Origin: Desulfopila sp. IMCC35008
GTDB taxonomy: Bacteria > Desulfobacterota > Desulfobulbia > Desulfobulbales > Desulfocapsaceae
Length of the DNA stretch: 64,000 bases
Assembly (NCBI RefSeq): GCF_010646885.2
Contig: NZ_CP050700.1
Span: 4,490,501-4,554,500 of the forward strand
Reading direction: 5' to 3'
Part shown: positions 1 through 64,000 of the stretch, piece by piece
How positions within the stretch are numbered: the first letter of the stretch is position 1
Layout of the letters: each line of letters begins with the position of its first letter
The notes under the pieces: generated by a model
The model's input: only the letters and a program-made list of their open reading frames with translations
Told to the model about the DNA's origin: nothing
Databases searched by the model: none
Position numbers and translations under genes: made by a program

Positions 1-1682
1 ATGGAACGGTCATCCCGTAAAAGTCTTATAAACAATCTTTCACTGACCGTCTTCCCGGCAACCTGGTCACCGATCGCATCGGTTATGGCATCCAGATCCA
101 GGTCATCACCGTCGCGTTGTCGGCGCACGAACCTGTGAGTGGTCTGCATCAGCTCAAACTGGGCACGTAATCTCTTACGCAACCCCCCATATTTTTGTAA
201 TGTCCTCGGGATAAAATTACTTTTCGTGACAGGCAGTTCCTCTTCAATAATAGTACACCAATCCCGCCGATAACCACGTCTCCGGCAGTCCCACTCGTCG
301 TAGATATACTGACCGTTACCGGCCTGTTGCATACTGTCGTTGCCTGTGAGCATAGGTCCTTCAGCTGTTAGACCCTGCCCAGCAAGGCCGGCAGCAGCCT
401 GGATATACCCTGTAGGAATGGCTCCCATATCAGTGGAGATTTGTGCCGCGAGACGGACGAGCTCATCAGGGACCGTCACGTTCGCATTGTCTATTTGCAG
501 TGTCTTTTTGCCACCTTGACTAAGCATCTTCCGGGTAAACTCCGAGAGAATTGCAACCGAGCCTTCAAGCTCCTGCTTCTGGCCTGCCTGGACATTTTCA
601 GCCAATACACCATCCGGATTGCGCCCTGTCTTCTGTGCGGGTACAAGTCGTGCCAGCATCGTGACAAAGGCCTTCTTCTCCCGTTCCCTGCGTTCACGCA
701 GTACCATTTCGGCCCGTGACAGGTTTAATGCTCCCAGGATATACTGCTGCACCTGCGTTAAATTTCCCGCCCCCACACCCAACCGCTGTTTGATAAAGGC
801 AAGGCACTCCTCAACATCAAGTCCTGACTCGACAGACACCCCCTCATCATCAAACCAGGGTCTCCCTTCCACTCCCCATACACGGACGAGCAAATGATCG
901 ATTGAATGACTCTTCGTCGGCAAAGAAGACGGGATACGACCGAATTCAAACTGCGATTGCAGAAGAGGTGAACAACGGTGCCAGAGACCGGGAAGATTTT
1001 CCTGTATATGAAGTGATCCCTTAATGAGCAGATACACTCGTAGAAGCAGTTCGGCATTTTCCGTTTCCTTAACAAGCGTTTTCAATCTTCCTGCAGCAGG
1101 ATCCTGTCCGGAAAAAAGGGCAAATATCCCAAGTTTCGTTATTACCCACTGGTAGGTAACCAAAAACTTATACAACAGCCTGTTCTGATCTTTTGTTGAA
1201 AAGATATCGAGCTGGGAAGGCAGGTATATCGTTTCCGTATCCGTCCAGACCGCAGTGTCCTCGTCAAGTCGTAAAGAGCTTGCAGAGACCCCGCGGATAT
1301 AGTGGGTCATACTCGCATTGACTGAAGCCAGGGCGACCTCTGAACTACTCTCCTGCCGGCAGAGGAAGTTCTTTTGAATATCGGCCATAAAGGTCTCCGC
1401 CTGTCGCAGTCCGCCTTTTTCATAGGTAGCGAGAATCTGGCGGATCCACTCCGGCAGCAATGATGCACCCAGATGATTAATCTGGGCGGATCCATACCTG
1501 AGATAGCCATAACAGAGGCTGTTACTGATAGGCCATATTGCCGGGATATGATTAAGCAGTTGCTGGCAGGAGCGATCAGATAGGGTAGCCAGATACTCGA
1601 CGACCTCCTCCAGCTCCCAATCGTTCGGGTGAGAGGGGGCAACCAGGGAATAAAAAGTATCGGAAATGTCCTGTCGGTCCAT
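1..1682 (-). CDS. NorD/CbbO-family protein, C-terminus beyond the window
   Basis: An open frame runs from an ATG at 1682 to the window edge with no stop, giving about 560 residues. It holds the family motif YDEWDCRRRGYRRDWC (coding bases about 230-290), which in NorD/CbbO proteins lies shortly before the von Willebrand A domain. The next conserved block (DAITDAIGDQVAGKT) is at the edge, so the MIDAS-bearing VWA domain is outside. NorD/CbbO proteins act with a MoxR-type AAA+ ATPase to activate a metalloenzyme (Rubisco, nitric oxide reductase and others). The gene follows the ATPase gene after about 20 bases, so they are almost certainly one operon. No Rubisco or NOR gene is visible, so the target enzyme is unknown. 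Confidence 0.85.
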   Translation of the reverse strand, partial: MDRQDISDTFYSLVAPSHPNDWELEEVVEYLATLSDRSCQQLLNHIPAIWPISNSLCYGYLRYGSAQINHLGASLLPEWIRQILATYEKGGLRQAETFMADIQKNFLCRQESSSEVALASVNASMTHYIRGVSASSLRLDEDTAVWTDTETIYLPSQLDIFSTKDQNRLLYKFLVTYQWVITKLGIFALFSGQDPAAGRLKTLVKETENAELLLRVYLLIKGSLHIQENLPGLWHRCSPLLQSQFEFGRIPSSLPTKSHSIDHLLVRVWGVEGRPWFDDEGVSVESGLDVEECLAFIKQRLGVGAGNLTQVQQYILGALNLSRAEMVLRERREREKKAFVTMLARLVPAQKTGRNPDGVLAENVQAGQKQELEGSVAILSEFTRKMLSQGGKKTLQIDNANVTVPDELVRLAAQISTDMGAIPTGYIQAAAGLAGQGLTAEGPMLTGNDSMQQAGNGQYIYDEWDCRRRGYRRDWCTIIEEELPVTKSNFIPRTLQKYGGLRKRLRAQFELMQTTHRFVRRQRDGDDLDLDAITDAIGDQVAGKTVSERLFIRLLRDDRS

Positions 1683-1702
1683 AGGCCGTTGAGAATAAGG
1701 GG

Positions 1703-2515
1703 CTAAAAGATAGAGAGTATCATCTCATTAAGGGCGGTTAAAAGTTCCGGATCATCAGTGAGGCTTTCGGCAATACCGGCCTTACAGGCAACGGTCTTAT
1801 CAATACCTGTCCCGGTAAGAAGTGCGGCCTGGATAAGCAGCCTGGTGGAGGCACCTTCCGGCAGCCCAGACTCCTTTAACCCCCTTGTCATATGACCGAG
1901 TTGAACCAGCTGTCGGGCAAATGACTCTTCAACTCCTGCCTCCTGCATAACAATCCTTGTTTCAAGGTTTTCTTCCGGGTAATCGAAAGCCAATGAGACA
2001 AACCGCTGCCTGGTAGATGGTTTGAGATCCTTGAGTACCGATTGATATCCGGGATTATAAGAGACTGCCAGCATGAAATCGTCCGGAGCCGAGTAGAGTA
2101 CACCAAGCTTTTCAATGGGCAATTCACGTCGATCATCAGCCAGTGGATGAATCACAACAGTGGTATCCTTTCTCGCCTCGACAATCTCATCGAGATAACA
2201 TATTGCACCGGCTTTCACCGCCATGGTGAGCGGACCATCAACCCAGACGGCTTCGGTTCCCTGGATGAGGAATCTGCCAATGAGATCGGATGTTGAGAGA
2301 TCATCATGACAGGAGACCGTGATGAGAGGCCTCTGTAACTTCCAGGCCAGATACTGCATGAATCTGGTTTTCCCGCATCCGGTGGGCCCCTTCAACAAGA
2401 GGGGCAGATTATTATTACGGGCAGCAAGGGCTATGTCTATCTCATCACCCTGGGGAAGGTAAAACGGTTCCTGAGTAATTCGGTGTTCAGCAAGTTTTTC
2501 TTCAGTTGTATCCAT
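1703..2515 (-). CDS. MoxR-type AAA+ ATPase, CbbQ/NorQ family
   Basis: 270 residues, usual length for CbbQ/NorQ. Walker A GPTGCGKT is at residues 43-50 and Walker B CYLDE at about 106-110. The whole protein matches the CbbQ/NorQ/GpvN pattern (LPQGDE near the start, ATPase core, C-terminal helical lid). The ATG at 2515 is chosen because the protein then begins where the family begins. A longer reading to a TTG at 2578 adds an unlikely hydrophobic tail, and no strong ribosome binding site decides the start. It is the upstream partner of the NorD/CbbO gene. Known role of the family: ATP-driven remodelling that inserts metal into, or releases inhibitors from, a partner enzyme. Confidence 0.88.
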   Translation of the reverse strand: MDTTEEKLAEHRITQEPFYLPQGDEIDIALAARNNNLPLLLKGPTGCGKTRFMQYLAWKLQRPLITVSCHDDLSTSDLIGRFLIQGTEAVWVDGPLTMAVKAGAICYLDEIVEARKDTTVVIHPLADDRRELPIEKLGVLYSAPDDFMLAVSYNPGYQSVLKDLKPSTRQRFVSLAFDYPEENLETRIVMQEAGVEESFARQLVQLGHMTRGLKESGLPEGASTRLLIQAALLTGTGIDKTVACKAGIAESLTDDPELLTALNEMILSIF

Positions 2516-2684
2516 GAAAATCACATTTTGATAGTAGTTATTATTTACGACTATATGAATCAGGAACTGAAGAAGCAAGAAAACTTATGGATAGCCCTGC
2601 GAAGGCTATAACTGGCAGATCACGTTCTGAAATGAAGGAAAAAACCGGTCAAAAGCTTACGGTCCTTTGACGGAACCGCCAATT

Positions 2685-4253
2685 TTACTGTCCGACATCG
2701 GGATAATCACGTAAAAACTTCAGCCATCCTTTGTCTATTTCAGTGATTGCAGGGGCCTCACCCTTCGTAACTTTCAGAAAGTACTCCTGCTCCGGGTAAA
2801 ACGGCTTGAGACTTCCGTCTGTCACTGCCATAAAATACTTCCCGTAATTGTGGATGATATATTGAACATCCGGACTGTAATCATCGCTTAAATAGACATC
2901 GTAACCACCATCGATAAGATATTGCAGATGCTCTTCCGGAAAGATATTTCTGACTTCTGTTATACGATTGAGAAGATAGGCTATCATTTCCTCATCTTCA
3001 AGAATGGAGGTATGACTGCTGTCAAATCCGAACTGCCCCTTGGATTGTTGTTGGGCAATGGGATGCAATTGACTTGATAGTGGCACGACACCATCGCTAT
3101 TTTCGCGTATTTTCAAGATATCGGGATTCTGGTATGCATAAATAAGCTGATGATTGAAAGAGTCAGGCAATGGCTTTCGATACAGGTCCCTGATAAACGG
3201 GCTGGACGGATTTACATCCCTCCACGCAGGCAACACTATTAAGCCGTGTTTTTCACCTGAGGCAGCTGCAGGGTGCCCCCCGAAAGGAGTTGCGATACTG
3301 ACAAACAGCATAACTTTATTATCTCCGGACCTGTCACCGTGCTTATTCAAGGCCTCTCGAACGATGAGTCCTCCCATGCTGTGAGCCACAATAATTATCG
3401 GCATTTCACCCAGGTTTGCAACCTTGCCGGATAGAAATATGCGATAAAAAAGATCGGCCAATTGTTCCAGGTCACCCCCCGATGGGTAATAGAAAAACCA
3501 TGGCTTATACCTGTCAGGATCAAGACGGTCGACAATCGGTAAAAATGCCCTCGGACTCCCCCCGATACCGTGGACAAAAAGAACAGGTATTTTGTGCGCC
3601 ATATCTTCCTCAAGAGCGTAAAACATGGTGGGTGCTTTTTCACCAAATGACGCTGGATCATACATGCCCAAGGTAGCGACATTGTCATCAAAGAGAGGGT
3701 CATCCAGACTTCGGATCGTGCCAACCGGATAAAACTGGGATTTCTTCGGTTGAGCAACCTTGGGCATAGGAATATCCCCAACCCAATCTACCCGTTTGGC
3801 TGTTGCCAATGTGATATCCACATGCCCCAAAACCTTCCCCGGAACAATCTCTTCATTTACCTCTATCGTTCTCTCACCTACTACTTCTGTTTGATCGAAA
3901 ACTTTGTTATCATTTGTGTCGGCAAACACCAGCAAGGTAAAAACACCTTCTGGCAAATTAAGTCCATAATGTGTTCCTGCTCCGGCAAAGTACATTGTAT
4001 CCACACGCTCATTCTCCTTAAATTTGCTTGAGTATGCGGCAACTGCCAGATAATAATCTGAATAGAGGCTCGACTCATCAATGGTCTTACCGAGCACAAA
4101 AAAGGTATCCTGATCTATCATGTGTTTTACATTTACCTGCCCCGGCTTTGCCCGCTGAATACGCGAATACTCTGCCTGGATAGAGGCATATTTAAGGTAT
4201 GAACATGAACAGGAGATGAAAGGGATGAGCAAACAAAAGAGTAGGCTTTTCAT
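2685..4253 (-). CDS. Lipoprotein-type alpha/beta hydrolase
   Basis: 522 residues with a signal peptide ending in a lipobox-like FISC/SCSY stretch, so probably an envelope lipoprotein. Residues about 45-160 form a beta-rich domain of unknown role. From about 220 there is an alpha/beta hydrolase: oxyanion motif FVHGIGG (about 226-232), nucleophile elbow AHSMGG with Ser292, and likely acid and base Asp387 (NSDGVV) and His414 (SSHTS). The triad makes it a probable esterase/lipase of the PGAP1/lipase-like group; the substrate is unknown. It stands alone, with more than 100 bases on each side, so it is not obviously part of the cbbQ operon. Confidence 0.8.
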   Translation of the reverse strand: MKSLLFCLLIPFISCSCSYLKYASIQAEYSRIQRAKPGQVNVKHMIDQDTFFVLGKTIDESSLYSDYYLAVAAYSSKFKENERVDTMYFAGAGTHYGLNLPEGVFTLLVFADTNDNKVFDQTEVVGERTIEVNEEIVPGKVLGHVDITLATAKRVDWVGDIPMPKVAQPKKSQFYPVGTIRSLDDPLFDDNVATLGMYDPASFGEKAPTMFYALEEDMAHKIPVLFVHGIGGSPRAFLPIVDRLDPDRYKPWFFYYPSGGDLEQLADLFYRIFLSGKVANLGEMPIIIVAHSMGGLIVREALNKHGDRSGDNKVMLFVSIATPFGGHPAAASGEKHGLIVLPAWRDVNPSSPFIRDLYRKPLPDSFNHQLIYAYQNPDILKIRENSDGVVPLSSQLHPIAQQQSKGQFGFDSSHTSILEDEEMIAYLLNRITEVRNIFPEEHLQYLIDGGYDVYLSDDYSPDVQYIIHNYGKYFMAVTDGSLKPFYPEQEYFLKVTKGEAPAITEIDKGWLKFLRDYPDVGQ

Positions 4254-4382
4254 TTCAGACTCTCTTTAGGGAACGAAAGAATATAGTTTCTCGATTTCCA
4301 GAGTGTCCTTCAGTATATAACCGCTATTATAAGGGAATTCTACTACTTTATGTCAACATCATCAACGGATAACGCATAACAT

Positions 4383-5210
4383 TCAGGATGAAAAACCGGT
4401 AAAACTCTTGCGGTTCTTAAATGCTTTAGGCTCATTGTCTTTATTCAGAGCGTTATGCATGGCAATGCGCTGATTCTTACTGGCGAACAAGCGCAGTTGC
4501 GTCAACCTTTCCCATAAAAGCGCCATCCTGGTGTCCTTCTTCCATGTTTTCTTGAAAAGATATTTCGTCGCCGCGATAGCATCGGGACTCTTTTCACAGA
4601 TTGTCCGGGCTAACTCCCGGGCCTCTGCAAGCGGGTCAGCGCTTATCTTGCTGATAAGACCATACTCCGCGCCCTCCTGACCTGAAAAAAAGCGCCCGGT
4701 CATGGTCAGCTCCTGGGCTATATCCACTCTGGTGAGTCTCGACAGTGTTACCATACCGCTCATATCCGGTATAAGCCCCCATTTCATTTCCAGGATGGAA
4801 AGGTTTGCATCCGGCTCGGCAATTCGATAGTCGCAGGCCAGGATGATCTGCATGCCACCGCCAAAACAATTCCCGTGAATAACCGCGATGACCGGAATAG
4901 GCAATTCCCGCCAGATATGGGCTACCCGTTGAAAATTGTTGGCCTTGGTCCAGGGAAGCTTGGCAAAATATTTCGGAACCATGATCGGGTGCTTGGCCAC
5001 GTACCCAAAATCAAGACCGGCACAAAAAGAAGGACCATTACCCTGTAGAATGACACACCGGATCGACCTGTCTTTACGAATTGTTCGAGCAGTATGGATA
5101 AGTGAAAGCAACATCTCCTCATCCAGCCCGTTGTGCTTATCCGGTCGATTCAATGTCACATAAGCAATATTCTCTTCAATGTCGAGCTGTACTCTGTCTG
5201 TAGTTGTCAT
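4383..5210 (-). CDS. Crotonase-fold enoyl-CoA hydratase/isomerase family protein
   Basis: 275 residues from an ATG at 5210, preceded by GGAAAG at a suitable distance. An upstream extension in the same frame reads as low-complexity non-family sequence and is left out. Oxyanion segments are NGPSFCAGLD (58-67) and HGNCFGGG (112-119). The residue equivalent to the first catalytic Glu of rat enoyl-CoA hydratase (Glu144) is Gln121, whereas the second (Glu164) is kept as Glu141 in LEMKWGLIPDMSG. The protein is therefore likely not a classical hydratase. It resembles the crotonase subgroup with a KWGLIPDM signature, whose substrates are mostly unknown. It is a single gene. Confidence 0.83.
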   Translation of the reverse strand: MTTTDRVQLDIEENIAYVTLNRPDKHNGLDEEMLLSLIHTARTIRKDRSIRCVILQGNGPSFCAGLDFGYVAKHPIMVPKYFAKLPWTKANNFQRVAHIWRELPIPVIAVIHGNCFGGGMQIILACDYRIAEPDANLSILEMKWGLIPDMSGMVTLSRLTRVDIAQELTMTGRFFSGQEGAEYGLISKISADPLAEARELARTICEKSPDAIAATKYLFKKTWKKDTRMALLWERLTQLRLFASKNQRIAMHNALNKDNEPKAFKNRKSFTGFSS

Positions 5211-5475
5211 AAGCTTTCCAGGAATAACATCTCTTGTTTTCACGTTTACGTACACGTAAGATAATACCATAATGATTTTCCTGGAACTATCATTTTTTGA
5301 AAAAAAGCCATTTTTATCTGCGCTCCAACACAGTTTCTTACAGGCTGGGCACATTGTTTTTTAAACAATCCTGCTCTCGGGTGATACTTCCTTAGTTCTG
5401 CAACCTCTGCACAAGAACTGTTCAGCCTGCCCCTCCACGCTAGTAACACATTTTCATATTTCGTAACATTTATTC

Positions 5476-5514
5476 TTGACTCCAGTCACCAGTCGTGTAA
5501 TGATTGTCAGTAAT
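5476..5514 (+). promoter_or_regulatory. Candidate promoter with Fur-like box before the metal-chelate ABC operon
   Basis: TTGACT (5476-5481) is followed after 16 bases by TAATGA (5498-5503). The stretch TGTAATGATTGTCAGTAAT (5496-5514) matches the classical Fur 19-mer at about 13 of 19 positions and overlaps the -10. This would fit iron control of the downstream transporter. Matches of this quality occur by chance, so it is only a candidate. Confidence 0.35.
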
Positions 5515-5584
5515 ATTTTTCCGATTAACGTGTTACCATCCTTACAAATAATCTCTTACCTGCTGTAAACAAGGGGGAAAACCA

Positions 5585-6694
5585 ATGATACGATCAAAAC
5601 TGCTCCTTTTTTCTCTCTTTCTTAGCCTGTCACTTATTGAGGCTCCCTTTGCACACTCCATGACAATTACAGACATGGCAGGTCGCCAGGTTGAAGTTCC
5701 AGAGACGGTATTTCATGTTATCTGCTCCGGTGCAGGCTGCCTGCGCTATCTCTCCTATCTGGGTGCCCAGGATATGGTGGTGGCAGTTGACAGTATTGAA
5801 AAGAGGAACAGTACATACGAGGGGCGTCCCTATGCCCTTGCCAATCCACAATTTAAAAACTTGCCTCTCTTTGGGGAATTTCGAGGATTTGATAATCCCG
5901 AACGTATCCTGGGGCTCAATCCGCAACCTCAGGTAATTTTTAAAACATATAAGGATATCGGCTATGATCCCGATGAGCTGCAGACCAAGACCGGCATTCC
6001 TGTCATCTGCCTGACATACGGCAACCTTGCGACTCAGCGGGCAAAGATTTATGCCTCCCTGAGTCTCATGGGAAAAATCATCGGCAGAGAGAAAAGAGCA
6101 GAAGACGTGCAATCCTTTTTTAACCGGACCATAGATGACCTCAATACCAGGACAGCACATATCCCCGACTCACAACGGCGCTCCTGTTATCTCGGCGGTG
6201 TCGCCAAGAAAGGCCCCCATGGCTTTCAGTCAACGGAACCAGCCTATCCTCCTTTTCTCTTCATTCATGCGAAAAATATAGCTTGTCCCCCAGGTCAATC
6301 CGGCAAACCTCTCTCACATGCCTCAGTATCGAAAGAGCAGATTGTTGCATGGGATCCGGAAATAATATTTATGGATCTCTCCACAACCCAGATGGGAACG
6401 AAGGCCAGTGGCTTCCATGAACTTGAAAAAGACCCGGTTTACCAGGGATTACAGGCCCTGAAAAACAATAGGATTTACACCCTGCTCCCCTACAATTTCT
6501 ACTCCATAAATTATGGTTCTATCCTGGCAGATGCCTACTATGCTGGTAAAGTTCTCTACCCGGAAAAGTTCATGGACATTGCCCCTAAAGAGAAAGCAGA
6601 TGAAATCTATACTTTTTTGCTTGGCAAGCCTGTTTTTGAAAACATGGCCAAATCTTTTGGTAAGGCTCCCTTTGAAAAAATTAACTTGAGGTGA
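5585..6694 (+). CDS. ABC transporter periplasmic binding protein, FecB/BtuF type
   Basis: 369 residues with a clear Sec signal (MIRSKLLLFSLFLSLSLIEAPFAHS). The mature part opens with TITDMAGRQVEVP, the usual start of cobalamin/ferric-chelate binding proteins, followed by the two-lobed helical-backbone fold (VICSGAGCLRYLSYLG; DPEIIFMDLS in the second lobe). GGGGG five bases before the ATG serves as ribosome binding site. It is first gene of an operon with a FecCD permease, an ATPase and an FmdE-family protein. It binds a metal chelate in the periplasm; the FmdE neighbour leaves open whether the cargo is an iron siderophore, cobalamin or another metal complex. Confidence 0.88.
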   Translation: MIRSKLLLFSLFLSLSLIEAPFAHSMTITDMAGRQVEVPETVFHVICSGAGCLRYLSYLGAQDMVVAVDSIEKRNSTYEGRPYALANPQFKNLPLFGEFRGFDNPERILGLNPQPQVIFKTYKDIGYDPDELQTKTGIPVICLTYGNLATQRAKIYASLSLMGKIIGREKRAEDVQSFFNRTIDDLNTRTAHIPDSQRRSCYLGGVAKKGPHGFQSTEPAYPPFLFIHAKNIACPPGQSGKPLSHASVSKEQIVAWDPEIIFMDLSTTQMGTKASGFHELEKDPVYQGLQALKNNRIYTLLPYNFYSINYGSILADAYYAGKVLYPEKFMDIAPKEKADEIYTFLLGKPVFENMAKSFGKAPFEKINLR

Positions 6695-6698
6695 GAAA

Positions 6699-7769
6699 TT
6701 GCATTTCGTAGACGGGCAGATTCCGGCTGATTATACAAACCACATTCGAGCCAAGTACATATTCATTTTACTCGGCTTTGCGCTGGCAGCAGCTACTCTC
6801 ATCTTTTCCATAGGAACCGGGCCGGTCCACATATCTGCCGCAGACACCTTGATTACCTTGCTAGGAAAATCCATATCCAGGCAGTATGATTTGATCGTCT
6901 GGAACATTCGCTTAACCCAGGCCTTGGCAGCTCTTACTGCAGGAGCCGGACTGGCAGTCTGTGGTGCGGTCATGCAAGCTGTCCTGCGCAATCCTTTAGG
7001 CTCGCCTTTCACCCTTGGCATTTCCCACGCGGCTGCCTTTGGGGCCGCCTTCTCCGTAATGATTCTCGACCTGGGCACAATGAGCAGTTCCAGTGTTGGG
7101 GCAATCAACCTGGACAGTCCCTACCTCACAACCGCTGTTGCTTTCCTCTTCAGCATGCTTGCTGCCCTCCTCATCGTTCTGATTTCAAGGATGCGTAATA
7201 CCACTCCTGAAATGATGGTCCTGACAGGTGTAGCACTTGGTTCACTCTTCACCGCGGGGACAATGTTTCTCCAATTTTTTGCCGACGACATTCAGTTGGC
7301 CGCCATGGTTTTCTGGACTTTTGGGGATGTTGCCAGGGCCTCCTGGCAGGATGTGGCAATTATGGCAGTCTGTACGATTACAGCCTTTTTATGGTTTACG
7401 GCTAATCGCTGGAATTTCAATGCCATTGAAGCAGGAGAAGAAACTGCCAAAGGGCTTGGTGTAAAGGTCGAGAGGATCCGGATTACAGGTATGCTCATCT
7501 CATCGCTTGTCACCGCTGTCATTGTCTCATTTCTTGGCATTATCGGTTTTGTTGGCCTCGTCTGCCCGCATATCGTAAGAAAGATCATTGGCGATGATTA
7601 CAGGTTTCTGCTTCCGGCCTCCTGTGTATTCGGCGGAACCTTGCTCCTGGCGGCGGACACTGCCGCCAGGCTCATCCTGACACCTAATGTTATCCCCGTG
7701 TCAGTACTCACAGCCTTTCTCGGCGCACCGATTTTTATCTGGCTCATTATCGGAGGAAAGCAAAAGTGA
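6699..7769 (+). CDS. ABC transporter permease, FecCD/BtuC family
   Basis: 356 residues with about nine to ten membrane segments. Family signatures include LRNPLGSPFTLGIS (about 93-106) and GFVGLVCPHIVRKIIGDDYR near the C-terminus, which contacts the ATPase. The start is a TTG at 6699 set by a strong AGGTGAG site five bases upstream and only four bases after the binding-protein stop; no ATG fits as well. The last codons overlap the ATPase start (GTGA), so expression is coupled. Forms the homodimeric inner-membrane channel for a metal chelate. Confidence 0.9.
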   Translation: MHFVDGQIPADYTNHIRAKYIFILLGFALAAATLIFSIGTGPVHISAADTLITLLGKSISRQYDLIVWNIRLTQALAALTAGAGLAVCGAVMQAVLRNPLGSPFTLGISHAAAFGAAFSVMILDLGTMSSSSVGAINLDSPYLTTAVAFLFSMLAALLIVLISRMRNTTPEMMVLTGVALGSLFTAGTMFLQFFADDIQLAAMVFWTFGDVARASWQDVAIMAVCTITAFLWFTANRWNFNAIEAGEETAKGLGVKVERIRITGMLISSLVTAVIVSFLGIIGFVGLVCPHIVRKIIGDDYRFLLPASCVFGGTLLLAADTAARLILTPNVIPVSVLTAFLGAPIFIWLIIGGKQK

Positions 7770-8554
7770 ACCTGAGAGTGCACAATCTCCATTTTAAATA
7801 CAATAGTCACAGGGTGTTAAAGGATATAAATTTCCAGGTTGAAAGAGGTGAAGTACTGGCCATCCTTGGCCCCAACGGAGCCGGAAAAACTACCCTGCTT
7901 AAATGTTTGAATGGTATCCACAGACCTGAAGCAGGATCCGTCTTTATCAAGGAAGAAAACGTTTTCAAACTCAGCTCCGATACTGTAGCCACCCTGCTGG
8001 GTTATGTCCCACAGAGATTGGATACCGCCCGACTAACCGTTTTCGACTCCATACTCATGGGACGAAAACCCCACATAAAGTGGAGAGTTGCCCAAAAAGA
8101 CATTCGTATTGTAGATTCAGCCATAAGGCTCCTCTCTCTGGAGCATCTCAGTCTCCGCAACATCAATCAACTAAGTGGCGGTGAGCTTCAAAAAGTATCA
8201 ATAGCCCGAGCTCTTGTACAGGAACCCTCTGTCCTGCTCCTCGATGAACCTACCTCCAGCCTGGACATGAAGAATGAACTGGAGATCTTGACCACCATAA
8301 GGCAGATAGTAACCAGTCACAGGGTTACTGCGGTTATGACAATGCATGATATAAACAACGCCATTCGCTATGCCGATAAATTTCTCTTTTTGAAAAGAGG
8401 AGATATTTATGCTGCCGGCGGAAAGGAGTGTATAACAACCAATGTCATAGAAGCTGTTTACGGTGTCCCGGTTGAAATTGAAGTTCGACGCGGTCTACCA
8501 CTCGTTTTTCCTGTGAATGATCATCTGAAACAAAGAGCCACAGGCACACACTAA
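7766..8554 (+). CDS. ABC transporter ATPase, FecE/BtuD type
   Basis: 262 residues beginning at a GTG that overlaps the permease stop. Walker A GPNGAGKTT (35-43), signature LSGGE (136-140) and Walker B VLLLDEP (156-162), then an H-loop in MTMHDINNA. Length and motifs are those of iron-chelate/cobalamin ATPases. Powers the FecCD permease encoded just upstream. Confidence 0.92.
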   Translation: MNLRVHNLHFKYNSHRVLKDINFQVERGEVLAILGPNGAGKTTLLKCLNGIHRPEAGSVFIKEENVFKLSSDTVATLLGYVPQRLDTARLTVFDSILMGRKPHIKWRVAQKDIRIVDSAIRLLSLEHLSLRNINQLSGGELQKVSIARALVQEPSVLLLDEPTSSLDMKNELEILTTIRQIVTSHRVTAVMTMHDINNAIRYADKFLFLKRGDIYAAGGKECITTNVIEAVYGVPVEIEVRRGLPLVFPVNDHLKQRATGTH

Positions 8555-8572
8555 TCCAAAAAGGACTCCACA

Positions 8573-9184
8573 ATGAAAACGTTGATACCCTCAGGGGATA
8601 TAGAAAAAACCATATCTTTTCACGGACACAATTGCCCAGGCCTGGCCATCGGCATACGCGCAGCTGAGCTTTGTTTACGAGAGCTTGGCCATAACAGTCA
8701 GTCAGCCCTGGTGGCAATCTGCGAAACCGATATGTGTGGCGTAGATGCAATACAAATGCTCACGGGTTGCTCGGTTGGGAAAGGCAACCTGATCTTTCTC
8801 GACTATGGTAAAAGCAGTTTTACCTTCTTTCGCCGCTCAGATGCCAAGGGCTTCCGTGCTACACTCGATCCTGATTTCCTCGGCGACAAGGGCCTTCGCA
8901 TGACCCAACTGATGAAGAAAAAGCTCTCCGGCACTGCATCCGCCGAGGAGGTTACGGAATGCGACTCACTGCGCGCGAGCTGTGAACAGGAATATTTATC
9001 CGCAGATCTTGACGAGTTGTTCTCCATCTCAGAACCCCAGATACACATGCCACGTCCGGCAAAAATCCTCAACTCTGTACGATGCGAGTCCTGCCTGGAG
9101 AAACTCATGGAGTCGCGATCACGCTATTTTGATGGTCAATGTTTATGCATACCCTGTTTTGAAACGGTTGAGCAGAAAATCTAA
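8573..9184 (+). CDS. FmdE-family protein with C-terminal zinc-ribbon-like motif
   Basis: 203 residues. The N-terminal FmdE domain has the HGHNCPG motif (17-23) and ETDMCGVDAIQMLTGCSVGKGN (about 51-72), the Cys/His set typical of the family named after formylmethanofuran dehydrogenase subunit E. The C-terminal part (about 150-200) has two CxxC pairs (RCESCLEK and LCIPC), a probable zinc knuckle. FmdE proteins occur well outside methanogenesis and next to metal transporters; the biochemical role is unsettled. It is the last gene of the chelate ABC operon, 18 bases after the ATPase, so a role in handling the imported metal or cofactor is a reasonable inference. Confidence 0.85.
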   Translation: MKTLIPSGDIEKTISFHGHNCPGLAIGIRAAELCLRELGHNSQSALVAICETDMCGVDAIQMLTGCSVGKGNLIFLDYGKSSFTFFRRSDAKGFRATLDPDFLGDKGLRMTQLMKKKLSGTASAEEVTECDSLRASCEQEYLSADLDELFSISEPQIHMPRPAKILNSVRCESCLEKLMESRSRYFDGQCLCIPCFETVEQKI

Positions 9185-9313
9185 AGATTGCTCAGAACAC
9201 CGGAAGAGGAATAGATGTTAGAGACCTGCTGCATAAAAAATCTATTTACCAGATAAAACATTTATTCCTCCCCCGTACCTTTATAAGAACATAGAAAGAG
9301 TTCGTGTTCCAAA

Positions 9314-11203
9314 TCAGGCAGAAAGCCCCAGGGCCAACCGTTTCGCGATGATACGCTCATCCACCTTTGCCGCTGCCTTTACATAGTCAGGCTCGACCAG
9401 GAATGCAGCTCCAAACAAATCCTCCAAACCATTCAGGGCAATATCGGTTACGAGTTTTGAGCCGTTAATCTGCGGTGGAATACCAATCTGTACTGAAATC
9501 CCGGATGCCACACAATATAAGCCAATAGCAACAGCTTTCTCCGAATACCATTCGGGGGAAGCCCCCCAAACCGGAAGGTCGGAGATATCAACCCCTAGTG
9601 CGTTCGCGATCAGGCCGCAGAGATGAATAACTCTTGAATTATCGACACAGGAACCAAAATGGAGAACAGGCGGTATATCAAGGGCGGAGCAGATCTTTTG
9701 TAAGCCGGGACCAGCCATGTCACTGCCCTCGGGGACAAGCAGTCCCGCCTTCCCGGCAGCCGTTGTAACACAGCCGGTTGCCAGAACCAGGATATCCCGC
9801 TTAATCAGCTCTTTTGCCAGGCCCACATTCTGGGAGTCGTGCTGGAATTTTGGATTGTTACAGCCCACGATTGCAGCCACTCCACGAATAGACCCATCCT
9901 TTATGGCGTCGAGCAGTGGCTCAAGACTCCCACCCAGCATGTTGAGTAATGCTTCATTCGAAAAACCGGTGACTACGTCTACCGGAGCAACCGGGATCTC
10001 CACCCTTGACTGGTCACGTACAGCATATGCATCAATAGCTAGCTCAATGATTTCAATTGCCTGCTGAGCTGCTGTGGCGGTGTTAAAGGAAATATGAGTA
10101 GCTCCGATGAACCGGGCTTTATCGGCTGTAGTAATGAACTTTGTATGATAACAGGCGACGGCTTGAACCATACTTGGCATGATGCATTGGTAATCAACCA
10201 CAACGGCCTCTACCGCACCGGTGACAATAGCCAGTTCGGTCATCAGGTTATTGCCTGCCATGGGAATGCCTTGTCTTCCCAGAAGCTCATTGCCGGTACA
10301 GCACAGTCCTCCGATATTGATACCCGCTGCACCGACTTTTTTTGCCCTGGCAATCATCTCCGGATCACGCGCGGCTGCAAGTACCATTTCAGAGACTACC
10401 GGATTATGACCATGGACGAGGATATTGACCATGTCAGCTTTAATCACTCCCAGATTCACCTGGGATTTCGAAGGTGTCGGGACTCCAAAGATGATATCGG
10501 AGAGCTCGGTGCCGACCATGGACCCTCCCCAACCGTCAGCCAACGCGGTTTTTGCAGAATGTAACATCGTACTCACGGCATCGTTGCCGCAACCCATGTG
10601 AGTGCGGTGCATCATTTCGGCGATTTCCCTATCCACCCCCCGAGGCATTACTTTGTATTTGCGCCAGATCTCCTTACGTCACTCGGGGACACGACTGACA
10701 AACCCGAGCTCTTTTTTGCGGCTGCCGAAATCTGAGAAACAGGCATCTACCAGGTCTTTGGCGATTGCCAGGGGGGCGCGGCCTTCAATGGGTATTCCGA
10801 GATCAGCAGAGACATTTCGCAATTTTTCTTCATCTGTGATTTTGTAATCGGGGGCCGCACCTTCTGTTATGGCCTCAAGTACTTCAATAAGGTCACGACC
10901 ATGGTCCGAATGTCCGACTGAACCACCCGCTACAAAGCGGCCGAAATTTCGCGCCACGATCACATCACCGTCGGCCCCGCAAACCCCTCGCTGCATTTTG
11001 CCATTTTCTTTAATGCTTATGCGGCAAGGTCCCATATTGCAATTTTTACACGTCAGTCCAAGTTCACAAAACTTGCATCCGGGTTGTTGCTGTTCGAAGC
11101 GGTCCCAGACGGTTTCAACCCCGTCTCGTCTTGCCTTCTCAATCATTTTCCGGGCGTCATCCCAGATAGATAAATTTTTCGCAGGTGTGGGTTGTTTAGA
11201 CAC
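9314..11203 (-). pseudogene. cooS: Anaerobic carbon monoxide dehydrogenase catalytic subunit, interrupted by an in-frame TGA
   Basis: Two pieces (11203-10679 and 10678-9314) share one frame and together give a full-length CooS of 629 residues split only by TGA at 10679-10681 (codon 175). The GTG start at 11203 has a GAGGAG site. N-terminal cluster cysteines are PGCKFC (43, 46), TCKNC (52, 55), GPC (60) and GVC (75). The CxxC spacing at 43/46 is the Desulfovibrio vulgaris-type D-cluster motif. The C-cluster region (GICCTGNE-like GLCCTGNE, HFGSCVDNSR) is intact. The TGA falls in PE-x-RKEIWRK, where homologues carry Lys/Arg and not Cys. I see no SECIS-like hairpin after it, so a nonsense mutation (for example CGA to TGA) is favoured over selenocysteine. 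The broken regulator next door supports decay. Confidence 0.75.
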
Positions 11204-11309
11204 GGCAGCTCCTCAATAAATTGTCATCCTGCCATACTGCACCCGGGTAGATGCAGCAGCTGGAATTCTTCAACTTACTGAGCAGGCTACTGTCAAAAGA
11301 ACAAAAATA

Positions 11310-11327
11310 CTGTCATCTGGCTGACAG
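11310..11327. promoter_or_regulatory. CRP/CooA-type operator upstream of cooS
   Basis: CTGTCATCTGGCTGACAG is a perfect inverted repeat of six-base arms around six bases, giving the TGTCA-N6-TGACA layout of CRP/FNR/CooA-family sites. It sits about 115 bases upstream of the cooS start and just past the end of the broken CooA-like gene. It is the likely binding site of that regulator. Confidence 0.6.
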
Positions 11328-11358
11328 ATCGCAATTTAGTCTTTCTTTTGCTCTTGTT

Positions 11359-12060
11359 TCAGGGGGCGGTAACGCCCCCAACCGATTCCAGGGCCCGAAG
11401 ATTCGGAATAAGGAACATCACGCGGCCGGGTCGTTCGATGAGATCGGCTCTTCTCTTACGAGATCATTGAGGAGCATTGATACTGTTTGCCGCGTAGAAC
11501 CAACTAATCGGGCAATCTGCTCGACCGATAAGTCGATGGTGATCTCTATACTGCCGTCCGTCATCCAAAGAGACACCATGCCGTCTAGCCTCATTTTAAA
11601 AGCAAGGCAACCAGGCGAGAATTTACATCCTTGAAGGCCAGTCCATCAATAATGGTAAAGGACGTTTTCAGGATATTACCCAACACCCGGACCATCGCCT
11701 TTGTCACCTCAGGATCTCCAACCATTCGCTGCCTGAATGTTGCCACATCGGTCATCAGGACAACAGCATCCGTAAGGATGCCTGAACATATGTTCCTGTA
11801 TGTGTTGAATAAATATCGCCTTTTGAAAGAATGCCCAGGTTAAACTCCTTCTCCTCGTAACCAAGGTATTTTCTGACCTTCCCGCTCTGGACAATAAAGA
11901 CTTGATTAGATTCTTGCCCCGGCTGGCAGATATAGGAACCTTTCGGAAATTTGTGATGGATCAGAACTGAGTGCAGATCTGCAAATGCAGGAAGTTGCAG
12001 ATGGTCAAGAAGATTTTCTTCCAGAAATTTCATATATCTTTTTCCCGCTTGTTGTATCAT
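11359..12060 (-). pseudogene. CooA-like CRP/FNR-family regulator, frameshifted
   Basis: The intact first part (12060 down to about 11790) encodes a cyclic-nucleotide-binding-type fold ending in LGILSKGDIYSTHTGTYVQA. The frame then shifts and continues as ILTDAVVLMTDVATFRQRM through GLAFKDVNSRLVALLLK. It shifts again to the winged-helix part (IDLSVEQIARLVGSTRQTVS) and a third time near 11445 to finish RADLIERPGRVMFLIP before TGA at 11359. The recognition helix and long dimer helix are all recognisable, so this was a full CooA-like activator. A small duplication (AAGAGAAGAG) explains the last shift. It is upstream of, and co-oriented with, cooS. Three lesions make sequencing error an unlikely sole cause. 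Confidence 0.8.
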
Positions 12061-12280
12061 CTGGAATTCTCGAGAGCATTAGGTCGAATCAGGTCCCAAT
12101 CCACACTATGCCAACATATCAGATTCTTACACCCCACCACCAGATCATAAAACAAGATTCATCAATAGCAAGTCCACGCTGTACCATCCTCGACAGCTCA
12201 TTACTAATCAATATATAAAATTACGACTTCTCTCACTACACTTTGAATACAGGCCCACCTGACCTGATGAAAAATCAGAG

Positions 12281-14464
12281 CTAAAAACCCGGTGCACATT
12301 TTATCGTTTGAGTCTTCTGTGTACGTTGGGCAACAATAGTGTTGAGCACAGAGTACAGATTCTCCAGATCGACAGGTTTGGGCAGATAATAGTTCATACC
12401 TTTGTCGAGTATATGCTCCTCATCACCTTTCATGACACAGGCAGTTAAGGCAATAAGGGGAGTATGAGTATTATCAGGACCCGCTTTACCCTGACGTATG
12501 GCTCGGGCAGTTTTCAACCCGTCCAGAACAGGCATCTGGATATCTAGAAAAACCGCATCAAAGTGATTACCGATCATGGCATCCAAGGCTTCGGCACCGT
12601 TTTCCGCGGTCGTGACGGTGCAGCCGCACCTCTTCAGTAACATCTCAATTGTGAGAGCGCTGATGCCATCATCTTCGGCCACCAGAAGATCAAGACCAAA
12701 AAGTTGCGCTTCCGTATCTTTACGTGAGGTTACCTTCTCCTCAGGGCAGAATTCACACAATCCGAAGTTCAGGCAAAAGCTGATCGTTGTTCCTCTTCCC
12801 GGTTCACTCTCGACAAAAAGATTCCCTCCCATCAAGCCGATCAGCCGTTTACAGATTGCAAGTCCAAGCCCTGCCCCCTGATCCCGTTTCTCCCAGTTGT
12901 CTCCCCCTTGCCGGAATGGCTCGAAAAGGTGTTTAAGTTCACGGGAGTTAATCCCCACCCCGGTATCCGCCACGACAAACAACACACGATGACTGCCCGG
13001 CTGCTGTATCGGCAAAGGACAGACCTCAATAGTCACACCGCCTGTTTCGGTAAACTTAATCGCGTTGCCCAGCAGGTTATTGAGAATTTGCTGCAACCTT
13101 GTTCCATCACCCAGCATCAATTCGGGCAGAGGCGGATGAATCATTGGGTTAAGTTCAAGACCTTTCTCTTTGCAGGTTATATACAATAAGTCACAAACCT
13201 GCTTGACGGTCTCAGCCAGATCAAACGGTTCATTACGAAGCGACATCTGCCCCGCCTCTACCCGGGAGAGATCCAGAATATCAGAAAGCAGCACGCTCAG
13301 TCGTCTGGATGATTTCAGGGCAATTTTAACATACTCCTGCTGTTCGCTTGTTTCGATGGTGCGATCGAGGAGCTGTAACATGCCCATTATGCCATTGAGG
13401 GGGGTTCTGAGGTCATGACTCATATTGGCAAGAAATTCTGATTTTGCCTGGTTCGTAGCTTCCGCAGCCTGCTTCTTCCGGAGCAGACTGTCCTGCTTTT
13501 CCTGCTTCTCCTCGGCAAAACGATAAAAGATATTTGAGAGTTTGAAGGCCTGGGACCAGGCAACTACCAGGGCAAGTGACAAGGCAAAACCCAGCCCCAG
13601 GGCAAGGGCAATATAGATAACAGTCATAGGTCGGTACGCCAAATCGAGCGGTTGGGACACCAGCACGTCCCACCCGAGATTATGTACCCGCACCACGGAT
13701 CCGAGCATCGGTACTCCGTCCAACTCAAACGCTATAGAGGAAACGAGCGATTTACCCCGTACATTTGGGGGTGGAAAAGTTTTCAGGTTAAGCTGCATAC
13801 CCCATTTTCTCTGTTTGTGATCCGCTACAATGCGTCCGCTCTTGTCAAGTATGAGAGTCTGGAACCCTGCCTCAACCGGCAGGTGACCGATCAGTTCGGA
13901 GAGGCGATGCAAAGTAATTTCCCCTATAATAACGTTATCCGAGACAGGCACCATCAGGGAAACAGCCAGACGACTGCTGACTGTGGAGAGAAATGTTTGA
14001 GACCAGGTCGGATGGTCGGCATTGCCACCACTGAACATGAACGGTCGTCCCGAGAGATCGAGACCTTTCAGGTCCTCTCGCTTTATTCGACGTATAAACC
14101 TCCCCTTTTGGGCAAGGCCGACGTGAAGGATAGCCTGCTTTTGTCTGGATGCGATGTAAATAGTTTCAAAGAGGTCGCCTTCACCGCACTGGGCATCCAA
14201 AAGGCTGCCAACCAGGCCTGGATCCGTGCTGTTTTCCTGCTCCAGGAATTGTGCAAGAGACAGCAGCTGGCGTTCTCCGCCCGACAGGTGGGTGTCAATC
14301 AGGCCTGCAATTGTATGAGCCATTCCCTCATGCTGGATGGCAATCTGTCTCTTCATCCTGGGAACCATGAAATACATACCCAGGCCAATGATGAGGATAG
14401 GCAGGATGGCGACCAGGCTAAACCGTAATGATAGGTAGCGATGCAGGGAAGGAGTCGTTTTCAC
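12281..14464 (-). CDS. Hybrid sensor histidine kinase with Cache-like periplasmic domain
   Basis: About 727 residues from a GTG at 14464, four bases after the stop of the upstream binding-protein gene; a longer start at 14518 would overlap that gene. Order: TM1 (SLVAILPILIIGLGMYF), a periplasmic Cache-like domain of about 240 residues, TM2 (MTVIYIALALGLGFALSLAL), HisKA with ANMSHDLRTPLNG, HATPase with GLGLAICKRL, and a C-terminal receiver (AEDDG, phospho-acceptor Asp in VFLDIQMPVLDG). The near-overlap with a LivK-like protein gene suggests that the binding protein presents a ligand to this kinase. Confidence 0.88.
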   Translation of the reverse strand: MKTTPSLHRYLSLRFSLVAILPILIIGLGMYFMVPRMKRQIAIQHEGMAHTIAGLIDTHLSGGERQLLSLAQFLEQENSTDPGLVGSLLDAQCGEGDLFETIYIASRQKQAILHVGLAQKGRFIRRIKREDLKGLDLSGRPFMFSGGNADHPTWSQTFLSTVSSRLAVSLMVPVSDNVIIGEITLHRLSELIGHLPVEAGFQTLILDKSGRIVADHKQRKWGMQLNLKTFPPPNVRGKSLVSSIAFELDGVPMLGSVVRVHNLGWDVLVSQPLDLAYRPMTVIYIALALGLGFALSLALVVAWSQAFKLSNIFYRFAEEKQEKQDSLLRKKQAAEATNQAKSEFLANMSHDLRTPLNGIMGMLQLLDRTIETSEQQEYVKIALKSSRRLSVLLSDILDLSRVEAGQMSLRNEPFDLAETVKQVCDLLYITCKEKGLELNPMIHPPLPELMLGDGTRLQQILNNLLGNAIKFTETGGVTIEVCPLPIQQPGSHRVLFVVADTGVGINSRELKHLFEPFRQGGDNWEKRDQGAGLGLAICKRLIGLMGGNLFVESEPGRGTTISFCLNFGLCEFCPEEKVTSRKDTEAQLFGLDLLVAEDDGISALTIEMLLKRCGCTVTTAENGAEALDAMIGNHFDAVFLDIQMPVLDGLKTARAIRQGKAGPDNTHTPLIALTACVMKGDEEHILDKGMNYYLPKPVDLENLYSVLNTIVAQRTQKTQTIKCAPGF

Positions 14465-14468
14465 GTGA

Positions 14469-15608
14469 CTATTCCAGTACCACAAACTTACCGTTTTGAA
14501 CAACACTAATGGAAACATGCGACCGGGTTACGTCACCAAAGGTATCGAAGCTGAAATCACTCTGTAAACCCGGAAAATTTTTAATTGAGAGGATTGTTTC
14601 TTTCAGGTTATTCCCCTCCTGCCGGGCAAGAGCGGCCAGCAGCAGATCTGTCGCATCGTAGGTATAAACACCTGGAAAACCGGGTTCTCTATTATATCTC
14701 TTCAGATACTCCCTGCGGAAGTTCTGATATCTCTTGCCCGGGTGATTTCTGTCGAAGGTCTGAACCACAGTAACGCCTTCAACTGTCTTACCTCCCAACT
14801 CCAGCAGGCGTTCGGTAGCTCCCCAGTCTGCCAGCGAAATTGAAATATCCGGGTTTACCCGTCGTATCTGTTGGCAGAGGATTGCGGACTCCAGAGAGTT
14901 AGCGATAATAAGAATTCCATCCGGCTCATGCCGGAGCATCTCGCTGGAAATCTGGGTGAAGGATTTGCCTTTACTGCTGTCAAATCCGGTCGTAGCAATT
15001 ATTTCCCCGCCATTCGCTGAGAAAGTGTCTTTAAAACATTTCAGCCAGTCTTCACTAAAGGAGCTGTTAGTCTGGTCATAGATTACGGCAATCCGTCGCA
15101 CATCCGTATTATTGATATGATAAATGGCACTTTTTGTAGCATGCATCAAAGTTGTTGAAGAAACCTTGAAGAGAAAATCGTCCCGGCCGGAAAGAAGCCT
15201 GGTGGTTGCCGTTGGACTGATAGCGACAACTTGATGCTTATCCAGCAGGGGGGTGACAGCCATGGCCATATCACTGGTCATGGGTCCTATGATGGCAACG
15301 ACCCCGCTATCTATTAACTCCTGCGTTAAGACCCTTACTAGCTCCGGATCCTGTTGGTCGTCCCTGATGACCAGTTCAATCCGGCTCCCGTTGATGCCAC
15401 CGTTCTGGTTGTATTTCTCAACAACCATCTGGATTGCATCCCTGCCGGAAATGCCAAGGTCGGCAACCCGCCCGGAGGTGCCCGCAATAAAACCTATCTT
15501 TATCGGTTTTCTATCCCTGCAACCCGATATCTGGATGCCAATTAAAAAGAGAATAAAGAGGCAGGCCAGAAGAACCTTGCCAACTCGTGTTTGTCTCCTG
15601 ACATACAT
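14469..15608 (-). CDS. LivK-type periplasmic binding lipoprotein
   Basis: 379 residues. The N-terminal signal ends in a lipobox (QISGC), so the protein is a membrane-anchored lipoprotein. The mature part starts KIGFIAGTSGRVADLGISGRDAIQM and follows the type I periplasmic binding fold for branched-chain amino acids and amides (DDQQDPELVRVLTQELI, AIIGPMTSDMA). No permease or ATPase genes lie nearby; the next gene is a hybrid kinase only four bases on. A sensory rather than transport role is inferred. Confidence 0.87.
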   Translation of the reverse strand: MYVRRQTRVGKVLLACLFILFLIGIQISGCRDRKPIKIGFIAGTSGRVADLGISGRDAIQMVVEKYNQNGGINGSRIELVIRDDQQDPELVRVLTQELIDSGVVAIIGPMTSDMAMAVTPLLDKHQVVAISPTATTRLLSGRDDFLFKVSSTTLMHATKSAIYHINNTDVRRIAVIYDQTNSSFSEDWLKCFKDTFSANGGEIIATTGFDSSKGKSFTQISSEMLRHEPDGILIIANSLESAILCQQIRRVNPDISISLADWGATERLLELGGKTVEGVTVVQTFDRNHPGKRYQNFRREYLKRYNREPGFPGVYTYDATDLLLAALARQEGNNLKETILSIKNFPGLQSDFSFDTFGDVTRSHVSISVVQNGKFVVLE

Positions 15609-16110
15609 GGCTTTTTCTCCGTAGGCTTCCAGAAAGCTTCCATCAGAGATAATTATTACATCCGGTTTTCCTCATGATGAAAGTTTCTTTTTACAGTCTT
15701 CCAAAGCGGTGTGGCGAATGTGGAATCGATGTTTAGTCGTTCCTATCCCCAACTTACTAGTATTGTTCGAGGGTAAAATCTGCAAAAATATTATCCTGAG
15801 TATAACGAAGATATCAGGAAAATGGTAGATTCAGGACAAGTAACTAAGTTAATTCCTGACCTTCACACCATACAATTTACTTTCCTTCAGCTCATCAGAA
15901 AAGACTGCAGGCATGACGGACTATGCATACAGCTGTTACAGCACCTGTAACATTTTCACGGACAACAGCCACCTGAATGCAACATGGATACTCGCTACGT
16001 TATGCGATTAGATATTTCAAAAGAGATTCCGTCCCCTCCTGCCCAGTCTGGTATTGACAAGTATGACTAAAACCTCAAACGCAGTCTGGCGTCTTTGTTA
16101 AGATTTTTTG
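15609..16110. other. Gene-free stretch with a repeat fragment and a small hairpin
   Basis: About 500 bases without a convincing gene. Bases about 15765-15830 resemble the dispersed MITE-like repeat seen at 48.5, 49.7 and 53.4 kb (shared core ending AACGAAGATAT). A perfect eight-base-arm hairpin (TGTTACAG-CAC-CTGTAACA) is at 15934-15952, followed by TTTT, and may be a weak terminator or operator. Confidence 0.45.
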
Positions 16111-16995
16111 TTATTCCGGCCACACATTCTCCGGTAACGGCTTTTTATGCAGCTCAAGAAAATGGCCAACCAAACTGGCAGGGTAGTAGCGTTTTATCAG
16201 ATCGTCCCTGAAGATCCTGTACTCATCAGTAAGAAGCAAATCATTAATTTTCGAAATTACTTCCCGCCCCTCCGGGGTATTATTGCAAAATGCCAAAGTG
16301 CTTACAGTACCCGGTGCCTCAGCTACCTGTAAAAAGGCCAGTTCGTCCCGGACTTTGGGATTGTTATTGGAATGCCAGGTAAAATCAAGTGCGTGAGAAA
16401 CATAAAAATCGATATTCCCACGCAGCAGCATCTCCTGAAATTCACCGATAACAGTTGCCTGCATCGTCACATTGGGGCGTTCTTCATTTCTCTCGATGAC
16501 ATTTCGAATTTCAGGGTGGTAAGTGGCTCCGCGAACCCAACTCGTCCGTAAGCCCTTGTTTTCTATCAGGTCAGCCACGGAAACATTTTCTCCCCTTGAA
16601 AACAGGGTGGCAATATCGCGTTGCCGGACAACGATGCCAGGGGGGGCAAGTTCCAGAGAACTGTTCGAGGGAATCACCTTCCCTTTCAACTCAGGAGACA
16701 CAGGGGTTTTTCCAGGACAACAGTAGATACCGGAATGAGTGTTTGCCATATCGTGAAAAATCCGTTTTATCGGCATGCCTTCAGCTTGATGAGAATATTC
16801 CGGCAAATGTTCCTGATAAAAACGAAAGAGCTCATCAGCAAATCCCTCTCCTGTTCCGGGTTTATTGTATATGGCCTGGATATAGAAAACCTTCCACTCT
16901 ATGACGGGCAGCTCGCCACCATTCGCCTGAGGTACGCGATATGCCAGAGTAACCGACATCATGAGCAGGACCAGGATACAATTTCTCATCTTCAA
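16111..16995 (-). CDS. Periplasmic solute-binding protein family 3-like (TIGR02285-like)
   Basis: 294 residues with a Sec signal (MKMRNCILVLLMMSVTLAYRVPQANG). The mature sequence has the layout of the uncharacterised SBP-3 relatives (VIEWKVFYIQAIYNKPGTGEGFADELFRFYQE; SGIYCCPG; PPGIVVRQRD; FYVSHALDFTW). It has no transporter partners and is transcribed divergently from the hybrid kinase gene starting at 17074, about 80 bases away. It may therefore serve as an extracytoplasmic ligand reader. The ligand is unknown. Confidence 0.75.
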   Translation of the reverse strand: MKMRNCILVLLMMSVTLAYRVPQANGGELPVIEWKVFYIQAIYNKPGTGEGFADELFRFYQEHLPEYSHQAEGMPIKRIFHDMANTHSGIYCCPGKTPVSPELKGKVIPSNSSLELAPPGIVVRQRDIATLFSRGENVSVADLIENKGLRTSWVRGATYHPEIRNVIERNEERPNVTMQATVIGEFQEMLLRGNIDFYVSHALDFTWHSNNNPKVRDELAFLQVAEAPGTVSTLAFCNNTPEGREVISKINDLLLTDEYRIFRDDLIKRYYPASLVGHFLELHKKPLPENVWPE

Positions 16996-17073
16996 CCTCT
17001 TTTAAATATGGTTTGACATGTATGACGACTCACTCTAATGTCGGCACCATAGCACACTATTCAATCTTCTTGA

Positions 17074-19005
17074 ATGAAGAACAACTTCTGTCAACTGACA
17101 CCCTTAATGAAACAGCGATCCCTGACAAGGCAAATCATCATTGCCCTTATCTGCACTACCGTCGTGTGCCTGATTCCATTTTCCCTGCATAACTACCTGA
17201 CCCTTAAGAGGTCCTATTACGAGTCACTGGATAATGATCGTAAGACATTGGGAACACAGGCTCAAAACAGCCTTTCAATCCCGATGTATAATCTCGATAC
17301 TTACCAGATCCGTCAGGTCATCCAGGGATTTATGAACAACAAAACTATCGAGAAAATGATTGTTCGGGACATTTACCCACCTCATACAATTTTTGTTGCT
17401 GCCGGAAGAGATGCCAACTGGGAGCCTGTTATCCAGGAAATTGACGAAGCCCCAGGTTCCTCACAATTTGCCGATACATACTCTATCATTTTTCAGCAAC
17501 GCAAAGTTGGTTTGCTGGATATGGTTTATACTGACAAATTTATACAACAGACCCTGACCAAAGCGATTATCTCTAACATTGCGACCCTGCTCCTGCTCAC
17601 CATTACACTCTCTTTAGCTATGTTCATCGTGCTGCGTAAACGAGTCATCCAGCCTTTAAAGCAGGTAGAGCAATATGCGATTGAGATCGGCAGAAACGAG
17701 ATGGCGGAGATTCCCATCGACAGCAGCAGATTTTCCCTTGAAATTCGCAATGTCCAATATGCTCTGGAAAGCATGTTATCCCAGTTACGTTCGCGCTTCG
17801 ACTCGCTGATGCGTTCTGAAAAAGCACTTCGGGATAGTGAAAAGCTACGCCAGCAATCCCAGAAAATGGAGGCAATTGGCACTCTCGCCGGAGGTATAGC
17901 CCATGACTTTAACAATATCCTGGGGGCAATACTTGGTTATACCGACCTTCTGCTTGTCAATAATCAGGAAGCTGATGTCACGAGAAAACATCTGCAACAA
18001 ATTCAGAAAGCGGGTTACAGGGCACGTAATCTGGTAAAACAGATTCTCGCTTTTAGCCGACAGTCACAGCAGGAAATTGACAAGATCAGAATCGGGCCGA
18101 TACTCCAAGAGGTTTCTCAACTTTTACGTTCGTCCATACCGGTAACCATAGAGATACGTCTTGAGATAAACGATGAACCGGATGTCGTCGAGGCAGACCC
18201 TACACAGATTCATCAGGTTTTAATGAATCTCTCAACCAACGCCTTTCACGCAATGGAGAAGACAGGAGGAGACCTTACTTTCTCGCTACGATCTATTGAG
18301 TCTCTTCCCGAAGAAGTGGAAAAAGATATACAGAGTCCATCCGGTAAATACCTCTTACTTTCCATAACAGATACCGGGCATGGTATGCCACCGGAAGTCC
18401 AGGATAAAATATTTGACCCGTTCTTTACTACAAAAGAGCAGAACAAGGGAACAGGAATGGGCTTAGCTGTTGTCTATGGAATTATTCATGATATGGGGGG
18501 AGACATTACCGTAAAAAGCAGTGCCGGAGCTGGAACCACCTTTCATGTCTACCTACCTTTATGCAAGGAGACAGATGTTATAGAGGTTGATAAAAGTGAC
18601 ACTGTTGAACAGGGTAAAGAGCACATCCTGCTTGTGGATGACGATGTCATGTTGTCACAGATCACACAGTTGACCCTAGAGCAACTTGGCTATAAAGTCA
18701 CATCGCAAAACAGTAGTGTCGACGCTGTTCAATTATTTAGAAACACCGCCCAGGACTATGATCTCGTGCTTACAGATTACGACATGCCCAAACTCACCGG
18801 CCTTGAACTTACAGACCGCTTACGCGAGATTCGCCGGGATATTCCCATCGTACTCTACACTGGCTTTAGTGAAATGGTGGATGAAGAGCTGGCACAGTCC
18901 AGAGGCATAAATGGCTTTGCCTATAAACCGGTACCCAGGTCACATATGGCCCGATTAATACGAACAGCCCTCCATACAGAAAAGAACAAAATTACAGGTT
19001 CGTGA
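17074..19005 (+). CDS. Hybrid sensor histidine kinase with HAMP and receiver
   Basis: 643 residues; a start at the internal ATG (17107, MKQRSLTRQ) is equally possible since neither has a clear ribosome site. TM1 (IIIALICTTVVCLIPFS), a short periplasmic domain of about 130 residues, TM2 (ISNIATLLLLTITLSLAMFIVL), HAMP, HisKA with [16 protein letters not shown], HATPase (GTGMGLAVVYGII) and a C-terminal receiver (LVDDDVM, Asp in LVLTDYDMPKLTG). Divergent from the binding-protein gene at 16111-16995. Confidence 0.88.
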   Translation: MKNNFCQLTPLMKQRSLTRQIIIALICTTVVCLIPFSLHNYLTLKRSYYESLDNDRKTLGTQAQNSLSIPMYNLDTYQIRQVIQGFMNNKTIEKMIVRDIYPPHTIFVAAGRDANWEPVIQEIDEAPGSSQFADTYSIIFQQRKVGLLDMVYTDKFIQQTLTKAIISNIATLLLLTITLSLAMFIVLRKRVIQPLKQVEQYAIEIGRNEMAEIPIDSSRFSLEIRNVQYALESMLSQLRSRFDSLMRSEKALRDSEKLRQQSQKMEAIGTLAGGIAHDFNNILGAILGYTDLLLVNNQEADVTRKHLQQIQKAGYRARNLVKQILAFSRQSQQEIDKIRIGPILQEVSQLLRSSIPVTIEIRLEINDEPDVVEADPTQIHQVLMNLSTNAFHAMEKTGGDLTFSLRSIESLPEEVEKDIQSPSGKYLLLSITDTGHGMPPEVQDKIFDPFFTTKEQNKGTGMGLAVVYGIIHDMGGDITVKSSAGAGTTFHVYLPLCKETDVIEVDKSDTVEQGKEHILLVDDDVMLSQITQLTLEQLGYKVTSQNSSVDAVQLFRNTAQDYDLVLTDYDMPKLTGLELTDRLREIRRDIPIVLYTGFSEMVDEELAQSRGINGFAYKPVPRSHMARLIRTALHTEKNKITGS

Positions 19006-19032
19006 AATCTCATTTCCCCTGTCCTCTGTTTG

Positions 19033-20565
19033 TCATGGCACTTGTTTTCTACCATAACTGACTCCCAACCGTTTCATCCGGTTACGCAGTGTGCTGGGGT
19101 TGACGCCGAGCAGAGCAGCAGCGCCTTTCGCTCCGTTAATTCTGCCCTTGGTGATTTTCAAGACATGGCTTATATGATGAGATATCAGGTTATCAAGATT
19201 GTATGATTCTGTTGAGGGGCTTTCCACTTTCACAACCGGTTTTGAAATCTCTGCCCCAAGATGCTCAAACTGTAAAGGGCCTTGTGGGTTGAGGATAAGG
19301 GCTCGCTCAATGACATTTTGCAGCTCTCTGACATTACCAGGCCACCCATAGTTCATTATTTTTTCAATAGCTCTGGGAGCTAATGAAGGTATGGATGTAA
19401 GCTTCAACTCCTTTGCTTTCATATTGATGAAGTGCTGGATTAAAGCGGGGATATCCACAGTTCTATCCCGAAGCGGTGGCACCAGGATAGGAAAAACATT
19501 CAATCGAAACCAGAGATCTTCACGAAAATCTCCTTTTTCCACCATTGTCTCCAGGTGACGATTGGTCGCCGCTATAATTCGAATATCCAATGAGATTGTA
19601 TCTACCCCACCAACCCGTTCAATCTCCTTGTTCTGCAAGACCCTGAGCAGGCGGGTCTGAGCGTGCAGTGGGAGCTCCCCTATCTCATCAAGAAAGATAG
19701 TGCCTTTGTGTGCTCGCTCAAAACGACCTCGTTTGAGTGACAATGCCCCGGTGAAAGCACCTTTTTCATGGCCGAATAATTCACTGTCGAGCAGTGAATC
19801 CGGAATTGCTCCACAATTAACACTGACAAATGGGCCTTCGCTGCGGGATGAGGTATAATGAATCGCATTTGCAATCACATCCTTGCCCGTTCCGGTCTCA
19901 CCCATCAGCAGCACCGGGCTGTCAAGTACGGCTACCTGCTGGACCATTCTCGTTACCTTTTTGAGACCAAAACGAGCGCCAATAATTTCATCGCCAGACA
20001 GCCGTCGAAGTTCTCCATGCAGAAACCGATTATCATCCGCAAGCAAATCATTGAGCGCAACAACCTCCCTGTGTTTCAGGGCATTGGACATTGAAAGGAC
20101 CAGAGGCACCTTGAGTTGTTCAATCATCACACGATCATCATCGTCAAAGGTCTCTTTCCCCTCGGAAACCAGGACAAGATAGCCTATGGTGTCCCTCCTG
20201 TTCCTCAAGGTCATGACAATTACGGAAGAGCTCTGTATGCCATGAAAGGCCGTCATTTCCTCACTCACCGGAAAGGCCATAGGCTCTGTTAACAGGAAAG
20301 CATCCTGATCGGCCGGAGCATTGGCAGCCAACTCCCTTGCCTTGGCAGAGAGAGGTGTGAGTAAATCCAGTTTGCCATATCCGGACTCACTGGCATACGC
20401 TATAGTCCGCATGGCCCGATATGCTGCATCATAATGCTGCAAAAAAATGTGCGTAACCGGCATTGCTTCCTGGAGAAACAAGCGCAACTCCCGCAACGCC
20501 TCCTCTATCTCCAAATTGCCGCAAATTCGTAATGTAGCTTCCCGGAACAATTCATTTTTATTCAC
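19033..20565 (-). CDS. Sigma-54-dependent transcriptional activator with GAF domain
   Basis: 510 residues from a GTG at 20565 behind GGAGGAGGGAC. An N-terminal GAF-like sensor (about 1-165) precedes an AAA+ domain with Walker A GETGTGKD, the sigma-54 contact loop ELFGHEKGAFTGA, Walker B GTIFLDEIGELP, and the R-finger region. A Fis-type HTH follows at the C-terminus (GRINGAKGAAALLGVNPSTLRNRMKRLG). There is no receiver domain, so it is controlled by a small ligand or a partner rather than phosphorylation. A good sigma-54 promoter lies in the divergent intergenic region and faces the small genes at 20811, its likely targets. Confidence 0.92.
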   Translation of the reverse strand: MNKNELFREATLRICGNLEIEEALRELRLFLQEAMPVTHIFLQHYDAAYRAMRTIAYASESGYGKLDLLTPLSAKARELAANAPADQDAFLLTEPMAFPVSEEMTAFHGIQSSSVIVMTLRNRRDTIGYLVLVSEGKETFDDDDRVMIEQLKVPLVLSMSNALKHREVVALNDLLADDNRFLHGELRRLSGDEIIGARFGLKKVTRMVQQVAVLDSPVLLMGETGTGKDVIANAIHYTSSRSEGPFVSVNCGAIPDSLLDSELFGHEKGAFTGALSLKRGRFERAHKGTIFLDEIGELPLHAQTRLLRVLQNKEIERVGGVDTISLDIRIIAATNRHLETMVEKGDFREDLWFRLNVFPILVPPLRDRTVDIPALIQHFINMKAKELKLTSIPSLAPRAIEKIMNYGWPGNVRELQNVIERALILNPQGPLQFEHLGAEISKPVVKVESPSTESYNLDNLISHHISHVLKITKGRINGAKGAAALLGVNPSTLRNRMKRLGVSYGRKQVP

Positions 20566-20588
20566 GTCCCTCCTCCCACACCCTGGTT

Positions 20589-20600
20589 ACCATATATGGT
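20589..20600. promoter_or_regulatory. Palindrome, possible activator binding site
   Basis: ACCATATATGGT is a perfect 12-base palindrome about 105-110 bases upstream of the sigma-54 -24 element and close to the activator start codon. A second inverted repeat, TGCC-N6-GGCA, is at 20638-20651. Distance and symmetry suit an upstream activating site. Confidence 0.4.
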
Positions 20601-20701
20601 CATTTCCTCCAAGCTACCGTATAAGACAGAAAAAATCTGCCATATTCGGCAAATAAGCCTGCGTATAACGCTAATCACCTTAAAACACTGCAAATGTATT
20701 C

Positions 20702-20717
20702 TGGCATCTCTTTTGCT
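20702..20717 (+). promoter_or_regulatory. Sigma-54 promoter
   Basis: TGGCATCTCTTTTGCT has the invariant GG and GC doublets separated by exactly ten bases, as in -24/-12 promoters. It lies about 95 bases upstream of the first small gene and is divergent from a sigma-54 activator gene, which makes it credible. Confidence 0.7.
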
Positions 20718-20810
20718 AATCCTGGACATATAGAATCCACGAGTTGTCACTTCACCCCCCGCAATATTTTGAGGAGCACGGAGAAATATCGAAGTCACAA
20801 GGAGATGTAA

Positions 20811-20990
20811 ATGAATTTCTACTCTATCGATTACATGATTAAGGAACGGCAAAAGCTGGAGCTGGAAGAAAGCGAACGAAAGAGGATGCGTCGCATGGCC
20901 CGTGAGCAGTCCAGCGATGCCCCCAGCACGAAGAGATTCTGGAGAACCCTCTTCCCTGAGAGCACCCGTCTCGCAACAGTGAGAAAATGA
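20811..20990 (+). CDS. Small charged protein of unknown function
   Basis: 59 residues from an ATG with AAGGAG at the right spacing. The sequence (MNFYSIDYMIKERQKLELEESERKR...) is strongly charged, probably a short amphipathic helix with a basic tail; there is no signal peptide. Its stop overlaps the start of the next gene (ATGA), so both are translated together from the sigma-54 promoter. I do not recognise a family. Confidence 0.65.
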   Translation: MNFYSIDYMIKERQKLELEESERKRMRRMAREQSSDAPSTKRFWRTLFPESTRLATVRK

Positions 20991-21271
20991 TGCAATGGGT
21001 TGAGGTGATACAATTACGAATCACGAAACCAGACCCTGAGCAAATCATCCCCATCCTACAGCAACTTGCAGAGGATGCCAGCGAGGAAGATTCGTGCCAG
21101 GAGGTACATATGTACAGGAGAGCACATGTGAATACTGATTTGAGCATCCTCCTTTGGCATGACATCCTCCCAGGGGCAAAAAGTGAGAGCTCACTCGGTT
21201 TACGCATAAGCGCAGCTCTCAAGGAGTTTGGCATGGTGAATCATAACACCTGGTTTGAGATAGATTTCTAA
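20987..21271 (+). CDS. Small conserved-looking protein of unknown function
   Basis: 94 residues, starting in the ATGA overlap with the preceding gene. Begins MMQWVEVIQLRITKPDPEQIIPILQQLAED, suggesting a small ferredoxin-like alpha/beta fold (strand-helix-strand), and ends in HNTWFEIDF. No cysteine cluster and no membrane segment. I cannot assign a function; the sigma-54 control suggests a conditionally expressed pair. Confidence 0.6.
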   Translation: MMQWVEVIQLRITKPDPEQIIPILQQLAEDASEEDSCQEVHMYRRAHVNTDLSILLWHDILPGAKSESSLGLRISAALKEFGMVNHNTWFEIDF

Positions 21272-21289
21272 ACCCCATATTTCACGTAT

Positions 21290-21375
21290 CTGCTGAGTTC
21301 ATAGTCGAGGCATCAAGGGTGCAGCTGTAATAATCTACCGCAAACCCTTGATAACGAAGAGGATGGACTCAGCAG
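21290..21375. other. Nested inverted repeats, possible structured RNA
   Basis: Outer arms CTGCTGAGTTCAT (21290-21302) and ATGGACTCAGCAG (21363-21375) pair over 13 positions with one G-U. Inner arms ATCAAGGGT (21312-21320) and ACCCTTGAT (21344-21352) pair over nine. Internal loops are 9 and 10 bases and the apical loop is 23. It begins 19 bases after the small-gene pair. Two further small hairpins follow (about 21374-21392 and 21424-21438). It does not match a riboswitch class I know. Confidence 0.4.
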
Positions 21376-21572
21376 TCACGCCCGCAGGGTGAAAAGAGAG
21401 TTTGAGTGCAAGCGGTCTATCGCGGTACAATCTGTACCCGACAAAATTCACAGACAGTAAAGCTTAAAAATTTGATATCATTTAACATATATGGATAGTA
21501 GAAGATTTTTCATGAAATATTGGGGCTAAACCTGTTACATGTGAACAACAGAGAATGAAAATAAGGGTTACC

Positions 21573-21896
21573 ATGAACGCTCAATGGCATTTATTTACAG
21601 AAAAGACACCTCCTGAAGAGGAGGTGTTACTGGTTATCGGGCCACTTGGTATCGATCTCGCCATGCTACTTGAAAATAATCTCTATTTCAAAAAGGGAGA
21701 TGATTGGACCTCAGGCAATCTGGAACATTGGAGATATAATATGCCAACACAATGGTCAGAACTCACACTGCCGGATGAAGATTCAGACTGTGGTAAGATT
21801 ACACCCGTAACCAGTGGCAAGCCTTCATTCAGAAACGATAGCCTTGCCCCACCTGTTCTGGAGATACCAGGCAGACTCACTCATCCCTGTCTATGA
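21573..21896 (+). CDS. Small DUF551-like protein
   Basis: 107 residues from the ATG at 21573, which has AAGGG at good spacing; an ATG at 21555 would add six residues. The first 65 residues resemble DUF551-type phage or housekeeping proteins (AQWHLFTEKTPPEEEVLLVIGPLG ... EHWRYNMPTQWSEL). The tail is not conserved in appearance. It precedes a membrane protein gene by about 30 bases. Function unknown. Confidence 0.5.
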   Translation: MNAQWHLFTEKTPPEEEVLLVIGPLGIDLAMLLENNLYFKKGDDWTSGNLEHWRYNMPTQWSELTLPDEDSDCGKITPVTSGKPSFRNDSLAPPVLEIPGRLTHPCL

Positions 21897-21923
21897 CATA
21901 TATTTGAGCCAGGAGATCATGAT

Positions 21924-22553
21924 ATGGCATTTCCGGATCCTACTCTTCCCATCGCCACCTGCTCGGCCACTTCATGTACAGATTGCCCGGTTTCCGCAAA
22001 GGTGCATTGCCATTTCCGGTTAAAAGATCTCGTCCATTTTCTGCTCATCAGCTTCCCGGGAATCATAATCGGTGGTGCTGTTATTAACGGTTACAACCAG
22101 TGGTTTTTTGCATTATATATAGCTTTTATCATTGGTTTTTTCGGACTTCTTGAAATACGGGTCATGTGTTCCCACTGCCCTCACTATGCCGAAGAAGGAA
22201 AAACCTTGACCTGCTGGGCAAACCATGGCTCCCCTAAACTGTGGAAGTATCGGCCGGGACCTATGTCAACACCTGAACAAATTCTGTTTTTCGGTGGATT
22301 GGTAGTCGTTTGGGGATATCCTCTTCCGTTTTTTGCTCTCACCGATGCCTGGCTATTGCTTGCACTATACATACTGGCGACTACAGCCTTTTTTGTAACG
22401 CTTAAACTTTTTCTCTGCTCGAAATGCATGAACTTTGCATGCCCCCTTAATGGTGTTGACCAAAGTGGGAGAGACATGTTTTTTGAACGTAACCCTTCGG
22501 TTGCTAAGCACTGGCACTCCCAGCGGTCATTATGCGCCTCAGAATGTAAATAA
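21924..22553 (+). CDS. Cys-rich membrane protein of unknown function
   Basis: 209 residues with four predicted membrane segments (about 38-58, 61-78, 122-140 and 143-163). Cysteines cluster in the soluble parts: CSATSCTDCP with a further CH near the start, VMCSHCPHY and TCW in the middle loop, and LFLCSKCMNFACPL with a final CASEC at the end. The pattern suggests metal or Fe-S binding, or thiol redox, at the membrane face. Only 12 bases separate it from a ferredoxin-nitroreductase gene, so the two probably form an electron-transfer pair. I do not recognise a named family. Confidence 0.7.
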   Translation: MAFPDPTLPIATCSATSCTDCPVSAKVHCHFRLKDLVHFLLISFPGIIIGGAVINGYNQWFFALYIAFIIGFFGLLEIRVMCSHCPHYAEEGKTLTCWANHGSPKLWKYRPGPMSTPEQILFFGGLVVVWGYPLPFFALTDAWLLLALYILATTAFFVTLKLFLCSKCMNFACPLNGVDQSGRDMFFERNPSVAKHWHSQRSLCASECK

Positions 22554-22565
22554 CAGGATCATACA

Positions 22566-23489
22566 ATGGCAATCCCGACATCAAGAACAAAAGAAAGTCC
22601 TGAAATCAGAATAAATTCCGAATCATGCAATGGCTGTGGCCTTTGTGTTTCGGTCTGCAGTGACTCCAGCCTTATAATCGAAAATGATACGGTCAAGCGA
22701 AGTGACGTATCACTCTTTGAATGTATTGGATGCGGGCATTGCATGGCAATTTGTCCAACAGGAGCAATAGAGATTTATGGCAGAGAACTCTCCCCGGAAG
22801 ATGTGTACAATTTACCGGCAAAAGACCAAACCTCAAACTACGAACAGCTCTTAGCAACGCTGCAATACCGTAGAAGTATAAGGGCGTTTGAAGATAGAAA
22901 TGTTGAGCCCGAAATTATTGATAAAATTCTGATAGCTGCGAAAACCGCGCCAATGGGGTTACCGCCTTCCGATGTGAACGTCTTGATATTTAACGGGACA
23001 GAGAAAACAAGAGCATTTGCGAAGGATTTTTCTCTCTATTTGAAAAGTATCAGGTTCATGTTCAACACGCTCTTTTTGGCTTTGATGCGTCCGGTATGGG
23101 GGAAAGAGACCGATGAAGTATTCAGAAAATTTCTCAAACCACTTTACAAAGCATATACAGAAGATGGGATGGATAAAGGCATCAATAACATCAACTATGA
23201 TGCTCCTCTGGCCATGTATTTTTACGGTTCTCCCTACTGCGACCCTGCAGATCCGATTATCGCCGCTACCTATGCGATGATTGCTGCAGAATCCCTTGGC
23301 CTGGGGACATGCATGCTGGGAGCTGTCCATCCATTTATCCAGAATGGACGAAAAGCCAAAAAATTCCGAGAAGATCATAATATCAAATGTAAAAGCAGGG
23401 AAGGACTCTTTGTCGCATTTGGATATCACAAGTCTCATTACCAAAAGGGAATACGCAGGACGTTTGCATCCATAGAATTCAGTGATTGA
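22566..23489 (+). CDS. Ferredoxin-domain nitroreductase
   Basis: 307 residues. Residues about 20-75 carry two 4Fe-4S motifs (CNGCGLCVSVC and CIGCGHCMAICP). From about 95 onward there is an FMN-binding nitroreductase fold (QYRRSIRAFEDRNVEPEIIDKILIAAKTAPMG; AAESLGLGTCMLGAV). Proteins of this build reduce nitro compounds, quinones or flavins with electrons from the internal clusters, in the cytoplasm of anaerobes. Likely co-transcribed with the Cys-rich membrane protein upstream. Confidence 0.9.
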   Translation: MAIPTSRTKESPEIRINSESCNGCGLCVSVCSDSSLIIENDTVKRSDVSLFECIGCGHCMAICPTGAIEIYGRELSPEDVYNLPAKDQTSNYEQLLATLQYRRSIRAFEDRNVEPEIIDKILIAAKTAPMGLPPSDVNVLIFNGTEKTRAFAKDFSLYLKSIRFMFNTLFLALMRPVWGKETDEVFRKFLKPLYKAYTEDGMDKGINNINYDAPLAMYFYGSPYCDPADPIIAATYAMIAAESLGLGTCMLGAVHPFIQNGRKAKKFREDHNIKCKSREGLFVAFGYHKSHYQKGIRRTFASIEFSD

Positions 23490-23586
23490 AGATACACTGC
23501 ATTTCTGCCAATCATCTCAAGGTGAAAAAAACCTACAGACAAAACTATCAACGTTATGGCTTGTCGCTCTTTATCAGGAGGATTAC

Positions 23587-24375
23587 ATGAAACTGTTGTT
23601 AAAATGTGCTTTGCGGCCAATATGCATTCAAATTTTTACCCTTGTTTTCATATCTGTTTTGGGGGAAGCGATATATGCAGAACAACTTTTCGAAAAGGAT
23701 CTGGTGCTGGTGAAAGGTGGCTGTTTTCAAATGGGAGATGTTTTTGGTGATGGAGGTGAGCATGAACGCCCTGTTCATGAGGTATGCTTACAGGATTATT
23801 ACCTCTCAAAATATGAAGTGACCCAGCAACAGTGGCAACATGTCATGAACAATAATCCCGCATTGAACCAATCTGATTCCAATTTTCCAGTTGATATCGT
23901 GAGTTGGTGGGATATCGAGGAATTTATTGAGAAGCTGAACGCTCAAACAAACCAGAATTACCGCCTGCCAACAGAGGCAGAATGGGAATTTGCCTGCCGG
24001 GCCGGCGGGAAGGAACTAAAATATGGGACGAAAGATGGTACGCTTTCAAAAGATCTGGCTCTCTATCTGGGAGATGAGAAAAGCGGCATGACAGTTATGC
24101 CTGTTGGCAGCTTCCCCCCTAACCAACTTGGACTTTATGACATGTCGGGGAATGCATCTGAATGGGTTATGGATTGGTATGATCGCGACCACTATGGACA
24201 AAGCCCTGTAAATAATCCGGTTGTTCTTAAAACACGCTTAGAGACACTCAAGGTCAGACGAGGGGGAAATTGGGCCGACCAAGGCTGGATACTTCGCTGT
24301 ACCAACCGTAATTATCGACGACCGGGATTGCGCCTCATGGGTCTTGGGTTTCGCCTGGCTAAAGATCCAAAATAG
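23587..24375 (+). CDS. Exported SUMF1/FGE-fold protein
   Basis: 262 residues from an ATG with AGGAGG eight bases upstream; an earlier start at 23482 would overlap the nitroreductase and lacks a site. A Sec signal (about 1-32) is followed by the FGE-sulfatase fold: GGCFQMGDVFGDGGEHERPVHEV, YEVTQQQWQHVM, RLPTEAEWEFACRAGG, LYDMSGNASEWVMDWY and a final GFRLAKD. The copper-binding Cys pair of true formylglycine-generating enzymes is not present near the C-terminus, so sulfatase maturation is unlikely. SUMF1-like proteins without the pair have varied or unknown roles. Location is periplasmic. Confidence 0.85.
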   Translation: MKLLLKCALRPICIQIFTLVFISVLGEAIYAEQLFEKDLVLVKGGCFQMGDVFGDGGEHERPVHEVCLQDYYLSKYEVTQQQWQHVMNNNPALNQSDSNFPVDIVSWWDIEEFIEKLNAQTNQNYRLPTEAEWEFACRAGGKELKYGTKDGTLSKDLALYLGDEKSGMTVMPVGSFPPNQLGLYDMSGNASEWVMDWYDRDHYGQSPVNNPVVLKTRLETLKVRRGGNWADQGWILRCTNRNYRRPGLRLMGLGFRLAKDPK

Positions 24376-24662
24376 AATTTTCTGATATCCAACGTTTTTT
24401 TTGCAGGATCACCTGACACCAGAACGGTTTACAGATGTAAAGTCCCACCTGCCACTGGGCAGGTCAACAGATCTGGCACAAACAACGCACACCAATTGTT
24501 CTTCAACCACGTAACAAGATATCTCTTGAGTACTGAAAAGAGCACCTCGGAACTGCCGAACATGCATCTTTAACGCGTGCCCTCTTCCCCTGGGTTTGCA
24601 GCAAAGAGAAAGAGGGCACAAAAAGAGGAGAACCATTTTACCGGATCACGCGAACGCCATAG
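24376..24662. other. Intergenic stretch without a recognisable gene
   Basis: About 290 bases between the SUMF1-like gene and the nhaA remnant. A minus-strand frame at 24409-24636 contains two CxxC-like pairs but has no family resemblance, so it is not called. Confidence 0.4.
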
Positions 24663-24875
24663 TCACTCCGACTTACCTGTTTTCAAGAACCAGACATACC
24701 CGGAAACACCAGCTATCAGCGAAGCGAACACCACACCAATCTTGGCATTGAGCAGCAGTTCGGGCTGGACCTCAAAGGCCAGCGAGCCAATGAATATGGA
24801 CATTGTAAAGCCAATGCCGGCAAGCATGGCAACCCCGACGACATGACTGAAGAGATGAGCACACAGCGTTCTCAT
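24663..24875 (-). pseudogene. nhaA: Na+/H+ antiporter NhaA, C-terminal remnant
   Basis: About 65-70 codons encode the last membrane segments of NhaA: HVVGVAMLAGIGFTMSIFIGSLAF, then NAKIGVVFASLIAGVSGYVWF and the stop. The other 300 or more residues of the transporter, including its Asp pair, are absent upstream, where the sequence becomes unrelated. This is a deletion or rearrangement scar rather than a functional gene. Confidence 0.75.
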
Positions 24876-24978
24876 CGTGAGAGGTTTCCAGCACTGCACC
24901 TCAAGAGCATCCCCCCGGATGAAACAATTTATAATAACTCTCCCATTGAAGGCTCAAAAAGAGTCTCTTTCTCTTTGA

Positions 24979-26145
24979 TTAAGGACAGACTGTTGAATAA
25001 TGCGTGTTGATTCCATTTTCAATTTTTATAATTACCGCACATTTTGCCGGGTCACCCGATTCGTTAAAACTCATTTTGCCGGTAACCCCCTCATAATTTG
25101 TTATCTGTGTCAATCTCTCACGTATCGTGGCCCTGTCTTTTATCAAATTGCCGGTGAGCCCCCCACTGTTTTCAATGGAAAGCAATAGGACCTGGACGGC
25201 ATCCCAGGTAAGGGCCGCTACCTCGTCTGGCAATTCACCGTATGCCTTTTTGTATACTTCGACAAAGTCCTTTGATTTACCAGTTGCCTTTCCTGCCGCG
25301 TAGTTCCCCACGAAAAAAAGATCGTCACATGCCGAACCGCATTCTTTCGTTAAATTGCCGCCCGCCCAGGAATTACTCCCGATAATCGGCTTTTCCCAGC
25401 CAAGTTTTCTAGCCTGCCTGACGATACCCGGTACTTCATTATAATGCTGTGGCGTAAAGAGGATATCCGCGTCGGAATCAACAATCTTCTGTAACTGTTT
25501 ACTTAAATCTGTTTCACCTGTCCTGAATTCTTCATAAACGACGACAGAGCCCTTTCCGTTCGTTTCTTCAAATATATCCCTAAAACTTTTTGCCATGATT
25601 CTTGGGTAAGTACTAACGATATCATAAAGAACCGCCGCTTTTGTTGCTTTAAACTCATTCGTTATAAACTTAGTCAGTACTGGTGCCTGTACTTCGAGAA
25701 GGTAACCACTGCGAAAAACAAATGGTCTTTTCTTGGTGGTATCGGGAGAAGTCGACCATGGGGATATCAGCGGAGTGGAAAATGAGTTGGCTATTCCACC
25801 TGCAGGCACAGCCTGCCTTGAACTTAAAGGACCAACAATTGCGAGGACCTTCTTCCTGCTCACCAGGTCAAGCACTTGACCAGACGCTTCCGTAGAAGTC
25901 GATTGGTTGTCATTGTAAATGAATTCAATCTCATGGACCTGTCCATTTACATGCAATCCTCCTGCATCATTAACCTGTTTTAGTATTAAATCGCCCGTTT
26001 GCCTGGCGTTCTTGCCTACAACCTCAAATTCACCAGTGAGAGGAATGTCAAAACCGATTTTAATCTTACTCCCAAATACAGGATTGGTAAGGGAAATCAA
26101 ATACAAGAGGGTAACGGGCAATAACAACTTGGCAAAGCATCTCAT
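24979..26145 (-). CDS. LivK-type periplasmic binding protein
   Basis: 388 residues from an ATG with ACAGGAGA upstream; codons before it belong to the leader. Sec signal MRCFAKLLLPVTLLYLISLTNPVFG, then KIGFDIPLTGEFEVVGKNARQTGDLI, the type I binding fold for branched-chain amino acids and related ligands (VLAIVGPLSSRQAVP; WDAVQVLLLSIENSGG). No liv permease or ATPase genes are close, and no kinase is directly adjacent, so it is an orphan. Ligand unknown. Confidence 0.88.
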   Translation of the reverse strand: MRCFAKLLLPVTLLYLISLTNPVFGSKIKIGFDIPLTGEFEVVGKNARQTGDLILKQVNDAGGLHVNGQVHEIEFIYNDNQSTSTEASGQVLDLVSRKKVLAIVGPLSSRQAVPAGGIANSFSTPLISPWSTSPDTTKKRPFVFRSGYLLEVQAPVLTKFITNEFKATKAAVLYDIVSTYPRIMAKSFRDIFEETNGKGSVVVYEEFRTGETDLSKQLQKIVDSDADILFTPQHYNEVPGIVRQARKLGWEKPIIGSNSWAGGNLTKECGSACDDLFFVGNYAAGKATGKSKDFVEVYKKAYGELPDEVAALTWDAVQVLLLSIENSGGLTGNLIKDRATIRERLTQITNYEGVTGKMSFNESGDPAKCAVIIKIENGINTHYSTVCP

Positions 26146-26809
26146 TATTTTTTCTCCTGTAGATATACTAGTTGAAGTCGTCAATCCCCCCCCCAACACG
26201 ACTTATATCACGCTAGTAAACATGCAAGAAAGACGCCACCTTAGGTTGTTTGCAAACTCCTTGTAAATAACCGTTTTGGAAGGATTTCACCAAGACCATT
26301 GATGTACAACCAAGGTTGTAGCAATATGTGATATAGATGTTTTTGTGCCAGTATTATAGAGTGCTAGTGATGTTAGGCAAAACAAGAACCATGGAGTGAA
26401 AAATGACTACATATATTTCTTCCATGAGCTATATTCCCAACTACTAATATTTTCAGTGTTAGGGTTATAACTGGAGATTATCTTGAGGTAGTGAAGTTGT
26501 TGAAAGTGTGCCATACAACTTTTATTGTGGATACAATATTGGTTGTAAGGCTTGGCTATGTTCATTACTAAAATAGTGAAGAAAAAGATGCTGTATGGAC
26601 TGACACAATGCTCTTATAAAAATATGGACTACAGGTGCGGCCACACTGCCCACAGTGATCATAAGCCAGACACAACAAAGCCACTTAAAGACCACATCTT
26701 GAAGTGGCTTTGTCGCTCTCTCTAAGTGGCCGGTGCCGTAGGAATCGACCACCCCGCCAGGCTCCCATGGCCCAACCAGCTGATTGATTCCTGAACAGGA
26801 AATATATTT
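26146..26809. other. Gene-free stretch with a long hairpin
   Basis: About 660 bases with no convincing gene. A perfect 12-base inverted repeat, ACAAAGCCACTT (26675-26686) and AAGTGGCTTTGT (26702-26713) with a 15-base loop, could end transcription but has no T-run. Confidence 0.45.
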
Positions 26810-27379
26810 CTACAGGAGTTTTTCGGCGATCTCTTTGGCCCTCGTCACCAGATCATCTCTCTTCATCGCCTGACCCAATTCGTTCAGTTCGCAACCCCGT
26901 AGTAGATGTGTTTCATCAAAGTAGTTCAACATCTTAAAAAAAGCATTATATCGCTCAAATACATCAGCATAAAGCTCTTGGGGCGCCCCCTGGGACTGGA
27001 TAAAAACAAGTTTTTTCCCCTTGGGAAGCCGGTGCTTAATCTCTTCAGTCATAAAACCCGGCGTAAGATATGAGTACGTTCTGTCTATGAAGGATTTGAG
27101 CTGAGCAGATATCTCACCCCAGTAAACAGGGGTGGCCATCATTATCACATCTGCTTCCTTTACTGCTTCCAGAACCGGTGCCAGATCATCTTTTACCACA
27201 CAACTCTCACTCTTCCCCTTACAGGCCATACAGGCCTGGCAACCCTTGAAAACGAGTTCATTAAGAAAATATTCTGTAACACTATTTCCTTTCTCTTTAA
27301 GAGTAGAGGTTACAATCCCAGCCAATTGGGTAGAGTTACCTTTTTTCCTGGGGCTGCCTAAAAGGGATACTATTTTCAT
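26810..27379 (-). CDS. NADPH-dependent FMN reductase / iron-sulfur flavoprotein-like
   Basis: 189 residues from an ATG with GGAGAA upstream. Flavodoxin-like fold: LLGSPRKKGNST (phosphate loop for FMN), GCQACMACKGKSESC (compact Cys motif of iron-sulfur flavoproteins), and ATPVYWGEISAQLKSFIDRTY (isoalloxazine contact). It likely reduces quinones, metals or small electrophiles with flavin. It lies 20 bases after an ArsR-type regulator, which probably controls it. Confidence 0.87.
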   Translation of the reverse strand: MKIVSLLGSPRKKGNSTQLAGIVTSTLKEKGNSVTEYFLNELVFKGCQACMACKGKSESCVVKDDLAPVLEAVKEADVIMMATPVYWGEISAQLKSFIDRTYSYLTPGFMTEEIKHRLPKGKKLVFIQSQGAPQELYADVFERYNAFFKMLNYFDETHLLRGCELNELGQAMKRDDLVTRAKEIAEKLL

Positions 27380-27399
27380 CTTCTTTTCTCCATGTATTG

Positions 27400-27735
27400 T
27401 CACAAATTTAAGAAAGACCTGATCTGTTTCAGAGCGTGAATATTAATCTGTATATCAACGCTCTTCCCTCTTCGTTTTAGAAATATTAATTTTGCATTCT
27501 TGAGTTCTTTGAAATGATGAGAGACTGTTGAAGGTGCAAGCTCCATTCTCTGCGCTATCTCTTTTTGGCAGCTTTCCACCTGCTCTTCACTACTTGAGCA
27601 AATCCTACCTGACTGGAGATGAGGGAGAAGCTCCAAATAGAGTCGTAATCTGTTTGGATTTGACAGCGCCTTGAACATTACTGCCAGCTCTTCCACTTCA
27701 CTTGGCGCAATATGGTGTATTTTCGAATTCGACAT
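27400..27735 (-). CDS. ArsR-family transcriptional regulator
   Basis: 111 residues with a winged helix (VMFKALSNPNRLRLYLELL; recognition region LAPSTVSHHFKELKNAKLIFLKRRGKSVDI). Two cysteines (RICSSS and ESCQ) flank the loop before the recognition helices and might sense a metal or oxidant. The ArsR fold is typically a repressor released by its ligand. Upstream of, and co-directional with, the flavin reductase gene. Confidence 0.87.
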   Translation of the reverse strand: MSNSKIHHIAPSEVEELAVMFKALSNPNRLRLYLELLPHLQSGRICSSSEEQVESCQKEIAQRMELAPSTVSHHFKELKNAKLIFLKRRGKSVDIQINIHALKQIRSFLNL

Positions 27736-27887
27736 GTTTCGAATTATAAAACAATCATGGCCTATGTCAACGGCACCCCGGGTAAATATTACTCAAGACA
27801 GCAAGATTGTAATCAAGAACTCGGTATGTTTATCAACGACCTTCTTAAGAATTGAATGGAATGAAGTCAAAGCTTCGGTAACGAAGC

Positions 27888-30167
27888 TTATGACAATGCC
27901 TTGTGGACAGCCAGACTCAACTCTGAACGGCGATATGGTTTTCGAATAAAACCTTTTAGTTCGTTGAGATTCATCTCTTTCAGGTCTTCATTCCTTGTAA
28001 AACCTGACGTAAGAAGCACTCGAATGGCTGGATCAATCTTCTTCAACGCCATATAACAATCTTTGCCGTTCATGATCGGCATTACCATGTCGAGCAGCAC
28101 AAGATCATACCCTTTTCTATCTTGCTGTATGCGATCCAAGGCTTCTCTACCATTTTCTGCAAGCGACACGAGATAACCCAACTCCTCTAAGATAGCTTTT
28201 GCCGTCACTCGCATAACTTCCTCATCATCGACAACCAAGATCCGTCCGCTCCCTTTCTTAAGGACAGCGTGGGTTTGAGCAGCCATAGTATCACTGTTGT
28301 CAGTTGGTAAATACACATGAAAGGTTGTTCCAATACGTTGTTCACTGTTTATGGTAATTGCACCATGATGTTGTTGAACAGTGCCGTATACCGATGAAAG
28401 ACCGAGGCCGGTGCCTTTGCCTGGCTCTTTTGTCGTAAAAAATGGTTCGAATATTTTTCCCAGTATCTCCGGGCTTATTCCCTCCCCTGTATCCTGTACC
28501 TCGATCTCGATATATTTACCAGGTTCTAGGTCGAATGCTGATTTTTGGCAAAATAATGAGTCAAGTTCAAGCAACCGGGAATTGATATTAATAGCACCAC
28601 CGTCTGGCATGGCCTGAGAGCTGTTAATGCAGAGATTAAGAAAAGCGTTTTGCAGTTGAGATGGATCACCGACAATAGTGCTTGTTTCTGCACGAAAATT
28701 CTTTTGAACGATTATGCGCTTATCAATTGTGTTGCTGAGTAGCAAAATAGTATCATTAAGGAGGTCATGGATATCGATTGCTGTTGAAGACTTGGGATTG
28801 CTTCGGGCAAACGTCAGGAGTTTGTCTGTAAGCCCGGCCGCCCGTTTAACCGCTTGCATGATCATGTCGTGATATCGCTTGGCCTGTGGTTCATCCGGAA
28901 GGTAGAGCGTCAGCATCTCGGCACCACCCATTATCCCTCCGAGCATATTATTGAAATCATGGGCAATCCCTCCTGCCAGGGTGCCAATTGCCTCCATTTT
29001 TTGTGCCTGGACTAGCGCCGACTCCAGTCTCATGGCTTCTTTCTCGGCAATCTTTTTCTGTGTTATGTCAAGAGATACAGAAACCATGCACACTTCATCC
29101 CCAATAGTAATACGTTCTGCCCAAAACAGCATAATGAGGACTTCACCATTTTTTGTCCGTCGCCTGACTTCATGCTCAGTCACACGGCCATGGGTCCGTA
29201 TTTCCCGAACTATGGCATCTCGATCCTCAGGATTTTCCCAAGTATTAAGAGATAGAGATGGCTCACCAATCACCTCATCTTGACTGAACCCCATCTTTTT
29301 GAGAAAGCATTCGTTAACCTCTATATACCTACCGTCTTCCAACGAACTAAGGACAACCCATACTGGACTGTTATTAAACGCTTTGGCGTATTTTTCTTCA
29401 GAAAACCGTATCGCCTTCTCCGCTTTTAGCTGGGCTGTGACATCCTCAATCTGTCCTTCCAGAAAGAAAAATCCATTTTCATGCTCCACCATTCGCGCAT
29501 ATATTTTGACATCTATTACCCCGCCATCATTGCGTTTAAATTTTGTTTTGAAACCAGACACATGCCTTTCCTTAATGATTGTATCAAGGAAGAGCTGCCT
29601 ATCGGTTGGATCGACATAAATTTGTTTTCCAATATCATCAACAGTAGTTAAAAGAGATTTCTCCGTGTTGTGACCAAGCAGATTGGCAAGAGCTTTATTG
29701 GCTGTAATAAATGTCCCATCAAGGGTTGCTTGGAATATTCCATGCATCGAGCCATTGAAAATGGCCTTATATTTTTTTTCTGATAACCTCAATCGTTCTT
29801 GGATTTCGAGTTCAGCGATCCAGGACTGGATAATCTTTGCTGCAATTTTCGCCACCGGTTTTGCAAGCCGAAGTTCTCCTGTAATACCAAAACCCGCAAC
29901 AATCGTATCTCCGTCATAAATCGGACAACTGTACCCTTCTCTTACCAAAGGGTTTGTTGCCGCCTCCTCATGCGTAATCGCACACTCCTCCACTTCACCC
30001 TGCATTATTTTGAGAGCACCTGAATGCAGATCACCAATTCTTGAGATATCAGTTGCTTTTACGATTATGCCTTTTGTATCGTAAATCAGAACAGACAAGC
30101 CTGTTTCATCGTTGATAACATTTAGAAATTGTTCGAAAACATCCCAGATTTCACTAGCGCTGGCCAT
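27888..30167 (-). CDS. PAS hybrid sensor histidine kinase with sugar-diacid-recognition-like domain
   Basis: 759 residues, no membrane segment. The N-terminal part (about 1-120: [31 protein letters not shown] ... [24 protein letters not shown]) resembles the diacid-recognition domain of CdaR-type regulators. Two PAS domains follow (about 130-250 and 255-375), then HisKA with [16 protein letters not shown], HATPase ([13 protein letters not shown]) and a C-terminal receiver (VVDDEEVM, Asp in [13 protein letters not shown]). A cytoplasmic ligand is therefore expected. The gene for an SBP-3 protein starts divergently at 30808 beyond a transposase remnant. Confidence 0.87.
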
Positions 30168-30261
30168 GACCCTCTCTTCTTCTGTTCACTATCAAAACAC
30201 CTCTTAGCAAATCACACTTTCATCATATCCTATAAATACACTCCAATTCAAACCAACAGAT

Positions 30262-30660
30262 CATGATTTCAAACCCTTTACTGGTTGCATAAACTGTCTT
30301 CATCGAATTTAAAGCCCAAAGTAGGTTTGATAAGGCGTTTCAATTTGGCATGATCGGCTTCAATGCAATACTAGAGATATGTCGCTTTCCGATGGTGTAC
30401 CTGTTTATGAACGAGGCTCTCCATTTTCAGTTCACGTATTGTTTGCTCACAGCTCGGGACATGGCCAGTATTGATGGTGACAGGTTTCTCGTGCTCCTTC
30501 ATTCTACCAAGTTCCCATCCTGAAAAGGCCAAGCAATTTACCTAAGAATCTTTTGGCACCTGTAGCCTTACGAGTATGCGACAGATAGAACCCCAATGTC
30601 TTGCCACACGTCTTGATTACCCTGTATCCCAGACAAATTTTTTCACGATATCTGGATGTT
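30262..30660 (-). pseudogene. IS6-family transposase remnant
   Basis: On minus the stretch encodes broken pieces in different frames that fit the second half of IS6/IS26-type DDE transposases. First comes GKTLGFYLSHTRKATGAKRFLGK (about 30610-30535), then a scrambled middle, then IEADHAKLKRLIKPTLGFK (about 30370-30310). After a +1 shift it reads SMKTVYATSKGFEIM (about 30310-30262). Stop codons and shifts throughout make it inactive. No intact terminal repeats were found. It fills the gap between the kinase and the next binding-protein gene. Confidence 0.75.
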
Positions 30661-30807
30661 ACCCCACCCGGGCCTGAAAACACTGGTAGAGTTCGGGTAT
30701 TTATGAGATTTATGTATAATGAAAGCTCAAGCAGAGGAAATTATTAGGACTGACCAAAAGGTTCAACAGGAATATGGGCTATTGATTGTCGCCCCTGGAG
30801 TATAAAA

Positions 30808-31587
30808 GTGAAGATATTTGAAACCTATACAGTTGCAATGTTTGCCTTTTTCGTCGCTTTGACATCACCGACAGATTCTGTCTCTCAAACTCTTAATGTT
30901 ATATGTGATGAGTGGCCTCCATATCAGATAATAGATGATAATAAGGTTGACGGTTTCAGTACCAACGTTGTCAAAACGGTTTTTTCGAGGATGGGAGTCG
31001 ATATCGGAACCATAAGGGTATATCCTTGGAAGCGGGCAATAACAATGCTTGAAAATGGAACAGCGGACGCACTATTTTCTGTAAACTTTGAAAAGAGTAG
31101 ATCCCAGTTCGCCTTATATCCCAAAGAAACTATTATTTTATCTCCCTGGGTCATGTGGTCACGCGAAGAGGATAGACTCAAGTTTGACTCATTGAATGAT
31201 CTAATTGGAAAAATTGTTGGCATGGTGCGTGGGTATAGCTACACCCCCGAACTCTGGGATTTTGTAAAAAAACATGAGATATATGAGGAAGCTAGTAATG
31301 ATAAACAAAACTTCCTCAAATTGAATTTTGGACGTATCGATGTTATTCCTGCAGAATTAGGTAACGGTCTTTACCTTGTTAATAAGCTGGGTCTTAACAC
31401 AGTTGAACCACTAATGAGAAACCCACTTAAAAGAGACGGTTTGTATATTATATTCAATAAAAACAATATTGATGGATCATTTGTTGATAAATTTTCTGCC
31501 GAACTCAAAAAACTGAAACAGGAACCTATCTACAAGAACCTGTATGACGAGTATTTCACATTGGTATCACAATTGCCCGGCAAGTAA
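30808..31587 (+). CDS. Periplasmic solute-binding protein, family 3
   Basis: 259 residues from a GTG with GGAG upstream; signal peptide about 1-26. The mature sequence opens LNVICDEWPPYQIIDDNKVDGFSTNVVKTVF, the classic amino-acid-type SBP-3 start, with YPWKRAITMLENGTADALFSVN following. It is about 240 residues mature with no transport partners. A terminator hairpin lies about 100 bases downstream, so it is transcribed alone. Possibly a ligand reader for the hybrid kinase encoded divergently upstream. Confidence 0.85.
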   Translation: MKIFETYTVAMFAFFVALTSPTDSVSQTLNVICDEWPPYQIIDDNKVDGFSTNVVKTVFSRMGVDIGTIRVYPWKRAITMLENGTADALFSVNFEKSRSQFALYPKETIILSPWVMWSREEDRLKFDSLNDLIGKIVGMVRGYSYTPELWDFVKKHEIYEEASNDKQNFLKLNFGRIDVIPAELGNGLYLVNKLGLNTVEPLMRNPLKRDGLYIIFNKNNIDGSFVDKFSAELKKLKQEPIYKNLYDEYFTLVSQLPGK

Positions 31588-31687
31588 TCAAAATAGCATC
31601 TGAGAAGCGTTGAACATTGCGATTAATCGTTCAAATTCATTGCCTGCTTCGATACAATGCTGTAAGAGATTACTTCCTTTAGTTCCC

Positions 31688-31727
31688 GCGACTCTTCATT
31701 CACCGGAGTGGATGAAGAGTCGCATTT
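31688..31727 (+). terminator. Rho-independent terminator after the SBP-3 gene
   Basis: GCGACTCTTCAT pairs with ATGAAGAGTCGC (12 perfect pairs, extended by a wobble) around a short loop, followed at once by ATTTT. It lies about 100 bases after the stop at 31587. Confidence 0.75.
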
Positions 31728-31780
31728 TAGAAAGAAATACTTTCCCCTTAAAAAAGAGGGGATGAGTTTGGAGATAGCTT

Positions 31781-32206
31781 ATGACGGATATGAAATGGAC
31801 TACAGTTAAAAGAAAAAGGAAAGAAGCTGATTCTGAACAGCAGGGAGTCCCATCAAAAGGAGATTTACTGGACGGCGATACAGGTGTCAGAAAGGTGGCT
31901 GCGGAGATTATTCCGAAAAAAAATGGTTATGTGCGACGGCCGATACCCAAATCCTCGCTGGCCGCCAAGGCATTAACAGAAGAACAACAGCAACAGATTC
32001 AGACGTTGTATATGAATCTGGAGACGATTACAAAACAGGTGATGGCAACTAGAACATCCGACATAGAGGCCCATGAGAATGCCCTTCTGGAGATACGTTC
32101 ACTCCTCGATCGGATTATTACCATTGACCCCTCACGGTATATGACGCCCTTGGGAGATGCTCTTGAGAATGCTATTTGCAAAATATACACAGTTGTAACC
32201 AAGTAG
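31781..32206 (+). CDS. Hypothetical protein
   Basis: 141 residues from an ATG with GGAGAT upstream. The first 60 residues are basic and probably disordered (TTVKRKRKEADSEQQGVPSKGD). The rest is predicted helical (LTEEQQQQIQTLYMNLETITKQVMATRTSDIEAHENALLEIRSLLDRIITI). No signal, membrane segment or known motif. It stands alone after a terminator. No function can be assigned. Confidence 0.6.
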   Translation: MTDMKWTTVKRKRKEADSEQQGVPSKGDLLDGDTGVRKVAAEIIPKKNGYVRRPIPKSSLAAKALTEEQQQQIQTLYMNLETITKQVMATRTSDIEAHENALLEIRSLLDRIITIDPSRYMTPLGDALENAICKIYTVVTK

Positions 32207-32865
32207 CTTTCATCTGGAGTTAGCGTCTTTAAATGATAACGATATCGTTAGGATCATGACGTAAAGAGCAATATACTATCCTGAAGACCAATCACCTCAC
32301 CGTTGTGTGTAACCCTTTCGCCGGTTCCCGATCCTATTTTCCCGGACAAAACATAAAAGGCTTAAATGGCTCCCCTGGTTAAGGCGGACTCCCTGTGAGC
32401 AATCGCACCCTCAAACTCGCTATGGGACGGACCATGTAATGGGCTTTACACTAATTTGCACGCTGATTAACAACGCAGGGCACATCGACAACGGCACTAA
32501 AGCCCAGAATGAATTATTGGGTAGAGTGTGGTCAAAGCAGCTTGCTGAAGCTACAGGACGATGACGGTGCCCATTCATCATCGGAACGATTTTTACGAAC
32601 AGTGGGCAACCTAAAAAAAAAGCTCCTATTTGATCTCACATCAGTGGAGTAATCGGATGAGACTTGATTCCTAATTACATATTCACATACATCAGCTTTC
32701 TTTTCTGCTTCAACAGTTCCACGTTGCAAGATCGATAACAATTATTATTCTTAATTGCTTTAAGGACAAATAGATATTCCTTGTTATTTTCAACATAGAT
32801 ACAACTCCAACTTTTTAACAAGTGATAACAATACAGATAGTTACTGGAGACAAAGGAAAGACAAA
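32207..32865. other. Gene-free stretch
   Basis: About 660 bases without a gene I can support. It contains a perfect 14-base palindrome, TAACGATATCGTTA, at 32237-32250, 30 bases after the hypothetical gene, possibly an operator. Nothing else stands out. Confidence 0.4.
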
Positions 32866-33627
32866 TTGATTATCAGGAGCGAAAATACTTCAGACATAGA
32901 GGTGATCACCGATATCACGAAGGCCGCTTTTGAAGATCGCTCTTTCAGTCTCAACACTGAGCATTTCACCATTCAAGACCTACGTGCCGATGGTGCACTA
33001 ACCGTATCACTTGTAGCTGAAGTTGATGGACGTATTGTTGGGTATATTGCCTTTTCACCCGTTACAATTTCCGATGGAACAAAAAATTGGTATAACCTTG
33101 GCCCTGTAGCTATTGTGCCGGAATTTCAAGGACGCCGAATAGGTACAATACTGGTCAATAGCGGGTTAACGTTATTGAAATCTATGAGTAGCGAAGGCAT
33201 TGTACTTATTGGTTTACCTGCATATTTCAGCAGGTTTGGCTTCTGGAGTTATCCCCAGCTAATTAATGACGGAACACCACAAGAAGTCTTTTTAGCAATG
33301 TCTCTTACTGAACGGATACCAAATGGGACGGTTGATCTCCATAAGGCATTCAAACAGCTATCAATCATTGAAAAAGATGCCATTGCTGAAGTAATTATCG
33401 ACTATGCCATAGCTGGAATAAAAGTTGATCTAGAAGATCCCGCGATTGAAAGTCTGATTGATAAGGGAATCTTGTCCGCAACACTCGATGGTAAGGTTAT
33501 GATGCACCCGTCAGCATTGACAGAATACGACTCATACCTTGCTCAGGTTGGTCAATTTAGAGCTACGGAAATGAGCCGTGTACATAAAAATCCAATAATG
33601 GCAGCGATCAAGTATGGCAGTGGATGA
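32866..33627 (+). CDS. GNAT-family N-acetyltransferase with C-terminal extension
   Basis: 253 residues. The start is a TTG at 32866 behind GGAAAG; the protein begins directly with IIRSENTSDIEVITDITKAAF, as GNAT proteins do. The acetyl-CoA loop is VPEFQGRRIGTILVNSGLTLLK (about 84-105), followed by IVLIGLPAYFSRFGFW, as in the YhbS-type subfamily. Residues about 165-253 form an extra helical domain (IEKDAIAEVIIDYAIAGIKVDL ...) not usual for YhbS. Substrate unknown. It stands alone. Confidence 0.82.
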   Translation: MIIRSENTSDIEVITDITKAAFEDRSFSLNTEHFTIQDLRADGALTVSLVAEVDGRIVGYIAFSPVTISDGTKNWYNLGPVAIVPEFQGRRIGTILVNSGLTLLKSMSSEGIVLIGLPAYFSRFGFWSYPQLINDGTPQEVFLAMSLTERIPNGTVDLHKAFKQLSIIEKDAIAEVIIDYAIAGIKVDLEDPAIESLIDKGILSATLDGKVMMHPSALTEYDSYLAQVGQFRATEMSRVHKNPIMAAIKYGSG

Positions 33628-33730
33628 ATGCAACACAGAAAAAGAAGTGCAGTAGAAAATGGTCTAACCCTCAAAACAGGGGTATCACCAACATACCGTT
33701 ACTATATGATATGAAGGGGTTAGCAAAATC

Positions 33731-33822
33731 AGCAATTTCGTTTTATCCCTGCCTATTTCCTCTAATATGGATCTATTTCGAGCGGTAAGCACAGGCTCCA
33801 TGACCGTCTACAAATCATCTCA
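33731..33822 (+). repeat. Dispersed repeat, right-hand module, copy 1
   Basis: Shares an ordered series of blocks with 36243-36337 and 49829-49906: ATTTCGTTTTA, TATTTC-TCTAATATG, ATCTATTTCGAG, GGTAAGC-CAG-CTCC and CGTCTA-AAATC. About 90 bases, non-coding. The same GGTAAGC-ACTCC block occurs at the right end of the 53.4 kb element, so these may be parts of one MITE-like family. Confidence 0.65.
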
Positions 33823-33857
33823 ACTATTTTCCACGGGATTTGGTGGGTGCTCAGACA

Positions 33858-33898
33858 GCAACATCAAATTACCTGTAGCACCTGTAATTTGATGTTGC
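33858..33898. repeat. Perfect 15-base-pair hairpin
   Basis: GCAACATCAAATTAC (33858-33872) and GTAATTTGATGTTGC (33884-33898) are exact reverse complements around an 11-base loop. No T-run follows on either strand, so it is not a standard terminator. It lies between a repeat module and the start of another repeat fragment. Confidence 0.6.
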
Positions 33899-33930
33899 CA
33901 GCGCTAACCGAAAGGTAACAGCCATATCAG

Positions 33931-33990
33931 GAGGCTGTCCGAGAATAAGGGTTTTGGTCAAAATCGAGACATTTTCAAAAAAGTTTTCTC
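33931..33990 (+). repeat. MITE-like repeat, left-end fragment
   Basis: Starts GAGGCTGTCCGAGAATAAGG, matching the terminal inverted repeat of the element at 53397-53552, and continues GGTCAAAATCGAGACATTTT, similar to the copies at 48.5 and 49.7 kb. The right part is not recognisable here. Confidence 0.6.
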
Positions 33991-34153
33991 CGACACACTC
34001 CCAGATAACCCCCAAAGACCGCACCACATCAATCCACGTTTTTTATTCAAACCTAAAAACTCTCTCATATTTTGTGTCCTTGACATTTTAGAGTAATTAC
34101 TCTAATTGTTAAAACAGCTAACAGACACAAAATCAAAACAAACGGAGAATATC

Positions 34154-35512
34154 ATGCGGATTATGCTCATTCAGCCACCGAGCAGTATCGATTTCATAGA
34201 TGGCGTCTTTATGCATGAACCTTTGGCTTTAGAATACCTTGGGGCTGGATTGAAATTAGACGATCATGAAGTAATGCTGTTCGACGCCCGTATTGACAGT
34301 GATATAATTACGGCGGCAAACGATTTCCTCCCTGACATCGTCGCTCTTACCGCGTATACGAGCCAGGTTAATATCATTAGAACACTAGCAGGAAAACTAA
34401 AGGCTCTTGATCCGATCCCATTTGTTGTCGTGGGAGGTCATCATGCAACCGTACATCCTGCCGACTTCAACGTTCCAGATATTGACCTGATAGTTATCGG
34501 CGAGGGAGTTACAGCATTGAGAGAAATTGTTCGTGAAGTGGAGACAGAGCAGAATTTCGTATCCATTGACGGATTGGCTATCCCTGGTGAAAAATTAAGA
34601 CATACCACTGTTCGTCCTCACTGCGATCTCGATGACTTGCCCACACCTGATCGTAGTCTATCGGCTCGCTATCGTAACCACTATTTTAGTGAGTGGTTGC
34701 GTCCTCTTGCTTCTATCCGAACGTCTTTAGGCTGTGTAGGTCGTTGTAACTTCTGTGCCTTATGGTCCCTCACTGGAGGCAAGTACTTAAAACGGAACAA
34801 TGAGAAAGTGGTTGAGGAGCTTAAAACTATTCGAGAGGAAAATGTATTCTTCTGTGACGATGAATCAATGTGTGATGTTAAAAGGATGGATCTATTGGCT
34901 GACCTTATTGCTGAAAATAAAATCCACAAAAAATATTTTCTTTATGCACGGGTTGACACCATCGTCCGACACCCTGAACTTTTTGAAAAATGGCGGGATA
35001 TTGGCCTGCAACAGGTATTCGTTGGTATGGAAAGTTTTTCAGATGCCAGTTTACGCTCAATGAATAAAGGCGTTACTACAACACAACAGGAACAGGCAGT
35101 ACGCATCCTGAAAGAACTGGGGATTCTGCTCTATGCATCCTTTGTTGTAGATTCGAACTTTTCTCGGGAAGATTTTCGTTCATTGACCAGTTATGTGCGC
35201 CGTCTCAAGCTGCAATACGCCTCCTTTTCGATCCTCACACCATTACCAGGCACCCAAATGTACCAAGAGTATCATGAAAAGTTACTGCCTTATCGCCCAG
35301 AGATGTTCGACTTTCTGCACACTGTACTACCAACCAATCTGCCTTTGAAAGAATTCTATACCGAATTCGCGCGTCTCTGGCAAAGCGCTATCCCTCCGCA
35401 TCGAGCAATGAAAACCTTCTCTCGATACGGCTTTAGACGACTCCCAGGAACTTTTCGACTTCTTAGAAAAGCCATGAAGACAATGCGTTCGGCCCATCTG
35501 GATCACGTTTAG
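34154..35512 (+). CDS. B12-binding-domain radical SAM protein
   Basis: 452 residues from the ATG at 34154, which has GGAG upstream and starts at the family-typical MRIMLIQPP; an upstream TTG reading is left out. The N-terminal cobalamin-binding-like Rossmann domain (about 1-140) includes GGHHATVHP. The radical SAM core has SLGCVGRCNFCALW (CxxxCxxC variant with the usual phi residue). The C-terminal part has GMESFSDASLRSMNKG and TPLPGTQMY. Substrate cannot be told. It lies 22 bases before a TetR gene, probably co-transcribed and possibly autoregulated. Confidence 0.87.
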   Translation: MRIMLIQPPSSIDFIDGVFMHEPLALEYLGAGLKLDDHEVMLFDARIDSDIITAANDFLPDIVALTAYTSQVNIIRTLAGKLKALDPIPFVVVGGHHATVHPADFNVPDIDLIVIGEGVTALREIVREVETEQNFVSIDGLAIPGEKLRHTTVRPHCDLDDLPTPDRSLSARYRNHYFSEWLRPLASIRTSLGCVGRCNFCALWSLTGGKYLKRNNEKVVEELKTIREENVFFCDDESMCDVKRMDLLADLIAENKIHKKYFLYARVDTIVRHPELFEKWRDIGLQQVFVGMESFSDASLRSMNKGVTTTQQEQAVRILKELGILLYASFVVDSNFSREDFRSLTSYVRRLKLQYASFSILTPLPGTQMYQEYHEKLLPYRPEMFDFLHTVLPTNLPLKEFYTEFARLWQSAIPPHRAMKTFSRYGFRRLPGTFRLLRKAMKTMRSAHLDHV

Positions 35513-35534
35513 AAAATGAGCTATGATGTAGTCC

Positions 35535-36140
35535 ATGACAAAACAAGTAAAGTTAAAAACACGAGATAAAATTCTGGAAAAAGCTCTGGCTCTCTATAAT
35601 GAAAAGGGAACATCAGCAGTTACTACCAACCATATTGCCGTAGCACTGGGTATAAGTCCAGGAAACCTCTATTACCACTTCCGTAACAGAGAGGAGATCA
35701 TACTACATATTTTCAAGCGAATGGAGGCTGAAAGCAGAGAAGGATTCGAGCCTATTGCAACAGGTGCACATGATCTTGGAATACAGGCTTTCGAGGAAAC
35801 CTTTCGTTTTATCCAGCAGTTTAATCAACGCTATATTTTCTTTAAACGAGAACTACCAATCTTATTGAGGCGTGACCCTGAGTTGAAAGTGCGTTTCAAT
35901 GCAGTTCATGTAGAGACCTTAGGTCTAATTCGTACCCTAATCGACGGTACTGTCACTGGGGGTGCGTTACGCCATTTAAATGCCGAGGAGAGGCAATTGC
36001 TTGCAGAGATGAGTTGGATGTTGACACTTTTCTGGCCAAATTACCTTGAGATCTCCGGAGAATATAACTTTGAACAGGGGCTTGAGCGGGGTGTCGCTAT
36101 GATCAGATTACTTCTGCAAGGATTCAAGGCAGATCTATAA
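35535..36140 (+). CDS. TetR-family transcriptional regulator
   Basis: 201 residues. HTH at about 10-55 (ILEKALALYNEKGTSAVTTNHIAVALGISPGNLYYHFRNREEII) followed by an all-helical ligand domain. It follows the radical SAM gene by 22 bases and likely controls that unit. Ligand unknown. Confidence 0.87.
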   Translation: MTKQVKLKTRDKILEKALALYNEKGTSAVTTNHIAVALGISPGNLYYHFRNREEIILHIFKRMEAESREGFEPIATGAHDLGIQAFEETFRFIQQFNQRYIFFKRELPILLRRDPELKVRFNAVHVETLGLIRTLIDGTVTGGALRHLNAEERQLLAEMSWMLTLFWPNYLEISGEYNFEQGLERGVAMIRLLLQGFKADL

Positions 36141-36242
36141 AATATTATTTTTCTGTATTCACCACCTCTCATCACGCTCCCGAAAAACGTAGAGAACCAG
36201 ATCAAGTCTCGCGACTGGGTGGCGTACCATTTCGCAAAATGA

Positions 36243-36337
36243 TAAATTTCGTTCTACTCCCACTTCTTTCTTTTAATATGCATCAATTTCGAGAGGTAAG
36301 CGCAGACTCCGGGAGCGTTTAAAAATCGTCTATTCGT
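36243..36337 (+). repeat. Dispersed repeat, right-hand module, copy 2
   Basis: Same ordered blocks as 33731-33822 (ATTTCGTTCTA, TTTAATATGCATCAATTTCGAG, GGTAAGCGCAGACTCC, CGTTTAAAAATCGTCTA). It lies between the TetR and SHOCT genes, in a stretch of about 310 bases with no other feature. Confidence 0.65.
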
Positions 36338-36450
36338 ACTCCTTATAAATCAGGTGCAAATACAGCACATCGTGGTATAGTCAATACAGTGATCAATTAA
36401 ATACTTATATACCTAGACAGCATTTTCTTTCTATCGAACAAGGAGCAATC

Positions 36451-36723
36451 ATGTGGGGAGCTAACTTATCTGAATGGAGTAACTCTTTTTGCGGTTGGGG
36501 ACCATCTTTTGGCCATGGCCCCTGGTTTATGGGCTGGCTCTTCCCTCTCATCTTTTGGGGTCTGATTGCCTACCTGGTATTCAGCATTATCAAAGGTTTA
36601 TTTTCCAACACCAGTTCCAAGCTGAATGATAGCTCACTTGAAATATTGAGAAATCGTTTTGCTGCTGGTGAGATCAATGAAAAAGAGTATAACGCTCAAA
36701 AAGCTGTATTGAATCGAGGTTAA
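36451..36723 (+). CDS. Small SHOCT-domain membrane protein
   Basis: 90 residues: a Trp/Gly-rich start (MWGANLSEWSNSFCGWGPSFGHGPWFMGW), one membrane segment (LFPLIFWGLIAYLVFSIIKGLF), and a C-terminal SHOCT domain (LEILRNRFAAGEINEKEYNAQKAVL). AAGGAGCA precedes the ATG. SHOCT proteins are common in stress or envelope contexts, but the function is unknown. Confidence 0.83.
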   Translation: MWGANLSEWSNSFCGWGPSFGHGPWFMGWLFPLIFWGLIAYLVFSIIKGLFSNTSSKLNDSSLEILRNRFAAGEINEKEYNAQKAVLNRG

Positions 36724-36787
36724 GGTAGATCTACTTCGAGTAGAACGCTACAAAGGCCTCCGAACTATTACCAAAGGGCCCTCTCCA

Positions 36788-39202
36788 TCATGAGGTTATG
36801 ACTTCATGAAGTGTACTACTCAGCTCAGAAAGGTTATATGGTTTAGGCACTGCAGCAGAAAACCCATGTTCTAAGTAATCTTTGTTTTGATTACTATCGG
36901 AATAACCACTTGAGACAATGGCTTTTACACCAGGATCAATCTCCTTCAATTTTTTTAAAGTTTCAAAGCCTCCCATTCCACCTCTTATTGTTAAGTCGAG
37001 AATAACAGCATCAAATTTTGATTCATCTTTAATCGCTTCCGAGTACAAAGTTATAGTTTCTTCACCATTAACAGCAAGCTCTACTTGATAACCGAGAGTT
37101 TCAAGAAGATTAATTCCGACATCCCTCACAATTTTCTCGTCGTCCATCAAAAGGACTTTTCCTTTCCCTGCAATTAATTCGACATCCTGCTTTCTTATCT
37201 TCTCAAATCTATTTTTAGATGCAGGAAGATAGAAAGTAAATGTCGTTCCTTGACCATACTTACTTTCTACTCTTATATCACCATGGTGTTTTTTAATAAT
37301 TGAATGACAAATCGCTAATCCCAGACCTGTACCCCTATCTGGGCCACGACTTTTATTCGAAAAATACAAATCAAAAATGTGCGTTAAGTCTTTCTCCTGA
37401 ATACCAACACCACTATCTTTGACAGTAACCTCAACGTATTCACCAGGGTTTAGAGACATTAAGTTGTCATTATCAACCACAGTCTTCTTGGCAGTTACCA
37501 GAAGGTCACCTCCTTCAGGCATAGCATCTCTTGCATTGATGAAAAGATTTTGCAGAACCTGCCCAATCTGACTTCGATCAATATCAACAGCCATATGGTC
37601 ATTATCCAGAATAATCTCGGGAAAAATAGATGAGCCAGCAAAAGCAATCTTGGTGGTTTCATCGATCAAAGATTTGATAGAAACCGTTTCATTTTTCGGT
37701 ACTCCACCTTTTGCAAAGGTCAGCAATTTTCCCGCGAGATCTTTTGCCCTATCGGTAACTTGTACAAGTTCATGCAGGTATTTTTTTTGATCAACGGGGT
37801 CTTTAGAAGTTTCGGCCAGATGGGCATTCCCTGAAATAGCAGTCAACAAATTGTTGAAATCATGAGCGATACCACTTGCAAGATGACCTATTGAGTCAAC
37901 ACGCTTTGACCTTAACAACTGTTCCTCAAATGCTTTTCTTTCTGTAATATCGAGTACAGTACCTATGACCTTTAAAAGCTTGCCATTGCCATTATATATG
38001 CATTCACCTTCTATCCAGATTGTTCTTTTATCGCCAGAAGGCAATATGATTGTTGACTCAAATGGCGTGATCTGTCCTTCAGGCGGTTCCGTTTTAATTA
38101 TTTGACGGATTTTTTCCTGTTCCTCCAATGGAACAAATCGCTCCAATATTTTATCAAGATCTGCTGAAACATATGACTCACTAATACCAAATATTTCTCT
38201 TAGGTTATCAGGAAATTGAACTTGTACATTTTCCGCATCATATATCCAGCTACCCAGGCCCGCAATACGTTGGGTTTTTCTTAGTCTCTCATCGCTTTCA
38301 CGCAACTCACGTTCAATCTGTTTACGTTCGTTTATTTCTTTCTTTAAAAATTCATTACTTCGTTTTAGGCTTTGTGTTCTCTCAGCCACCTTTTCTTCCA
38401 ATGATAATTTCGCGTTTTGGAGCTCCAGTTCACGTTTTTCTAAATTTCCCCTCATTAGTTCTAAACTGCCCGCCAGCTCGCTGAGTTCATCACTTCCCTG
38501 CTGAGTGATTGGTACATGCAAAGCACCTGTCGAAAGTCGCCTGGCCTCTTCATTTAAGAGTTTTACCCTCAAGGTCAATGACCTTGTATACAGGTACGCG
38601 AGCAGAATCCCTAAAGCAATTGCGACACCCGAAAAAACAAGAAAAAGTTTCTGTCTATAAGTCTGCGCTTCCACGGATTCCGCATATATATTTGTCGCCT
38701 GCCTCTGTATTGAAGTTGCCATTCCCTGAAGGCTTTCTTCAAATACAGTAAATCGTGGAGTTGAGGAGTAAATAGTGTGATTGCGGGCCTCGGCGGTGTC
38801 ACCATTGTTCATTAAAACTATGGTTTGATCCAGATCAGCCCTATATAATTCCCAGGCTAACAACAATTTTTTAACAGAATCATCATTGGAGTTCTTTAAT
38901 TTGAATTGCTCAAACAACTTTTGTTCAAATTTATCTTTATTCTCTGAGAGGATATCTATATTAGCAGTAATAGCAAAGTAATCTGTCACTCTAACCAACT
39001 CTGCTTCTTGCTTACGAATATTGTTCGCATGCCCTTGTAGTATGGCAACTTCTGCAAGAGGCTTAATCTGTTGATCAATCAGAGTTTTCATCTCCTTGCT
39101 ATTACCCCTGATTATTGACAGACCAATAATTGCTACTATCAAAACAAAGCATCCAATAATTGCAAAACCGAGAAACAATTTATGAAAGAAACGAAATTTC
39201 AT
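36788..39202 (-). CDS. Hybrid sensor histidine kinase with HAMP, PAS and receiver
   Basis: 804 residues. TM1 (about 8-30), a four-helix-type periplasmic sensor of about 150 residues, TM2 (LFLVFSGVAIALGILLAYLY), HAMP, a coiled coil (ELELQNAKLSLEEKVAERTQSLKRS), PAS (about 300-425), HisKA with [16 protein letters not shown], HATPase (GTGLGLAICHSII) and a C-terminal receiver (LMDDEKIV, Asp in VILDLTIRGGMGG). It follows an extracellular-solute-binding-protein gene by 38 bases, so the pair likely works as ligand binder plus kinase. Confidence 0.88.
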   Translation of the reverse strand: MKFRFFHKLFLGFAIIGCFVLIVAIIGLSIIRGNSKEMKTLIDQQIKPLAEVAILQGHANNIRKQEAELVRVTDYFAITANIDILSENKDKFEQKLFEQFKLKNSNDDSVKKLLLAWELYRADLDQTIVLMNNGDTAEARNHTIYSSTPRFTVFEESLQGMATSIQRQATNIYAESVEAQTYRQKLFLVFSGVAIALGILLAYLYTRSLTLRVKLLNEEARRLSTGALHVPITQQGSDELSELAGSLELMRGNLEKRELELQNAKLSLEEKVAERTQSLKRSNEFLKKEINERKQIERELRESDERLRKTQRIAGLGSWIYDAENVQVQFPDNLREIFGISESYVSADLDKILERFVPLEEQEKIRQIIKTEPPEGQITPFESTIILPSGDKRTIWIEGECIYNGNGKLLKVIGTVLDITERKAFEEQLLRSKRVDSIGHLASGIAHDFNNLLTAISGNAHLAETSKDPVDQKKYLHELVQVTDRAKDLAGKLLTFAKGGVPKNETVSIKSLIDETTKIAFAGSSIFPEIILDNDHMAVDIDRSQIGQVLQNLFINARDAMPEGGDLLVTAKKTVVDNDNLMSLNPGEYVEVTVKDSGVGIQEKDLTHIFDLYFSNKSRGPDRGTGLGLAICHSIIKKHHGDIRVESKYGQGTTFTFYLPASKNRFEKIRKQDVELIAGKGKVLLMDDEKIVRDVGINLLETLGYQVELAVNGEETITLYSEAIKDESKFDAVILDLTIRGGMGGFETLKKLKEIDPGVKAIVSSGYSDSNQNKDYLEHGFSAAVPKPYNLSELSSTLHEVITS

Positions 39203-39240
39203 TTACTCTACTTTCCAACCTTATCAGTTTAATTTTATCA

Positions 39241-40698
39241 TCAGTTTGAGGGATAAAACTTCTGTTGATTTCTCCAGAGTTCAATCTGTTTATTACGACC
39301 ATAACGATCAGTTATTTCATCCCATTCCTCGCTTATTTTTTGCATTGCAATCTCGGGAGAGATTTTCCCTTCTGCTGCCAGTATCAGGTTATGATTGAGC
39401 GAATTCATGTATTCAGCATCTCCTGGCAGCCCTGTTCCTGCAAATATTGTCTGATCTATGGAGACAGCTAAAGCATCCATTGTCTCCTTGCCATAAATCT
39501 TTTGAATCGAACTTATGTTTAAGTGGTTATGTCTGAATGGATCAGCAAACCCTTTTTCTACCCCTACGCTTTTTGCGGATACCTCGGGGTCGGTAAGCCA
39601 CATTAAATAGAGAAAAGCCAATTCTTTGTTCTTACTTTTTGAGGAGATCACCAGGTTGTTGCCATAAATATACATTGTTCTTTTGGTGAGTTGGTTACCG
39701 TTCAATGTTCCAGGTAAAGGTACGGTGACAAATTTTGACTTAACTTTAGAGGATTTACTGTTGAAAACCTTTGCCCCTGCTGGCGTCAAAATGAATGAAT
39801 AGCAATCACCCCGTTTAAAAAATGGAAGAGTGTAGCTATAGTCGTTGCCCTCTTTTAATATTTCAGCTGGAGAATATTGGATTGTCGCCAAATAATTCTT
39901 TGTAGCCTCGACTCCAGCTGGAGAATTAATAAGTGGATCCATGTTGGAATCGAATAGTTTTTGAGAATTTACATTCTGCGATGCATATCTGGGCATCCAG
40001 AACATCCAACCCGTTAATGGATTACGCTGCTCACAAGAACCATAAAACCCATCCTTATAGTTATGAAAGAAGGCTACCTGGGCGAGGTACTCATCCCAGG
40101 TACCTGGTATTCCTAATGTACGGTTATGCATATCCTGATACTTCTTCTTCATTTCAGGATCTTCAAGAAGATCCTTCCTCAAGTACATAAGTGCTATGTC
40201 ATTATCAGCAGGTACAGCTACAATTTTATTATCAAAAAAAGCCTGCAGCTCTGGGAGAATAAATCCATCTTTCTTATTTGAACTCAATTTGAAATCAAAT
40301 TTCCGAAAATAAGGTGATAGATTTTCAATTAGTCCTTGAAGCCATAAGTCCGGGTACTCCCGATTTCTCGCAACTGTTACATCAAAATCGTCATGTGATT
40401 TCATGAAGTCCAGAACAGGCAGTTGAGGTCGTACCTGCGCATCCAGGAAAGTTCCCGTCCTTTCTTCCCACTCTTTTTTAAGCTCAAAATTCCGCCCCCA
40501 GTAATTATTAATGTTGCCCTGCTTAACGACTATCTTGAGAACACTCCCTCTTGAGATCTTTCCACTTCGGATTAGTTCTTTTACCCCCATAACCGCATTC
40601 TCTGCTTGGATCCCTGCAAATGCGTTAGAACCAAAAAATGTGCCAAGACCTACAAGAACAGCAATTTTGACCAATATTTTTAACCCCTTAATACCCAT
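39241..40698 (-). CDS. Extracellular solute-binding protein, family 1
   Basis: 485 residues with a signal peptide (MGIKGLKILVKIAVLVGLGTFFGSNAFA). The mature part fits the carbohydrate-type family 1 binding fold (WGRNFELKKEWEERTGTFLDAQ; AVPADNDIALMYLRKDLLED; GTWDEYLAQVAFF; YGNNLVISSKSKNKELAFLYLMWL). No malF/G-like permeases are near; the downstream neighbour is a hybrid kinase. Sensing rather than uptake is inferred. Confidence 0.85.
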   Translation of the reverse strand: MGIKGLKILVKIAVLVGLGTFFGSNAFAGIQAENAVMGVKELIRSGKISRGSVLKIVVKQGNINNYWGRNFELKKEWEERTGTFLDAQVRPQLPVLDFMKSHDDFDVTVARNREYPDLWLQGLIENLSPYFRKFDFKLSSNKKDGFILPELQAFFDNKIVAVPADNDIALMYLRKDLLEDPEMKKKYQDMHNRTLGIPGTWDEYLAQVAFFHNYKDGFYGSCEQRNPLTGWMFWMPRYASQNVNSQKLFDSNMDPLINSPAGVEATKNYLATIQYSPAEILKEGNDYSYTLPFFKRGDCYSFILTPAGAKVFNSKSSKVKSKFVTVPLPGTLNGNQLTKRTMYIYGNNLVISSKSKNKELAFLYLMWLTDPEVSAKSVGVEKGFADPFRHNHLNISSIQKIYGKETMDALAVSIDQTIFAGTGLPGDAEYMNSLNHNLILAAEGKISPEIAMQKISEEWDEITDRYGRNKQIELWRNQQKFYPSN

Positions 40699-41195
40699 CT
40701 CACGTGCCTCACATTCACTCTATACCTTAATTCAGCCTCGACTGATCATTTGACAACCGTCTACTCACCCTTATTCAGTTATATCACTTCAGAATTGTCA
40801 GGTACATAAACCTTCGAAACTCTCAGTTATTTTTTGCTTCTCAGATAGATATAATCACGAAAGCAAGATTCACACACTCACAACATTTCGTCATGAATTG
40901 GCGGAATAATGGGAGAGTGGTCAGTATTTACCATGAATCTGTTTCTTAACACTCTGAAGGTGATAAATTTCTTAAAAGGACAAAAAAAGGCAGATAGTTT
41001 GTGGAGAATTTGTTCCTTTGGGGGAGACACTTGAGAAAAACAATCAGGACTGGCTTACCTGACGATTACGTATCAGCAACCTGAAAATTGATTCCAAATG
41101 AGTTGAATTGGGGTAAAAACCAACAGAACGTAAATACCACAGAGTGTGGTTAACGCTTGCTGGCATGAAAACACATAAAGGTAATATAGAAATAT
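40699..41195. other. Divergent intergenic region
   Basis: About 500 bases between the binding-protein gene on minus and the LarA gene on plus. AT-rich and presumably holds both promoters, but I cannot place elements with confidence. Confidence 0.4.
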
Positions 41196-42455
41196 ATGAA
41201 AATCAGTCTCAAGCAAGGTAGAGAATCTGTAACGCTGGAACTTGATCAAAAAAAAATCATAGATATCCTGCATGGAAGAGAAATTCATCCACTCACTAGC
41301 GACCAGATGAAAGACATCATTGCTGATGGTATAGCCAATCACTCCCCTGAAGATATCAGCAGAAAAAAAATTGCCATTATCATACCTGACAATACAAGGT
41401 TATGGGCTCGCGGTGATCTTTATGTACCAGTAATAGTTCAAGCGCTGCAAAAAATACGGGTTGCCCCGGAAAACATTACCATTGTCATTGCTCTGGGCAC
41501 CCACGCCGATATAGAGGCAGACAAGTTTCCCGATCTTGCAGGTGAATATTCATGTAAGACTGTGAAAATACTGAATTCCGCCAATAAAAATATCAAGAGA
41601 CTCATCCGGCTAGGGACTACGAGCAGGGGCACTGAGATAGATATCACCAAAGAGGTGGTGGATTCTGATCATATCATCATTTTTGGTGGTGTTCTACACC
41701 ATATGATAGCGGGCTACGGAGGCGGCAGGAAATACATCTTCCCAGGTTCTGCCGGTTATGACTCAATCCAGCAGAACCACAGCCTGACCCTGGATAAAAA
41801 TGGTTTACCCCATCCTCAGGTACGCCAGGCACAACTTGAAGGGAACCCTGTTCATGAGGATATTGATGAAGCCTGTGAACTGGTACTGCAAAATAGAGGA
41901 TGCACCTATATCAGCCTTGCGGTTAACGGTGAAGGCAATATCTTCCATACCTCTGTTGGACCATTAAAACAGACCTTTCTTGAAAGTTGTCAAAAATTAA
42001 ACCAAGTCTGCACGGCAGAAATTATAAATAAAGGTGATTTTGTCATTTGCTCAGCAGGTGGTCATCGTACGGACGGACAGCTCTACCAGTCTGTAAAGGC
42101 ACTTTTCAATGGGGTTGAGGCCGTTAAAAAAGGAGGAGAAATACTCCTGTTCGCTGAATGTTCTGAAGGGTACGGAAACCCTAAATTTGGAGAGATGCTC
42201 AAACAGTATCGTTCTCATCCTGCCAAACTGGGAGAAAAACTGCTGAACAATTTTGATATGCCCTCTTATATCGCTCTCAGGGTCATTGATTTACTACAGA
42301 ATTGTAAGGTTAGCCTGGTCTCACAATTTGAGAGGCAGGAAACAGAAGAGCTCGGTTTTTCTTATGTTCAAGATGTATCAGATTATGTTAAGAGGTTATC
42401 TGGCAAAGGGTATATAATCCCCTATGCTGAAAACATTTTGCCTATTCTAAAATAG
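41196..42455 (+). CDS. larA: LarA-family (nickel-pincer) lactate racemase-like protein
   Basis: 419 residues, the family's usual length. The residues needed in Lactobacillus LarA are at identical spacing: His103 (LGTH), His169 (LHHMIAGYGGGRK), Lys179 and His195 (QQNH), plus the DNTR motif at 65-68. The enzyme uses a nickel pincer nucleotide to racemise lactate or a related 2-hydroxy acid. The next genes encode a TRAP transporter and, convergently, LutABC L-lactate dehydrogenase, so lactate is the likely substrate. No larB/C/E cofactor genes are in view and would have to lie elsewhere. Confidence 0.82.
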   Translation: MKISLKQGRESVTLELDQKKIIDILHGREIHPLTSDQMKDIIADGIANHSPEDISRKKIAIIIPDNTRLWARGDLYVPVIVQALQKIRVAPENITIVIALGTHADIEADKFPDLAGEYSCKTVKILNSANKNIKRLIRLGTTSRGTEIDITKEVVDSDHIIIFGGVLHHMIAGYGGGRKYIFPGSAGYDSIQQNHSLTLDKNGLPHPQVRQAQLEGNPVHEDIDEACELVLQNRGCTYISLAVNGEGNIFHTSVGPLKQTFLESCQKLNQVCTAEIINKGDFVICSAGGHRTDGQLYQSVKALFNGVEAVKKGGEILLFAECSEGYGNPKFGEMLKQYRSHPAKLGEKLLNNFDMPSYIALRVIDLLQNCKVSLVSQFERQETEELGFSYVQDVSDYVKRLSGKGYIIPYAENILPILK

Positions 42456-42527
42456 TTATATCTCAATATACGACGTTTGGAATACAGAATTTTCACTGGA
42501 TATTTTTAATTAATTTTTGGAGGGAAT

Positions 42528-43613
42528 ATGGAAAGACGAGAATTCTTAAAAACAGCAGGTGCTGGAACAATAGCAGCAGCAGCGTCACTTACTATTGGTG
42601 CTCCGGCAGTAATTGCTTCAACAAAGAAAATCCGCTGGAAAGCGACCTCTTTCTGGAATCCAAAAATCAAAATCATGTTTGATACAGTCAAGGATTTCTG
42701 CCAGAACGTTAAGGAGATGTCTGACGGACAGCTGGATATAAAACTTTATGGTGGTGGTGAGCTCGTACCTCCGTTTGGTGCCTTTGACGCAGTCTCACAA
42801 GGAACCATGCAGATGGGTACCGGCTCTCCATATTTCTGGGCGGGCAAGAATCCGGCATTCAACTGGTTTGGCTCAATTCCTTTTGGCATGAACGCCCAGA
42901 GCATCAACGCCTGGTTTTATGAAGGCAACGGGATGAACCTGATGACCGAGCTTTATGATCAGTTCAACCTGGTACCACGTGTGATAGGTAATTCAGGTGT
43001 TCAAATGGGTGGCTGGTATAACAAGAAGATCAACTCCCTTGAGGATTTCAAAGGCCTCAAGATGCGAATTGGCAGTATCGCAGGCAAAGTACTTTCTGAA
43101 GTAGGTGTTACAACAGTGATGTTGCCTCCATCAGAGATCTTCCCATCGCTTGAACGTGGCGTTGTTGATGCAGCTGAATTTGTTGGCCCGGTACACGACA
43201 TCCTCCTTGGCTTATACAAGGTGGCTCCATATTATTACACCCCAGGTTGGCATGAGCCAGGTCCGGTTCTTGACGCATTCTTTAACAAAGAGGCATACAA
43301 CGCATTGCCGAAGCACCTTCAGCGCATTTTAGATATCGCTGCTGCTGACACAAATATTCGCGCCCTTGCAGCATTTGATGCCAGAAGCAGTATCGCACTC
43401 GATAAACTCATCAAGGAACACAACGTAAAAGTTGAGGTGTATCCTGATGATATTATGGTAAAACTTAAAGAAGTATCCAAGAAGGTTGTTGCCGAAGAAG
43501 CGAAGAAAGATCCTTTTGCCCAGAAAGTTCACGATGACTACATTGCCTTCCAAAAGCAGGTTGGTGTCTGGGGTAATATGTCAGAAAAAGTTTACTGGAA
43601 TACCATGGCTTAG
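42528..43613 (+). CDS. TRAP transporter substrate-binding protein (DctP family)
   Basis: 361 residues with GGAGGG before the ATG. The N-terminus has a twin-arginine-type signal (MERREFLKTAGAGTIAAAASL). The mature domain is DctP-like (RWKATSFWNP; LKMRIGSIAGKV with the conserved Arg that binds the carboxylate; PSLERGVVDAAEFVGP). The overall pattern is closer to the TakP/lactate-binding subgroup for 2-oxo or 2-hydroxy acids than to dicarboxylate DctP. It is 72 bases downstream of larA and is followed by the DctQ and DctM genes. Confidence 0.9.
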   Translation: MERREFLKTAGAGTIAAAASLTIGAPAVIASTKKIRWKATSFWNPKIKIMFDTVKDFCQNVKEMSDGQLDIKLYGGGELVPPFGAFDAVSQGTMQMGTGSPYFWAGKNPAFNWFGSIPFGMNAQSINAWFYEGNGMNLMTELYDQFNLVPRVIGNSGVQMGGWYNKKINSLEDFKGLKMRIGSIAGKVLSEVGVTTVMLPPSEIFPSLERGVVDAAEFVGPVHDILLGLYKVAPYYYTPGWHEPGPVLDAFFNKEAYNALPKHLQRILDIAAADTNIRALAAFDARSSIALDKLIKEHNVKVEVYPDDIMVKLKEVSKKVVAEEAKKDPFAQKVHDDYIAFQKQVGVWGNMSEKVYWNTMA

Positions 43614-43614
43614 G

Positions 43615-44142
43615 ATGCAATTAATAAAGAAGGTCATAAAGATTTGCGATGCAGTAAATGAGTGGATCGGCAATTACCTGGTATGCGCCATCGTATTTGT
43701 TTTCGTCGCTATCATTTTCAGCAATGTAATACTCAGATATGTCTTTAACACCAGCTTCGTCTTCATGGCGGAGTTGGAGTGGCACCTGTTTGCCATGATC
43801 TTCCTTCTTGGTGCCGGCTATACTCTCTTGCATGACCGGCACGTACGCGTCGATATATTCTACTCCACCATGAACAGGAAAAAGAAGGCACTGGTCAACT
43901 GTATCGGTGTTCTTTTTTTACTTGTTCCTTCTTGCTACCTGGTTCTGACAACAGCTGTTCCGTGGGTTATCTCTGCTTATCAGATTGGAGAAGTCTCCAT
44001 AGATCCGGGAGGCATTCCTGCCCGCTTTGCCATTAAGGCAATGTTACCTCTCGGCTACGGACTGATTCTTCTTCAGGGTATCTCGCTTCTCTTGAAAAAC
44101 ATACTCATCCTGACTGAAAAGCCAGCCAACGAACCAAGGTAA
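43615..44142 (+). CDS. TRAP transporter small membrane subunit (DctQ)
   Basis: 175 residues starting one base after the DctP stop; an upstream reading in the same frame would run inside DctP. Four membrane segments, with the family motif in LEWHLFAMIFLLGAGYTLLHDRHVRVDIFY. Forms the fixed helper subunit of the transporter. Translational coupling is likely since the ribosome site is weak. Confidence 0.88.
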   Translation: MQLIKKVIKICDAVNEWIGNYLVCAIVFVFVAIIFSNVILRYVFNTSFVFMAELEWHLFAMIFLLGAGYTLLHDRHVRVDIFYSTMNRKKKALVNCIGVLFLLVPSCYLVLTTAVPWVISAYQIGEVSIDPGGIPARFAIKAMLPLGYGLILLQGISLLLKNILILTEKPANEPR

Positions 44143-44172
44143 ATAAGCCATCACCATATTTAGACTCAATAA

Positions 44173-45516
44173 ATGCTGATTGATTTTCTCCCACTCTGGA
44201 TAGCAGACTACCTCGCAGCCTGGCTCTTTCTGGTAATGACCATTGCCTTAATGCTGGGCTTCCCGGTCACCTTGACCATGATGGGAGTATCATTTCTTTT
44301 TGGTCTCATCGGCCTTGACCCCACTCTGTTTGAATTAATGCCATTGCGGATGTGGGGAGTAATGACCAACACCATGCTCATGGCAGTTCCTTTATTTATA
44401 TTTATGGGATTTGTCCTGGAGAAGTCGGGTATAGCCAGGGATCTGCTGGAAACCATGGAGGAGCTTTTTCGTAATGTACGAGGTGGTCTGGCAATCTCTA
44501 TAGTAGCGGTAGGAGCCTTATTAGGTGCCTCAACCGGTATTGTCGGGGCAACTGTAGTGACCATGGGCCTGATGTCACTACCAACAATGCTCAAACATAA
44601 CTATTCAAGCAGGATTGCCGCGGGAACGGTGGCCGCCTCCGGAACACTTGGTCAAATTATACCACCTTCGATTGTCCTGCTCCTTCTCGGTCCTGTAATG
44701 GAGGTTCCCATTGGTGATATGTTCATGGGTGCAGTCATTCCAGGGCTTATCCTGGTTGTTCTCTACTGCATTTATATTTACGGTGCTGCTCTATTCGGGT
44801 CTTCGCATATCCCACCAGCAGCCAACCAACGAGCCACCTTCGACAAAGCCTTTATAGGCCGTCTCTGCAAGGCCTTAATTCCACCGCTGTTCCTCATTGT
44901 GACTGTGCTTGGAACCATCTTTGCAGGGATAGCAACTCCGACAGAATCAGGTGCCATGGGCGCAGTAGGCGCAATTATTCTCACCGCCTATAATAGAAGA
45001 CTCTCATTTCCACTACTGCATGAGGTTGCCAAGGGAACCATCAAGATGACTTCCATGGTCTTTATCATTATCATGGGAGCAACCTGCTTCTCACTGGTTT
45101 TTAGAGGGCTTGCTGGAGATGATCTTTTACGAGAATTTATCGATTCAATGGACCTGCAAGGTTGGCAGCTCATCGCCATTGTCATGATTTTCATCTTCCT
45201 GCTAGGCTTTTTTCTCGATTTTATCGAGATTACCTACATCCAGATACCAATCATTGCACCAATTGTGGTTGACTTCGGGTACGACCCACTCTGGTTTGGC
45301 ATCATGTTTGCCATGAATCTCCAAACCTCGTTCATGACACCACCATTTGGTCCCTCATTATTTTATCTAAAATCGGTCTGCCCACCTGAAGTGAAAACCA
45401 CAGATCTTTACAGGGGAATAATTCCCTTCGTTGTCATCCAGATCATAGTGCTCTGTATCATTGCCGCCTGGCCACAGCTTGTAACATGGTTGCCAAGACT
45501 TGTGTATGGATCTTAA
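44173..45516 (+). CDS. TRAP transporter large membrane subunit (DctM)
   Basis: 447 residues with about 12-13 membrane segments. Signatures include TNTMLMAVPLFIFMGFVLEKSG, GALLGASTGIVGATVVTMGLMSLP, ASGTLGQIIPPSIVLLLLG and TPTESGAMGAVGA. It is the sodium-driven translocation subunit that completes the TRAP system for a probable lactate or 2-oxo-acid substrate. Confidence 0.92.
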   Translation: MLIDFLPLWIADYLAAWLFLVMTIALMLGFPVTLTMMGVSFLFGLIGLDPTLFELMPLRMWGVMTNTMLMAVPLFIFMGFVLEKSGIARDLLETMEELFRNVRGGLAISIVAVGALLGASTGIVGATVVTMGLMSLPTMLKHNYSSRIAAGTVAASGTLGQIIPPSIVLLLLGPVMEVPIGDMFMGAVIPGLILVVLYCIYIYGAALFGSSHIPPAANQRATFDKAFIGRLCKALIPPLFLIVTVLGTIFAGIATPTESGAMGAVGAIILTAYNRRLSFPLLHEVAKGTIKMTSMVFIIIMGATCFSLVFRGLAGDDLLREFIDSMDLQGWQLIAIVMIFIFLLGFFLDFIEITYIQIPIIAPIVVDFGYDPLWFGIMFAMNLQTSFMTPPFGPSLFYLKSVCPPEVKTTDLYRGIIPFVVIQIIVLCIIAAWPQLVTWLPRLVYGS

Positions 45517-45539
45517 ACTGTAGTGAATCGTAAATCATC

Positions 45540-45581
45540 AATGGTGAATAGGTGTTAATGAGGTACCTTCCATTCACCATT
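45540..45581. terminator. Convergent hairpin between dctM and lutC
   Basis: AATGGTGAAT (45540-45549) and ATTCACCATT (45572-45581) are perfect inverted repeats around 22 bases. It sits in the 78-base gap between two convergent genes, so it may end transcription from both sides, though there is no T-run. Confidence 0.4.
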
Positions 45582-45594
45582 AGCAACTCACTAA

Positions 45595-46287
45595 TCACCT
45601 GATAATTATTAAATCCATCTTTCTTGGCCCATGTGCACCAAAGACAAGCTGTGCTTCTATATCTGCAGTTTTTGATGGCCCTGAAATGAAAACCACATTA
45701 TCCCATCCCATCTCTTTCACTTTCTGATATCCCAACTCTAGAGTGCTGACGATGTTTTCTTCTCTTGTGATGGCTATATGTTGGGAAGGTAGCAGGGATG
45801 TGCTTCTGGGCTGCCCTATACCTGTCTGCTGTATAATGGTGCCGTGGGAAGCAACAACACATTCAGGCACTGTGATGCCTATACTACTGATTTCATGTTT
45901 CTCCCGACAGTCGTCATCACCCTCCATACAGATGTGCACGGAGACCGGATCATCCTCAAGGCGTTTCCAGAGCTTCAGGCCAGTAAGAAGTGGGTGTCTA
46001 TGAAGTATTACATGTTTGGAGGGGTGAAACTCAGGGTCAGCTTCATTTATTAGAGTTACCAGCAGATTTGCCGCCTGCTCTTCATCCTCAACCAAGTGCA
46101 AGGTTAAATTGTGCCTTTTGCAGCTTTCTTGAAGAATATCAAGAAGATTATCTGTTGATTCAGCTGCGGGTGAAACGGAAAAGGCTGACAGCATCAGATC
46201 TGGGAATTCCCCGGGATCACGTTCACTCGTTGTTGGCAATTGTAAACTTTGCCTTACTACGGCTAAAAAATCTTGCTGTGTTTTCAT
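45595..46287 (-). CDS. lutC: LutC/YkgG-type LUD-domain protein
   Basis: 230 residues. LUD fold with VVASHGTIIQQTGIGQPRSTSLLPSQHIAI and a terminal NVVFISGPSKTADIEAQLVFGAHGPRKMDLIII. Third gene of the lutABC operon, 15 bases after lutB. Known role: component of the iron-sulfur L-lactate oxidation complex, with an uncertain individual function. Confidence 0.88.
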   Translation of the reverse strand: MKTQQDFLAVVRQSLQLPTTSERDPGEFPDLMLSAFSVSPAAESTDNLLDILQESCKRHNLTLHLVEDEEQAANLLVTLINEADPEFHPSKHVILHRHPLLTGLKLWKRLEDDPVSVHICMEGDDDCREKHEISSIGITVPECVVASHGTIIQQTGIGQPRSTSLLPSQHIAITREENIVSTLELGYQKVKEMGWDNVVFISGPSKTADIEAQLVFGAHGPRKMDLIIIR

Positions 46288-46302
46288 GATCGTCTCTGTT
46301 CT

Positions 46303-47736
46303 CTAATTGCTTTTACGGGTTCGGCTCTGCCAACGTTCTTTGAAAGTTCTTTCAGCCATGGGCGGCAAATCCCTGTTCTTGGTCCACCCTGCAGCAGGAC
46401 CAAACATTCTTTCAATATAGCCGCCCTTCTTGCCAAAGGGTTTCAGTGCTACCCTCCCGATTTTCAAAAGAGTTCGATACACCCCAGGTTTTGTCGTCAC
46501 ATAGCCAAATATCGACCAACCGTACCCCTCCACCCTGCTCTGCTTTTTCACATTCCAATACTCACTGCCATTGGCCAGATTCTTTCTTAAAGCCAATAAC
46601 ATACGAGGGATATCATTATTCACAGGGCAGATGTCTTTACATGCACCACACAGGGTTTCACCTTTACACAAATCTGCATGTTTATTTACACCTTCCAGAA
46701 GTGGTGAAATAACCGCGCCTATTGGGCCTGGGTAATTGGCATTGTAGGAATGCCCGCCGATTCTGCCGTAAACAGGGCAAGCATTGAGACAGGCACCACA
46801 ACGAATGCAGCACAGGATTTCTTTAAAATCCTCATCACCTAGGATTTTTGAGCGACCATTATCAACTATCACCAGATGAAATTCCTGGGGACCATCTCCA
46901 TTATCAAGAGTTTCTGGTGCCCCTATAAAGCTAAGGTATGTCGAAATATCCTGAACAGCTGCACTCTTTGTGAGGAGCTGAACAGTATCACAATGATCTT
47001 TCAGGGTAGGCACTAACCTCTCCATCCCCATTACTGCTACATGCACCTTGGGGACAGTGGTCGCCATACGGATATTACCCTCGTTGGACACCAGGCTGAT
47101 CTGCCCTGTCTCGGCACAGGCCAGGTTGCATCCTGTTATCCCCATGTCAGCCGCCAGCATTTTCTTCCTGAGAACATTTCTGGCTTCAAGGGTTAGTGTT
47201 TCAGGGTCATCAGATCTTTCCATTTCAAGTTTTTCATGAAAAAGATCCGCTATCTGCTCCTTATTCATATGGATACAGGGGGCAATGATATGTGACGGCG
47301 TGTCTCCAGCTAACTGGACGATATATTCGCCGAGATCTGTCTCCAGCACCTCAATGCCCATTCCCTCAAGGGCCTGGTCAAGTCCTATCTCGTGGGTGGT
47401 CATGGATTTACCCTTCACCACATGCTTCACATCATGTTTGTTTGCCAATTCGCTGATATAGGATGTTGCATCCTCGGCGGTTTGAGCAAAGTAAACCTTT
47501 CCTCCATTGTCTTCTACCTTGCTGGCAAGTTGGGCTAGAAGAATATCAAGATGATCAAGGGTACGGAGCCGCCTTTCCTTAACCCGGTCTCGCCACTTCC
47601 TATTTTCCTCATTCTCCCAGAAGGCAAAGACATTCTTGCCAATCTTCTCCTGGATCATGTTGAGGTTTCTTTTCAGCCGTTTATCCTCAATGGCCTCTGC
47701 TGCCAATTCGCTATATGACTTCCTGGAGGTACTCAT
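46303..47736 (-). CDS. lutB: Iron-sulfur LutB-type lactate utilisation protein
   Basis: 477 residues. An N-terminal LUD domain (VKGKSMTTHEIGLDQALEGMGIEVLETDLGEYIVQ) is followed by two 4Fe-4S motifs (CIRCGACLNACPVY and CGACKDICPV) and a C-terminal extension. Electron-transfer subunit of L-lactate dehydrogenase LutABC. Its start overlaps the lutA stop by four bases. Confidence 0.92.
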   Translation of the reverse strand: MSTSRKSYSELAAEAIEDKRLKRNLNMIQEKIGKNVFAFWENEENRKWRDRVKERRLRTLDHLDILLAQLASKVEDNGGKVYFAQTAEDATSYISELANKHDVKHVVKGKSMTTHEIGLDQALEGMGIEVLETDLGEYIVQLAGDTPSHIIAPCIHMNKEQIADLFHEKLEMERSDDPETLTLEARNVLRKKMLAADMGITGCNLACAETGQISLVSNEGNIRMATTVPKVHVAVMGMERLVPTLKDHCDTVQLLTKSAAVQDISTYLSFIGAPETLDNGDGPQEFHLVIVDNGRSKILGDEDFKEILCCIRCGACLNACPVYGRIGGHSYNANYPGPIGAVISPLLEGVNKHADLCKGETLCGACKDICPVNNDIPRMLLALRKNLANGSEYWNVKKQSRVEGYGWSIFGYVTTKPGVYRTLLKIGRVALKPFGKKGGYIERMFGPAAGWTKNRDLPPMAERTFKERWQSRTRKSN

Positions 47737-48482
47737 AACGTCCCTCCCTCAGCAGCAAGGACCTGTGCCAGGTGAAGCACTTGTACTCTCTCACCTCTTC
47801 GATGTAGCCGCCCTTCTATATTCATGAGGCAACTCATATCTGTTCCAACCACATAATCAGCGCCTGTGGCCAGAATATTGTCTACTTTATCATCAACCAT
47901 AGCCCCACTGATTTCAGGATACTTAACACTGAAAGTACCACCAAAACCGCAACACTCATCACTCTCTCCCATCTCGATGAGTTCAACCCCTTTCACCATG
48001 GCAAGCAGTTCACGTGGTTGTGTTTTTACGCCCAATCCTCTGGTTAAATGGCAGGAGTCATGACAAGTTACCTTGCCCTCAAAATGGCTCTCAAGTGTCT
48101 CTACCTGGGCAACATCTCTTAAGTATTCTGAAAACTCAAAGGTTTTCGAGGCGATATCGTTAGCCTTTGCAAACTGTTCGGGTTCTGTCTTGAATAATTC
48201 AGGATAATGGTGACGTACCGTATGAACACACGATCCGGATGGACAAACGATAATCTCTGCTCTATCAAAAACATCAAAAAAATGAAGCGCTGCTTTTCTG
48301 GCAGCCTGGGTATAGCCATTATTATAAGCAGCTTGACCACAGCAGGTTTGACCTTCTGGATAATCAATTTCTTTATCAAGTTTTTCAAATACCTTTACCA
48401 TTGCCTCTGCAACATCTGGGTAGTGACTATCCACAAGGCACTGAATAAACAACGACACTTTTTTGTCTTTCTTCTCTTCCAT
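47733..48482 (-). CDS. lutA: LutA-type CCG-domain subunit
   Basis: 249 residues with two CCG cysteine-rich domains: QTCCGQAAYNNG in the first, then HDSCHLTRGLG and SDECCGFGGTFSVKYPEIS in the second. Heterodisulfide-reductase-like catalytic subunit of LutABC, which oxidises L-lactate to pyruvate. First gene of the operon, with the promoter in the region from 48483 upward. Confidence 0.92.
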   Translation of the reverse strand: MEEKKDKKVSLFIQCLVDSHYPDVAEAMVKVFEKLDKEIDYPEGQTCCGQAAYNNGYTQAARKAALHFFDVFDRAEIIVCPSGSCVHTVRHHYPELFKTEPEQFAKANDIASKTFEFSEYLRDVAQVETLESHFEGKVTCHDSCHLTRGLGVKTQPRELLAMVKGVELIEMGESDECCGFGGTFSVKYPEISGAMVDDKVDNILATGADYVVGTDMSCLMNIEGRLHRRGERVQVLHLAQVLAAEGGTL

Positions 48483-48503
48483 AAATATTTTTTTACTTTA
48501 GGA

Positions 48504-48630
48504 GCATGTCGGAGAATTGCCATTCTGGCTCAGACTGAGGCAATTGTAGAAAATCTAGCACAGCCGTATAATTGGTATTGCGAGCATAAATTTTCTGCAA
48601 ATAACGAAGAGATGGGTCAAAATGGTTTTC
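48504..48630 (+). repeat. MITE-like repeat, left-hand module, degenerate copy
   Basis: Contains the ordered blocks GTCGGAGAAT, CTGAGGCA, GTATAATTG-TAT, ATAAATTTTCTGCA and ATAACGAAGA-ATGGGTCAAAATGG that recur at 49684-49795 and 53397-53552. It lies in the lutA upstream region, so it may carry promoter elements. Confidence 0.55.
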
Positions 48631-48853
48631 TCCTACACGCTCTCAGGCTCAGTATATTCGAGTTTGTATGTTGGTGCTAAGGTGATAAGAAGTTGCTTTG
48701 TAAGCCAACCCTTCCTTTTCCGTATAACTAATCCAAACAACCATCAATTTTCACTACCCTATCTTTTTCCATCCGCCAATTCAACCAATTTGAGTATTTC
48801 AAGAGGCACTCAATATTTTCAGGGGGAAATACTGCTTCCACCCCACTGTTTTT

Positions 48854-49165
48854 TTACTGTTTTTGAACAAACGTATCCACATGCAACACCTTGATTATAT
48901 AAGAGTCGAAAACCGCCTCCTCGTATTCCGGCCAGCCATCGTCAAGAGGAACTATCACAACTGATCCGGCATGTTCTACTGCAGCCACAGGAGGTGCCCG
49001 CCGGCTTTTTCTCTCATCGTACAAATTTAAAAGTGCCAGTATCTTTTTGATTACCTTCTTTCTATATATGTAACTGATGATTCGCATTTTGCCAGTGCAC
49101 CTGAGGCAAATAAGAGGATCGACCTCCCCAGACCTTCTTGATATGCCCTGGGGGGGGACATTCAC
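48854..49165 (-). pseudogene. IS91-like transposase, C-terminal remnant
   Basis: 103 codons read SGEVDPLICLRCTGKMRIISYIYRKKVIKKILALLNLYDERKSRRAPP, which matches the end of Y2-type IS91/IS801-family transposases (EVDPL-CP-C-GKM-IIS-I--P--I-KIL--L-L). The catalytic region upstream is missing. A remnant only. Confidence 0.7.
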
Positions 49166-49483
49166 GCCACATAAGCTCTGGTATCCGCTTTGGCTTGTTA
49201 AGCCCTGACATCGATAACTCTCTGATCACTGGCATCTGTAACTTCGCCCTTCTACATGCCTAAACTCCAGACTCGAAGGGAAACACACTCTTCTTGCCAG
49301 TTGACACACAAGTTCTTCAAACGAACTACGTTGTACTGAATCAAATAGATTAATTATGGAGAAGCTACCCATAACAACCCATTTTGACTTAACAAGTCAT
49401 TGTTACCAAGACCACTAATTGACAATTAAAATTTCAAAACTTCAAAGGATTGGCAAATGGAAGGAAGGGGTGAAAGAAACGCA
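49166..49483. other. Intergenic stretch
   Basis: About 320 bases between the transposase remnant and the tRNA terminator, with no gene or structure I can support. Confidence 0.35.
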
Positions 49484-49516
49484 AAAAGCCAATCACCAGG
49501 TAAGTGATTGGCTTTT
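49484..49516 (-). terminator. Rho-independent terminator following the tRNA remnant
   Basis: AAAAGCCAATCAC and GTGATTGGCTTTT form a perfect 13-base-pair stem with a seven-base loop. Read on minus it ends in five T's and sits about 18 bases after the tRNA-like end, as expected for a tRNA terminator. Confidence 0.75.
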
Positions 49517-49533
49517 AGTCGATTATGTGATCG

Positions 49534-49575
49534 GGTCTCGGCAGGATTCAAACCTGCGACCTCCTGCTCCCAAAG
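49534..49575 (-). tRNA. tRNA-Pro(TGG) 3'-half remnant, probable attachment site
   Basis: On minus the 42 bases give the anticodon loop TTTGGGA, the 3' anticodon strand GCAGG, a five-base variable loop, a perfect T-arm (GCAGG-TTTGAAT-CCTGC), and a seven-base acceptor strand CGAGACC. The sequence upstream does not make a matching D-arm or 5' acceptor, and the 5' anticodon strand mismatches. So this is the 3' half only, the typical scar left by an integrative element that uses a tRNA 3' end. Confidence 0.75.
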
Positions 49576-49683
49576 CGTCTGACTCCAGCGATTAGCCCCC
49601 AACATCCCGTTATTAAGGGAGATTAACGAGTTAGCTTCCATCCTGAAACTAGGCGTTTCGAGGCCTACGCTTCTCTGGTCTAG

Positions 49684-49906
49684 ATCGAGGCATGTGAAAA
49701 ATTTACCCCAGGCATATAATTGATATCTCGGAGTCTCGTTCCTCACATACCGAAGGATAAAATTTTCTGCATAACGAAGATATTGACCCAAAGGGCAGTT
49801 TTAGAATGGGAACGAGGTCGCAAACACACCGATTTCGTTTTACCCCAGCTTATTTCGTCTAAGCAGCATCTATTTTGATTAGAACGTCTAAAAATCGTCT
49901 AATCGA
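49684..49906 (+). repeat. MITE-like repeat, left and right modules together
   Basis: Left module 49684-49795 (ATCGAGGCATGTGAAAAATT, CAGGCATATAATTGATAT, AAATTTTCTGCATAACGAAG) and right module 49829-49906 (ATTTCGTTTTACCCC, TATTTCGTCTAA, CATCTATTTTGA, CGTCTAAAAATCGTCTA) lie side by side. This is the evidence that the two dispersed modules belong to one family. It is next to the tRNA remnant. Confidence 0.65.
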
Positions 49907-50037
49907 TTGGCAAGAGGATTCATGGATCTGCTTCAGCAACATAAACGAAATAAAGTATATCGCGTAAAGATTACCTCCAAATGTTCGAAATGCTTTTGCC
50001 ACAAAAGAGATCCAGGACAAATTACCTGCCACAGTTT

Positions 50038-51204
50038 TTAACAGTGTTTTTTCCTCAGATTTCTAGAAGCTTCTACAATAGAGCATAATTTTTTATACGC
50101 TATTTCTTCAACATTTACTGATCGACTGGCAAAACAGCCAAAACCACAATCGGTATTTAGAAACAACTGTTCTGGTTTGTAATACTCCAATGCCTTCTCG
50201 GTTTTCCCAATAATGTAATCAACAGATTCCACATCATCTGTACGAGGATTGACAACTCCTAATCCCAACTCTCGATCAGAGAGAGAACCACCAACCACTT
50301 CAATATCTCCTGCTCTTGGTGTTGCATACTCAAGAACAAACTGGTCAATTTTCATGCGTTCAAGGGCAGGCAGTAATCTTGCGTAGTCACCAGTTAACAG
50401 GACCTCTTCCTGCTTACTCCAATTACCTCGGCAGATGTGGACACCGGTCCGTATCCCGTCTATTCCTTTCACGACTCTATTGATCAGATCCGCTGCAAAC
50501 TTCAATTCTTTACCCGCGTCCCGGCGGGTTGCAAGGGTCGCTCACATAAACGTTCGCCGTTCGCAATCCTCTGACATGATGATTTCTGTAAGGACGGGTT
50601 CATCGAACTGGACGAAATCGCATCCATTGTCGCGTAGTTCGATGAGTTCCTCCCTGAGGATTTTGACGATATCATTCGCCATCCTCTTATGATTCCAGTA
50701 CGCTTTGCGGGTAAGCGCCGTAACCCACATGGAACGGGTAAGCAGGTATGGTCCAGGAAGGGTGATCTTTACAGGTTTATCCGTTAACTGTTTCAGAAAT
50801 TTCAGGTCATCAAGAGCCAGTGGCTCTCTTCGGGATAATTTACCGATACAGGTCGGATTTTTTACAGCAGATGCCGGCATGTCCATGGTACGCAGCATCT
50901 CTTCAAACTCCGCCTTATCCTCGACAAAATCGAGCATATCAGCAAGGGACATGAGACGTGTACCGGCCACTTTATCGGTTATGAAAGCGTAAAAGCTCTC
51001 CCTGCGATGTTCGCCGTCCACCAGGATATCCAGCCCGGCTTTTTCCTGCAGTTCAACGGTTCTGCGTATTTCATCCTCCGCCACAGCCAGGTAGTCACTC
51101 TTTGTGACCTTACCTTTCTGGAAGCCGCGTAATGCTTTGAGCATCTTCGTCGAACGGGGCCATGAGCCCACCTGTGTTGTCAAAAAAGACTGATTACCAC
51201 TCAT
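50038..51204 (-). CDS. Putative selenoprotein: MetE-II/UROD-superfamily methyl- or alkyl-thiol transferase with in-frame TGA (Sec221)
   Basis: One frame of 389 codons is interrupted only by TGA at 50542-50544. Both halves are well conserved members of the cobalamin-independent methionine synthase II family: LTTQVGSWPR and DILVDGEHRRESF, then FVQFDEPVLTE, RTFM-TGA-ATLATR, LINRVVKG, GVHICRGNW and NTDCGFGCFA. Candidate zinc ligands His256, Cys258, Glu292 and Cys353 are present. In the homologues I remember, the TGA position is Cys (RTFMC). A hairpin fitting the bacterial SECIS rules follows (50512-50529). With Sec the protein is 388 residues, the family length. Relatives include methionine synthase core proteins and epoxyalkane:CoM transferase, so the acceptor is probably a thiol or a sulfur-loaded carrier. 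It lies four bases after the TusA-OsmC gene. Confidence 0.78.
50512..50529 (-). promoter_or_regulatory. Bacterial SECIS-like hairpin
   Basis: On minus, ACCCGC and GCGGGT form six perfect pairs around the loop CGGGAC. The loop G's are 20-22 bases after the TGA, inside the 16-37 window known for bacterial SECIS elements, and lie early in the apical loop as SelB recognition requires. The hairpin is within the coding sequence. Confidence 0.7.
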
Positions 51205-51208
51205 TACC

Positions 51209-51946
51209 CTACACCAATGCCAGTTTAATTTTGAGATCTACAGCTTTTGCGAGAGTCACGGCGACCGGTGAACGACTCACGGTCCGCTCCCATACCTCCC
51301 GCACCTTATCCTCATCATCAAAGGTTGACGCAAAGCATTTCAACTCAATCTCCGATATGGACGGATCGCCCTCTTCCAGCCCCATATGTGCGAGGATATT
51401 ATGTAATGCGCCACTCAAAGAGATCTCGATATCATCAACATCCAGGTTCTCTTTTGCGCATTCGGTCGCAAATGCGGTGGTCAGTGAACCAGCGAGGGAA
51501 CCGAACAGATATTCAACAGCGCATGGGTTCTTGTCCTTTTCTTCAAAGCTTGCCGGCTGGCCCACCTCAAAAGAGAAGTTACGGCTGTAGACTGTTGATC
51601 TCAGATGGCCCTGGGAGCGGGCACGCAACCGCCACTCATACTTTTTCGCCTTATCGAGATCTTCCTTGAGCGACTGTTCTTCCTTTTTCTCCTGAGTACC
51701 TCGCTTGACAAAATAGCGGGTAAAGCCTTCTCCCGCTTCTTGACCAAGATACTCGTGCCCTGACATTCTGCACCATGGAGGCAGGTCGTCGGCCACCGTC
51801 GGTTCCCTGCTTCGCATTTCAAGAATACCATCCACCGGTGTCTTAAGCATATGCTCACGAATAAGGAGGATCAACCCTGAACCGCAATCCAGGTCCCCGC
51901 CATCGAACACCATATCAGGGATAACTTCATTCAGATTTACCGTCAT
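51209..51946 (-). CDS. TusA-like domain fused to OsmC-like domain
   Basis: 245 residues from an ATG with AGGAGGA upstream. Residues about 10-75 are TusA-like but with FDGGDLDCGSG in place of the usual CP motif, and end in LPPWCRMSGHEYLG. Residues about 105-245 are an OsmC-like fold (VGQPASFEEKDKNPCAVEYLFGSLAGSLTTAF; SPVAVTLAKAVDLKIKL). The two peroxidatic Cys positions of OsmC/Ohr appear as Ser (LAGS and SRSPV), so peroxidase activity is unlikely. A sulfur- or selenium-carrier role with the neighbouring TusA- and DsrE-like proteins is inferred. Confidence 0.82.
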   Translation of the reverse strand: MTVNLNEVIPDMVFDGGDLDCGSGLILLIREHMLKTPVDGILEMRSREPTVADDLPPWCRMSGHEYLGQEAGEGFTRYFVKRGTQEKKEEQSLKEDLDKAKKYEWRLRARSQGHLRSTVYSRNFSFEVGQPASFEEKDKNPCAVEYLFGSLAGSLTTAFATECAKENLDVDDIEISLSGALHNILAHMGLEEGDPSISEIELKCFASTFDDEDKVREVWERTVSRSPVAVTLAKAVDLKIKLALV

Positions 51947-51972
51947 TGTGTGATCCTCCTGATATAATGACC

Positions 51973-52338
51973 TTAGTATGCTACACTCGGTGAGCCTGCG
52001 GACAACCACTCAACCAGAGCCGCGCCACCTGCAGGGGTTGCGCCTTCCATAAGTTGATCTTCGGTGATTCCACGCTTTTTCATGCATGGAGTACAAACGT
52101 AAATCTTACCACCAGCTTTGAGGTACTTTGCAACCAGGTCTTTGAGCGGTGCAAAAGGAGCACCCTCATCCACTTTCTCCATTTCTTCAGGCACAGCACA
52201 CCAGACACCATCTGAGCTGAGAAAAACCATCGTCTCTTTCTCACTGCCCTGGGCAGCGTTGGCAACGACAAATCCAAGGGTAGCCTTGTCATGATCAGTT
52301 TTACAGTGCGTAATGGTCACACAAAATGTATCGGACAT
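51973..52338 (-). CDS. DsrE-like sulfur-relay protein
   Basis: 121 residues from an ATG with AAGGAG upstream. DsrE/F fold with FVVANAAQGSEKETMVFLSSDGVW and the Cys pair in YVCTPCMKKRGI, a site where related proteins carry persulfide. Two bases separate it from the TusA-like gene and 26 from the TusA-OsmC start, so it is the middle of the operon. Confidence 0.87.
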   Translation of the reverse strand: MSDTFCVTITHCKTDHDKATLGFVVANAAQGSEKETMVFLSSDGVWCAVPEEMEKVDEGAPFAPLKDLVAKYLKAGGKIYVCTPCMKKRGITEDQLMEGATPAGGAALVEWLSAGSPSVAY

Positions 52339-52340
52339 CT

Positions 52341-52676
52341 TTATCTCCTTACTAAATGAGGTTTAAGGGTGATCAGGTAATAGGGGTGTTTTGTTTCTGT
52401 CAGATCGTTCTTTGTCATCCGGCACCATGCAGGGAGTTCAACCGGCGCGCCGGGATCACGCGAAATCACAAGAATCCGAAGACCCGGCTCCTGGTCCCTG
52501 ATATAGAGGTGAAGGTTGACAATAACTCTGCCGCAGGTTTCATCACCACCATCAAATTCATCATCAAAATCCCAGTCTGGAAGTTCAATATCAGCCTTCG
52601 ATGTTTCCAGATCGTTTGGTTCTTCTAATGCTGTCGGGCAGGTGAATGGTTTCTCATCCTTGCTTGTCAAACTCAT
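52341..52676 (-). CDS. TusA-like small carrier protein
   Basis: 111 residues from the ATG at 52676; ATG 52685 or GTG 52703 in frame are possible and no clear ribosome site decides. Core FDGGDETCGRVIVNLHLYIRD with a single Cys-Gly, then GLRILVISRDPGAPVELPAWCRMTKNDL. It is the same layout as the N-terminal domain of the TusA-OsmC fusion two genes on, so they are duplicated versions of one carrier. An acidic linker (about 20-45) precedes it. First gene of the operon. Confidence 0.78.
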   Translation of the reverse strand: MSLTSKDEKPFTCPTALEEPNDLETSKADIELPDWDFDDEFDGGDETCGRVIVNLHLYIRDQEPGLRILVISRDPGAPVELPAWCRMTKNDLTETKHPYYLITLKPHLVRR

Positions 52677-52703
52677 CAATCGCATCCAGGAGAAGGGTTG
52701 CAC

Positions 52704-53396
52704 TGGAGGCTAGAGTTGGTCCCCCACCAAATACCATTGCCATACCAGCAGCTTCCAATATCTCTTACTTCTGACACAATATCCCCTCTTAATTATCGAT
52801 AAATGAAATAGCTCAGTCATTTACTGAGAAATTTTCAGTAAATATCACAAGAAAACCAAAAACCATAGCAAGATGGACCCTACATGTAAAATTGGTTTTA
52901 CCTATGTAGAAAGGTACTTGCATAGGCTATGCCCTGGGGTAGGAACTTAGAGATATTCTTGAGAAAAGGAGTTTCAATCAAAGTTCAGCTAGAAGACAGC
53001 TAACGCTTCCCATATAAATGTAGTTAAAAATTGGGATGTTATCAATTTATCAAGTCGTTCTTTATTTTCATAATACTGTACATCCGTGACCACGCTATCG
53101 AAAATTAGCTCACCTGCCCATTAAATTAACAGGCAGGAGGCCAAAAAACTTTTTCACCATGCATATAGAGGCATATTCCGATTATCACCGATAATGCTCA
53201 TCTCGGCTTCTAACTGATTTGAAGAAATATATAAAAACGATAAGCGTTTTCACGAAGGTAAGAGACCTGAAATGTGGAGGCAGAGTGTTGATTCGCGGTC
53301 AATAGATGGAGAGGAATGGAGTGGTGGGGTTAATTCTATGACGGTACCGATATACAACAACAGAACGGATTAATTATTTCTCTGACATGCGCCTAA
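52704..53396. other. Gene-free upstream region of the sulfur-carrier operon
   Basis: About 690 bases with no gene. It holds an eight-base-arm hairpin TTTACTGA/TCAGTAAA (52820-52842), a candidate operator or attenuator about 145 bases upstream of the first gene. Otherwise AT-rich and featureless. Confidence 0.4.
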
Positions 53397-53552
53397 GAGC
53401 CTGTCCGATAATAGGAATTTTCGTTCATATCAAGGCAAACGCGAAAAATTACCGCAGGCATATAGTTCATATTCTGAGGATATTTTTTCGCGTTTAACGA
53501 AGATATGGGCCGGTAAGCATAGACTCCGAGAAGTGCATTCCCGGACAGCCTC
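53397..53552. mobile_element. MITE-like element with terminal inverted repeats
   Basis: The 156-base element begins GAGCCTGTCCG and ends CGGACAGCCTC, inverted repeats matching at 10 of 11 positions. The interior has the left-module blocks (AAATTACCGCAGGCATATAG, TTTCGCGTTTAACGAAGATA) and the right-module block GGTAAGCATAGACTCC seen in the other copies. Non-coding, so mobilised in trans if at all. No clear target duplication. Confidence 0.65.
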
Positions 53553-53859
53553 CAAGCGTGATAAGTTCATCCATTGAGATAGAATTTACCTATTTGTACT
53601 ATTTGCCAATTTGATTTAAAAGTGTGTTTGTACTCACAGAAGTACATTGCCTGAAAAGGTCGAGGTGGCTCATCTGTTCTGGTATCTGGTCAACGTAATT
53701 GAAACCAAAAGTTAAAAGGAAATACTATGTTAGATGTATCTGATCTGTCAAATAGGCAATACCGATACTCTTGGTGGCAAAAAATGTCCACTCACTGTTT
53801 AGCATTGGAAGTCAGACAAAAATTGAAGAGTACAAATTTACAACATAGAAAAAGATGAC

Positions 53860-54258
53860 TTGAAAACCCAAGGAAGCAGGAGAACGATTGCTCTTCGGCC
53901 ATCACTCAAAGCAATTCTTGAACAGCAAAAGGATGTAACCAAGGGTCTGAAAAGCCCTTATGTGTTCATGAACAGTTTCGGTCGGCCAATCCAGCAGGAC
54001 AAACTCCGTGAACTCTGGGAAAGAGCTTTGAACAGAGCAGAGCTTCCATACAGGCGAATGTATGAAACCAGTCATACTTTTGCTTCATGGGCATTGACTC
54101 TGAGAGAAGCACCGGAATGGGTTGCACGTGTTCTCAGTCATATTGATACGTCCATGGTTTACAAAACCTATGGTCGCTATATACCGAACCTGACCAAATT
54201 GGATGGCTCCGCATTTGAGAAACAGTTTGCGGATAGTCCAAACAAAAATAGAATCTAA
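53860..54258 (+). pseudogene. Tyrosine recombinase (integrase), C-terminal remnant
   Basis: 132 codons cover the catalytic domain end: RRTIALRPSLKAIL, YVFMNSFGRPIQ, ETSHTFASWALTLREAPEWVARVLSHID and YKTYGRYIP with the candidate Tyr nucleophile. The box-II Arg before HTFAS is Ser here (normally RHTFAS) and the N-terminal half is absent, with a stop codon just upstream. It is inactive. It lies on the far side of the sulfur operon from the tRNA-Pro remnant, as expected for a decayed integrative element. Confidence 0.8.
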
Positions 54259-54575
54259 GCTGTTGCTGGTTGCATTTTGTGTCAATGAATTGTGATGTCG
54301 AAATAGTCTGTTGAAAAGTACCTAAATTTTTTCGGCTCCAGTACCCGCATCTTTTCAAGTTTACTACTGTCGCCTTTTTCAAAAGATGATTTGTCTGGAC
54401 ACTTTTGTTAAAAATGAATAAGTGATAATTATAGATATTAAGCCTCTTTAATCTAAAACATTTGATTAGCTGTATATATCTAATTCTCTAAGCTTATCTG
54501 GTTAGTATTTAGTCAAGATAAGCACTTAAAAAAATGTCAAATGTTATTCTTTAATCTGTCCCAAGCATCAAACAA
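54259..54575. other. AT-rich intergenic stretch
   Basis: About 320 bases, strongly AT-rich, presumably carrying the promoter of the peptidase gene. No distinct element recognised. Confidence 0.35.
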
Positions 54576-57500
54576 ATGCTGATGAAAAAATATACTTCTA
54601 GCAATCCTTCCCAGGTCGACCTGGGACTTTTATGGCCAACCAACGATCTTTTTACTGATGTCGACGGTGATGGATATGTAGATCAGCTAAATATTGAGCT
54701 TGGTATTGCACCCAAACTAGTAAGCGGATACATCTGGGCGGGCCTGATCAACCTGGCAGTGCGTCTCAATATTGAGTGCAATGGGGCTCATATCAAAAAA
54801 TTGCGCTGTCTGCGAAACCCAAAACCAGGAATGTTGCTCGTCAGGGAGTCTTCGAGCAAATATGAACAGGCTGCGCTACTCGAACAGGCTGTTGAAGGTG
54901 GTTGGATTCTCACTGGAAACAGCCCGTATGCAATTAATCGCGTTCTCAATAGCCTGGCAACAGCACCACTTCGACGATACGATACTCCAGTGAAGAAAAT
55001 TGAAATCCATGGTGATGACACGTCTATATGCGTTATCAGCTGGAGTGGTATTCCAACTGTGTCCCGAATAAAACTACCTGCCATCCAAGCAAAAAAACAT
55101 GAAGAGGTCAATGAACCGCCAGCAGGGTTTGATCTCATATCAATGAACAAAGCACTTTTTGTCGAATCTACAAGAGAAGTCCGGGGGACCTGCCTGAATT
55201 TAGGACTGGATTTGCCTGAAGAGCTTTCGGCAGATTTGGGTCAAGCTCTCTTTGCCCACATGGGAGCAGCGGTTTCCCGTGCTACCGAGGTAACTCTACC
55301 AATGGCTCATGTTGGTAATTATAGCGTGCAGAATATTTGTATAAAGATTGTTGAAAACGAAAACACAGAGGCTTGGCTGCGTGTAAACGACAGGAACCTC
55401 CTGGCCTCTGGTAGCAGTAAGCCACTGGCGCAACTCTTCAAAAAACTAACGCAACTTTGGTTTGAAACTGATGCGCCGGGAGGTGAGGTACTTGAGGCGT
55501 GGCGCTCCAGATTCCATAAAGCAGCGCTTCTTGCGGCCGGTGCTGGCAGAACGGGCTCCTTGGTACATAAAATAGTAAAAGGCCAGCACATACCTGACGT
55601 ACCAGGCAAACAGCATCAGAGAGTTGCTTCTGCGTGTCGTTGTGTCGGGATTCCAGAACCAAAGCGATTGGCAAAAAAGCCGACCATCGTGCGTAAATCT
55701 ACATGGCAAAGTGAAGCAAGAAGGATTCTTGCCCTAGTAAAGAAAATCCCTGAGGGTACAGGCCAGGTAACGGTGAGAGCTTTTCTTAGTGGTTCATATA
55801 CCTTTCGAAACGACTTTAAATCCATGTTGGAAAAGTTATTACGAGAGAAAGGATACGACTCTGAAATCATAAACCTGCGAGCTTATAAACCTGCCGTCAG
55901 CTGGTTATTGGAAGCAATTGAACCTAAGTTGCCACCTACAGTGGAGAGACTGGAAATCAGTTGTTCTCCCTTTAACCAGAAAGGCCAGATGGAAATGGGT
56001 TCCAGATGGGTTCAGGAAATGTACCCTGCACCGGATATTGTTTGTCAAAAAAGGGGATGGACGCTTGATCGGGTTCAAATGAGCATGAATCCTGATCAGG
56101 AGGAAGCCTATCTGGTCCGCGCATTTAACGGTGAAGACGAATTACTGATTGAAGAAATGCTTACCCCACCCTTTTCCCAAGTCCCCTATTTGCTTGAAAA
56201 TGAGGTCGATCGTTTTTCCTATCCGGTTTGTGCCTCTATAGAGGTACGCAAAAACGAGCAACTATTGCTCAATCATAAGCTACCTACCGATCGTGAGCTC
56301 TTCTGGCACCGTTTTCAGCAATCGTGGCTCCCTGAGATGGAGGCTATCATGATCGCCTCCCTGCCTGATTTAGTAGAAGATGAAGCACTAGCTTTTTGGG
56401 AGGAAATTCGGTTCGAGATAGCAATAGGGGAAGGGCAGGAAAAGCTCGATTTTGCTGAAGAACGAACTGCTCCCATGGAAGCTTTGCATGAAGACATTTA
56501 CTTTGGTCTGCTGGCCTTTTGTAAGGCTTTTTGCCAGCGACATCGGGTAAACAATTCCCTCAATCTGGGCAGAATCGTACCAATGGTTAATGCAGACCAT
56601 GCAGGTGATCCAGTCGTAAAGCTGAGGTTAAAACCGGTACAATCAGTTTCACAGGTTGTAGAAAATAAGATTGAGGTATTCGCTGTCGGTTACAGTAAAG
56701 GACTCATCATTGCCGAGCTTGGCTATGGGCAGGAAGAATTACATGACTCGGAACTGAAAAAGCTGGCTGTCGCAGCAGACTGCTTTGGGTATAGGTTTTT
56801 GGTTAGAGAAAGAAAAATCATACTACGGATGAGGCCTGCACCCAAAAGGGTAGCCAATGAATCCGTTCAAGAGGTCCAAAAGCCGGACATCCAGTCTATA
56901 CCAACAGGTGAAGAGATTGAGGCATGGAGCAGGAGCTTAAATGGTCAACCCGGCATGGAGGTATGGCGAGTTGGGCAAAGCCTCATGGGCCGCGACATTC
57001 TTGCAGTGGAGGCAATATCAACTGGTAGAATGCAAGCTGGCAGAGCCAGACTCCTTAAACCCACACTCTTTATTAATGCCCGCCACCATGCAAATGAAAT
57101 TTCCGGAACCAATGGGGCTATAAAACTCCTCTATGATCTTGTACAGGAACAAAACAAGACGACATCTGCCGGAATCCTGGCAGGTATCAACGTGGTTGTC
57201 GTGCCAGTTGAGAACCCCGATGGTGTGGCGACCTTTGAAGAGATGCTGCCTAAGGCACCCGATCACAAGCTGCATGCGGCCCGTTATAACTCGCTCGGTA
57301 TGGAGTGGTACGATCAGTATTTAAACCCAGATACTGTTTTTAGCGAAGCAAGAGTAAAAACAAAACTCTATGAACGTTGGTTGCCGGAATATATGCTTGA
57401 TCTGCACGGAGTTCCCAGTCATGAGTGGGAGCAACCTTTTGCTGGATATATCAATCCAGACTTTCGTGAGCATTGGATACCGCGATCCTTTGTCTACGCC

Positions 57501-57947
57501 ATAATACCTTACTATGATCAGCCGGAACACCCTGGAGGGTCGGAAGCAAGAGAACTCGCACAAGCATTATCAACAGCCATGGGCGCAGAAGCAGATATAG
57601 CAGAGCTCAACAGGGAAATTTACGACCGATATGCACGTTATGCAAAGGCCTTTGAACCTGAAGTCTATCATTCCGAGATGGCGGGATCACTTGTTGTGGA
57701 ACCACCATGCGAACGCATCAGTGAAATCAATTTTGCAATCCGAAAATGGCCACTGGTAAAAAGTGAAGTGATAACTGAAGTACTCGATGAAGTTGCTCGT
57801 GGTCCCTGGCTTGGACGCTGCACAAGGGCTCATCTCACGGTTATCCAATCCATGATAAAACGGATGCAAGGAGCAGAGCGCTTAACTCTTAGGTGTTATG
57901 AGAGGACAGGTGGAATTACCTTTGCGTGGACTAAAGACTCTGGTTGA
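54576..57947 (+). CDS. Large protein with C-terminal M14 zinc carboxypeptidase domain
   Basis: 1123 residues; a second ATG two codons in is equally possible. Residues about 1-780 are a long region I cannot assign, with a DVDGDGYVD calcium-loop-like motif near 28-36. From about 790 an M14 domain follows: VGQSLMGRDILAVEA, zinc motif H838-x-x-E841 in ARHHANEISG, PVENPDGVATFEEM, and the third ligand His944 in LDLHGVPSHEW. No signal peptide is visible, so cytoplasmic action on imported peptides is plausible. The dipeptide ABC operon 1.2 kb downstream and an intervening regulator suggest a shared peptide-use pathway. Confidence 0.78.
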   Translation: MLMKKYTSSNPSQVDLGLLWPTNDLFTDVDGDGYVDQLNIELGIAPKLVSGYIWAGLINLAVRLNIECNGAHIKKLRCLRNPKPGMLLVRESSSKYEQAALLEQAVEGGWILTGNSPYAINRVLNSLATAPLRRYDTPVKKIEIHGDDTSICVISWSGIPTVSRIKLPAIQAKKHEEVNEPPAGFDLISMNKALFVESTREVRGTCLNLGLDLPEELSADLGQALFAHMGAAVSRATEVTLPMAHVGNYSVQNICIKIVENENTEAWLRVNDRNLLASGSSKPLAQLFKKLTQLWFETDAPGGEVLEAWRSRFHKAALLAAGAGRTGSLVHKIVKGQHIPDVPGKQHQRVASACRCVGIPEPKRLAKKPTIVRKSTWQSEARRILALVKKIPEGTGQVTVRAFLSGSYTFRNDFKSMLEKLLREKGYDSEIINLRAYKPAVSWLLEAIEPKLPPTVERLEISCSPFNQKGQMEMGSRWVQEMYPAPDIVCQKRGWTLDRVQMSMNPDQEEAYLVRAFNGEDELLIEEMLTPPFSQVPYLLENEVDRFSYPVCASIEVRKNEQLLLNHKLPTDRELFWHRFQQSWLPEMEAIMIASLPDLVEDEALAFWEEIRFEIAIGEGQEKLDFAEERTAPMEALHEDIYFGLLAFCKAFCQRHRVNNSLNLGRIVPMVNADHAGDPVVKLRLKPVQSVSQVVENKIEVFAVGYSKGLIIAELGYGQEELHDSELKKLAVAADCFGYRFLVRERKIILRMRPAPKRVANESVQEVQKPDIQSIPTGEEIEAWSRSLNGQPGMEVWRVGQSLMGRDILAVEAISTGRMQAGRARLLKPTLFINARHHANEISGTNGAIKLLYDLVQEQNKTTSAGILAGINVVVVPVENPDGVATFEEMLPKAPDHKLHAARYNSLGMEWYDQYLNPDTVFSEARVKTKLYERWLPEYMLDLHGVPSHEWEQPFAGYINPDFREHWIPRSFVYAIIPYYDQPEHPGGSEARELAQALSTAMGAEADIAELNREIYDRYARYAKAFEPEVYHSEMAGSLVVEPPCERISEINFAIRKWPLVKSEVITEVLDEVARGPWLGRCTRAHLTVIQSMIKRMQGAERLTLRCYERTGGITFAWTKDSG

Positions 57948-58889
57948 TTATTTTTGATCTGCTATAATTTCTTCCAGAAACTGTTCAACTGCTACCCGCT
58001 CTTTATATTCCGGCAGAACCCATCCTTTAATGGACTCCAACTCCTCATGAAAAGTCTGCAGGATTACAGGATTACTTGTAGAAAAACCGGCAAGCCTTCC
58101 CGGGCGTTCTCCTGCTACATAGTGACCAGGTTTGGCGCAGAAGTTAAACTGGACATCAGATCCATCTTGAGGATGTTTGATGGAAAAGAGCATGTAGGAG
58201 CACACGCCTGTGATGAGCACCTCCAGATTTTTGTACTTCCGGTGGTAATCAAGCAAGTTTGATACATGTTTCCTCCGCCAGTACGTCTCTTTAGGATCAT
58301 CGCATTTCTTAACATAGTCCTGAAGGCACTGCCGGCAGATGTAATGCGTTATCCTGCCGTTTTTCAGGTTAGTTTCAAACTGGGCACGACGCACCCGGCC
58401 CAGGGTTTCAAGGAGTTCGGCATAAAGGGGATGGGCTGCAACCAGGTGACTATCACTAAAGGTTCGATGTCCGGCTTCTCGTATACAAACCGTGGGGCGA
58501 TCGTTGATTATTATCTGGTCTCCCGGCACATATTCCATGGCATAGACAGCCAGCTCGTAGGCATAAAAATCTCTTAAAGGAAAGAGAGCTGTCGTTATCT
58601 TGCGCTTGTGGGCCGACTCGATAAAGGCATCAATATCATCAGCGGATAGACTTGCTCTATCAAAAATCTTGAGCATATCGTCTATCCGGTTTAGATTCAT
58701 GTTGAGAGCTACGGCGAGTCGAAGGAGTTTTTTCCGGTCAACGTTAATGATGTTGCCCTGCTCCAGATCACGTATATAGGTGTTTGTCAGCCCGGAAGTT
58801 GCAGCGACCTGATTGCGAGGCATCTTGCTGGATGCGATCAGGTCACAGATCAATTCCGCTCTTTTCTGGCGTTGCTTGGATGTTGACAT
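57948..58889 (-). CDS. XRE-type HTH regulator with large C-terminal domain
   Basis: 313 residues from the ATG at 58889, where homology to HTH proteins begins; GGAGG lies somewhat far upstream. HTH at about 7-60 (ICDLIASSKMPRNQVAATSGLTNTYIRDLEQG). The rest is an unassigned domain with a CRQCLQDYVKKC Cys pair that could bind metal. It converges on the peptidase gene, their stops being adjacent, and is divergent from dppA, so it probably controls the peptide uptake operon. Confidence 0.75.
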   Translation of the reverse strand: MSTSKQRQKRAELICDLIASSKMPRNQVAATSGLTNTYIRDLEQGNIINVDRKKLLRLAVALNMNLNRIDDMLKIFDRASLSADDIDAFIESAHKRKITTALFPLRDFYAYELAVYAMEYVPGDQIIINDRPTVCIREAGHRTFSDSHLVAAHPLYAELLETLGRVRRAQFETNLKNGRITHYICRQCLQDYVKKCDDPKETYWRRKHVSNLLDYHRKYKNLEVLITGVCSYMLFSIKHPQDGSDVQFNFCAKPGHYVAGERPGRLAGFSTSNPVILQTFHEELESIKGWVLPEYKERVAVEQFLEEIIADQK

Positions 58890-59055
58890 TATGCCGCTTT
58901 TTCCTCCGTGATGTCGATGAGACTGCTTGTCCGGATTGGCGGGGCCTAATCGACATAAATTACAATTCAAGGAATAGTCTAAGTCTATTAAACCATTTTT
59001 GTTATGATATTTAAAGCGGTTTTATCTTTCATATTAAGCTGCTTTAATATTTTAC

Positions 59056-59124
59056 TTGACTTCGAATCATAATAGTTTTTAGATTTGATCGATACAAGGC
59101 AGTGTTAGATGGTTATAACCATCT
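59056..59124 (+). promoter_or_regulatory. Candidate dpp promoter and operator palindrome
   Basis: TTGACT (59056-59061) and TAGATT (59080-59085) are spaced by 18 bases. Shortly after lies a perfect 18-base palindrome AGATGGTTATAACCATCT (59107-59124), 50 bases before the dppA start. It is well placed as the operator of the adjacent XRE regulator. Confidence 0.55.
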
Positions 59125-59174
59125 GATTAGACCATCGTTGGGAAACTATTAAGTACACAACAGGGAGAATGCGT

Positions 59175-60728
59175 ATGCGTAGATTATTACTAGCATTTTG
59201 GGTCGTAGCACTGATGCTGCCCAGCGCTGTGAGCGCAGGAGAGGCAGATACTCTGATTTGGGGGCGAGGTGGTGATTCTGTAAGCCTCGATCTGGCCCAG
59301 GCAACCGATGGAGAGTCTATCAAGGCTGGAATTCAAGTTCTTGAAAACCTGGTTATCTTCGGTAAGGACAGTATGGACGTTGAGCCCCAACTCGCAGAGT
59401 CCTGGTCAATATCCGACGACGGTCTGGTCTGGACCTTCAAACTGCGTCAGGGAGTAAAGTTTCATGACGGCGAACCCTTCAACGCAACTGCAGTTTATGA
59501 TTCCTTTGCACGTATCATCGACAAAGAACACCCTCTCCACAGTTTCGGCAAATGGCGCTACCTCAGTCTTTCCCTTAAACCAGTTACTGAGATTAAAGTG
59601 GTTGATGACTACACCATTCAGTTGGTTACGGAAAAGCCTTTCGCACCACTTTTGAACAATCTTGCCCTCTGGCTGTGTCCTATTCTCTCGCCCAAAGCCA
59701 TGCATGAATATAAGGATCAGATTGGTCAGCATCCTGTTGGAACCGGTCCTTTCAAGTTCGTCAAATGGGATAAAGATGACCAGATCGTTTTTGAGCGTAA
59801 CAATGATTACTGGGGTGAAAAAGCCAAAGTAGAAAAAATCGTCCTGAAATCGATCCCAGAACCATCTGCGCGTCTTATGGCCCTGCAATCGGGAGCTATT
59901 GATATCGCTGACGATCTCGATCCTGATTCAATTAAGCTTGTAGAAAAAAATGATCAACTGGCCATGATCAAGCGACCGAGTGTCAATGTTGGCTACCTGG
60001 CACTAAATACCGAAAAGTCCTACTTGAAAGACCCGAAAGTTCGTATTGCGCTTAGTCACGCTATTGATAAAAATGCCATCGTCCAGTCAATCTTCCAGGG
60101 TATGGCGATTCCTGCTAAAAACCCTTTTGCCCCTTCAATCTGGAGCTACAACGACTCAATTAACCCATATGAATATGACCCGGCAAAAGCCAAGAAGATG
60201 CTCAAGGAAGCAGGGTTTGATTTTGGGCGTACACTTGAGTTATGGGCGATGCCGGTAAGCCGTGCATACATGCCTGATCCTGTTAAGACCGCTGAACTCA
60301 TTCAAGCCTACCTTGCTGCCGCCGGTGTTAAGGCAAAGATCGTTCGTATGGACTGGGGTGCGTATCTGAAGAAGACCTCCAATGGAGAGCATGATCTCTG
60401 TATGCTTGGGTGGCTGGGTGGTAACGCCGATCCGGATAATTTCCTTTACGGACTGCTTTCTGCCGATACCGCCAAGACTCCCGGTGCTTCAAACGTTTCA
60501 CTTTGGAAAAACGATGAATTTACTGAGCTTTGTAAAAAAGCTCAGGTTGTCTTTGACAAGACAGAAAGAACAGAGTTGTACATGAAGGCCCAGGTGATCG
60601 CCCATGATGAGGCTCCATGGATTCCACTGGTTCACACCACTATTGTCCGGAGCTACAACAAGCGCTTGTCTGATGTTCCCCTGCGCCCCAACGGGTTGAA
60701 CAGCTTTCAGATGGTTGGTAAAAAGTAA
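59175..60728 (+). CDS. dppA: Dipeptide/oligopeptide ABC transporter binding protein
   Basis: 517 residues. Of two ATGs six bases apart, the second (59175) has GGGAG at good spacing. Signal peptide about 1-24, then TLIWGRGGDSVSLDLAQATDGES and the family 5 motifs (LAESWSISDDGLVWTFKLRQGVKFHDGEPFNA; HPVGTGPFKFVKW). Binds di- or oligopeptides in the periplasm. First gene of a complete dpp operon. Confidence 0.9.
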   Translation: MRRLLLAFWVVALMLPSAVSAGEADTLIWGRGGDSVSLDLAQATDGESIKAGIQVLENLVIFGKDSMDVEPQLAESWSISDDGLVWTFKLRQGVKFHDGEPFNATAVYDSFARIIDKEHPLHSFGKWRYLSLSLKPVTEIKVVDDYTIQLVTEKPFAPLLNNLALWLCPILSPKAMHEYKDQIGQHPVGTGPFKFVKWDKDDQIVFERNNDYWGEKAKVEKIVLKSIPEPSARLMALQSGAIDIADDLDPDSIKLVEKNDQLAMIKRPSVNVGYLALNTEKSYLKDPKVRIALSHAIDKNAIVQSIFQGMAIPAKNPFAPSIWSYNDSINPYEYDPAKAKKMLKEAGFDFGRTLELWAMPVSRAYMPDPVKTAELIQAYLAAAGVKAKIVRMDWGAYLKKTSNGEHDLCMLGWLGGNADPDNFLYGLLSADTAKTPGASNVSLWKNDEFTELCKKAQVVFDKTERTELYMKAQVIAHDEAPWIPLVHTTIVRSYNKRLSDVPLRPNGLNSFQMVGKK

Positions 60729-60741
60729 AGGATAGTAAAGC

Positions 60742-61752
60742 ATGACACTGGGATACATCTCAAGACGGTTTTTTCACCTGCTCTTGACCATGTTTGGGGT
60801 CTCTGTACTGGTTTTCCTGATGCTCAGGATGATCCCTGGAGACCCCGCCCAATTACTTCTCGGAGAGTTTGCCAACCCTGAAGAACTTGCCAGTCTGAGG
60901 CAGCAGCTTGGTCTCAACGAGTCTCTTATCACACAATACTGGATCTACTTAAAGGACATCCTGCAAGGCGATCTCGGTAACTCCATGCGCTCCAATGCGC
61001 CGGTCTCGGCAGAAATCTGGGTACGTCTGCTTGCCACCCTGGAACTCTCAATGGTGGCAATGCTGATTGCTACAATCGTTGGTATTGCAGCAGGGGTGCT
61101 ATCCGCTTCACGACAGTATTCTTTATGGGATTACGGTTCCATGTTTCTTGCTCTTCTGGGTGTTTCCATGCCGATCTTCTGGCTTGGCTTGATGCTCATC
61201 TACTTTTTTTCGGTAAAGTTCCCTCTACTTCCAATGATGGGTCGAATATCCCTTGGCATTGAGGTCCCTGATCTAACAGGTCTCGTAGTGCTCGACTCAA
61301 TGCTTGCCGGTAACTGGGCGGCATTTATATCTTCACTCAAGCATCTCATACTTCCTGCTTTTACCCTTGCGACTATACCCATGGCCATAGTTGCACGTAT
61401 TACCAGGAGTGCCATGCTTGAGACAATGAGCAAGGATTATGTGAGGACAGCCAGAGCTAAAGGTATGAGTGAGTTTGTCGTTATCATGCGGCACGCTCTC
61501 CGCAATGCTTTTTTACCAGTGGTGACAGTTCTTGGACTGAATCTAGGGCTTTTGTTGGGCGGTGCGGTGCTGACTGAGACAATTTTCAGCTGGCCAGGGC
61601 TAGGCCGTTATGTGGTGGATTCTCTCTCAGGCCGTGATTACGCAGCGGTACAGGGCTGTATTCTTGTCTTTGCTGCGCTTATGGCGACAATTAATCTTGC
61701 TGTGGATTTAATTTACGTTCTGCTCGATCCGAGGATCAGGGTCCATGAATAG
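60742..61752 (+). CDS. dppB: Dipeptide ABC transporter permease
   Basis: 336 residues with six membrane segments and the DppB signature (MLRMIPGDPAQLLLGE near the start). The ATPase-contact loop is YVRTARAKGMSEFVVIMRHALRNAFLP. It lies 13 bases after dppA and overlaps dppC by eight. Confidence 0.93.
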   Translation: MTLGYISRRFFHLLLTMFGVSVLVFLMLRMIPGDPAQLLLGEFANPEELASLRQQLGLNESLITQYWIYLKDILQGDLGNSMRSNAPVSAEIWVRLLATLELSMVAMLIATIVGIAAGVLSASRQYSLWDYGSMFLALLGVSMPIFWLGLMLIYFFSVKFPLLPMMGRISLGIEVPDLTGLVVLDSMLAGNWAAFISSLKHLILPAFTLATIPMAIVARITRSAMLETMSKDYVRTARAKGMSEFVVIMRHALRNAFLPVVTVLGLNLGLLLGGAVLTETIFSWPGLGRYVVDSLSGRDYAAVQGCILVFAALMATINLAVDLIYVLLDPRIRVHE

Positions 61753-62584
61753 TCTGGAAGCACTAAAAGATATGAGGCAGAGCGTCAGTGCTATCACCGG
61801 CCTGGGCCTAATCTGTATTCTTGTTCTTATTGCACTGTTCGGTCCGTGGATTGCTCCGGCGGATCCGCTCATTCCTTCACCGCTCATCCGTTTGCAGGGT
61901 CCTAGTATAGACCATCTCTTTGGCACGGACAGCCTTGGTAGGGATATCCTGAGCCGGGTGATTTACGGTACCCGGATTTCACTTATGATCGGTGTCATAT
62001 CTGTTGGTATCTCGATTATCCCAGGCACAATTCTTGGTCTTTTTGCGGGATATTTTGGCAAAAGAGTGGACAGTGTTATCATGCGCTGCATGGATATGCT
62101 GCTCGCTTTCCCTGCCATCCTGCTAGCCATCTTTATCACAGCTATTCTGGAACCGAGTCTTACCAACACCATGGTGGCCGTGGGTATTGTCTATATCCCT
62201 CATTATGCCCGGATTGTGCGTGCCAGTGTACTGAGCCTGAAAGGCCAACTTTTTGTCCAGGCCATTGAACATCTTGGGGGGAGCCACCGAAGAATAATTT
62301 TTAGACACATCCTGCCCAACTGTCTACCGCCAATTATCGTATACGCAACTCTTGGCATGGGGACTGCAGTTCTCCAGGCTGCAGCCCTTGGTTTTCTGGG
62401 CCTAGGTGCTCAGCCTCCCTCACCTGAATGGGGTGCCATGTTAAGCGAGGGACGACAGTACATTCAGCTGGCTCCTCATGTCGCCGCCTTCCCCGGCGCG
62501 GCCATCCTTCTTCTCGTCTTAGGTTTTAATCTCTTTGGTGACGGACTACGTGACGTTCTTGATCCCTCCTTGAGGTCGCAATGA
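61745..62584 (+). CDS. dppC: Dipeptide ABC transporter permease
   Basis: 279 residues, six membrane segments. [22 protein letters not shown] near the start and the EAA-like loop [30 protein letters not shown]. Overlaps both neighbours by a few bases, so translation is coupled. Confidence 0.93.
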
Positions 62585-63558
62585 CAGAACCAGTTCTGAA
62601 AATAGAGGGGTTGAAAACTTGTTTCACCACCAAACGTGGTATGCTTACCGCTGTGGACAGGGTGAGTCTGCATGTTAACGCCAGGGAGACCCTTGGCATT
62701 GTCGGAGAATCCGGCTGTGGAAAATCGGTTACGGCTCTTTCTGTGCTCCAATTACTGCCCAAGCCACTTGCCCACATAGAAGAGGGTAAAGTTCTGTTTA
62801 ACGGAAAGGATCTTGTGAGTGATCCTGATATTGACATACGAGCAATCCGGGGCAACCAGATCTCTATGATTTTCCAGGAGCCCATGACTTCCCTTAATCC
62901 GGTCTACAATGTAGGCTTTCAGATTATGGAGCCTCTTAGAAAACATCGTAATATGGGTGGCGCTGATGCGAGGCTGGAGGCCATACGATTACTAGAACTG
63001 GTGGGTATACCGGAGCCTGTATCAAGGATAGCCGATTATCCCCATCAACTTTCCGGTGGAATGCGGCAGCGTGTGATGATTGCCATCGCTCTCGCCTGTC
63101 AGCCTGCCCTGATAATTGCAGATGAGCCCACAACAGCTCTTGATGTCACCATCCAGGCACAGATTCTTGAGCTAATGAAAAGCTTGCAGCAAGAACTTGG
63201 CATGGCGATCATGCTGATCACACACGATCTGGGCGTTGTCGCCGAGACCTGCCATAGGGTTGTGGTTATGTATGCAGGTAAGATCGTCGAGTCAGCGGAT
63301 GTGGACGAGCTTTTTACGCGCCCTCTGCATCCATATACAAAGGGCTTATTTGATTCTCTGCCCCAGCGCGGTAGACGTTCTGCTCTCAGCACCATACCAG
63401 GGGCTGTCCCCAGTTTACTCAACCTGCCAGAGGGTTGTTCTTTTCAAGATCGTTGCCGATACGCTGTCCAGCAATGTAAACAAGTTCCGCCATGGCAAGA
63501 GACGGATAAGGGCCATGGCGTGCGGTGCTGGTATGCTCTGAGAGGTGAACTGCGATGA
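62581..63558 (+). CDS. dppD: Dipeptide ABC transporter ATPase
   Basis: 325 residues. Walker A GESGCGKS, signature LSGGMRQR, Walker [13 protein letters not shown], and a C-terminal Cys motif ([15 protein letters not shown]) that in this family binds a 4Fe-4S cluster. Overlaps dppC and dppF by four bases. Confidence 0.94.
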
Positions 63559-64000
63559 ACGAGGTAATTCTCGAGGCGACGGATGTCTGTAAATATTACC
63601 CGGTCCAGAGCAGCGGGTTCGGAGCCAGAAAAGGAATTGTCCGTGCAGTGGACGGTGTAAGCCTTGCCGTCAAGGCCGGGGAGGTCTTTGGTCTGGTTGG
63701 CGAGTCTGGCTGCGGTAAGTCAAGCCTTGGCAGGTCGTTGCTTCGCCTTGAAGATCCAACGAGTGGCAAGGTTGAATTTGAAGGCGGCAATCTTTGTGCA
63801 TTAAAAGGGGTTGAGCTTAAACAGTTTCGCCGCCAGGCTCAGGTTATTTATCAGGATCCTTATTCTGCGCTCAATCCCCGCCAGAAAGTATGCAACATCA
63901 TTGGTGAACCACTGATTATTCACGGGATTGGTGACAAAAAAGAGCGTGAAAAGCGAGTTCAATTTCTGATGGAGGTGGTGGGTTTACGCCCAGGCCAGGC
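63555..64000 (+). CDS. dppF: Dipeptide ABC transporter second ATPase, runs off the window
   Basis: The first 148 residues are visible: [33 protein letters not shown], Walker A GESGCGKS, and the Q-loop region [16 protein letters not shown]. The ATG overlaps the dppD stop (ATGA). The ABC signature and Walker B lie beyond the window. Confidence 0.9.

Follow-up and report, generated by a model that had tools for sequence, protein, structure and literature searches.

We identified, in a 64,000-nucleotide stretch of the Desulfopila sp. IMCC35008 genome (hereafter the window), a gene that very probably defines a new selenoprotein family. Its product, which we call Sec-MetE, is predicted to be a zinc-binding, single-barrel relative of MetE in which a selenocysteine at residue 221 (Sec221) is directed by a downstream hairpin, and it is encoded in a conserved operon. 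The coding sequence lies on the minus strand at 50038-51204, with an ATG at 51204 and a stop at 50038-50040, and specifies 388 amino acids if a TGA at codon 221 (50542-50544, minus strand) is read as selenocysteine. This TGA, located inside the motif RTFM-x-ATLATR, is the single interruption in the 388-residue frame. The initial annotation had described two frame-sharing halves joined by one TGA, and the gene, strand and codon that we found all match that description. Because ordinary ORF calling cuts the gene into pieces of 220 and 155 amino acids, it is easily misannotated. From the comparative sequence evidence presented below, we consider it almost certain that this TGA encodes selenocysteine and that the gene product is a selenoprotein.

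We scanned one genome per species plus relatives, which yielded about 30 close homologues. Every homologue of 58-94% identity that was intact at codon 221 had a TGA at exactly this position, and a search of the class placed the gene in 24 of 258 genomes, with the TGA present in all near-full copies (20/20). The TGA carriers were members of the Desulfobulbales plus one Eisenbacteria genome (L027, 63% identity) and one Myxococcota genome (L030, 58% identity), and the Sec copies formed one clade (support 87/99). Homologues of 39-53% identity, from Poribacteria, Dehalococcoidia, Bacillaceae, other Desulfobacterota and Paracoccus, had a Cys codon (TGC or TGT) in the same column. The earlier statement that homologues have Cys at the TGA thus holds for these distant proteins (L031-L033, L113-L117, L146) but not for homologues of at least 58% identity, which have TGA. 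Across 32 aligned homologues the column contained Sec or Cys only; a variable, non-Cys column was not seen. As one Sec gene is carried by a cultured strain, Desulfobulbus alkaliphilus DSM 24258 (L026), the TGA is not merely a matter of metagenome assembly.

These comparisons bear directly on whether the TGA could be a real stop, in which case the locus would encode two separate proteins or be a decaying gene. These genomes do use TGA as an ordinary stop in other places, for example at the ends of methyltransferase genes, and one copy from a metagenome-assembled genome (MAG; G019) is disrupted by a TAG and by frameshifts. However, purifying selection was equal on both sides of the TGA (median pN/pS of 0.169 before and 0.186 after, 276 pairs), the same TGA occurs across three phyla with Cys at the same column in other homologues, and the hairpin described below exists only where the TGA does, so that we regard a real stop as highly improbable.

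The gene is patchy in its distribution, and it is accessory, since two genus mates lack it. No Sec-MetE relatives were found in the viral contigs searched. The broken copy in G019, a Desulfobulbaceae MAG (L053, L035, L061), has its TAG at codon 29 and its frameshifts around residues 115-197, and is either a pseudogene or an assembly error.

The proposed bacterial selenocysteine insertion element (bSECIS) is an 18-base hairpin, ACCCGC-CGGGAC-GCGGGT, at 50512-50529 on the minus strand, with its loop at 50518-50523. Its stem begins 12 bases after the TGA and the loop G's fall 20-22 bases after it, so the six-pair hairpin with loop CGGGAC proposed in the initial annotation was recovered in both position and sequence. 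The published constraints for such elements are a loop of 3-9, a stem of 4-16, a G in the first two loop positions, a spacing of 16-37 and a minimum free energy of -7.5 or below (PMC13188914), and the hairpin passes all of them (loop of 6, stem of 5-6 pairs, G in second position, TGA-to-loop distance of 18, and -10.8 to -12.5 kcal/mol). Judged by stability alone, the hairpin does not stand out from shuffled versions of this sequence (z = -0.28; folding was equally good in 63 of 200 shuffles), and the case for it therefore rests on comparison.

When the distinct Sec genes were compared, the five core pairs were kept in 27 of 27, and it is the conservation of these pairs together with that of the TGA codon that marks the hairpin as non-random. 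Two changes within the core, C-G to U-G and G-C to G-U, preserve pairing as wobbles, the second of these coinciding with the replacement of Ala by Val in the protein; outside the core, 9 of the 27 genes have lost the outer A-U pair. No two-sided covariation was found among these genes, because the encoded peptide hardly varies. At the level of codon choice, codons 227 (CGC in 24/24) and 230 (GCG in 24/24) showed less variation than any other codon for an invariant Arg or Ala in the gene, and codons 222 and 225, near the hairpin, vary freely. The Cys homologues have neither the hairpin nor the TRRDAG peptide that it encodes.

The initial annotation had asked for the selenocysteine machinery, and selA, selB, selC and selD are all present in the Desulfopila genome (selC at 74.6 bits, cut-off 47), where selD itself contains an in-frame TGA. 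Together with the invariant Sec/Cys column, this supports the original proposal of a candidate new selenoprotein. Every further carrier tested, whether of the Sec or the Cys type, had a tRNA-Sec scoring above the cut-off, and these carriers included Eisenbacteria and Myxococcota. As selA occurs in nearly all genomes of the phylum (355 of 395, 90%), we set aside its co-occurrence there as uninformative, and co-occurrence of the machinery is informative mainly outside the phylum. TGA read-through is a feature of some genetic codes, and the codon could in principle be suppressed by another tRNA and carry Trp or Arg. We give this reading a vanishingly small probability, as relatives have Cys and never Trp or Arg at this position, the hairpin and the Sec machinery are present, and the gene contains no TGA codons elsewhere.

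Sec-MetE contains a Meth_synt_2 domain (PF01717; 8.5e-36, 124 bits, cut-off 21). None of the NCBIfam methionine synthase models reaches its cut-off, the best scoring 189.9 bits against a cut-off of 406, and the N-terminal barrel of two-barrel MetE is absent from this 388-residue, one-barrel protein. An AlphaFold2 model of the protein (pLDDT 88.3, pTM 0.90) gave matches to the MetE barrel fold with Z values of 35-38, the best structural match being the core methionine synthase 3rpd (Z 38.3, 2.4 A over 325 residues), and the match to the C-terminal barrel of Thermotoga maritima MetE (1xdj) scoring Z 36.5. The domain, the fold and the residues described next agree with the earlier classification of the protein as MetE-type and place it as a single-barrel relative.

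To assign the zinc ligands, we aligned the protein to the MetE structure 1xpg. On the minus strand, these residues are His256 (50437-50439), the equivalent of T. maritima MetE His618; Cys258 (50431-50433), within an invariant HxCRGN motif; and Glu292 (50329-50331) and Cys353 (50146-50148), which align with the zinc Glu and zinc Cys of the same enzyme. All four, which are the ligands that the initial annotation had named, are invariant in the 32-sequence alignment and match those of T. maritima MetE, which, His618 included, are named in PMC539065. Residues S14, E65 and D201, the equivalents of the homocysteine-binding Ser, Glu and Asp of MetE, are also invariant in the 32 sequences (residue assignments from PMC539065 and PMC7857596). 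Sec221 itself falls in the stretch that joins two strands, one at 197-201 terminating in the QxDEP motif and the other terminating in H256; MetE has the corresponding connection on its active-site face, as the loop that follows strand 4 (PMC539065). The model has a pLDDT of approximately 62 in the Sec221 loop, and this low confidence fits a mobile loop.

Sec-MetE therefore shares with the C-terminal barrel of MetE (PF01717) its fold, its His/Cys/Glu/Cys zinc ligands, its homocysteine-binding Ser/Glu/Asp residues and its QxDEP motif, but unlike MetE it has one barrel without an N-terminal domain, carries Sec or Cys in a longer loop after strand 4, and scores below every NCBIfam methionine synthase cut-off. 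The core methionine synthases MesA-MesD (PMC7857596; MesD is 3rpd) have the same single barrel and zinc site. In contrast to these enzymes, Sec-MetE has the Sec/Cys at residue 221, and its partners are TusA, DsrE and OsmC proteins, whereas the partner of MesD is MesX and corrinoid donors have been proposed for MesA-MesC.

Sec-MetE is the last gene of a four-gene operon on the minus strand. The first gene (52341-52703, start uncertain) encodes a TusA-like protein (PF01206, 1.1e-5, below the gathering score), the second (51973-52338) a DsrE-family protein (PF02635, 6.1e-16, 59 bits, cut-off 22.7), and the third (51209-51946) a TusA-OsmC fusion (PF02566, 1.9e-10; PF01206, 2.1e-5, below the gathering score). 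A conserved Cys is present in both the DsrE and the TusA proteins. Wherever a Sec locus has sufficient upstream DNA, Eisenbacteria and Myxococcota included, the genes follow the order TusA, DsrE, TusA-OsmC, Sec-MetE, and this order recurs at the Cys loci of Bacillaceae and, with a gap, at those of Poribacteria; in the Cys members L032 and L113-L115, the OsmC gene is the sole operon partner alongside. Within the Sec clade, we found no conserved neighbours beyond the four operon genes. The conservation of this TusA/DsrE/OsmC operon, which the initial annotation did not mention, points to the handling of sulfur, or of selenium. A phage-integrase-like fragment lies at 53860-54258 of the window, approximately 1.2 kb from the operon on its upstream side, and could be a trace of earlier mobility.

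The association with TusA extends to gene fusions. In two Desulfobacterota (L116:7614-9149 and L117:7989-9590) and in Paracoccus (L146:8641-10122, and L147 by similarity), a single open frame encodes a Cys-type MetE barrel with a TusA domain joined to it N-terminally. The fused TusA domains of L116 and L117 score above the Pfam cut-off, whereas those of the window fall slightly below it. On the Paracoccus plasmids (L146:4357-12571, and L147), genes for a cysteine desulfurase, tusA, dsrE, two unknown genes, tusA-metE, selA and trxB are adjacent. Other genes found near Cys members encode a rhodanese (L032), a LysR regulator (L033) and a redoxin (L116).

Gene order, the fusions and the kept zinc and thiol site led us to consider, tentatively, a sulfur-carrier relay as a possible mechanism: the homologues have nothing but Sec or Cys at residue 221, the site that binds zinc and thiol is preserved, and the fused forms carry TusA and the barrel in one protein. 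In such a relay, DsrE and TusA would carry sulfane sulfur, passing it from DsrE to TusA, and TusA would load sulfur, or possibly selenium, onto Sec221, which would sit above the active site on a mobile loop that follows the fourth barrel strand. The loaded Sec221 would then react with a thiol resembling homocysteine, bound to the zinc as a thiolate, in an exchange of sulfur (or selenium) or of an alkyl group, and the outcome could be a persulfide, a new thiol or methyl transfer. In general chemical terms, selenium at residue 221 would be a faster acceptor and leaving group than sulfur; Cys would perform the same role in the relatives, presumably more slowly. A more specific proposal, which we regard as slightly less likely, is that Sec-MetE could be a new chalcogen-transfer enzyme, in which a MetE barrel takes sulfane sulfur or selenium from TusA onto Sec and joins it to a zinc-bound thiol. 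If this is true, a scaffold for methyl transfer has become one that transfers sulfur or selenium. Adjacent DsrE and TusA genes are also found in known relays such as that of Metallosphaera cuprina, where cysteine-borne thiosulfonate transfer between DsrE3A and TusA has been shown (PMC4175335). Whereas the carriers of that system are linked to a heterodisulfide-reductase-like complex, those of the Sec-MetE operon are linked to an OsmC domain and a MetE-type enzyme.

As all zinc ligands and homocysteine-binding residues are kept, the protein could instead be a plain core methionine synthase, in which zinc-bound homocysteine is methylated, for example from a corrinoid protein, Sec assists or protects, and the TusA operon is a side link. 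Consistent with this, the Desulfopila genome contains no other MetE relative and only weak, partial matches to MetH, and, among 97 relatives, a near-full MetH (16 genomes) and the Sec-MetE gene (11 genomes) never occur together. This complementarity is suggestive but not significant (hypergeometric value of approximately 0.12, an estimate), and G368 has both. Furthermore, most relatives have neither gene, and another route to methionine therefore exists; the gene is patchy (24/258 in the class, absent from two genus mates); and TusA fusions are unexpected for a methyl transferase. We consider this explanation rather unlikely. In many Desulfobacterota relatives, neither a full MetH nor a MetE relative was found.

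The operon could also handle selenium itself, with TusA, DsrE and OsmC carrying selenide and the MetE barrel methylating, demethylating or transferring it so as to feed or spare selenophosphate synthesis. The occurrence of tRNA-Sec in all carriers tested, even those with a Cys-type MetE, is in line with this, as is the arrangement in Paracoccus ferrooxidans and P. versutus, where selA (564.8 bits, cut-off 267.9) and trxB come after the operon, which lies opposite a SufS-type cysteine desulfurase. However, P. pantotrophus has a selA gene that is not flanked by the operon, the near universality of selA in the phylum (355/395) means that co-occurrence there says little, and the rhodanese by L032 and the redoxin gene by L116 equally fit sulfane sulfur. 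We therefore judge a selenium-handling role to be unlikely, and continue to favor, with the reservation expressed above, the sulfur-carrier relay.

The features that identify Sec-MetE as a selenoprotein, namely the UGA, the bSECIS, the Cys homologues and the sel genes, are those of the known bacterial selenoproteins, of which 119 families have been listed (PMC13188914). Most of these have a thioredoxin-like fold and redox roles (PMC13188914), whereas Sec-MetE does not have a thioredoxin-like fold. The MetE barrel (PF01717) family is absent from this 2026 inventory of 119 prokaryotic selenoprotein families (PMC13188914), and term searches of a 2022 review (PMC9312934) and of the deep-Sep study with its nine new families (PMC12013277) found no MetE selenoprotein. 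In the open-access literature searched we found neither a MetE selenoprotein nor a TusA-DsrE-OsmC-MetE cluster, and an earlier mention elsewhere is possible. Sec-MetE is very probably a new selenoprotein family on a fold without a listing in the PMC13188914 inventory, and its operon is undescribed in the open-access literature searched. The set of selenoproteins would thereby gain a family with the zinc methionine-synthase fold that is tied to a TusA/DsrE/OsmC carrier operon, and the cultured carrier D. alkaliphilus DSM 24258 allows a direct test.

Other TGA codons in related genes were set aside. In a distant MetE paralogue (L118:4950-6200; G288:C197, minus strand, 29% identity), a TGA stands at the codon of the zinc Cys (HLURGN) and is followed by a stable hairpin. 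This TGA is probably a mutation or an error, because in G288 no tRNA-Sec scored above the cut-off and the selA search gave no match at its threshold. The TGAs within matches to the MetH N-terminal and S-methyl_trans domains were terminal stops wherever the frame was resolved. Elsewhere in the window, a lactate-utilisation-like set of genes (45595-48482), encoding a CCG protein, a protein with LUD and 4Fe-4S domains and a LUD protein, sits downstream of a large membrane protein that resembles a TRAP transporter subunit.
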